Source: Phycisphaerae bacterium
Lineage (GTDB): Bacteria > Planctomycetota > Phycisphaerae > Sedimentisphaerales > Anaerobacaceae
Direction of reading: 5' to 3'
NCBI GenBank assembly: GCA_012744475.1
Contig: JAAYBV010000009.1
Location: 1-33,216, forward strand
DNA: 33,216 bases
Within the stretch, counting starts at the first letter, position 1, and every line of letters starts with the position of its first letter. Below, piece after piece: positions 1 to 33,216 of the stretch. The notes under the pieces are model-generated. The model did no database searches and was not told where the DNA came from. It saw only the letters and a list, made by a program, of their open reading frames with translations. Both the position numbers and the translations under genes were made by a program.

Positions 1-128
1 GCTTGCCGATGGTGATACGCATGCCGTCGAAGCCATCGGCAAACTCCGCCTTGCTCCGTTTGCCGCTGCCACACAGGGCGCTCCGTGGTGGAAAACGGGC
101 CTTGCCGCGAAATTCGCACAGACACCCT
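1..128. repeat. Dispersed intergenic repeat, copy 1 (cut by window edge)
   Basis: This block closely matches 2678-2816: both begin GCTTGCCGATGGTGATACGC and both end with an AAATTCGCA-AGACACC stretch. It contains the inverted repeat TTGCCGATGG (3-12) and CCATCGGCAA (33-42). The copy starts exactly at the window edge, so its left part is missing. In both copies the block lies just upstream of a TATAAT-containing promoter. No protein is evident. Both copies stay open in one frame (LADGDT-AV-AIGKLR...KTGLAAKFA), but there is no start codon or ribosome binding site, so I regard it as a non-coding repeat family. Confidence 0.75.
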
Positions 129-151
129 GATGATGGAGCGGCGTTTCGCGA

Positions 152-180
152 TGGAAATCAGGGGTGCGGGAGGGTATAAT
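152..180 (+). promoter_or_regulatory. Predicted sigma-70 promoter for the DAHP synthase gene
   Basis: A perfect -10 TATAAT lies at 175-180. A weak -35 TGGAAA (152-157, 4 of 6) sits 17 bp upstream. Transcription would begin near 187, very close to the TTG at 198, which bears on the choice of start codon. Confidence 0.5.
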
Positions 181-197
181 GACGTGTTTGTGGGAGT

Positions 198-1337
198 TTG
201 GACTGGAAATGGACGATCCCTGGAAAGGTTTGGACGGTTTTGAAAGACGGTATTGAACCCTTGAAGAAGCTCAGCCGAGCGATTGCGCCGGTGGAGAAGT
301 GGCTGCCGCAGGATCAGGTCCCGTGGGTGATCGCCGGGCCGTGCAGCGCCGAATCGCTCAAACAGATGCTGGCCACCGCCAGGGGTCTGGTCAAGTCCGC
401 GCACGTCAAGGTGTTCCGAGCCGGCATCTGGAAACCCCGCACGAGGCCCAACTCGTTCGAGGGTGTCGGCGAGGCCGGGCTCGACTGGCTCAAGGCCGTC
501 AAGGACGAGACGGGCTTGCCGACGGCCACCGAGGTCGCCAACACCGAGCACGTCGAGCTGTGCCTGCGTCACGGCGTGGACATCCTCTGGATTGGCGCCC
601 GCACCACCGTCAGCCCATTCTCCGTCCAGGAGATCGCCAACGCCCTGCGGGGCGTCGACATCCCGGTGATGGTCAAGAACCCGATCAACGCCGATCTGGG
701 TCTGTGGCTGGGCGCCGTCGAGCGGCTGCTCGACGTGGGCATCGGCAAGCTGGCGGCCTTGCATCGTGGCTTCTCCACGTACGTCGAGACCGAGTTCCGC
801 AACGAGCCGAGCTGGCAGATTCCCATCGAGCTGAAGCGCCGGCTGCCCGATCTGCCCTTGATCTGCGATCCGAGCCACATCGCCGGCGTGCGCCACCTTG
901 TCGAGCCGGTCGCACAGATGGCATTGGACATGGGCATCGTCGGGCTGATGGTGGAATCACACTTCCATCCAGAGGAAGCACTCAGCGACGCCAAGCAGCA
1001 ACTGACGCCCAAGGACCTGTGCCAGATGCTCGAACGGCTCCGGGCCAGAGACGCAGAGGTGACCGACCGCGATCTGAAAAGGCACATGGCTCGGCTGCGG
1101 TCCGAGATCAGCCATATCGACGCCAAAATCATTGAGGACCTGGCTGAGCGGATGAAGTGGGTCGAGGAGATCGGCCGGCTCAAGCAGCAGCACAACGTCC
1201 CGGTCCTGCAACTGGGGCGCTGGGAGAACCTGCTGGAGGACCACATCGCCAAGGCGGAAAAGGTGGGCCTGGATGCGGAGTTCATCAAGGCCATTTTCGA
1301 AACGATCCACGCCCAGGCAATCAAACGCCAGTTGTAG
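198..1337 (+). CDS. Bifunctional DAHP synthase / chorismate mutase
   Basis: A cytoplasmic shikimate-pathway enzyme of 379 aa. The N-terminal domain (about residues 40-265) would condense phosphoenolpyruvate and erythrose 4-phosphate to DAHP. It shows the family motifs VIAGPCSAES, FRAGIWKPRTRPNSFEG, IGARTT, VMVKNP and ICDPSHIAG, which place it in the KDO8P-synthase-like type I-beta class. The C-terminal 100 residues resemble an AroQ-type chorismate mutase (LRSEISHIDAKIIEDLAERM, then a conserved lysine in GRLKQQ). This order, mutase at the C-terminus, is the one known from Bacteroidetes fusions; in Bacillus the mutase is N-terminal. The start is uncertain. TTG at 198 has GGGAG only one base away, while TTG at 240 has GGAAAGG 11 bases upstream and gives a protein beginning nearer the catalytic core. 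No other shikimate gene is in view. Confidence 0.93.
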   Translation: MDWKWTIPGKVWTVLKDGIEPLKKLSRAIAPVEKWLPQDQVPWVIAGPCSAESLKQMLATARGLVKSAHVKVFRAGIWKPRTRPNSFEGVGEAGLDWLKAVKDETGLPTATEVANTEHVELCLRHGVDILWIGARTTVSPFSVQEIANALRGVDIPVMVKNPINADLGLWLGAVERLLDVGIGKLAALHRGFSTYVETEFRNEPSWQIPIELKRRLPDLPLICDPSHIAGVRHLVEPVAQMALDMGIVGLMVESHFHPEEALSDAKQQLTPKDLCQMLERLRARDAEVTDRDLKRHMARLRSEISHIDAKIIEDLAERMKWVEEIGRLKQQHNVPVLQLGRWENLLEDHIAKAEKVGLDAEFIKAIFETIHAQAIKRQL

Positions 1338-1549
1338 GCGGGGGATTGCCCTTCTGTCGCTCGTTTCCAGGCAGCCGACCCACACGGGGGGCCTGGCCTA
1401 TGCTATCGCCCCACAGAATCCCACTCCATGCCGCGTTACCGCCCTGCCCACACCTGCCTCTAATGGGTAGAGAGCGCTCCGAAGTTCCCGGCGTGGGCCG
1501 GAACAAGGAAACTGGACATCGCAGGACCGCAGGAAGGATGGGACGAGCC

Positions 1550-1690
1550 ATGAGAGCGCTGATACGAAAATCCTGGGCGTGGTGGTGCGGCCTTTGGGCT
1601 GAAGACTTCTTCACCGACCGAGAGGTCGACATGCACTGCTGGGCCAACAAGTCCGAGGTTCTCCGACGCCTTTCCAGCCATCCGTACTGA
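1550..1690 (+). CDS. Candidate small protein, 46 aa, unknown
   Basis: A short open frame that begins ATG AGA GCG and encodes a tryptophan-rich basic peptide (SWAWWCGLWAEDFF..., ending LRRLSSHPY). AGGAAGG at 1531-1537 lies 12 bases before this ATG. A second in-frame ATG at 1538 directly abuts it and is too close. The stop codon overlaps a small palindrome (TGACA-C-TGTCA), and a strong hairpin follows within 10 bases, as expected for a short transcription unit ending. I recognise no family. The peptide could also be chance reading of a non-coding RNA with its terminator. Nothing else is apparent between 1338 and 1549. Confidence 0.35.
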   Translation: MRALIRKSWAWWCGLWAEDFFTDREVDMHCWANKSEVLRRLSSHPY

Positions 1691-1695
1691 CACTG

Positions 1696-1742
1696 TCAGG
1701 GGTACGAGCAGAGGTCCAGAATCCTCTCGCTCGTACCCCTGA
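1696..1742. terminator. Strong hairpin between convergent units
   Basis: A perfect 13-bp inverted repeat, TCAGGGGTACGAG (1696-1708) and CTCGTACCCCTGA (1730-1742), is extended inward by AGAGG/CCTCT (1710-1714 and 1723-1727). It lies between the candidate small ORF (+) and the end of the sigma-factor gene (-), where a bidirectional terminator would be expected. A clear U-tract is missing on both sides (TCTTTCG on plus), so its strength as an intrinsic terminator is uncertain. Confidence 0.6.
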
Positions 1743-1829
1743 TCTTTCGACTCGTGCGGCCTTGGCCGTTCGAGCCTTCACACACCTCCATCAACCCTCT
1801 CCGGGTCGTCGTGTGGTCGAACACAACGG

Positions 1830-2420
1830 TCAATTCGCCATCTCACACATCGCCACGGCCTCCCAGTCCTCGGCGAAGCGTCCGACGGCGGTGTGAAGAC
1901 GGCTCTTGACCGTACCGATAGGGATGTCCAGCATCTGTGCGATTTCCGCGTACGGGAATTTGTGGAAATAGGCCAGCACGATGATCTCACGCAGCTTGGC
2001 GGGCATGCGCGAGATGACGCGTTTGACCGAGGCGGCCCGCTCGTCGCGAATCAGGTCGTCGTACGGCATCCGCTCGTCGTGGTCCAGCGCGTTGACCACG
2101 TCATCGATGGTGGATTCGTCGCTGTCGAACATGTTGCCCAGTTGCGTCACCTCGTTGCGTTGCATGCGGCGCAGTGCGTCCTTGGCCTTGTTGGCCGCGA
2201 TGGTGAACAGCCACGGCCGCAGCGGTCTCGATATGTCGAACGTATCCCGGCTGACAAACAACTGGAGGAACGTCTCCTGGAACACGTCTTCGATCAGGTC
2301 GGACCGATTGAGAAACCGCCTCAGGAAAGCGTAAACGCTGTCACGATACCGGTCCATCAGTTCCTGGAACGCCTCTTCGTCGCCTGCCGCATATCTCTTC
2401 AAGAGCTTGTTGTCATCCAT
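1830..2420 (-). CDS. ECF-type RNA polymerase sigma factor
   Basis: A 196-aa sigma-70 family protein with region 2 (DEEAFQELMDRYRDSVYAFL, then DVFQETFLQLF and PWLFTIAANKAKDALRR), a fairly long acidic linker (about residues 90-130), and region 4 with a helix-turn-helix (PYAEIAQMLDIPIGTVKSRL). It would direct core polymerase to a dedicated promoter set. AAGGGG six bases before the ATG supports the start. No anti-sigma or FecR gene lies next to it: downstream is only the hairpin at 1696-1742, and upstream is a long non-coding stretch. Its partner, if any, is elsewhere. The region 2 and 4 assignments are secure; the regulon cannot be seen. Confidence 0.92.
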   Translation of the reverse strand: MDDNKLLKRYAAGDEEAFQELMDRYRDSVYAFLRRFLNRSDLIEDVFQETFLQLFVSRDTFDISRPLRPWLFTIAANKAKDALRRMQRNEVTQLGNMFDSDESTIDDVVNALDHDERMPYDDLIRDERAASVKRVISRMPAKLREIIVLAYFHKFPYAEIAQMLDIPIGTVKSRLHTAVGRFAEDWEAVAMCEMAN

Positions 2421-2461
2421 AGTAATCCCCTTCGATTAGTAGCTGATGATGACTACGTGTC

Positions 2462-2488
2462 ATCGTAGCAGATGGGGCATTTGTGCAA
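2462..2488 (-). promoter_or_regulatory. Possible promoter of the sigma-factor gene, with overlapping palindrome
   Basis: Reading leftward, TTGCAC (2483-2488) and TACGAT (2462-2467) are separated by 15 bp, so this is a weak sigma-70-like match. The -10 overlaps an inverted repeat, GATGAC (2448-2453) and GTCATC (2459-2464) around TACGT, which could be an operator. Evidence is limited to these sequence matches. Confidence 0.25.
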
Positions 2489-2534
2489 ATCGGGCATTCG
2501 CTGGTTATGGCATCCGGTTTCCCCTTGGTTTACA

Positions 2535-2571
2535 TATCGGGAAATCCCCGATAGTCCGGTCGTCTTACCGG
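2535..2571. repeat. Two adjacent short hairpins
   Basis: TATCGGG (2535-2541) pairs with CCCGATA (2547-2553), and CCGGT (2556-2560) pairs with ACCGG (2567-2571). They lie in the 590-bp non-coding stretch 2421-3011, between the divergent sigma-factor and histidine-kinase genes. They are part of a longer series of stem-loops that continues to about 2750. I found no gene in this stretch. Confidence 0.5.
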
Positions 2572-2648
2572 CCTTTGGCAGGCAATACCCCTACCACATT
2601 CCGGTCAATCGCAGGCCGCCCCTATGCGAAGGGGGTGGGAGAAGATCC

Positions 2649-2816
2649 TGCCACGCGTGTGGCAGCGGCAAGCGCAGGCTTGCCGATGGTGATACGCGTG
2701 CCGTCAAAGCCATCGGCAAACTCCGCCCTGCTCTCCCGATGGCCATCGGGACCACTGCCACACATGGCGCTCTGTGCTGGAAAACAGGCCTTGCCGCAAA
2801 ATTCGCATAGACACCT
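2649..2816. repeat. Hairpin-rich intergenic repeat, copy 2
   Basis: Positions 2678-2816 are the second copy of the element at 1-128. Several near-perfect stem-loops run in series: TGCCAC-GCGT-GTGGCA (2649-2664), CGGCAAGC-GCAG-GCTTGCCG (2666-2685), TTGCCGATGG (2680-2689) with CCATCGGCAA (2710-2719), and the 16-bp palindrome CCCGATGGCCATCGGG (2735-2750), which is absent from copy 1. The second and third stems share the GCTTGCCG arm and so exclude each other. A near-identical 17-bp direct repeat (CCTATGCGAAGGGGGTG at 2621-2637, CCTACGCGAAGGGGGTG at 2814-2830) flanks the block. I see no open frame with a plausible start, so I treat it as a non-coding dispersed element. Confidence 0.75.
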
Positions 2817-2840
2817 ACGCGAAGGGGGTGCGGATTTCTG

Positions 2841-2868
2841 TTGATCGCGCCGCCGGGCGGCATATAAT
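2841..2868 (+). promoter_or_regulatory. Predicted sigma-70 promoter for the two-component operon
   Basis: TTGATC (2841-2846) and a perfect TATAAT (2863-2868) are spaced by 16 bp. The predicted leader before the kinase start at 3012 is about 135 nt. The promoter directly follows repeat copy 2, as the DAHP synthase promoter follows copy 1. Confidence 0.55.
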
Positions 2869-3011
2869 GCTTCTGCCCGGGGAGCAGCAGACAGACGCGA
2901 TTGTGCTGTGGGCCCCGGGTGGTCCTCGTGTGAGGGTCCCGCGCCGGGATTGGGCGCTGCGGCCGGCCCGGCAGGAATGGACGTTGGCTCCCCCACATGG
3001 GAGGCTCTGTG

Positions 3012-4235
3012 ATGACAGACCGTGGCGAACAGACGCCAGGGAATGGGTTCCGCCTGGGGCTTCCCGTGGGGGAAGTTCTCACACAGGCGGTGTTGGATTC
3101 CCTGGAGTATCCCTTCTACGTGATCGACACGCACAGCTATCAGATTCGCCTGGCCAACCGGGCCGCGCGCCGGGCCCCTGCCGGCAACGATGTCACCTGC
3201 TACCAGTTGGCGCACGGCCGGGCAGCCCCCTGCCAGGATGCCGGGCACCCGTGCCCTCTCGATACGGTCGTGCGTACGAAGCAGCCGGTCACCGTCGAAC
3301 ACATCCACCGCGACCCGGCGGGACATCGGCAAACCATGGAGGTGCACGCCTTTCCCTTCTTCGACGAACAGGGGCAGGTCGCCCACATCCTCGAATACTG
3401 CATTGACGTCGGCCGGCGTCGCCGAACCGAACGACAGATCCGCCGGCTCAACGAGCGCCTCGAACAACGCGTGCGCGAGCGGACGGCCGAGCTGGGGGCG
3501 GCCAACGAGCGCCTGCGTCTGGAATCCCAGCGCCGACGCCGCCTCGAACGGGACCTGCTCGAAATCAGCGAACGCGAACAGCGGCGCATCGGCCAGGAAC
3601 TGCACGACAGCCTTGGCCAGTTGCTCACCGGCGTCGCCATCCTGACCAAGGTCCTGGAGCGCAAACTCCGCCGCCAGGCAATTCCGGAGGCGGGCGACGC
3701 CAAGGAGATCGCCAGCCTGGTCAACAGCGCCGTGGAGGAAACGCGCCATCTGTCGCGCGGCCTTCATCCCGTCGCGCTCGATGAAAACGGCCTGATGTCC
3801 GCGCTGGAGTCCCTGGCGGAGGTCACGCAGAACGTGTTCCGCATCTCGTGCGTCTTCCGCTGCCGGCAGGCGGTCCCGGTGCGTGACGCCTCCATGGCCC
3901 TGCACCTGTATCGGATCGCGCAGGAGGCGGTGACCAATGCCATCCGCCACGGCCAGACGCGTCACATTCAAATCGAGCTGAGCGCCCCCGCTTCGCGTGC
4001 GCTGCTGACGATCACGAGCGACGGTCGCCGGTTCGAGGAATGGCCCACCGACCACAAGGGCATCGGGCTCCAGATGATGCGCCATCGCGCCGAGATGATC
4101 GACGGTACCCTCGAGGTGCAGCCCGGCCCCGACGGCGGAACCCGGGTCGCCTGTGCGTTCGATGCGCAGGTACGAGTCAACGAAGGGGAGACGACGCATG
4201 GCCTCAAGGATGCCGAGCAAGACAGAACCATCTGA
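3012..4235 (+). CDS. Sensor histidine kinase, NarX/DegS type (HisKA_3)
   Basis: A 407-aa two-component sensor without obvious membrane segments, so probably cytoplasmic. Residues about 25-135 look like a PAS domain with a cysteine cluster (C63, C74, C81, within CYQL...PC...HPCPL), a pattern recurrent in PAS domains. A coiled coil (about 136-190) leads to the dimerisation helix with the phospho-accepting His198 in RRIGQELHDSLGQ. The ATP-binding domain shows the N box (RIAQEAVTNAIRHG) and a G2-like GIGLQMM, but the G1 box reads SDGRRFE and lacks the usual second glycine of DGxG. ATG 3012 is preferred to ATG 2997 because GGGAGG (2999-3004) lies seven bases before it. The response regulator gene overlaps the 3' end, so the two are translated from one transcript and very likely form a pair. 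The signal sensed is unknown. Confidence 0.92.
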   Translation: MTDRGEQTPGNGFRLGLPVGEVLTQAVLDSLEYPFYVIDTHSYQIRLANRAARRAPAGNDVTCYQLAHGRAAPCQDAGHPCPLDTVVRTKQPVTVEHIHRDPAGHRQTMEVHAFPFFDEQGQVAHILEYCIDVGRRRRTERQIRRLNERLEQRVRERTAELGAANERLRLESQRRRRLERDLLEISEREQRRIGQELHDSLGQLLTGVAILTKVLERKLRRQAIPEAGDAKEIASLVNSAVEETRHLSRGLHPVALDENGLMSALESLAEVTQNVFRISCVFRCRQAVPVRDASMALHLYRIAQEAVTNAIRHGQTRHIQIELSAPASRALLTITSDGRRFEEWPTDHKGIGLQMMRHRAEMIDGTLEVQPGPDGGTRVACAFDAQVRVNEGETTHGLKDAEQDRTI

Positions 4236-4881
4236 GAAACGCCGCATCATCATCGTCGACGACCATCCGATCGTTCGACAGGGTCTGGCGCAACTGATCA
4301 ACCAGGAGGACGATCTGTACGTCTGCGGCCAGGCGGAAGATGCGCATCAGGCCATGCGCGGCATCCGTGAGCTGAATCCCGACCTGGTCATCGTCGACGT
4401 CTCGTTGCGAACCACCAGCGGCATCGAATTGATCAAGGACATCAAGGTGCAGTTTCCCAGCCTGCCGGTGCTGACTTTGTCGATGCACGATGAGGCGATC
4501 TACGCCGAACGGGCGCTGCGCGCCGGTGCCAAGGGCTACATCATGAAGCAGGAAGCCACCGAGGAGGTGGTCAACGCCATCCGTCGGGTCCTGGCCGGAA
4601 CGGTCTACGTCAGTCAGGGGATGGCCGCCAAGATGGTCAGCAAGATCATCGCCGGCCCGGGCGAGAAAGGCGCCTCCCCCGTCGACCGGCTCAGCGACCG
4701 CGAACTGGAGGTCTTCCGCCTGATCGGCGAGGGCTACGGGACGCGCGAGATGGCCGAGAAGCTGTATCTGAGCGTCAAGACCATCGAGACCTACCGCGCC
4801 CACATCAAGGAGAAGCTCGATCTTCAGGACGCCAACGAGCTGCTCCGCGCCGCCATCCGCTGGGCCAACGCGCAGCGGTAG
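4198..4881 (+). CDS. Response regulator, NarL/FixJ family
   Basis: A 227-aa DNA-binding response regulator. The receiver domain (about 15-130) has the acidic pair D21-D22 (IIIVDDHP), phospho-acceptor D67 (VIVDVSL), S95 in LTLSMHDE, and K117 (GYIMK). A LuxR-type helix-turn-helix follows at about 160-220 (LSDRELEVFRLIGEGY, then YLSVKTIETYRAHI). The start at 4198 is chosen over the upstream ATG at 4153 because AAGGGGAG (4183-4190) precedes it at good spacing. The gene overlaps the kinase gene by 38 bp, which suggests translational coupling. It would be phosphorylated by the adjacent kinase and act on promoters that cannot be identified from this window. Confidence 0.95.
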   Translation: MASRMPSKTEPSEKRRIIIVDDHPIVRQGLAQLINQEDDLYVCGQAEDAHQAMRGIRELNPDLVIVDVSLRTTSGIELIKDIKVQFPSLPVLTLSMHDEAIYAERALRAGAKGYIMKQEATEEVVNAIRRVLAGTVYVSQGMAAKMVSKIIAGPGEKGASPVDRLSDRELEVFRLIGEGYGTREMAEKLYLSVKTIETYRAHIKEKLDLQDANELLRAAIRWANAQR

Positions 4882-4908
4882 CCACCAAGAGGCAATCGCC
4901 GCCGGCGG

Positions 4909-4937
4909 TTGACGCAGATGGTTCGATTTGGTCTAAT
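4909..4937 (+). promoter_or_regulatory. Predicted sigma-70 promoter for the phospholipase-like gene
   Basis: TTGACG (4909-4914, 5 of 6) and TCTAAT (4932-4937, 5 of 6) are spaced by exactly 17 bp. This is among the best promoter matches in the window. It lies just after the response regulator stop, so the next gene (5050) probably has its own transcript with a leader of about 105 nt. Confidence 0.6.
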
Positions 4938-5049
4938 GTCATCAGAGCACCCGCTCGTGGAGGAGGATACCTCCGTGCTCGCGGCAATCCCGGATGCCGA
5001 ACACGGCTCTGCCTCGATTGAAGACGGCTTTGAATGACGGAGGTGAAAG

Positions 5050-6006
5050 ATGGCCCGGCGTACGTTCCCTTCTGCAGTTCTCCTCATGCTCCTGTGCAGC
5101 GTATCCACGCCACTGTACGGCTGGGGATCGGCCACCCATGCGTACATCGCCCACCAGATCGGCGAACAACAGGGAAACTCAAGCCTGAATGAGTTGTACG
5201 GCGCGGTTCTGCCGGACGTGTTCAATGTGATGTTCGGCGACCCCTACCAGGGCCAGTTGTGGACGCAGACGCACTACGAATTCATGAAGCTGGTCGAGTA
5301 CGCCGAGTTCGAGAGCGACAAGGCGCTGGCCTTCGGGTTCGCCAGTCACAATGAGGCCTGGGGTGCAGATCAGACCGCCCACATCAGTTCAATCGTTCAT
5401 CCCGGCCAGGGCTACGTGGTCCGCAAGCAGAACGAGCTGGCGGCTATCCTCGAGCCTCGAATCAGGCTGTTTCTCCTTCTGGGCGGCGTGTCCAACGTAA
5501 ACACAGTGATCGACGAAATACTGCCGACCGTGGCGCACGCCGCGATTGAAACAGCCGTCGACCTGCTCGTCAGTCAGAACGAAGACCCCGACATCGGCCG
5601 GCGCCTGGCATTGGCGGCCCGCACCAGAGGATGGTCGGCTCCGATCCTGCTGTGCAAAGCCTATGCGGCGGATTTCGCCGCAACCGCGGGAACCTCGGAG
5701 GCCGTCGCCGCCCCGCTCATCGTCGCGGCCGAGAGCGAATTCAGAATCCAAATGGAATTATACGGAACCCTGCTGAGTCAGGAAGACCCCGTCGCTGCCC
5801 TCGCAGAACAGGGCGCCGATCTGGCCTCCTTGCTTCTGGCTGCCGAGCTGGGGATCGTCGTCGAGATCCCTGCCGATCTGATGGCGGAAACCCTGAACAC
5901 CGCCATTGAGCTGGTGGAGGACGACTACGCGGCAGAACTGGCGGCTACGCTCACCCATGTTCGGGCGGAATTGGAGTCGCACGGAATCACGAAGGCCGCC
6001 CCATAG
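5050..6006 (+). CDS. Exported zinc-dependent phospholipase C-like protein
   Basis: A 318-aa protein with a Sec signal peptide (basic start, hydrophobic 8-20). Cleavage after Gly24 would leave Trp25 as the new N-terminus in WGSATHAYIA. An N-terminal Trp followed by a nearby His is the metal-ligand hallmark of bacterial zinc phospholipases C and the related S1/P1 nuclease fold. Further candidate ligands are in the N-terminal half (LPDV, THYEF, SHNEAWGADQTAHIS). The helical, alanine-rich C-terminal half is unassigned. GGAGG at 5039-5043 supports the start. The gene stands alone between the two-component genes and the aldo/keto reductase gene. Enzymatic activity and substrate are inferred only from the N-terminal motif; it could instead be a non-enzymatic relative. 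Confidence 0.65.
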   Translation: MARRTFPSAVLLMLLCSVSTPLYGWGSATHAYIAHQIGEQQGNSSLNELYGAVLPDVFNVMFGDPYQGQLWTQTHYEFMKLVEYAEFESDKALAFGFASHNEAWGADQTAHISSIVHPGQGYVVRKQNELAAILEPRIRLFLLLGGVSNVNTVIDEILPTVAHAAIETAVDLLVSQNEDPDIGRRLALAARTRGWSAPILLCKAYAADFAATAGTSEAVAAPLIVAAESEFRIQMELYGTLLSQEDPVAALAEQGADLASLLLAAELGIVVEIPADLMAETLNTAIELVEDDYAAELAATLTHVRAELESHGITKAAP

Positions 6007-6181
6007 AGAACAGTCCCGCCGGGCGCGATGTCTGGCCCCATCCGTCACGTCGACTCGTTCGTCTCTCGCTTCGGTCGCTGCCGGCCTTTCCACCTGGAAC
6101 GGCCGAACGCCGTGGCAATGCCCTGCGTATCAGGTGGATCGTGCAGGTGCCAGAAGCCGGAGAATCGAAGGAGAGCCTCGA

Positions 6182-7183
6182 ATGCGACGCAGAGAATTCC
6201 TGAGGAACGGAACGGTTGCCGCCGGCACAGCCCTGGCGGCCGGAATCCTGGGGCAAAGCGGCGGCGCCGCCGGGGCAGACGAGCTGGGCGGCCATAGCTC
6301 GAACCCTGCGAGGCTGCCTCGACGGCCGTACGGCCGTACCGGCGAGCGGTTGAGCATCATTGGCTTCGGAGGGATCGTCGTCAGCGGTGTTGAGCAGGAG
6401 CACGCCGACCGCGTGGTCGCGGAGGCGGTCGAGAAAGGAGTCAACTACTTCGACGTCGCGCCGACCTACGGCGACGCCGAGATCAAGCTCGGACCGGCCC
6501 TGGAGCCCTTTCGCAAGGGCGTCTTCCTGGCCTGCAAGACCACGCAGCGGACAAAGGAGGGCGCCGCGGCCGAATTGAAGGAGTCGCTACGACGGCTGCG
6601 GACGGACCACCTCGATCTCTATCAGCTTCACGCGATCACCGACGTGCAGAAGGACGTGGATGCGGCATTCGGCCAAGGCGGCGCTATGGAGGTCTTCCTC
6701 GAAGCCAAGAAGCAGGGCCAGGTTCGCCACCTGGGGTTTTCGGCTCACTCGGAGGAAGCGGCCCTGGCGGCCATGGAGCGGTACGACTTCGACTCGATCC
6801 TGTTTCCCGTCAACTTCGCCACGTTCTGTGAAGGCGGGTTCGGCCCGCGCGTGATCGAGGCGGCCCGATCGAAGGGCGTGGCGATCCTGGCCCTCAAAGC
6901 GATGGCCAGACAGAGGTGGCCGGAAGGCGACCCGATGCGGCAGCAGTACCCCAAGTGCTGGTATCAGCCGCTGACCGATCGCCGGGAGGCCGGACTGGGA
7001 CTGTACTTCACACTGAGCCAGCCGGTCACCGCCGCGATCCCGCCCGGCGACGAGTCGCTCTTTCAGATGGCTCTGGATCTGGCGATGGGTTTTCGCCCGG
7101 TCTCAGACGAGGAGAAGGAGAATCTCCGCCGGATGGCCCGGTCGCTGAAGCCCGTCTTTACGCAAAGCAGCCCGCAGACGTGA
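6182..7183 (+). CDS. TAT-exported aldo/keto reductase family protein
   Basis: A 333-aa protein with a twin-arginine signal (MRRREFLRNG followed by a long Ala/Gly-rich hydrophobic stretch) and an aldo/keto reductase barrel from about residue 50. The catalytic tetrad is present: D91 and Y96 in NYFDVAPTYGDAE, K119 in FLACKT, H150 in DLYQLH. The family reduces carbonyls with NADPH. Export by TAT, as a folded protein, fits delivery of a cofactor-loaded enzyme to the periplasm. GAAGGAG at 6167-6173 gives good spacing to ATG 6182; the open frame extends far upstream but without signal-like sequence. It converges on the esterase genes. The 175-bp stretch before it shows no clear promoter. The substrate is unknown; sugar oxidoreduction is plausible from context. 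Confidence 0.88.
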   Translation: MRRREFLRNGTVAAGTALAAGILGQSGGAAGADELGGHSSNPARLPRRPYGRTGERLSIIGFGGIVVSGVEQEHADRVVAEAVEKGVNYFDVAPTYGDAEIKLGPALEPFRKGVFLACKTTQRTKEGAAAELKESLRRLRTDHLDLYQLHAITDVQKDVDAAFGQGGAMEVFLEAKKQGQVRHLGFSAHSEEAALAAMERYDFDSILFPVNFATFCEGGFGPRVIEAARSKGVAILALKAMARQRWPEGDPMRQQYPKCWYQPLTDRREAGLGLYFTLSQPVTAAIPPGDESLFQMALDLAMGFRPVSDEEKENLRRMARSLKPVFTQSSPQT

Positions 7184-7266
7184 GCGGCGCGAACCTGTAG
7201 CGCGGGAAAGGCCACAGCCTGCGTATGCCAGCCGCGCATGTTGATCGGCAGCTACACAGTCACTCC

Positions 7267-9783
<2,517 letters not shown>

Positions 9784-10971
9784 TTAGTCCCTGAACAGAA
9801 GTGGAGCGAACTCGTGCAGGCTGCGTCGCCAGCTCTGCCACTCATGAGCCGTCAGCGGAGAGACGTAGAAATGGGTGTTGATGCCCGCTTCCTTGAGCGC
9901 ATCGGTGTTCGCTTTGGGGTCGCCGCCGAAGCCACGAGAGCCGCCGGTTCTGCGGTTTTCGAGTTCGCGGCTACCGTAGCTGACGAACACGAGCTTGATC
10001 TTCTCTTTGAAACCGGGTGCGTTGTTGACGTCATCCGGGCTGATGCTGCCGCCGCTGAAGATGCCGACGTGAGAGAACGTGTCAGGGTTGGCCAGGGTGA
10101 TGACCCTGGTCTGCATGCCGCCCATGGACAGGCCCGCCATCGCCCGGTGCGGTTGATCCGCCAGCGTGCGATAGTTGGCGTCGATCATGGGGATGATGTC
10201 TTCCAGGAGGGTCTTCTTGAAATTGTCGGCCCAGCCCTCCGGGGGCCAGACCGCGCGTTGCCCACCCCCAGCACGCCGGGGCGGGGGAGCCGTTGTCCAA
10301 GTGCCATTGTCCATCACGATTATGAAGGGTCTGGCCTTGCCCTCCGCGATCAGATTGTCCATGATCAGATTGGTCCTGCCCTGATTGGGCCAGCCGGTCT
10401 CGTCCTCGCCGCCGCCATGTTGGAGGTATAACACGGGATAACGGGTTGCGGTGTCCTTGTCGTAGTCGGGCGGCGTGTAGACGAAACAGCGACGCATGCT
10501 GTTGTTGACCTTGGAGCAATACAGATTCTCGCGGATCTGGCCGTGCGGGACGTTTTTGAGGGCGTAGAAGTCCTGGTCCTTGGCGGGGCATTCCACGCCG
10601 CTGCCCCAGCGGCCGGCGCCGTAGAAGAACAGGCTGCCGGGATCCGGAACCGCAGCCCCGTCGATCCAAATCTGGTAATAGTGGAACCCCTCGTCCTGGG
10701 GCTTCGACTCGCCGCCGGTCCAGACGCCATCCTCGCCTTTGGTGAGAGGGTATCGCACAGCTCCTATGTCGAGCTCCACCTTCTGGGCCTGGGGCGCGGA
10801 GATGCTGGTGCGGACCCGACCGTCAGAGGTGACCTGGGGATACTGCCTTCCGGGCTGATTGAGGGTTGAGGGCCTCCAATCGTTCGCGTCCGCCGTCTGA
10901 TCTGCCTGCGCTGGACACAGCGAACCTGGGAACGTGAGCATCAACACCAGTGCAATCAGGTTGCCTCTCAT
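9784..10971 (-). CDS. Secreted CE1-family esterase
   Basis: A 395-aa exported esterase, paralogous over its whole length to residues 1-382 of the next gene downstream. It has a signal peptide (1-21, GSLCPAQ cleavage region), an E-set-like N-terminal domain (about 45-125), and an alpha/beta-hydrolase CE1 domain with nucleophile S282 in GLSMGGMQ and probable catalytic H376 in TAHEW. A short Pro/Gly/Arg-rich insertion (about 228-246) replaces the corresponding loop of its paralogue. The likely role is removal of feruloyl or acetyl groups from xylan side chains. It is the first intact gene of the minus-strand esterase operon. Its ribosome binding site (AAGGAGAAACACC before ATG) is nearly the same as the one before its paralogue, which points to tandem duplication including the intergenic spacer. 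Confidence 0.9.
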   Translation of the reverse strand: MRGNLIALVLMLTFPGSLCPAQADQTADANDWRPSTLNQPGRQYPQVTSDGRVRTSISAPQAQKVELDIGAVRYPLTKGEDGVWTGGESKPQDEGFHYYQIWIDGAAVPDPGSLFFYGAGRWGSGVECPAKDQDFYALKNVPHGQIRENLYCSKVNNSMRRCFVYTPPDYDKDTATRYPVLYLQHGGGEDETGWPNQGRTNLIMDNLIAEGKARPFIIVMDNGTWTTAPPPRRAGGGQRAVWPPEGWADNFKKTLLEDIIPMIDANYRTLADQPHRAMAGLSMGGMQTRVITLANPDTFSHVGIFSGGSISPDDVNNAPGFKEKIKLVFVSYGSRELENRRTGGSRGFGGDPKANTDALKEAGINTHFYVSPLTAHEWQSWRRSLHEFAPLLFRD

Positions 10972-10983
10972 GGTGTTTCTCCT

Positions 10984-11154
10984 TCAGTCCGTGAATAGAA
11001 GTCGAACGAATTCTCGCAGATCACGTCGTCACGTCAACAACAGACCGTTGCTGTGCGGCTGATACTGTCTGTATGACACCGCTCAGAAAGGTCAGGAGTG
11101 AAACAAAAAAGAGGAATCCGAGAAAGATTTTCTCGCCTTCTCGGCATTTTTCAT
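10984..11154 (-). pseudogene. Remnant of a third CE1 esterase gene (leader and tail only)
   Basis: Directly before the intact esterase gene, the minus strand reads RRDLREFVRLLFTD followed by a TGA stop. This aligns with the end of the neighbouring esterase ([14 protein letters not shown] and stop), at about 33 of 45 bases, and is followed by the same AGGAGAA spacer and an ATG. Further upstream, ATG at 11154 begins MKNAEKARK. After a shift of one base at an AAAA run it continues as a hydrophobic signal-like stretch (IFLGFLFFVSLLTFLSGV, then VSAAQ). I read this as an exported esterase gene that lost about 1 kb internally and is frameshifted. The tail homology is directly visible. The assignment of the leader to the same gene is inference, since it does not resemble the leaders of the two intact copies. 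Confidence 0.6.
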
Positions 11155-11178
11155 ATCTCGTCTCTTGGTCTGTGCCGG

Positions 11179-11187
11179 TGATAGAAT
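11179..11187 (+). promoter_or_regulatory. Possible extended -10 promoter for the sigma/FecR unit
   Basis: TGATAGAAT matches the extended -10 pattern TGnTATAAT with one mismatch, 35 bases before the sigma-factor ATG. No -35 is found at normal spacing. The unit might instead be autoregulated by its own sigma factor, in which case this match is accidental. Confidence 0.35.
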
Positions 11188-11222
11188 AAGAAGAACGCAA
11201 CCAAAGACAGCACGGATTGGTC

Positions 11223-11756
11223 ATGGAACAGGACAAACGCACTCTGGACTTCCTGGCGCTTTTTGTACGGCACCAACAGGAGATCTACGCTTATATCCTG
11301 ACTCTGGTCCCTCACGTCAATGACGCGGACGACTTGTTCCAGGACGGGATGAGCGTGATGTGGCGGAAGTTCGATCAGTTCCAGCCGGGGACGAACTTCG
11401 CCGCCTGGGGCATCCAGATCATGCGCTATCAAATTCTGGAGTACCGTCGGAACCAGGCCCGCAGCAAACGAGTGCTGATGGAGGACGCGCTGTTCGAAGA
11501 GCTTATGGACCACCTGCCCGCCATCCAGGACGAAATGGCCCTGCGTATAGAGGCCCTGCGCAAGTGCCAGACACTCCTGGACGACCGTGCCAGGCGGATC
11601 GTGAAGATGCGTTACGAACACAACACCCCGGTCGAGGAGATTGCTGCCTACCTGAAGGTGTCTCGCCGTCACGTCTACCACCTCCTCGGCCGGATCAACA
11701 GCGTGTTGCTGCGCTGCATGCGCAGGACGCTGGCGGAAGGGAGCCGTCCGGCATGA
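11223..11756 (+). CDS. Sigma-70 family sigma factor, Rhodopirellula/Verrucomicrobium type
   Basis: A 177-aa ECF-like sigma factor. Region 2 is seen in FVRHQQEIYAYILTLVPHVN, DADDLFQDGMSVMW and FAAWGIQIMRYQILEYRRNQ. Region 4 with a helix-turn-helix is in TPVEEIAAYLKVSRRHVYHL. This subclass is expanded in Planctomycetota and Verrucomicrobiota and is commonly followed by a FecR-like gene, as here: the next gene starts inside its stop codon (ATGA overlap). The ATG at 11223 is preferred to TTG 11217 two codons upstream; neither has a strong ribosome binding site. It is divergent from the esterase operon and runs toward the GH43-GH62 and GH10 genes. It probably controls one or both groups, which is an inference from position. 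Confidence 0.93.
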   Translation: MEQDKRTLDFLALFVRHQQEIYAYILTLVPHVNDADDLFQDGMSVMWRKFDQFQPGTNFAAWGIQIMRYQILEYRRNQARSKRVLMEDALFEELMDHLPAIQDEMALRIEALRKCQTLLDDRARRIVKMRYEHNTPVEEIAAYLKVSRRHVYHLLGRINSVLLRCMRRTLAEGSRPA

Positions 11757-13303
11757 ACACACCTCCTTTCCCGGATATGGATGAGCTGATCCAGCGACTG
11801 CTGGACGATCAACTCGAGCCCGACGAGATGCAGCATCTTGCGAAGGCCATCAGCGAGGACTCGCGGGTGCGGGACTACTACCTCGATAGTCTGCTGGTTT
11901 CTGCCGTGATCCGGCGTTCCAGCCAGGTGACCGGGGAGCTTTCCAGGTCGGACCTGATCCGGGCAATCTCAAGCGGCGCCAATCAGAGCAATTCCAGGCG
12001 CATTGTGCGATATCTCTATTCGGTTGCGGCAGTCCTGATCTTCGGGGTGTTGATCCTCGCGTCTGTGACATTGTTCCGACAGAGAGCGCAAGGTCCGGCG
12101 GTCGGCAGACTGGCCGGCGCCTACGAGGCTCAGTGGCGAGGGGCTCGTCCGCGTCCGGGCGAAGCGGTGCGCGTCGGCGCCTACGACCTCCGCGAAGGTG
12201 TGGTGAAGATAGAACTGGACCAGGGAACGAGCCTCCTGCTCGAAGCGCCTTGCCAGATCGAGCTGAAAAGCGTTGGAGAAGTGACCCTGCGAAGTGGCAG
12301 GCTTGTCGCCGTGGTCCCTCCGCAGGCGAAGGGGTTTCGCGTGCGAACGCGCGCGGCCCTCATCACAGACCTGGGCACGGAGTTCGGGGTCGTCGCGCAG
12401 CCCGATGGGAGCACCGAGGCCCATGTCCTGAAAGGCCGCGTGAGCGTCGCTCTCGATCCGAATCGATCGGCTCGGTCGATGTCGCTCGTTGTCGATGAAG
12501 GGCAGGCGGCGGCGGTTGATACCGCTGGATGGATGATTCGAAGTGGACTGGCGGCTCGCGAGGATCTCTTCGTTCTTCAACTGCCATCGTCCAACCGGCC
12601 CTCCGATCGCTCGGACCGACTGAATCTGGCGGACATCGTGGGCGGTGGCAACGGTCACGGCACTGGCAGGTTGAACCGAGGCATTGACCTGGGGACCGGC
12701 CAGGCATTCAAGGGGCCCGCCACCACGATCCGGCGGAGCCAGCGAAGTGAGTTTCGTCCGGTGCCGCAGTTGCGTGGCATTGACGGCGTGTTTGTGCCGA
12801 ACGGGGCCGCCGGCCCGGTCGTAATCAGCTCCACCGGATTGACGTTTGCCGAATGTCCCCGGACCATGGGAAGCTACTATGGCGGTCCGGCAAACAGCGG
12901 CAGGTTCTTTGACATCCCAAGTCGGCAGACCCACGACGCCCGGCTCGACGGCGTCAGCTTCGGCACATCCGCACATCCGGCCCTGATCCTCCATCCCAAC
13001 GCCGGCATCACGTTCGATCTGGACCGGATTCGCCGGGACAATCCCAACATCCGGATCGACCGGTTCACCGCCGTGTGCGGCATCCCCAGGGATGTGCCTC
13101 AATCGCCGTTCAGTCCCGCCGATATCTGGGTCCTTCTGGATGGCGTCGTTGCTCTTCACTTGCACTATCCTGCCGAGCGGAGCGCCGTCGAGACAGTGGA
13201 CGTGCCGATCCCCGCCCGCATACGATTCCTGACGCTGGTCACCACCTGCTCCGGGCGGGCCGACTATTCCTGGGTCTGCTTCGGCGATCCGTTCCTGGAG
13301 TGA
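11753..13303 (+). CDS. Membrane FecR-domain protein with C-terminal NPCBM-like domain
   Basis: A 516-aa putative anti-sigma or signalling partner of the sigma factor whose stop it overlaps by 4 bp. GGAAGGGAG at 11736-11744 serves as its ribosome binding site. The N-terminal 80 residues (DELIQRLLDDQLEPDEMQHL...) are cytoplasmic and would bind the sigma factor. One membrane helix spans about 87-107. The outer part has a FecR domain (about 155-250: SLLLEAPCQIEL, LRSGRLVAVVP, ITDLGTEFGVV, VLKGRVSV) and, after a linker, a C-terminal NPCBM-like sandwich (about 350-516: GVSFGTSAHPALILHPNAG, FTAVCGI, DIWVLLDG). NPCBM domains bind glycans in known enzymes. Here the domain sits on a regulator outside the membrane, next to xylan-degrading genes, which suggests glycan sensing; binding itself is not shown. 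Confidence 0.85.
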   Translation: MNTPPFPDMDELIQRLLDDQLEPDEMQHLAKAISEDSRVRDYYLDSLLVSAVIRRSSQVTGELSRSDLIRAISSGANQSNSRRIVRYLYSVAAVLIFGVLILASVTLFRQRAQGPAVGRLAGAYEAQWRGARPRPGEAVRVGAYDLREGVVKIELDQGTSLLLEAPCQIELKSVGEVTLRSGRLVAVVPPQAKGFRVRTRAALITDLGTEFGVVAQPDGSTEAHVLKGRVSVALDPNRSARSMSLVVDEGQAAAVDTAGWMIRSGLAAREDLFVLQLPSSNRPSDRSDRLNLADIVGGGNGHGTGRLNRGIDLGTGQAFKGPATTIRRSQRSEFRPVPQLRGIDGVFVPNGAAGPVVISSTGLTFAECPRTMGSYYGGPANSGRFFDIPSRQTHDARLDGVSFGTSAHPALILHPNAGITFDLDRIRRDNPNIRIDRFTAVCGIPRDVPQSPFSPADIWVLLDGVVALHLHYPAERSAVETVDVPIPARIRFLTLVTTCSGRADYSWVCFGDPFLE

Positions 13304-13376
13304 CTTCTCATTCAGACGTGAGCCGGGCCAAAGATCAGAGCGATCCATGGGACCGAACCAACTGAGGAATATCATT

Positions 13377-15992
13377 ATGAAAGAACATCTTCGTCGATCA
13401 CGCTCCCGCACAGGGAGCCTGACAAAGGCCGACATCATGACGATGCATCCGTTACATGTGCTCGTTTTGACGTGCGTCACTCTCTTCATCGGCGGGCAGG
13501 CGCGCGCAAAACCGGCGCGGAATCCCGTCATCTGGGCCGATGTGCCGGACGTCGCCGCCATTCGCGTCGGCGACACCTACTACATGGCCAGCACCACCAT
13601 GTACATGAGTCCCGGCTTGCCCATCATGAAGTCGAAAGACCTGGTCAACTGGGAGCTGATCGGCTATGCCTACGACACCCTGACCGACAACGAGGCCCTC
13701 CGACTGGAGGACGGCAGGAACGCCTACGGCCGGGGGTCCTGGGCCCCTTGCCTGCGATACCACAATGGGACCTTCTATGCATCGACCTTCTCCAGCACGA
13801 GCGGAAGAACGCACATCTACACCACAACAGACATAGAGAAAGGTCCGTGGAAGGAGACGGCGTTTGCGCCTTCGCTGCACGACCATTCTCTGTTCTTCGA
13901 TGACGACCGTCGGGTCTATATGCTCTACGGCGTGGGCAACCTCCGGCTCGTGGAGCTGGAGCCGGACTTGTCGGGAATCAAACCCGATGGCTTCAACGAG
14001 GTCGTGATCCCAAACGCCAGCGCCGTGGCCGGACCCAATATCAGCCTGCCCGCCGAGGGATCGCAGATGCGCAAGATCGATGGCAGGTATTACGTGATGA
14101 ACATCACCTGGCCGCGTGGCGGCATGCGCACGCAGATCCTTCATCGGGCGGACAGGATCACCGGCCCCTACGAAGGCAAGGTCGTCCTTCAGGACCAGGG
14201 GGTCGCCCAAGGCTGCCTGATCGACACGCCGGAGGGCCGATGGTACGCCCTTCTCTTCCAGGATAACGGCTCGGTCGGCCGCAGTCCCTGGCTTGTGCCC
14301 GTCCGATGGGAGGACGGCTGGCCGGTGCTGGGCATTGATGGAAAGGCGCCCACGACACTCAATATCGACGTGAACGAACAGGGACTTGGGAATATCGTGG
14401 CCTGTGACGAATTCGATCGCGAGTCCGGCGAACCGCTGCCCCTGGCATGGCAATGGAACCACAATCCCGATCCTCACCACTGGTCCGTCGGCGAACGGAG
14501 CGGTCACCTGCGGCTGGCCACGGGGCGGGTGGACGGCGACGTCCTCCAGGCCCGCAACATGCTGACCCAGCGGACCTTCGGCCCGGTCAGTTCCGCGACT
14601 GCGAAAATGGAAGTGGGCAACATGGAAGACGGCGACTGCGCCGGCCTGATTGCCCTACAGAAACGATACGGCTTCGTCGGCGTCAAGAGGCAGGGCGACA
14701 GCAAGTCGATCGTCATGGTCAGCGCTCAATCCAACGCGCCCGAGGAGATCGAGAGCGTCCCGCTTGCGCAGCAGAGCGTGTATCTGAGGATCGACTGCGA
14801 CTTCCGCCAGCGTACGGACAAGGCCGGTTTCTACTACAGCCTGGACGGGACAACCTGGACGAAGATCGGCACCACCCTTCAGATGGCCTACACCCTGCCG
14901 CACTTCATGGGCTACCGCTTCGGATTGTTCAATTTCGCGACCAGGACGCCGGGCGGGTTCGTGGATTTCGACTACTATCGTGTGAGCGACGAGCTTGTGT
15001 CGGCCTCGCCGGCGGCGGTCCGTGCAGACGTTCCCAAGCGGCCCTTTGCCACGCCACTCCGGTGGAAGTCCACAGGCGCACTGATCCGGCCGGTCTCGGA
15101 CGAGACGCACACCATCGTGTCCGTCAAAGATCCCACCGTCGTCCTCCACAACGACCTGTGGCACGTCTACGCGACCGTCTACTCGACGTCCGCCAGGACC
15201 TGGAACATGGTGTACCTGAACTTCAAGGACTGGTCCGATGCCCCCAACGCCAAGCTGCACTTCCTCGATCAGAATCCGAATCTGAGGGGATACAAATGTG
15301 CGCCACACTTGTTCTATTTCACACCCCATCAGAAGTGGTACCTGGTTTACCAGACACAGCCGCCGGCGTATTCCACCACCGATGACATTTCGCAGCCGCA
15401 GACGTGGACTGCGCCGCAGAGGTTCTTTGACAGACTGCCTGCGAGCGCCCCGAGGCTTCCGATCGACTACCACGTGATCTGCGACGACACGCATGCCTAC
15501 CTGTTCTTCACAGGCGATGACGGCAACTTCTATCGCAGCCGAACGAAGATCGAGGACTTCCCCAAGGGCATGAGCGATCCCGAGATTGCCATCCAGGACC
15601 ATCGAAACAACCTCTTCGAGGCGAGCATCACCTACAAGATCAAGGACGCCAACACCTATCTGACTCTGATTGAGGCCCTGAGCCCGGCAAGGTACTATCG
15701 CGCCTGGACCTCCGACCGCCTTGATGGCGAATGGACCCCCGTGCCGGGCGCCGATTCGTGGAATACGCCTTTCGCAGGGATCAACAACGTCACCTTCGAA
15801 GACGGCGTGCAGCCCTGGACGAGGGACATCAGTCATGGGGAGCTGATTCGCGACGGATATGATGAGAGAATGATCCTCGATCCCGAGAATCTTGCGTTTC
15901 TTTACCAGGGTCGCGATCCGGCGAGCGGCGGACGCTACGAGCTGTTGCCGTATCAGCTCGGCCTTTTGAAACTGGATCGTTCCGCGAGGTAG
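13377..15992 (+). CDS. Secreted GH43-GH62 fusion, arabinofuranosidase/xylosidase
   Basis: An 871-aa exported enzyme with two different five-bladed-propeller hydrolases. After a signal peptide (hydrophobic LHVLVLTCVTLFIGG, cut near ARA) comes a GH43 domain (about 40-335) with VIWADVPDVAAI, supplying the base Asp, and PAEGSQMRKIDGRYYVMN, supplying the acid Glu. A GH43-associated beta-sandwich (about 345-540, FDYYRVSDE at its end) follows. Residues 554-871 match GH62, which removes arabinofuranose from arabinoxylan: VSVKDPTVVLHNDLWHVYAT with the base Asp, PIDYHVICDD, and LFEASITYKI with the acid Glu. ATG 13377 has GAGG nine bases upstream; ATG 13437 and 13443 would give a shorter signal peptide and remain possible. 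The gene follows the FecR gene by 73 bp and precedes the xylanase gene by 23 bp, so the two enzymes are probably co-transcribed. Confidence 0.9.
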   Translation: MKEHLRRSRSRTGSLTKADIMTMHPLHVLVLTCVTLFIGGQARAKPARNPVIWADVPDVAAIRVGDTYYMASTTMYMSPGLPIMKSKDLVNWELIGYAYDTLTDNEALRLEDGRNAYGRGSWAPCLRYHNGTFYASTFSSTSGRTHIYTTTDIEKGPWKETAFAPSLHDHSLFFDDDRRVYMLYGVGNLRLVELEPDLSGIKPDGFNEVVIPNASAVAGPNISLPAEGSQMRKIDGRYYVMNITWPRGGMRTQILHRADRITGPYEGKVVLQDQGVAQGCLIDTPEGRWYALLFQDNGSVGRSPWLVPVRWEDGWPVLGIDGKAPTTLNIDVNEQGLGNIVACDEFDRESGEPLPLAWQWNHNPDPHHWSVGERSGHLRLATGRVDGDVLQARNMLTQRTFGPVSSATAKMEVGNMEDGDCAGLIALQKRYGFVGVKRQGDSKSIVMVSAQSNAPEEIESVPLAQQSVYLRIDCDFRQRTDKAGFYYSLDGTTWTKIGTTLQMAYTLPHFMGYRFGLFNFATRTPGGFVDFDYYRVSDELVSASPAAVRADVPKRPFATPLRWKSTGALIRPVSDETHTIVSVKDPTVVLHNDLWHVYATVYSTSARTWNMVYLNFKDWSDAPNAKLHFLDQNPNLRGYKCAPHLFYFTPHQKWYLVYQTQPPAYSTTDDISQPQTWTAPQRFFDRLPASAPRLPIDYHVICDDTHAYLFFTGDDGNFYRSRTKIEDFPKGMSDPEIAIQDHRNNLFEASITYKIKDANTYLTLIEALSPARYYRAWTSDRLDGEWTPVPGADSWNTPFAGINNVTFEDGVQPWTRDISHGELIRDGYDERMILDPENLAFLYQGRDPASGGRYELLPYQLGLLKLDRSAR

Positions 15993-16015
15993 AGCCTCAG
16001 TGAAAGGAGCATGCA

Positions 16016-17131
16016 GTGGACAGGAAGAAGAGTGTCACCGTTGCGAGCCTGGCGATCCTGTGGATCGGTGCGGCTCCGTGCCCGGGCGGGCAGGATGTGC
16101 CCGCGTTGAAGGACGTCTTCAAGGACCACTTCCTGATCGGCGGGGCCCCGAACCGCACCGTGGTGACAGGGCGGGACCCCAATGCCGCCGCGATCGTCGA
16201 GAAGCACTTCAACACGATCACCGCAGAGAACGACCAGAAGTGGCAGCTCATCCATCCCCGGCCCGACCGATACAACTGGGAGCCGGCCGACAGTTTCGTG
16301 GCCTTCGGCGAGAAGAACAGGATGTTTGTCATCGGCCATTGCCTCGTCTGGCATGCCCAGACTCCTCGATGGGTGTTTCAGGACGATTCGGGCGGCGAGA
16401 TCACGCGGGATGCGCTCCTGGCTCGCATGAAAGACCATATCATGACCGTCGTCGGTCGCTACAAGGGCCGGATCAAGGGCTGGGATGTGGTGAACGAAGC
16501 CCTCGATGAAGACGGCACGCTGCGAAACAGCCCGTGGCGGCGAATCATCGGTGAAGGCTCCGAGGACCAGAAGTACGACTTCATCGAATGCGCCTTCCGG
16601 TGGGCGCACGAAGCCGACCCCGATGCAGAACTGTACTACAATGACTACAATCTCGAGACGTCCAAGGCCAAGTGCGACGGCGCGGTCGCGATCGTGAAGC
16701 ATCTGAAGTCCAAGGGACTCCGCATTGACGGCGTCGGCATTCAACTGCACGGCGCCCTCACGCACCCCAGCGTCGAAGGCCTCGAATACGCCATCACATC
16801 CCTGGCCGCTGCCGGCGCCAAAGTCATGGTCACGGAATTGGACATTCGCACCCAGGCCCGCGGCTATCGCGGGGCCGATATCAGCCGGGTCAGCCGGGCC
16901 GGCACCGAGGATCCGGCCGCCGCAGCCGCCGAGACGCAGAAGAAGCTCGCCGACAAGTACGCCGAGATCTTCTCCGTGCTGCTCGCGCACAAGAAGGACG
17001 TCACTCGCGTGACCTTCTGGGGCGTCTATGACAAGACGTCCTGGATCGGAGGCTCGCCGCTGCTGTTCGATCGCACCTGCCAGCCCAAGGAGGCATTCTT
17101 CGCGGTGGTGAACGCCGCACGGCAGCAATGA
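16016..17131 (+). CDS. Exported GH10 endo-1,4-beta-xylanase
   Basis: A 371-aa single-domain xylanase that hydrolyses the beta-1,4-xylan backbone by a retaining mechanism. The N-terminal signal is weakly hydrophobic (VTVASLAILWIGAAPCPGG). The GH10 barrel covers about 28-368. The family residues are all visible: ENDQKW, GHCLVWHAQTP, acid/base E161 in WDVVNEAL, YYNDYNLE, GIQLHG, nucleophile E274 in VMVTELDIR, and a C-terminal TFWGVYDKTSWI. Length is normal for the family and no binding module is attached. The start is GTG, with AGGAG (16005-16009) six bases away. It lies directly after the GH43-GH62 gene, and the pair could degrade arabinoxylan to xylo-oligosaccharides and arabinose. Confidence 0.97.
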   Translation: MDRKKSVTVASLAILWIGAAPCPGGQDVPALKDVFKDHFLIGGAPNRTVVTGRDPNAAAIVEKHFNTITAENDQKWQLIHPRPDRYNWEPADSFVAFGEKNRMFVIGHCLVWHAQTPRWVFQDDSGGEITRDALLARMKDHIMTVVGRYKGRIKGWDVVNEALDEDGTLRNSPWRRIIGEGSEDQKYDFIECAFRWAHEADPDAELYYNDYNLETSKAKCDGAVAIVKHLKSKGLRIDGVGIQLHGALTHPSVEGLEYAITSLAAAGAKVMVTELDIRTQARGYRGADISRVSRAGTEDPAAAAAETQKKLADKYAEIFSVLLAHKKDVTRVTFWGVYDKTSWIGGSPLLFDRTCQPKEAFFAVVNAARQQ

Positions 17132-17187
17132 GCCTGGAGGACAAGCCGCGTCTCCAAGGGGCAAAGTTCAGGCACAACCACGGCCCC

Positions 17188-20100
17188 CTACCGAGGACGA
17201 GGCTGCAATCGCACGGTAGCGATGCCGAACGCCTTGACGGGTATGGCCACAGCGCCATCGGCCGACTCCAGTTCGGCCTGATTGGCCTCCACGAGGTTTG
17301 CCTGCCAGGCCCTTTCGACGTTCAGGCCCGTCACGCTGAGCGTCGCGGTCGTCGGCCTGCCATCGGTCTCGATGAGGCGGACGATGATGCCCTGACCGTC
17401 TTCCGCCTGCTTGATGGTGGTCAGCAGCACGTTCGAGGGCTCCACGCGGCAGAAGCTCGCCTGACGGTCCAGGGCGCCCTGCCTGGGACCATTGATGACC
17501 ACGGCGGCGAGCGGATTGTGGGCGGACCAGCCGAAGTCGCGATTCACGCGGTTGGCTTGAGGCCCATCATGGCTGGTCAGACTGTAGCGAAACAGAAGGT
17601 CGCTCTGCTGCACCGGCTGGAAGTTCGTGCGGAAGTTGCTGTCCAGAACGAACGCGTACATATGCCCGTTCGTGAGTTGCTCGGGCGTGACGAAGGGCTG
17701 CCCGAAATCGGGCGCCGTCAAGCCGTGGTGGGCCTGCGAGACGTAGCAGGGCCACAGGCCTCCGAACTCGATCAAGTGCGATTCCACAGGCGACAGCGTG
17801 ATTCCCACATCCGGGTTCGACACGCTCGCCCAGTGCTGCACGGCGTAATAGTTCGAGTTTGAGCCCGGAAACTGGTCCTGCAGCGGCTCGATCACCGAGT
17901 TGGAGCCCTCGAACCGAAACGCCGGCGCATCGACCTCGAACGGAAACGCGAAGTAGATCTCCAGCAGCGGCGTCGAGTCCTTCAGGACGCGGTTGAACAG
18001 GTCGATCCGCTTGATCCTGTCGTACAGGACCACCTCCTGGATGATCTGCGGACAGCCCGGGCCGGAGCCGCGAGCGACCAGGCTCGCACAGACCGGTCCT
18101 TTCTGCCCTGGGCGAATCTCGGCGCACGTCGGGCCTTCACGCCGGCTCGTCTGCACCCACTTGGCCACGAACTGGTTCAGTTTGTCCGGCGCCTCGCGGT
18201 CCACCAGCTCGCGCGACAAGTCTTTGTCGTAGAGGCTCGCGATCGCGCCGGTTTGCGGGTCGAGCGTGACCCGGAAGAAACGGTTCTCAACGGTGTTCTG
18301 TGTGACACTCAGCCCGCTGTTCCGTTCGGCCGCACTCTGTCGCGGGACGATGCGATAGGTCTTATAGCCCATGGAGGGGACGCGTTCCGCGACAAACACC
18401 AGGTCGAACAGCTCATGTCCCTCGAACTGCCCGCGCGCCCAGCGGTGCGGGGCATAGGGAGCAGCCGCTAGCGGGCCGTCCAGCTCGACCACCTGGCAAG
18501 GCACCGCTTGCCCGGTGGCGGTATCGATCAGATCGAAGTGGCCTTCCACGGCGCATTTCGTCACACGCACTACATCGGTCCGGTCGAAGGCCAGTGGATT
18601 GAAAACGACGATGTGCCGGCCGGATTGGTCGATCCGGATGTTCCGCGCGATGCTCTCCAGACCTGCCGACAACACGGATTGGGCCAGGCCCGCGGCGCGG
18701 TAGGCGTAGTGGCTCTTCTCGTTCCAGGCCCAGTCCTGGAGCTCGCCCGCCGGATAGTCCTTGCCCCAGGTGTGTTCGTCGTAGAGGAGCACATCGTCAT
18801 AGGCGCGGGCGATTTTCTCCGACGGATACGGCTGATTGCAGACCAGCGAAGCAATCGTCGCGGCCTTCTCCGCCGAGAGCAGCTTGTCGTGCGTCAGGCG
18901 GTTGATGGTCGTCTCTTTGGCCGTCGAGAGAGCCCCCACCACATAGTCTGTGTGCGGCAGCTCGCCACGAAAAGTGCGGACGTCGGCGCACTGCTTGTCG
19001 AGGGCTTTGAAGAACATGGCGTTCGTGGCGACAACGAGCCTCGGATACGCCCACTTCTCGTTCCACTGCCTGACGACCTCGCTGATCCTCATATCGGGCG
19101 GATGGTTGTCGACGCCGTTGTGGATGTACCGCATCACGTCGAACGGCGAACCCCGCTCGTCCATCTCATCGAGCATGCCGGGCAGGGCTTCCATAACCTC
19201 ATCATATGTATCCGGCCCGATCACGCGGCTGAAGAAACCATAGCTGCCCTGGTAGTAGACCAGCACCGTCCGGCCGTCCGGTCCCTGCCAGCGGAAGGCG
19301 TCGGGCCGGCCGTGACGCAGGACGGCCGCCTCGTCCCAGAACGTGTGGATGTCGTTGCGGCCCCACTCGAAATACGTGGGCAGCCCGGCGAAGAAGTACT
19401 TGATGTCGGCGCCTGAGAGAACGGACGTCAGGCCCCAGCTCAGACCGGGCAGATCGGTGATCGACCCGACGGAGATCTCGCCCCCGTATTGCCGTACGAA
19501 CCGGAAGGACGGATACATCAGCCGGATCTGCTGCTCGTGCCCGCACAGGCTGTCGATCTCGTTGCCGAACAGGGCGCCGATCTCGATCCGCCCCTGCCGG
19601 ACGTAGGCTGCGAATCGGTCGATTGTCTCCTGGGGCCTGTTCTCGATGAAATGCGCCAGCGACCACGTCCCCTCCAGCGTGTAGCGGTACTTCGCCTCGT
19701 CCGGCCAGTCGCCGGTCTCGTCGCAGAATCGCAGCACGTCGTCGTAGAAGCCCGCGTAGAGGTTCAGGACGTTCTCAATCGTGTCGGTGTAGCCCAGGTC
19801 ATGGTGCGTGATCGGCACGAAGTAGATGGTCCAATGCTTGCGAGGCTGCCACGGGGCTCGGTGCGTGGCCAGGACCTTGCCGCCCGCCTGGAGAACGAAC
19901 TCTGCCGACGCCGCCTCCCGAACATCCGGCGCCTGGAATCGCAGCGTGGACTCGCCTTGCGGGATCGGCCCGAGACTGGCCGACCGGCGGGCCGAGCCGA
20001 TTCGGACTTCGAGGTCGCATTGGACGGTATCGCCGGCGTTCTGGACGGCGACTTCGACCGTTTGAACCAATCCGTCCTGGTCGCGAGAGAACAGAACTGT

Positions 20101-20340
20101 CGGGCGCACCGATACGATTCGAATCGACGCATCGCCCGCCGCTGCGTTCTGGGCCTTCGCACAGAGGCAAACGCCGGCAAGCAGAACGACGCAGAACAAG
20201 GCACGCATCGACATGCGATCCAGGCGTCGCTGCTTGTAGTGACGCCGTGAGGCGTTCCTCGAAGTGTATGCCCCTTCGGCAAGCTCAGGGCAGGCTCTTG
20301 CGGGCACACTGCGAGCGGCGGCTGCATGAGTGAGGTTCAT
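17188..20340 (-). CDS. Exported GH38-like glycoside hydrolase
   Basis: A 1050-aa protein from the ATG at 20340, which has AAGGAGAG ahead of it. Residues 1-42 contain a dispersed repeat (PELAEG, about 18-23). The true secretion signal follows (RALFCVVLLAGVCLCAKAQ, about 46-64), so the native start may be ATG 20214 or 20208, although neither has a ribosome binding site. After a beta-sandwich (65-165), the GH38-like catalytic barrel shows PITHHDLGYTD (metal ligands H179/D181) and SITDLPGLSWG, with D296 as probable nucleophile in place of the usual IDPFG-type motif. Later come YDEHTWGKDY and the beta-rich C-terminal domains. GH38 enzymes are zinc-dependent alpha-mannosidases; the substrate of this divergent form is unknown. 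It converges on the xylanase gene and is divergent from the SGNH esterase gene. Confidence 0.85.
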   Translation of the reverse strand: MNLTHAAAARSVPARACPELAEGAYTSRNASRRHYKQRRLDRMSMRALFCVVLLAGVCLCAKAQNAAAGDASIRIVSVRPTVLFSRDQDGLVQTVEVAVQNAGDTVQCDLEVRIGSARRSASLGPIPQGESTLRFQAPDVREAASAEFVLQAGGKVLATHRAPWQPRKHWTIYFVPITHHDLGYTDTIENVLNLYAGFYDDVLRFCDETGDWPDEAKYRYTLEGTWSLAHFIENRPQETIDRFAAYVRQGRIEIGALFGNEIDSLCGHEQQIRLMYPSFRFVRQYGGEISVGSITDLPGLSWGLTSVLSGADIKYFFAGLPTYFEWGRNDIHTFWDEAAVLRHGRPDAFRWQGPDGRTVLVYYQGSYGFFSRVIGPDTYDEVMEALPGMLDEMDERGSPFDVMRYIHNGVDNHPPDMRISEVVRQWNEKWAYPRLVVATNAMFFKALDKQCADVRTFRGELPHTDYVVGALSTAKETTINRLTHDKLLSAEKAATIASLVCNQPYPSEKIARAYDDVLLYDEHTWGKDYPAGELQDWAWNEKSHYAYRAAGLAQSVLSAGLESIARNIRIDQSGRHIVVFNPLAFDRTDVVRVTKCAVEGHFDLIDTATGQAVPCQVVELDGPLAAAPYAPHRWARGQFEGHELFDLVFVAERVPSMGYKTYRIVPRQSAAERNSGLSVTQNTVENRFFRVTLDPQTGAIASLYDKDLSRELVDREAPDKLNQFVAKWVQTSRREGPTCAEIRPGQKGPVCASLVARGSGPGCPQIIQEVVLYDRIKRIDLFNRVLKDSTPLLEIYFAFPFEVDAPAFRFEGSNSVIEPLQDQFPGSNSNYYAVQHWASVSNPDVGITLSPVESHLIEFGGLWPCYVSQAHHGLTAPDFGQPFVTPEQLTNGHMYAFVLDSNFRTNFQPVQQSDLLFRYSLTSHDGPQANRVNRDFGWSAHNPLAAVVINGPRQGALDRQASFCRVEPSNVLLTTIKQAEDGQGIIVRLIETDGRPTTATLSVTGLNVERAWQANLVEANQAELESADGAVAIPVKAFGIATVRLQPRPR
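20271..20297. repeat. PELAEG-type dispersed repeat inside the GH38 leader
   Basis: CCCCTTCGGCAAGCTCAGGGCAGGCTC (plus strand) is a sequence I recognise as a widespread bacterial repeat, read in proteins as PELAEG or SLPKG. Here it lies in frame in the first 25 codons of the GH38-like gene. Hairpin-forming sequence adjoins it (GGCGTC at 20223-20228 with GACGCC at 20241-20246; ACGCC with GGCGT at 20242-20255). Recognition rests on memory of the family, not a search. Confidence 0.6.
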
Positions 20341-20403
20341 CGTCTCTCCTTTCGTTCGCGCTTCAGACTGGACAGGACTGCCGTATAGCTGCACGGTCTG
20401 TTC

Positions 20404-20432
20404 AGGTTATGAGGCGGCCCCCCTGCTGTCAA
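20404..20432 (-). promoter_or_regulatory. Possible promoter of the GH38-like gene
   Basis: Reading leftward, a perfect TTGACA -35 lies at 20427-20432. The -10 is poor: CATAAC at 15 bp spacing or TAACCT at 17 bp. The distance to the ATG at 20340 leaves a leader of about 60 nt. The perfect -35 is the main support. Confidence 0.4.
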
Positions 20433-20462
20433 CGGTTTCGCCACCCACGGGGCGGCTATGAC

Positions 20463-20491
20463 TTGAACGGGTCCCCTCGCGGTGCTATCAT
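20463..20491 (+). promoter_or_regulatory. Predicted sigma-70 promoter for the SGNH esterase gene
   Basis: TTGAAC (20463-20468) and TATCAT (20486-20491, 5 of 6) are spaced by exactly 17 bp. Transcription would start near 20498, at the edge of the palindrome at 20500-20515, giving a leader of about 48 nt. Confidence 0.55.
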
Positions 20492-20499
20492 CACCGGCA

Positions 20500-20515
20500 G
20501 GATATCGTGATATCC
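20500..20515. promoter_or_regulatory. Palindrome at the predicted transcription start (possible operator)
   Basis: GGATATC-GT-GATATCC is a perfect 7-bp inverted repeat with a 2-bp spacer. It lies immediately downstream of the -10 of the SGNH esterase promoter, between the divergent promoters of that gene and the GH38-like gene. A bound dimeric repressor here would block the plus-strand promoter. I did not notice a second copy elsewhere in the window. Confidence 0.4.
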
Positions 20516-20545
20516 GTCATTGCCTGATCTAAGGAGAACCGCTGT

Positions 20546-21646
20546 ATGAGACTGACCTTCTGGGTGTTTGCCGCATCATTGCTGTCTTTCACACTGGCTG
20601 CTGTCGGCGCGGAGAGAATCGATCCGGCGTTGGGCACGGTGGACCCTTGCGATGGGACGTCGTGGTACGACGGCCGGCTTCTCATGCTGGAGGGCAAGGG
20701 TTGGGAGGACACCGAATCGTATTACGACCGGCTGCCCGCCAAGGCAAAGGACAAGGTCCGAGCTCCGGTCTGGGATCTCAGTCAGCACAGCGCCGGGATG
20801 TGTCTTCGCTTCCTGACGGAGGCAGCGTCGGTCCGGGTTCGCTGGACGCTCCGGCGCGAGAACCTGGCGATGCCTCACATGCCCGCCACGGGAGTGAGCG
20901 GGATTGACCTTTACGCAAGGGCCGACGATGGGCGATGGATGTTCGTGCAAAACGGGCGGCCCACTTCCAGGTCGAACGAGGCATCCTTCCGCGTGCCCCC
21001 GGGCGCCGAATGCATGTTGTACATGCCTCTCTACAACGGAGTAGAGTCGATCCAGATCGGCGTCGACAAGGACATGGCCATCTCGCGACCTGCGGCCCCC
21101 GCCGTGCCGAACAAGCCGATCGTGTTTTACGGCACTTCCATCACCCAGGGCGGATGCGCCTCCCGCCCCGGCATGGCATACACGGCCATCGTCCGCAGAC
21201 AGCTCGACGTGCCGGTGATCAACCTCGGCTTCTCAGGCAACGGCAGAATGGAACCGGAGATGGCGGACCTTCTGGCGGAGCTGGACCCGGCGGTGTACGT
21301 TCTCGATTGTCTTTGGAACATGCGGCCCGCTGAGGTATCGGAGCGGGTAGCCCCGTTCGTCAAAACGCTTCGGGCAGCCCGGCCCGACACACCGATCCTG
21401 CTCGTGGAGGACTCCAGCGTCAGCAATACCACGCCGACGGAGAAAGGCACGATCCTCCGCCGGATCCATGAAGAGCTGACGGCCGGCGGGATCGGCAACC
21501 TGCACTTCCTGTCCAATCGAGACATGCTCGGAACCGATGGAGACGGCACCGTCGACGGCTGTCATCCCAACGACGTGGGAATGATGCGCCAGGCGACTCT
21601 GTTCAGCACATCTCTGGCAACGATCCTCGGGAGGCCGATTCGTTAA
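20546..21646 (+). CDS. Exported SGNH/GDSL hydrolase, putative carbohydrate acetylesterase
   Basis: A 366-aa exported esterase. After a signal peptide (1-22) comes an N-terminal beta-sandwich (about 25-180) containing the GxDLY signature (GVSGIDLY, 117-123). The SGNH catalytic domain follows (about 188-366): S198 in FYGTSITQGG, G231 in GFSGNG, N259 in DCLWNM, and D337-x-x-H340 in DGCHPND, so all four block residues are present. Members of this two-domain group deacetylate sugars or polysaccharides; acetylated xylan is a reasonable guess from context. AAGGAGA (20531-20537) sits eight bases before the ATG. It is divergent from the GH38-like gene and converges on the PIG-L gene, with only 24 bp between the stops. 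Confidence 0.9.
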   Translation: MRLTFWVFAASLLSFTLAAVGAERIDPALGTVDPCDGTSWYDGRLLMLEGKGWEDTESYYDRLPAKAKDKVRAPVWDLSQHSAGMCLRFLTEAASVRVRWTLRRENLAMPHMPATGVSGIDLYARADDGRWMFVQNGRPTSRSNEASFRVPPGAECMLYMPLYNGVESIQIGVDKDMAISRPAAPAVPNKPIVFYGTSITQGGCASRPGMAYTAIVRRQLDVPVINLGFSGNGRMEPEMADLLAELDPAVYVLDCLWNMRPAEVSERVAPFVKTLRAARPDTPILLVEDSSVSNTTPTEKGTILRRIHEELTAGGIGNLHFLSNRDMLGTDGDGTVDGCHPNDVGMMRQATLFSTSLATILGRPIR

Positions 21647-21670
21647 GACCTTCTCCGGGGTCAGTCAGAA

Positions 21671-22657
21671 TCACTGCTGCGCCACAAAGGGAAACAGCGT
21701 GCGCAACTCGTCCTTTGTCGGATACCGCCCGTACTCGCAGACCTCGAAGGCCTCCGCGTGCCGGACCTTCTTGCCGGCTTCCTCGCCATACAGTTCGATC
21801 AGTCTGTCGCGATACTGGTTGGCGAGGTCCATGTGCTGCTGTCGGAGCCAGCCCTTGCGCAGTTGTTCCTGCCGGGCCTTCAGATCGGCCGCGTCTCGGG
21901 GCACATCGCTGGCGCTGCCGCCGCAGCCTCCCTCGATAAACTGCGACACGAGCTCCGCCATCGCATCGAGTTTCCGCTCGATCACCGAATCGATGGAGAC
22001 GACAATGTCGGGACGGAACGGATTGGGCTTCTGGAACCCATCGGACGCGTAGAGAAACACCGGGTTTTTCTTTATCGCGGGCACGTCGGGGCAGAAGAAC
22101 GGCACGGTGACCATGTACGCCGCATCCTGCACCAGGATGCCGGTGTAGCGATGGTCCGGATGATAGTCGTTCGGCCGGTGGGTGATCACGATGTCCGCAT
22201 TCCAGTGGCGGATCAGGCGGGTGAACGTCCGCCTGTTCTCGAGCGTCGGCTCGATCTCACCGTCATGGATGTCGAGCACCTGGACCGTGTTGCCGAGGAT
22301 CCTGGCAGCCTCCTGGACTTCCGCCGTTCGACGCAAGGCCAGCGGCCCGCCGGCCGTCTGCCAGTGCCCGATGTCACCGTTCGTGGTCGATACGAATTTC
22401 ACATGATGGCCCAAGTCGCTCCACAGACAGGCGGTGCCGCCGGCGAAAATCTCAGAGTCGTCAGGATGGGCCCCAAACGCGATGATCCGCAGCTTGCCGT
22501 CTTCGGGAGGCACCTTGTCCACCGCAACCATCGCCGACCCCATCGCGGCGGTAACGTCTGCGGCGGAGCTCGCCATCCCCAGCCGCGCGACACCAAACGA
22601 ACCCGCCAAGATCAACCCGCAGAAGACCCCGCACACATACCATCGCCATCGGTTCAT
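21671..22657 (-). CDS. Exported PIG-L (LmbE-like) family deacetylase
   Basis: A 328-aa protein with an N-terminal hydrophobic segment (about 8-30) that acts as a signal peptide or membrane anchor. The PIG-L domain shows the zinc-binding AHPDDSE motif (H64, D66 catalytic, D67), a TTNGDIGHW loop, and the third-ligand region ITHRPNDYHPDHRYT. Family members remove acetyl groups from N-acetylglucosamine-type substrates. An exported version points to a glycan or its breakdown product as substrate. AAAGGAG lies about eight bases before the ATG. It is 57 bp downstream of the MFS gene on the same strand, so the two may form an operon, transporter first. Confidence 0.9.
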   Translation of the reverse strand: MNRWRWYVCGVFCGLILAGSFGVARLGMASSAADVTAAMGSAMVAVDKVPPEDGKLRIIAFGAHPDDSEIFAGGTACLWSDLGHHVKFVSTTNGDIGHWQTAGGPLALRRTAEVQEAARILGNTVQVLDIHDGEIEPTLENRRTFTRLIRHWNADIVITHRPNDYHPDHRYTGILVQDAAYMVTVPFFCPDVPAIKKNPVFLYASDGFQKPNPFRPDIVVSIDSVIERKLDAMAELVSQFIEGGCGGSASDVPRDAADLKARQEQLRKGWLRQQHMDLANQYRDRLIELYGEEAGKKVRHAEAFEVCEYGRYPTKDELRTLFPFVAQQ

Positions 22658-22714
22658 CGGACTGTCTCCTTTCTGAACGTCCTTTCGCTATCCAATTCTC
22701 GGTGGCCGAGGGCG

Positions 22715-23950
22715 CTACTCGCCGGCCGCCGGCGCCGTCTTGGCGGCCGCGTCATCGCGGAACAGCAGCACGAACAGACCCAGCAGCACCGCGCTCATGA
22801 CCGTGATGATGATCCAGATGGGATTCCAGTCCACGACGCCGTCTGTCTTCGTCGTGTACCTGTTGATGAGCTGCACGTTGAAATAGGTTCCCACGAGCAT
22901 CCCCACGCCGTAACAGATCAGGATGATGAAACCCTGGGCCTGGGCGCGAATCTCGGGCGGGGCCTTCTTGTCCACGTACACCTGTCCGCCGACGAAGAAG
23001 AAGCCGAAGATCACACCGTGTACGAGAATGGCGATGTAATAGGGCCAGGTCTGCCCCATCGCCCCGCCTGCCCAGAAGGCCGCGTAACGCACCAGCAGCG
23101 CACCCAACCCGATCACCATGGCCCACCTGGCTCCGAACCGCACCAGCGCCAGGGGCACCACGAGCATGACGAACATCTCCACCAACTGCCCCAGATTCAT
23201 GGTCGCCGTGATGTATTCGAAGCCCTGGCTCTCGAAGAACTGCGAGCCGAGGGAGAAGTACATGGTGAACGGGAGCATCACGAGCATGGAGATGATGATG
23301 AACAGGGCGAAATTGCGGTCCTTCATGAGCGTCAGCGCCTGCAACCCGAGGACGTCGACGATTGAAGACTTCCGGCCCTTGCCCGGCGGCGGCGTGTTGG
23401 GCAGAGTCAGGTTCAGCAGGGCCGCCGCCAGCGCGCTGCCCGCCCCGCAGTACAGAGGAATCGCCGTGTTGTCGATCTTCAGGCCATCGTACAGCCTGGC
23501 CGCCACGATGCTGAAGACCCCGGACGCCACCCAGCCGATGGAACCGAAAAGCCGGATCTGAGGGAACTTCTCCGAGGGGGCGTTGGCCATGGCGATGGCG
23601 TTGGTCAGACTCCACGTCGGCATATAGCAGAACATGGCCAGCAGCAGGATCACGAACAGGGACGTCGCATCGGTGACGCGCGCCCCAAAGAAGAACAGGA
23701 CGGCGCAACAGAGATTCAGGGCCGTCAGCACCTTCTGGCTGGCGAAGTGACGATCCGCCACCATGCAGAAGACCGGGGCGATCAGACAGCCGAGCGGCAT
23801 GACGCTGAGAATCCATGCCTTGGCGTTGCCTTCGATGCCCAGTTTCGTCAGATAGGCCGCCAAGGGCACCCACCAGACGGCGAACATCAGGTACTGGAGG
23901 AACATCATGACACTCAGACGCACTCTGACGCTCAGGGGCATTGCATCCAT
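22715..23950 (-). CDS. MFS transporter, nucleoside/H+ symporter (NupG)-like
   Basis: A 411-aa inner-membrane protein with about 12 hydrophobic helices. The start (LSVMMFLQYLMFAVWWVPLA) and features such as FGSIGWVASGVF and VYVDKKAPPEIRAQAQGF are typical of the NupG/XapB-like nucleoside:H+ symporter group, which is common in Planctomycetota sugar clusters. The C-terminus is a short Ala-rich cytoplasmic tail. AGGAAGGGAG precedes the ATG at 23950 with seven bases of spacing; a second ATG lies three codons in. It is followed by the PIG-L deacetylase gene and is divergent from the FG-GAP gene. The substrate could be a sugar or nucleoside; the sequence alone does not decide. Confidence 0.9.
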   Translation of the reverse strand: MDAMPLSVRVRLSVMMFLQYLMFAVWWVPLAAYLTKLGIEGNAKAWILSVMPLGCLIAPVFCMVADRHFASQKVLTALNLCCAVLFFFGARVTDATSLFVILLLAMFCYMPTWSLTNAIAMANAPSEKFPQIRLFGSIGWVASGVFSIVAARLYDGLKIDNTAIPLYCGAGSALAAALLNLTLPNTPPPGKGRKSSIVDVLGLQALTLMKDRNFALFIIISMLVMLPFTMYFSLGSQFFESQGFEYITATMNLGQLVEMFVMLVVPLALVRFGARWAMVIGLGALLVRYAAFWAGGAMGQTWPYYIAILVHGVIFGFFFVGGQVYVDKKAPPEIRAQAQGFIILICYGVGMLVGTYFNVQLINRYTTKTDGVVDWNPIWIIITVMSAVLLGLFVLLFRDDAAAKTAPAAGE

Positions 23951-24030
23951 GGCACAACTCCCTTCCTGCTAACGAGGTGCAGATCCGTGAGCCGCTCTGC
24001 CACGAGCCCAGGCCTCACAAGACCGCTGGC

Positions 24031-24036
24031 AATATA
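24031..24036 (-). promoter_or_regulatory. Possible -10 of the MFS/PIG-L unit
   Basis: Reading leftward, TATATT (5 of 6) lies 80 bases before the MFS start. The -35 is weak (TTATCG at 18 bp). Evidence is limited to the -10 match. Confidence 0.25.
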
Positions 24037-24136
24037 CCATGCCGGGCGGCCTTCCGATAACATATCTGGCAGACAAGGCATGCTTTTTCCACGCGTCACC
24101 TTCGCCATAGGCCAAAGGGCCGCGGGATTCAGAGGA

Positions 24137-24165
24137 TTGCCTGCCGCAGGCCTTCCCGGTACACT
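24137..24165 (+). promoter_or_regulatory. Possible promoter of the FG-GAP gene, flanked by hairpins
   Basis: TTGCCT (24137-24142) and TACACT (24160-24165) are spaced by 17 bp. The -35 overlaps GCCTGC-C-GCAGGC (24139-24151). A second stem, GCAGGT-TTTG-ACCTGC (24170-24185), follows in the predicted leader. Both stems share the GCAGG core, so they might be two operator copies or leader structure. Confidence 0.35.
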
Positions 24166-24220
24166 TGCTGCAGGTTTTGACCTGCGCGAACAGGCGATGG
24201 AGACCATCCGGGGACAACGC

Positions 24221-25555
24221 ATGGCAACGACATGGCACAAGCATCTGATCGCAGCGATCGTCGGTCTCATTTCCGTGGCTGCGGGCGCTGCCGAGCCCCT
24301 GTTCTTCGATACCAACGACACGGGGCCGGCCCCGGCCGGCGTCCCCGTCGTTCGGCCATGGAAGACTGTCCCTCTCGATCCGGACTATGGGGGCCAATGG
24401 GTGGTCAGTGCCGATCTGGACGCAGACGGCCGGGTCGACTTCGTCGCCTGTGAAAACCACAACGTCGGCGATGTTCACTACACCTCGACCGCCGTCGCCC
24501 AACGCCTGGACGGCAGTGTGCTGTGGCGCTGGGGCGATCCCGACATCGGCCGCAAGGAGTGGCACCACGACGTCGCCTGCCAGGTCCATGACTGGGACGG
24601 CGACGGCCGCCCCGAAGTTGTCCTCGCCACCAAGGGGGCCCTCGTGGAACTGGACGGCCGCACCGGCACCGAGCGGCGCCGCATCCCGATTGCCGAGGAC
24701 GCCACTGACTGTATCGTCTTCGCCGATCTCGCGGGGCGGGGCCGCCCCACCGATGTTCTCGTCAAGAACCGCTATCATGATATCTACGCGTACGATCACC
24801 GGGGCGAACTGCTCTGGCACGTGAACGATCCGGGCGGCACGCGAACCGCCCACCAGCCGCGCCCGATCGATCTGGACGGCGACGGCAAAGACGAGATCGC
24901 CGCCGGCTATGCGCTGATCAACGCCGACGGATCACTGCGATGGAGATTCCGCTCGGCCAAGGTCGACGAGAACCGCGGCCATCTCGACTGTATCCGCCTG
25001 TTTCACAGGGCCGACAGGCTGGAAGACGTGCGTCTGGTCATCACGCTGTGCGGCGCCAACGGCATCGCCATGATCGACGGCAACGGGCGGGTGATCTGGG
25101 AGCAGGTGGGCAGCCATTTCGAGTCCATCGACATCGGCCGCGTCATCGCCGGCCCGCCGCGGGCGGGGCAGATCCTCGTGGATATCGATCATCAGCCTTT
25201 CGGCAAGGCGCCCCTGCTGCTGATGGATGAAAACGGCGTTCTGCTCGGCCGCATCAACACCGACTATGCTCGCCATCATCATCTGCTCGACTGGACCGGC
25301 GACGGGCTCGATGAGATCATCAACGCGCACAGCGGCGCGATCTACGACCACAGGGGCCGGCGCATCGCGACGCTCACCGCCCCGGCGTCGGGCAGGGGCG
25401 AACGCAGCATGCTGGTCGGCGATTTCACGGGCGACGGTGTGCCGGATGTGACACTCGTCACAACGGATGCCCTCTACGTCTTCAGGAACGGCGGCGGCGT
25501 CAAGCCCACACCAGGCATTCGCCTGGGAACCGAGTTCAACTTCACGCTCTACTGA
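24221..25555 (+). CDS. Exported FG-GAP/VCBS-repeat beta-propeller protein
   Basis: A 444-aa protein with a signal peptide (HLIAAIVGLISVAAGAAE). The rest is made of beta-propeller blades, at least five carrying calcium-binding-like Asp loops: DLDADGRVDF, DWDGDGRPEVVL, DLDGDGKDEIAAGY, DWTGDGLDEIINA and DFTGDGVPDVTLV. A His pair in GRKEWHHDVACQVHDW and the HHHLLDW segment may mark an active or metal site. The fold recalls the propellers of PL11 rhamnogalacturonan lyases and integrin-like FG-GAP proteins, but I see no diagnostic lyase motif, so function is open: polysaccharide binding or cleavage are both possible. ATG 24221 has GGGGA eight bases upstream; the open frame extends much further but without signal-like sequence. 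It converges on the sugar-porter gene. Confidence 0.75.
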   Translation: MATTWHKHLIAAIVGLISVAAGAAEPLFFDTNDTGPAPAGVPVVRPWKTVPLDPDYGGQWVVSADLDADGRVDFVACENHNVGDVHYTSTAVAQRLDGSVLWRWGDPDIGRKEWHHDVACQVHDWDGDGRPEVVLATKGALVELDGRTGTERRRIPIAEDATDCIVFADLAGRGRPTDVLVKNRYHDIYAYDHRGELLWHVNDPGGTRTAHQPRPIDLDGDGKDEIAAGYALINADGSLRWRFRSAKVDENRGHLDCIRLFHRADRLEDVRLVITLCGANGIAMIDGNGRVIWEQVGSHFESIDIGRVIAGPPRAGQILVDIDHQPFGKAPLLLMDENGVLLGRINTDYARHHHLLDWTGDGLDEIINAHSGAIYDHRGRRIATLTAPASGRGERSMLVGDFTGDGVPDVTLVTTDALYVFRNGGGVKPTPGIRLGTEFNFTLY

Positions 25556-25573
25556 TCGATTTCTCCACCGGCG

Positions 25574-26968
25574 CTACTCGCCTACGCCCAGCCGCTTCTG
25601 CAACTCCTCCAGCGATACCCCCTTGGTTTCCGGCAGGTACTTCAGCACCAGGACGAACTGCACCAGCATCATGACAGCGAAGAAGGCAAACGCGGCAGCG
25701 CCCGAGTCACTCGCCACGATGGGGAAGAGCCAGCTCACACCGATGCAGAGCAGCCAGATCAAGAAACAGGCGGCCGCCGACCCTGAGGCGCGAATCGCAT
25801 TGGGCAGCAGTTCGTTGATGCACACCCAAACGACGGCGCCCTGCGAATACGCGTGCGAGCCTACAATTCCCATCATCGCGACGATGACAATCCAACCCTG
25901 CGCATGTGTGTGGAATACCCACGCGGCCAATCCATGGGAAAAGATGAAGGTCACGGACCCGGCCAGCAGGAGCGCCTTGCGTCCCACCCGGTCAATCAGC
26001 ACCATCGCAAACACCGTCATGACGAGATTCGTCAGGCCGATGATCACCGACTGCATCAAGGCCCCTGCCTTGTCGGCGCCGGCCATGCGGAAGATATCGG
26101 CCGTGTAATAAATCACCGCGTTGATGCCGTCCAACTGGTTGAACGCCGCGATCATGCCGGCCAGCAACAGCGGCTTGAGGTACTTACGATGGAGAAGGCT
26201 CTGATGGCCGCCAATCCTCTCGGACGTGAGCGACTGCTCGATCTCATCGACCTCCCGTTGCGGGTCTTCGTGGCCGAACCTCGTCAGGACCTCCTCGGCC
26301 GCCGCACGGTCCCCTTTCTTCATCAGCCAGCGGGGGCTTTCCGGAATCAGGATCGAGGCCACGAGAAAGACCGCCGCCGGGGCCGCCTCCACGCCGAACA
26401 TCCAACGCCATGCCGCCGGATGCTCCGGCCCCAGTAGATAGGCCACGAGGTAGTTCGAGAAATACGCCGCCAGAATGCCCACGACGATGTTCAACTGGCT
26501 GACCGCCACCAGCAGGCCGCGGCGACGCGCCGGGGCAATCTCCGTGATGTACACCGGCGAAACGACAGACGCCCCACCGACCGCGATGCCGCCGATCCAA
26601 CGGAATAACAGCAGCGCATGCCAGTTCCAGGCATACGCACAGCCGACCGCCGACACCAGATAGAACAAGGCCAGCACCGTCAGCACCGGCCGCCGTCCCC
26701 ACCAGTCCGCCGGCCGGCCGACCAGCACAGCGCCAAATAAGGTCCCGATCAGGGCGCTGGAGACAGTGAAGCCCAGCAGGTTGTCGTTGAGCGAGTACAC
26801 GTCTCGCAGAGCTTCCGTCGTGCCCGAGATCACCGCCGTATCGAACCCGAACAGGAACGACCCCAACGCCGCGATGATGGAACTGGTCAACAGCATCGCA
26901 CCGCCATGCGTTTCCTTCATACCACCATCGCCGGTCATATCCATATCGCGTGGCCTCACACTTGTCAT
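25574..26968 (-). CDS. MFS transporter, sugar porter family
   Basis: A 464-aa, 12-helix inner-membrane sugar transporter of the XylE/GLUT type. Family signatures: LFGFDTAVISGT in helix 1, GRPADWWGRRPVL in loop 2-3, VYITEIAPARRRG after helix 4, PESPRWL before the central loop, QLDGINAVIYYT in helix 7, DRVGRKALLL in loop 8-9, and a C-terminal YLPETKGVSLEE. It likely imports a monosaccharide by proton symport. It starts 6 bases after the stop of the 1562-aa glycosidase gene, so the two are co-transcribed: the enzyme releases a sugar outside the cytoplasm and this protein could import it. The start is unsure: ATG 26968 has little ribosome-binding sequence, and downstream in-frame ATGs (MDMTGDGG, MKETHGG) are possible. 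Confidence 0.92.
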   Translation of the reverse strand: MTSVRPRDMDMTGDGGMKETHGGAMLLTSSIIAALGSFLFGFDTAVISGTTEALRDVYSLNDNLLGFTVSSALIGTLFGAVLVGRPADWWGRRPVLTVLALFYLVSAVGCAYAWNWHALLLFRWIGGIAVGGASVVSPVYITEIAPARRRGLLVAVSQLNIVVGILAAYFSNYLVAYLLGPEHPAAWRWMFGVEAAPAAVFLVASILIPESPRWLMKKGDRAAAEEVLTRFGHEDPQREVDEIEQSLTSERIGGHQSLLHRKYLKPLLLAGMIAAFNQLDGINAVIYYTADIFRMAGADKAGALMQSVIIGLTNLVMTVFAMVLIDRVGRKALLLAGSVTFIFSHGLAAWVFHTHAQGWIVIVAMMGIVGSHAYSQGAVVWVCINELLPNAIRASGSAAACFLIWLLCIGVSWLFPIVASDSGAAAFAFFAVMMLVQFVLVLKYLPETKGVSLEELQKRLGVGE

Positions 26969-26974
26969 AGTAGC

Positions 26975-29900
26975 CTAATTGAATTCCGTCCGCACGGTCA
27001 CCAACCCCCACGCGGGCACGTCGATGGGACCGTTCACACGTTCACCTGCCCGCTCACTCGTATCGCTCAGGTAGACAGCCGCCGGACGGACGCTGCCCCA
27101 CTTCAGATTGACGGACCGCGCTCTGTCTGTCACGCCGAACAGACGCACGATCAAGGCGCGGCCGTCATCACTGGGCTTCAGAGCCGTCACGAGACATTCG
27201 CTCGGCTCGACGGTCAGCAATGACTTCGCGGGCGGCACGCCCTGCGCGCGTACGGCCAGAAGCGGCTGGCTGAAACCGGTGGCAAAGCGTGACGCCTCGG
27301 CCGGATCGCGACGGCGGTGAGGCCGCAGGACGAATCGAAATACGGTCGGACCCTCCTGGTAGGCGCGGTAGTTGGTGCCCCAGTGATTGTTCATGGCCCA
27401 GGAATAGAGCTTCTGCGTCGGCTCCACATGCCGTCGCCAGACGTCCGGATCGGTCTGCGAATTGAGCAGCGTGGCGGTGATGCCTCCCACCTGCACGAGC
27501 GGCGCATCGAGCGTCACCCACGTGACGCCGCGCTCGGCGTTGGAGACATCGGCCCAGCGCCCCACGGTGAACCAGTTCTTGCACGCGCTGGGCATCTGGT
27601 CGATCTCCGGACGCATCACGCCCAGTGGAATATCCAGGAGCACCTCGCCATCCGGCACCGCAAAAGGAAAGGCGAAATTCACGCTCTCTTTGCCCTCTTT
27701 CGCGTGGTAGCTCTTCGCTTGCAGCCGCTCTTTGTCTATCGTGTTGATGAGCTCGACATGATCGCACCCGGCCACCACGCGCAGCTCTCGCACGAGCCTC
27801 TTACAGCCGGGCGCCGCCGACTCGATGACCAGCGAAGCGACCAGCGGGCCTTTTTCGCCGACGCGAATTGTCACCGGCCCGTTGCGCTTAAGGTCCTTCG
27901 GATCGTCACCGATCAGGTACAGGTAGTCGTTCAGGGCTTCGCCTTCGCTGATGTCGGCGAAGTTGCCGCTCAGTCCCTTGGCCGTCAATTCGACGATTCC
28001 GCCGGTCCTCTCGTCCACCTGCAGACGAATGACGCCGCTGTCCAGAGTCGCGCCTGCCGCAATCGCCCGAGCTTCGCCATAGGGCGTACCTGAAGTCACC
28101 GCGTAACGCCGGGCAGCGAACGGCGGCACATCGCGCGCCAGGAAGACCAGCTCACCCGACGCCAGTCGCTGCGACGGAACCGGCCGGCCCGCATCGTCGA
28201 TGACGCGGTCGCCGCCGGCACGTAGGGGCGAATGATCATTCGCCCCTGCTTTCGAGACAGTCACCAACTCCGTGCGCGGCCAGGAAAGCGTGTTGAACAC
28301 GTCTATTGTTCCCGCCGATGCGACGGCGTCGACGCGTTCCGTTCCAAGAGATGCGGCCAATAGCTCGCGCGACTGCCGGTCCGCCGACTCGGCGTAACTG
28401 CGCTTGATGTCCCATTGTTCGAGCGTCTCTTTCCGCTGCGGCTCGCTCACGCTGCACCAGGCGCCCCAGGTGTGCTCGGAGTACAGTAGGACTTTGTTCC
28501 ACGCCTCCTCAAAAGCCGCTGCCGAATACGCGGACGGACGCAACATCGCAAAAAGCGTCTGGGCCTGCGCGAGCCGGTCGGAGCTGGCGCGGTTCAGCGC
28601 GGTCTCCAGAGCGGATGAGCCGGCGCCGTCCTCCCAGTAAGGCGTCCAGTCGCCTCGTACAGCGGGCAGCCTGTCGCCGTAGCGTTGCTCGAACGCACGG
28701 AACGCCTCGCTCGTCCCGGAGATAACGAAGCGGGGCCAAGCGTACCTGGCGTTCCAGTCGCGGACGAACTCACAGATGGCGGGGTCCGGCACGGCGTTGT
28801 CGCCGTGGCCCGCCCAGCGCACATAAGCGACGTCGAACGGATAGCCGCGTCGCTCCAGCCCATCGCAGAAGTCCTCGACCAGTTGCGGCGACATCTTCCC
28901 GTAGCGGTGCGACATCGCGTAGCCCCAGAACGGAATCCAGACAAGCACCTTCGACTGCGCATCGGGGCCCACCCAGTAGAATGGTTTGTTCTCCCACTCG
29001 CGCAGGATCGTGCCAATGCGGTCGAAGTAGTTCGGCGCCACGGAGAAATAGCGGATTCCCGCGTGGGCCATGGCGGTGACCGTGCCCCAAGTGTACCCCG
29101 GGACATCGGAGATCATCGCCGCATCGATCGGCACGCCGGTCTGCCTGGCCAGCTCCGTGGCATACTTGAACAGGCGGACCAGCTCCTCCGGCCGGCACAG
29201 CCCGGTCAGCTCGTTGAGGTACATGCCGTTGAGCACCACCTGTCTGGTCTTGACCGCATCGAGGAACTCCGCGCGCTGCCGGTCGTCGAGACGGCGCAGA
29301 TACAGGTCCGCCGCCCAGAGCACCTCGACGTTCCACACGAAACGAGACCCTTCGGGATAGCCGGCCGTTCGCTTGGCGGCGGCGATCCCATCGAGGAGAT
29401 TCTGTACCTGTCTGGCCTCGATGGCGGTCTGAATCTCGGTATAGCCGATGTCGGTGTGCGAATGCGGCGTGATATACACCGTCAGCTTCCTCACCGGCTT
29501 CAACGTCACCTCTCGCGTCGCGACGTGGCAATAATTCACGATAACCGTCACGAAGTCCTTCGTCTCCGCTTCGACCGCATCAACCATCAGTTCCACTTCC
29601 TGCGCTCCCCGAACCAGACGCAGGGACTTTGCAGGTCCGTGCATAAGGCGCACCACGGCGTCGGTGTCCTCGCCGAAATGTCGCACGGTCACCAGGAGTG
29701 GCTGGAACATTCGTCCGTTCTGCTCCTGCAACGCGCGCACCGGCTTGACTGACTCCAGAAACGTTCGCGACTGCACCTGACACGGTTCGGCGCCAGGCGG
29801 CACCGTCAGCCCGAGGGAATCGTAGAGCAGCCAACTGCCGCTCAGCGTGGTGACGCGGACTTCGTTGTCGCCTCTCTTGAGCAGGTCCGCCGGGAAGGCG

Positions 29901-31663
29901 ACCGCGAATTTGTGCTCCCGGCCCTTTTCCGGACGGCCGAACACGGAGGCATCTCCCGCACCATTGGGCAGGGACTGCTCGAACGCCTGCCCGTTCACTT
30001 CCACGAGCAACCTGGGCGGGCCGGCGCTGTGGGTGTCGATCAGATCGAACAGGAGCCGGCATTCACCGCTCGCCGGCGGCGTCCTCAAACCGAAGAGCAC
30101 GATGAACGTGTGTGGCCGAGCGCCCGCCCAGCCATCCGCCGGGCCGGGCTGCACATACGGCCAGTCTTTCTTCGGCTCGGAAGCCCCGACCACGAAGAAC
30201 GCATCGTCGTCGAACTGGGCGTAGCCGTCCGGGGCCAGGGTAAACTCCGCGTTGTCATTGTCGGCCTTGCCGATCTCCCAGAGCGCGACGGAAGCATCGA
30301 CTGAGATACGCTGCTGCTGTTCGGCCCAGGCGAGCAGCTCGACGATGGCCATGCCGAGAACGCCCGCCGAGCCGCGAAACTGACCCGACCCTCGCGGTTG
30401 ATTGTCACGCGACCACCACTCATGAAAGCCACCGTGCCGAAGGACTCTCGCGGTCATGGGCGCAAGCTCGCGGTACGCCTCTGCAACGAGCCCATGACGG
30501 ATCAGTTGGCGGATCATCCGCCCGCCGAACCAGCACCAGTCGCCGCCGTTCTGGTAGGAGTACGGCCCCATGGCGGGATTCTTGAAGCTGCCTTCGGGGT
30601 AGACCGGGTAAAGCGTCAGCCCAATCGAGCCGGCGCCGGCGCGCCGGACGTTGTCCATCATCTGCCGAAGCGCGCCTGCGATTTCGTCGCGCGTCAGGAG
30701 TCCCGCTTCGATGGCTACGGCCGTACCGCCGTGGTAGTAGACCGCCGCCTCGTCAAAGCCGCTCGGAAAGGGCGACTCTTCCAGATAGATGTGAGGGCGG
30801 AACTTGCGCTGGTCCGCGTCCCATAGGTGTTTGCGCACGTTTGCTCGCAGGTCATCTCGCACCTTGCGCCATCGCGCCGATGAGGTTCCTGTGTCACCGG
30901 CCAGCGAGAGGTAATCGTCGATGGCCACAAGAAACATGGCGTTGTCGTAGATGTCGAGTGCGCGATGAGAGCTCTCATCCAGCTCGACGCCCCACTCATG
31001 CTCGGGCTGCACATCGCCCCAGTCGGCGGTCGTAGCGCCCCACACCAGACCATGCGCAGCATCGAATCGGTGGGCGAGCACGTACTCCAGCGCCCGGGCC
31101 AGGCGATTGCGGACCGACACGCCGTCCACTTTCTCGTCGAGGATGGAAGAATCTCCTGTGCCGGCAACGTACTTCCGCACGGCCTGGACCAGCGAGGATT
31201 CCTGATCGGTCTCCACGGTATTCTTGTGGGCGAGCAGCTCCGGCACCAGGGCGGACCGGCGGTATTTGTAGGCGACGTTGCCCTGGGCCTTGGGGATGTA
31301 CCCATCTACAATGTCGCCCTGCGGCCCCTGGAACCGGAAGAAGGTTAACAGGGCCTCGCGGACCGGCGCCGGATCGTTCACCTGGAGCGACAGCTCGATG
31401 AAGGTGTTCAGATCGCGAATCCACACCTCGCCGTAACCGCTGCCGGCGGTGAACCCGGTCTTCAGCAGGCTCCGGGCCTTGTCCAGCACCCGCGGCAGGT
31501 TCGGGTCAGCCAGGATCTGCCGGGCCACAGCGGCGGATTGAAGGGATGGAGTGCCGGAGTGTTGGATCGCTGGATCAGTCGCCCGCGCTGGCCCCGGTAT
31601 TCCAACACTCGTGCATGCCAGTATTCCAACCAGGACAAGGGAATGGTGAAGTGCACTGGACAT
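26975..31663 (-). CDS. Exported three-part glycosidase: (alpha/alpha)6 domain, PL4-like sandwich, GH38-like domain
   Basis: A 1562-aa protein with a signal peptide (1-28), followed by repeat-derived residues HSGTPSLQS (35-43). Residues about 50-455 form a helical toroid of the debranching-enzyme/GH63/GH78 kind (GEVWIRDLNTFIELSLQ, WGVELDESSHRALDIYDNAM, DWCWFGGRMIRQL). A beta-sandwich (about 466-620) resembles the last domain of PL4 rhamnogalacturonan lyases (WPYVQPGPADGWAGA, LLYDSLGL). A GH38-like part follows: TPHSHTDIGYTE (H734, H736, D738), MISDVPGYTWG with D853 as probable nucleophile, YSEHTWGAW, then beta domains to the end. GAGGG eight bases before the ATG supports the start. The order suggests two catalytic activities on one branched glycan. 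Domain calls for the first two parts rest on fold-like motifs only. Confidence 0.8.
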   Translation of the reverse strand: MSSALHHSLVLVGILACTSVGIPGPARATDPAIQHSGTPSLQSAAVARQILADPNLPRVLDKARSLLKTGFTAGSGYGEVWIRDLNTFIELSLQVNDPAPVREALLTFFRFQGPQGDIVDGYIPKAQGNVAYKYRRSALVPELLAHKNTVETDQESSLVQAVRKYVAGTGDSSILDEKVDGVSVRNRLARALEYVLAHRFDAAHGLVWGATTADWGDVQPEHEWGVELDESSHRALDIYDNAMFLVAIDDYLSLAGDTGTSSARWRKVRDDLRANVRKHLWDADQRKFRPHIYLEESPFPSGFDEAAVYYHGGTAVAIEAGLLTRDEIAGALRQMMDNVRRAGAGSIGLTLYPVYPEGSFKNPAMGPYSYQNGGDWCWFGGRMIRQLIRHGLVAEAYRELAPMTARVLRHGGFHEWWSRDNQPRGSGQFRGSAGVLGMAIVELLAWAEQQQRISVDASVALWEIGKADNDNAEFTLAPDGYAQFDDDAFFVVGASEPKKDWPYVQPGPADGWAGARPHTFIVLFGLRTPPASGECRLLFDLIDTHSAGPPRLLVEVNGQAFEQSLPNGAGDASVFGRPEKGREHKFAVAFPADLLKRGDNEVRVTTLSGSWLLYDSLGLTVPPGAEPCQVQSRTFLESVKPVRALQEQNGRMFQPLLVTVRHFGEDTDAVVRLMHGPAKSLRLVRGAQEVELMVDAVEAETKDFVTVIVNYCHVATREVTLKPVRKLTVYITPHSHTDIGYTEIQTAIEARQVQNLLDGIAAAKRTAGYPEGSRFVWNVEVLWAADLYLRRLDDRQRAEFLDAVKTRQVVLNGMYLNELTGLCRPEELVRLFKYATELARQTGVPIDAAMISDVPGYTWGTVTAMAHAGIRYFSVAPNYFDRIGTILREWENKPFYWVGPDAQSKVLVWIPFWGYAMSHRYGKMSPQLVEDFCDGLERRGYPFDVAYVRWAGHGDNAVPDPAICEFVRDWNARYAWPRFVISGTSEAFRAFEQRYGDRLPAVRGDWTPYWEDGAGSSALETALNRASSDRLAQAQTLFAMLRPSAYSAAAFEEAWNKVLLYSEHTWGAWCSVSEPQRKETLEQWDIKRSYAESADRQSRELLAASLGTERVDAVASAGTIDVFNTLSWPRTELVTVSKAGANDHSPLRAGGDRVIDDAGRPVPSQRLASGELVFLARDVPPFAARRYAVTSGTPYGEARAIAAGATLDSGVIRLQVDERTGGIVELTAKGLSGNFADISEGEALNDYLYLIGDDPKDLKRNGPVTIRVGEKGPLVASLVIESAAPGCKRLVRELRVVAGCDHVELINTIDKERLQAKSYHAKEGKESVNFAFPFAVPDGEVLLDIPLGVMRPEIDQMPSACKNWFTVGRWADVSNAERGVTWVTLDAPLVQVGGITATLLNSQTDPDVWRRHVEPTQKLYSWAMNNHWGTNYRAYQEGPTVFRFVLRPHRRRDPAEASRFATGFSQPLLAVRAQGVPPAKSLLTVEPSECLVTALKPSDDGRALIVRLFGVTDRARSVNLKWGSVRPAAVYLSDTSERAGERVNGPIDVPAWGLVTVRTEFN
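31557..31610. repeat. SNTPxL-type repeat with inverted arms in the glycosidase leader
   Basis: GAGTGTTGGA (31557-31566) and TCCAACACTC (31601-31610) are perfect 10-bp inverted arms. A further TATTCCAAC copy lies at 31622-31630. The pattern, read as QHSNTPxLQ-like peptide, is one I recognise as a dispersed short repeat in bacterial genomes. It spans codons of the region between the secretion signal and the catalytic part of the 1562-aa protein. Confidence 0.5.
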
Positions 31664-31679
31664 CTTGGGACCCTCGGGG

Positions 31680-31708
31680 TTTACTATTTGCGATCGGCCA
31701 TCTACAAT
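31680..31708 (+). promoter_or_regulatory. Predicted promoter of the UroD-family gene
   Basis: TTTACT (31680-31685, 4 of 6) and TACAAT (31703-31708, 5 of 6) are spaced by 17 bp. The predicted leader to the ATG at 31767 is about 50 nt. The leader consists of repeated, low-complexity words (AGATGG, GTAAAT, GTAAATGG) between 31727 and 31760. Confidence 0.4.
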
Positions 31709-31766
31709 TCTGCTCAGCGACAGCCAGATGGTAAATCGCAGATGGCGAATTGTAAATGGTGAGCCT

Positions 31767-32981
31767 ATGACACCGAGAGAAAGAGTCCTGGCCGCACTGA
31801 ATCACGTCGAACCCGATCGCGTTCCGATCGATCTGTCCGGACATCGCTCCTCGGGCATTGCCGCGATGGCGTACCCCCGGCTGCGCAGATGCCTCGGCCT
31901 CGAACCGAGACCCGTGCGCGTCTACGACGTGGTCCAGCAACTCGCCGTTGTCGACGATGACGTACTCGACCGCTTCGGCGTCGATTGCATCGAAATGGGA
32001 CGAGGCTTCGCCCTCACCGACGACGACTGGAAGCTCTGGAGGCTTCCCGACGGCACGGATTGCCTCATTCCCGCCTGGACCCGCATGGAACGTCGGTCCG
32101 ATCGCTGGGTCATTCTCTCCGATTCCGGGAGAGTTATCGCGCACATGCCCGACGGCACATTGTACTTCGAACAGACGTACTTTCCGTTCGCCGAATCGGA
32201 CGACGATGGGATGCTCGCCGACGCCTTCGGCGAATGCATGTGGACCGCCGTGGCGTCCCCGCCCGGTCCCGTCGATTTGCAGACCCTCCGCGAGGGAGCC
32301 CGGCGCCTGCGTCAGAGCACCGACCGGGCCATCATCGGCCTGTTCGGCGGCAATCTCTTCGAGACAGGCCAGTTCTTCTACCGGGCCGACAACTTCTTCA
32401 TGCTGCTGGCCTCCGACCCTCCGAGGGCGCACCGGTTTCTGGACCGCCTGGTGGAGATCCATCTGGCTAATCTGGAGAAGTTCCTCGGCGCGGTCGGCCC
32501 GTCGATCGACATCATCCTCTTCGGCGACGATCTCGGCATGCAGACGGGTCCGATGCTCAGTCCTCGGATGTACTGCGAGTTCTTCAAACCCCGCCACCAG
32601 ATTCTCTGGAATCGCGCCAAGGAGCTGGCCGACGTGAAGGTCATGCTCCACTGCTGTGGCGGAGTTCGCGAGCTGCTCCCTCATCTTATCGAAGCGGGTC
32701 TGGACGCCATCAATCCCGTCCAGATCACTTGCTCCGGCATGAACGCGGCGGAATTGAAGAAGGAATTCGGCCGGGACCTGACCTTCTGGGGCGGCGGTTG
32801 CGACACGCGGGAGATACTCACCGCTGCGCGCCCGAAAGAGGTGGCCCAGCACGTCAGGAATCAGGTTCGCATCCTCTCGCCGGGCGGCGGTTTCGTCTTC
32901 CAGCAGGTCCACAACATTCTGGCCAACGTTCCGGCCGAGAACATCGTCGCCATGTTCGACGCGGTAGACGAAAGCCGGTGA
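31767..32981 (+). CDS. UroD-family protein, methyltransferase-like
   Basis: A 404-aa cytoplasmic protein of the uroporphyrinogen decarboxylase superfamily: MTPRERVLAALNHVEPDRVP at the start, GGNLFETGQFF, FGDDLGMQTGPMLSP, and a C-terminal FVFQQVHNILANVPAENI. It carries H295-C296-C297 (MLHCCGG) and C345 (GGGCDT). This reproduces the His-x-Cys...Cys zinc set of corrinoid-linked methyltransferases such as MtaA/MtbA, and points away from haem synthesis. In Planctomycetota such proteins often lie beside sugar-degradation genes, with unknown substrates. The start at 31767 begins at the conserved N-terminal motif, though GGTGAG is close and weak as a ribosome binding site. It is divergent from the 1562-aa glycosidase gene. 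Confidence 0.85.
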   Translation: MTPRERVLAALNHVEPDRVPIDLSGHRSSGIAAMAYPRLRRCLGLEPRPVRVYDVVQQLAVVDDDVLDRFGVDCIEMGRGFALTDDDWKLWRLPDGTDCLIPAWTRMERRSDRWVILSDSGRVIAHMPDGTLYFEQTYFPFAESDDDGMLADAFGECMWTAVASPPGPVDLQTLREGARRLRQSTDRAIIGLFGGNLFETGQFFYRADNFFMLLASDPPRAHRFLDRLVEIHLANLEKFLGAVGPSIDIILFGDDLGMQTGPMLSPRMYCEFFKPRHQILWNRAKELADVKVMLHCCGGVRELLPHLIEAGLDAINPVQITCSGMNAAELKKEFGRDLTFWGGGCDTREILTAARPKEVAQHVRNQVRILSPGGGFVFQQVHNILANVPAENIVAMFDAVDESR

Positions 32982-33016
32982 CAACGCCGTGCCGGTCTCA
33001 GTCAAGAGCGCGTCGC

Positions 33017-33216
33017 TCAGGTTCTCTTCTCGCCTGACGATGCGGGTCGCTCCGTTGCGGCTCGCTGAGCCTGCTTGGGCTTGATGAACAGCACCTCACC
33101 GCGCTCGATCCATCCCAATCGCAGATCGATCCGGAACCAGCCGTCCCTGTTCTTCCTATCGAAGCGGACGGGCGAACGCCTGCCAAGCTCTTTGAGGTCA
33201 TACTGCGCCCACGTCC
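33017..33216 (-). CDS. C-terminal end of an unidentified protein (5' part beyond window)
   Basis: Reading leftward from base 33214, one frame is open for 65 codons to a TGA at 33017-33019 and reads like a real protein: WAQYDLKELGRRSPVRFDR, then DGWFRIDLRLGWIERGEVLF and a basic/polar tail IKPKQAQRAATERPASS. Its composition (charged residues mixed with aromatic and aliphatic ones) differs from the Ser/Arg-rich overlapping frame on the same strand. The gene has no start in the window. It converges on the UroD-family gene with a 35-bp gap. I do not recognise the family. Confidence 0.55.
   Translation of the reverse strand, partial: TWAQYDLKELGRRSPVRFDRKNRDGWFRIDLRLGWIERGEVLFIKPKQAQRAATERPASSGEKRT

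Follow-up and report, generated by a model that had tools for sequence, protein, structure and literature searches.

Here we report an intact gene from a Phycisphaerae bacterium in which a predicted helical-toroid hydrolase has been fused ahead of a ready-made sandwich-GH38 alpha-mannosidase. The toroid belongs to an uncharacterised family whose members are mostly encoded by genes of their own. The fusion occurs in four genomes of two genera, and probably in a fifth. Drawing on its architecture, homology, conserved residues, gene order and recurrence, we infer, with reasonable rather than high confidence, that the product is a secreted enzyme with two exo-glycosidase activities directed at a mannose-containing glycan, and that the mannose it releases would be taken up by the sugar porter encoded immediately downstream.

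Architecture and integrity of the fusion gene

The fusion gene occupies positions 26975..31663 on the reverse strand of the window (the whole 33,216-nucleotide stretch analysed here) as a single intact open frame of 1562 aa. Pfam matches over the curated cut-offs (PF17167, PF14683, PF01074, PF07748 and PF17677) confirm the original prediction that a toroid, a PL4-like sandwich and a GH38-like enzyme lie in one chain, at residues ~40-452, 461-618 and 728-1562, respectively. The protein is probably secreted, judging from an N-terminal signal peptide recognised by eye (residues ~1-29; 31577..31663, reverse strand), with a hydrophobic core followed by ARA before T. A frameshift or assembly artefact is ruled out as the origin of the fusion, because it is one open frame in three further assemblies. 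A three-way fusion is also ruled out: sandwich and GH38 are already a single protein in relatives, so two units have been joined and not three, and the earlier description, in which all three parts normally occur as separate proteins, has to be revised. At E 1, no solved relative of the whole fusion protein was found by sequence. One copy of a dispersed palindromic element (28223..28248, forward strand) forms an in-frame insertion within the GH38 module.

The fusion stop codon (26975-26977) lies six bases ahead of the ATG (26966-26968) of the porter, as had been noted from the sequence. The porter frame (25574..26968, reverse strand; 464 aa) encodes an MFS sugar porter that scores 333.8 bits against TIGR00879, over the subfamily cut-off of 237.8.

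The GH38 half and its sandwich

All GH38 domains lie on the reverse strand. The N-terminal catalytic domain (residues 728-999; 28667..29482) matches PF01074 (E 1.5e-12, 48.0 bits), the middle domain (residues 1009-1077; 28433..28639) matches PF09261 at 22.2 bits, below the cut-off of 31.1, and the C-terminal domain (residues 1208-1384; 27512..28042) and C-terminal beta-sandwich (residues 1492-1544; 27032..27190) match PF07748 (GH38C; E 4e-6, 27.7 bits) and PF17677 (GH38C2; E 2.3e-5, 24.8 bits). H736, D738 and D853 in the catalytic domain and H1064 in the middle domain are invariant in 25/25 GH38 rows; by analogy with Golgi mannosidase II we take them to be the putative zinc ligands and nucleophile. 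In structure searches, GH38 enzymes fill the top 40 of 50 Foldseek rows against the PDB and the top 36 VIA rows, with a VIA Z of 29.5 to Ams1. The known GH38 alpha-mannosidases of Enterococcus (5kbp/3lvt), Streptococcus pyogenes (2wyh) and S. pombe (Ams1, 6lz1) resemble this part in N- and C-terminal domains, fold and the four residues, but share only 15-18% identity with it and lack the N-terminal PF14683 sandwich and the fused toroid.

The accessory beta-sandwich (residues 461-618; 29810..30283, reverse strand) resembles PL4 domain III and matches PF14683 ('CBM-like', E 9e-14); its profile found no solved relative by sequence at E 10. The combination of sandwich and GH38 is an established architecture in this family. 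In GH92 enzymes the N-terminal module aligns with the sandwich as well, and the sandwiches of four GH92 partners are 26-38% identical to the window sandwich. Some multi-domain GH92 alpha-mannosidases of Bacteroidota, a catalytic family different from the window GH38, have this PF14683 sandwich too and either lie next to a toroid or are joined to one. A 'CBM-like' domain has been reported in one GH92, with a counterpart in GH38 enzymes of Clostridium (PMC10167667); it may be the same module as the PF14683 sandwich. At the sequence level, a sandwich common to GH38 and GH92 enzymes hints at a common substrate, whatever the toroid activity proves to be. The likeness to PL4 rhamnogalacturonan lyases is confined to this domain-III-type sandwich, since the Pfam scan of the fusion protein returned PF14683 and no PL4 catalytic (lyase) domain. 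We reject a pectin or rhamnogalacturonan role because that catalytic domain is missing and the sandwich is found on GH38 and GH92 enzymes; the initial hint at pectic or fucosylated substrates is likewise not supported, and the likeliest reading is a mannose-releasing exo-glycosidase pair, in preference to a pectin or fucan enzyme.

The toroid module

The helical-toroid (six-hairpin) glycosidase module (residues ~40-452; 30308..31546, reverse strand) was delineated from PF17167, a 55-sequence alignment and an AF2 model (pLDDT 93). It matches PF17167, the GH94-superfamily catalytic domain, at E 1.7e-7 (30.7 bits, cut-off 27), as do 42 of the 55 toroid members at E 0.01. The GH63/MGH1-like PF22422 is matched by 30/55 members at E 0.01 and scores 24.1 bits with the window toroid, under the family cut-off of 27. 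The model fits GH100, GH94 and GH63 six-hairpin folds at 13-19% identity and VIA Z about 29-36 (VIA-align Z 36.5 for GH100 5goq). The DWxD motif is shared with GH94, and D217 aligns to ADWND in chitobiose phosphorylase. In GH94 phosphorylases the toroid is preceded by a beta-sandwich domain. In contrast, the Pfam scan of the fusion protein returned no N-terminal GH94 model, and stand-alone toroids are mostly 420-490 aa (the three longest frames 541-612 aa), which leaves no room for such a domain. The candidate acid D217 and candidate base E415 are invariant in 55/55 relatives and are among 71 invariant columns of the alignment, a conservation that would suit an inverting hydrolase.

Neither a named family model nor a solved member was found for the toroid in this analysis, and a search of solved structures with its profile gave only weak GH94 matches. 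One genome collection holds 456 tblastn-confirmed toroid stretches. A plasmid search gave four matches, and both annotated ones are labelled 'hypothetical protein'.

Recurrence among relatives

A single open frame encodes the fusion in G004 (LVBB01000143, 89% identity), in G001 (JAAYBA010000208, 87%, on a contig that ends 13 residues before the end of the query) and in G503 (JAGPGT010000050); in G501, the probable fifth genome, the two halves lie at the ends of two contigs. The proposed check of gene order in relatives found the closely spaced porter again in G004 and G503, so that, with the window, three of four fusion loci have it; the G001 contig ends inside the fusion gene.

Genomes G036, G500, G504 and G506 have close orthologues of the GH38 part that lack the toroid. 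In the first three of these a second GH38 follows the sandwich-GH38 gene, whereas G506 is without one; G507 also has a second GH38, its own 5' end being cut and no toroid being found in that genome. Three fusion loci extend beyond the gene (the window, G000; G004; G503), and none of them has a second GH38 before the porter, a contrast with the toroid-free loci that gives a Fisher p of 0.14 among loci that are related. That the toroid took the place of the operon's second GH38 is kept as a lead only. In a toroid tree the four fused toroids group together as a single clade (support 100/99), set apart from stand-alone planctomycete toroids; the nearest rows are from Verrucomicrobia, with weak support (81/86 and 85/34). 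A 14-row tree is compatible both with one origin followed by losses and with two gains of the fusion.

Genomic context of the toroid family

In a survey of 80 toroid loci the toroid was a stand-alone gene in 70. In 26 of the 80, an alpha-mannosidase was either part of the same gene or encoded on one or the other strand no more than 5 kb away (GH92 in 21, GH38 in 5), six of these 26 being fusions; a mannose-6-phosphate isomerase, identified by profile search, was near the toroid in 16 loci, and nine had a sugar porter nearby. An alpha-mannosidase within 5 kb accompanied just 20 of the 70 stand-alone toroids, many contigs being short, and 48/80 loci had no GH38, GH92 or isomerase in the available flank, which is short for many. 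Across 20 toroid-bearing genomes with a mean of 9.7 GH92 genes, a GH92 lay within 5 kb in 10 of 20 loci against 0.5 expected, a figure that takes related genomes and loci as independent and counts two fusions among the ten.

In Bacteroidota the toroid gene often adjoins sandwich-bearing GH92 alpha-mannosidases, a mannose-6-phosphate isomerase and a sugar porter. Such gene neighbours, in a phylum other than that of the host, suggest that the organism feeds on mannose-containing glycans. Joins between toroid and mannosidase are of three kinds: before sandwich-GH38, as here; after sandwich-GH92, in two Sphingobacterium; and after a GH38, on a Verrucomicrobiales contig where the frame is broken. 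Toroids are also fused to GH127, GH5-PQQ and a WbsX domain, and adjoin GH106 and GH29 genes in other bacteria, and several glycans may therefore be served. Among planctomycete relatives, ten genes next to stand-alone toroids included no alpha-mannosidase; they were HEAT, VWA, PQQ, sulfatase, SASA and others, one matching the PMT glycosyltransferase family. Sulfatase was the commonest family (5) among 43 same-strand neighbours, drawn solely from loci without mannosidase or isomerase and leaving out three of the 46 genes chosen. No GH92 was found in the host or in the four relatives searched.

Proposed function and alternatives

For the GH38 half we predict a retaining, zinc-dependent exo-alpha-mannosidase, and for the toroid half an inverting, metal-independent hydrolase with D217 as acid and E415 as base. 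The toroid would most likely act as an alpha-mannosidase, or remove a group that blocks the GH38 on the same glycan, while the sandwich may bind or position the substrate. The freed monosaccharide, presumably mostly mannose, would enter through the probably co-transcribed porter. The original prediction of a unit that degrades outside and imports inside is thus plausible as to secretion and uptake, given the likely signal peptide and the close porter, but 'self-contained' was too strong, because no endo-acting enzyme or outer-membrane transporter was recognised in the block common to the fusion loci.

The main alternative, which we regard as unlikely although deserving attention, is a two-sugar debranching enzyme in which the toroid removes another terminal sugar (glucose, galactose, a uronic acid or a decorated residue) from the cap or a branch of a heteroglycan, leaving GH38 or GH92 to remove the alpha-mannose. 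The nearest folds come from families that act on sucrose, glucosides and mannosylglycerate, and the company of GH127, GH5, GH106 and GH29 elsewhere would suit such a role, as would the service of GH38 and GH92 enzymes on xanthan side chains, as reported (PMC10881899). However, among the enzymes identified close to the toroid in the 80 surveyed loci, GH92 and mannose-6-phosphate isomerase are the most frequent. It is improbable that the toroid is catalytically dead or a phosphorylase-like remnant serving only as a scaffold: its best Pfam match is to the GH94 phosphorylase superfamily and the four close GH38 orthologues lack it, but the 71 invariant columns include both candidate catalytic acids and the gene stands alone at enzyme size in most loci.

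We give least credence to a xylan utilisation cluster, with the fusion acting on a glucuronoarabinoxylan side branch and a XylE-like porter importing xylose. GH10, GH43-GH62 and esterase genes do lie ~20 kb or less from the fusion in the window, and XylE is the porter's second-best model. However, at 325.7 bits the porter misses the XylE equivalog cut-off of 608, the gene order common to G004 and the window stops after the porter and an RGL11-like gene, and the ~1-6 kb beyond the porter in G004, G036, G500 and G503 holds no xylan gene, farther ones being possible. Alpha-mannosidases are not known to have a role on xylan.

Returning to the mannose-releasing pair, we tentatively propose a broader version that we hold less firmly than the reading for this protein: the toroid may represent an uncharacterised glycoside hydrolase family of Bacteroidota and the PVC group, an inverting metal-independent exo-alpha-mannosidase repeatedly paired with metal-dependent GH38 or GH92 enzymes as neighbours and in fusions, and here taking the place of a second GH38, which in several toroid-free relatives lies between the sandwich-GH38 gene and the porter. 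The fusion links an orphan toroid family to alpha-mannoside breakdown and makes its function directly testable; if the proposal is true, bacteria would have another catalytic type for alpha-mannose removal, and the toroid would be a marker for mannose-glycan loci. The original prediction did not recognise the architecture as a described one, and the titles and abstract openings of the literature searched likewise contain no description of a toroid-sandwich-GH38 protein.

Upstream of the fusion gene lies a divergent URO-D-superfamily gene (31767..32981, forward strand), nearer to MtaA/CmuA methyltransferases than to HemE, which adjoins the GH38 gene in 14 of 20 fetched loci and is not beside it in G504 and G506.

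Architecture of the fusion

The fusion gene is a single open frame in the window (26975-31663, minus strand) encoding 1562 aa, and a gene for a 464-aa sugar porter (25574-26968, minus) follows six bases past it, the same gap as in the original prediction. Pfam places above its cut-offs a GH94-superfamily toroid (residues 59-350), a PL4-domain-III 'CBM-like' sandwich (461-618), GH38N (728-999), GH38C (1208-1384) and GH38C2 (1492-1544), while the GH38 middle domain scores under its cut-off. Toroid and sandwich are linked by a few residues, and the N-terminus carries a putative signal peptide, judged by eye. The predicted combination of toroid, sandwich and GH38 in one frame is genuine and occurs in two genera; no description of it was found in the titles, abstract openings and passages of the literature searched.

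The accompanying claim that the three parts normally lie in separate proteins fails, as sandwich and GH38 form one protein in relatives and the fusion joins two units. A whole-protein search of 99 relatives gave matches in 28 at E 1e-20. Near-complete matches from beyond the fusion clade span query residues about 440 to 1560 (36-80% identity), in frames mostly of 1120-1230 aa that hold sandwich and GH38 without a toroid, and several of these genomes carry a separate toroid gene (49-64% identity). The fusion was found in the host genome, G004, G503 and G001, where the contig ends the gene at its 3′ side; in G501, a probable fifth bearer, the toroid and the start of the sandwich lie at one contig end, and the remaining sandwich and GH38 at the end of another. 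Toroids were detected in 14 of 89 genomes of the host's family (E 1e-10) and in one of 392 sampled evenly across the phylum, namely the host (E 1e-15).

Fold and candidate catalytic residues

The fusion couples a predicted alpha-mannosidase with a six-hairpin hydrolase of an uncharacterised family. For a model of the GH38 half (residues 456-1562; pLDDT 85), GH38 enzymes fill the top 40 of 50 Foldseek rows and the top 36 VIA rows, the best VIA row being Ams1 (Z 29.5, rmsd 2.9, 729 aligned, 15% identity). The four residues that are candidates for zinc ligands and nucleophile (H736, D738, D853 and H1064) do not vary across the 25 aligned sequences.

The AF2 model of the toroid (pLDDT 93.2, pTM 0.93) matches GH100 invertase 5goq (Z 36.5, rmsd 2.7, 344 aligned, 17% identity), GH94 2cqs (Z 34.7, rmsd 3.4, 381 aligned), GH116 7dkw (Z 32.7, rmsd 2.9, 335 aligned) and GH63 4wvc (Z 32.6, rmsd 3.2, 346 aligned). 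A 55-row toroid alignment has 71 invariant columns, and D217 and E415 are present in all 55. By HMM alignment D217, the candidate acid, corresponds to the ADWND stretch in chitobiose phosphorylase, where the matching Asp is presumably the general acid, and we assume that the motif around E415, the candidate base, is the base-bearing motif of GH63-type enzymes. NCBIfam gave no name to three toroids tested.

A probable link to mannose

The most valuable outcome is that an orphan toroid family is pointed towards alpha-mannoside breakdown. Of 461 stretches fitting a search pattern in the genome collection, 456 were confirmed as toroid relatives, and the best 80 of these were surveyed; they span Bacteroidota, Verrucomicrobiota, Planctomycetota, Hydrogenedentota and a handful of other bacteria. 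Seventy are stand-alone genes; the other ten are four sandwich-GH38 fusions (one cut), two sandwich-GH92-toroid genes, a GH38-toroid gene with a broken frame, a WbsX-toroid gene, and one fusion each with GH127 and GH5-PQQ. At 26 of the 80 loci an alpha-mannosidase is encoded no more than 5 kb away, whichever the strand, or within the toroid gene itself (GH92 at 21, GH38 at 5; six are fusions), with 5 kb of flank available on both sides at 48 of the 80. Mannose-6-phosphate isomerase occurs in 16 of the 80 neighbourhoods and a sugar porter in nine, and 12 loci combine toroid, alpha-mannosidase and porter anywhere in the available sequence. Pfam did not recognise the isomerase; a profile built from ten toroid-linked copies matches a solved mannose-6-phosphate isomerase at 3e-17. 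The 194 GH92 genes of 20 toroid-bearing genomes would place GH92 within 5 kb at 0.5 of 20 loci, against 10 of 20 observed; the genomes are relatives of one another, and fusions account for two of the ten loci. The sandwich in four aligned GH92 partners is 26-38% identical to that of the window.

Against this link, GH38, GH92 and the isomerase are all absent from the available flank at 48 of the same 80 loci. Of the 70 stand-alone toroids, just 20 have an alpha-mannosidase within 5 kb, and ten genes neighbouring such toroids in planctomycete relatives included none. Sulfatase is the commonest (five) among 43 same-strand neighbours, drawn solely from loci without mannosidase or isomerase. On these figures the toroid's role may be broader or a different one.

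Further features were noted at individual loci. The isomerases at L144:5776-7500 and its relatives are about 600 aa with a long N-terminal extension, one tested lacking a Pfam match; L097:6954-11227 (Verrucomicrobiales) holds a GH38-toroid gene in two overlapping frames, which reflects either a disrupted gene or an error of assembly; and L131 and L151 each carry two toroid genes, the second copies being 51% identical to the window's and forming their own clade.

Gene order

The host, G004 and G503 share one gene order, running from the URO-D-like gene through the fusion to the sugar porter; in G001 the URO-D-like gene precedes the fusion, within which the contig stops. Among toroid-free relatives, G036 and G500 have URO-D-like gene, sandwich-GH38, second GH38 and porter, G504 has a second GH38 running off the contig after sandwich-GH38, and G506 has sandwich-GH38 and porter; the URO-D-like gene was not seen beside sandwich-GH38 in the last two. 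It is adjacent in 14 of 20 GH38 loci examined, followed in nine of the 14 by a transporter of one BLAST family, called a sodium/solute symporter on the basis of one member. The window's copy (31767-32981, plus), of the URO-D superfamily, scores with MtaA/CmuA-type methyltransferases (best E 5e-14, below all their cut-offs) rather than with HemE, and shares an HCC...C motif kept in 14 of 14 aligned sequences. It could conceivably act in methyl transfer on methylated sugars.

Both GH38N genes of the host (E 1e-5) lie in the window, and no GH92 was found in its genome. The second, distant GH38 gene (17188-20394, minus; 29% identical to the fusion's GH38) is near GH10 and GH43-GH62 genes, which with esterases close by make up a probable arabinoxylan cluster (13347-17131, plus); these xylan genes were not seen in relatives' flanks, which are too short to decide.

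A dispersed palindrome

The palindrome TAGGGGCGAATNATNATTCGCCCCTA (28223-28248) forms an in-frame insertion within the fusion's GH38 module. With up to two mismatches it occurs 128 times in the host, 56 times in G004 and 20 times in G001, and not at all in G503 or G036; a reversed control gave no hits. Its 7-aa insertion is present in two of 25 GH38 rows (window and G004) and sits in a loop that the model predicts with low confidence. We take the element to resemble Rickettsia palindromic elements. Lying inside a gene is unusual for this element: of 25 further copies, inspected across 20 other stretches, 6 fall in coding-like frames, whereas 416 of 600 positions picked at random do.
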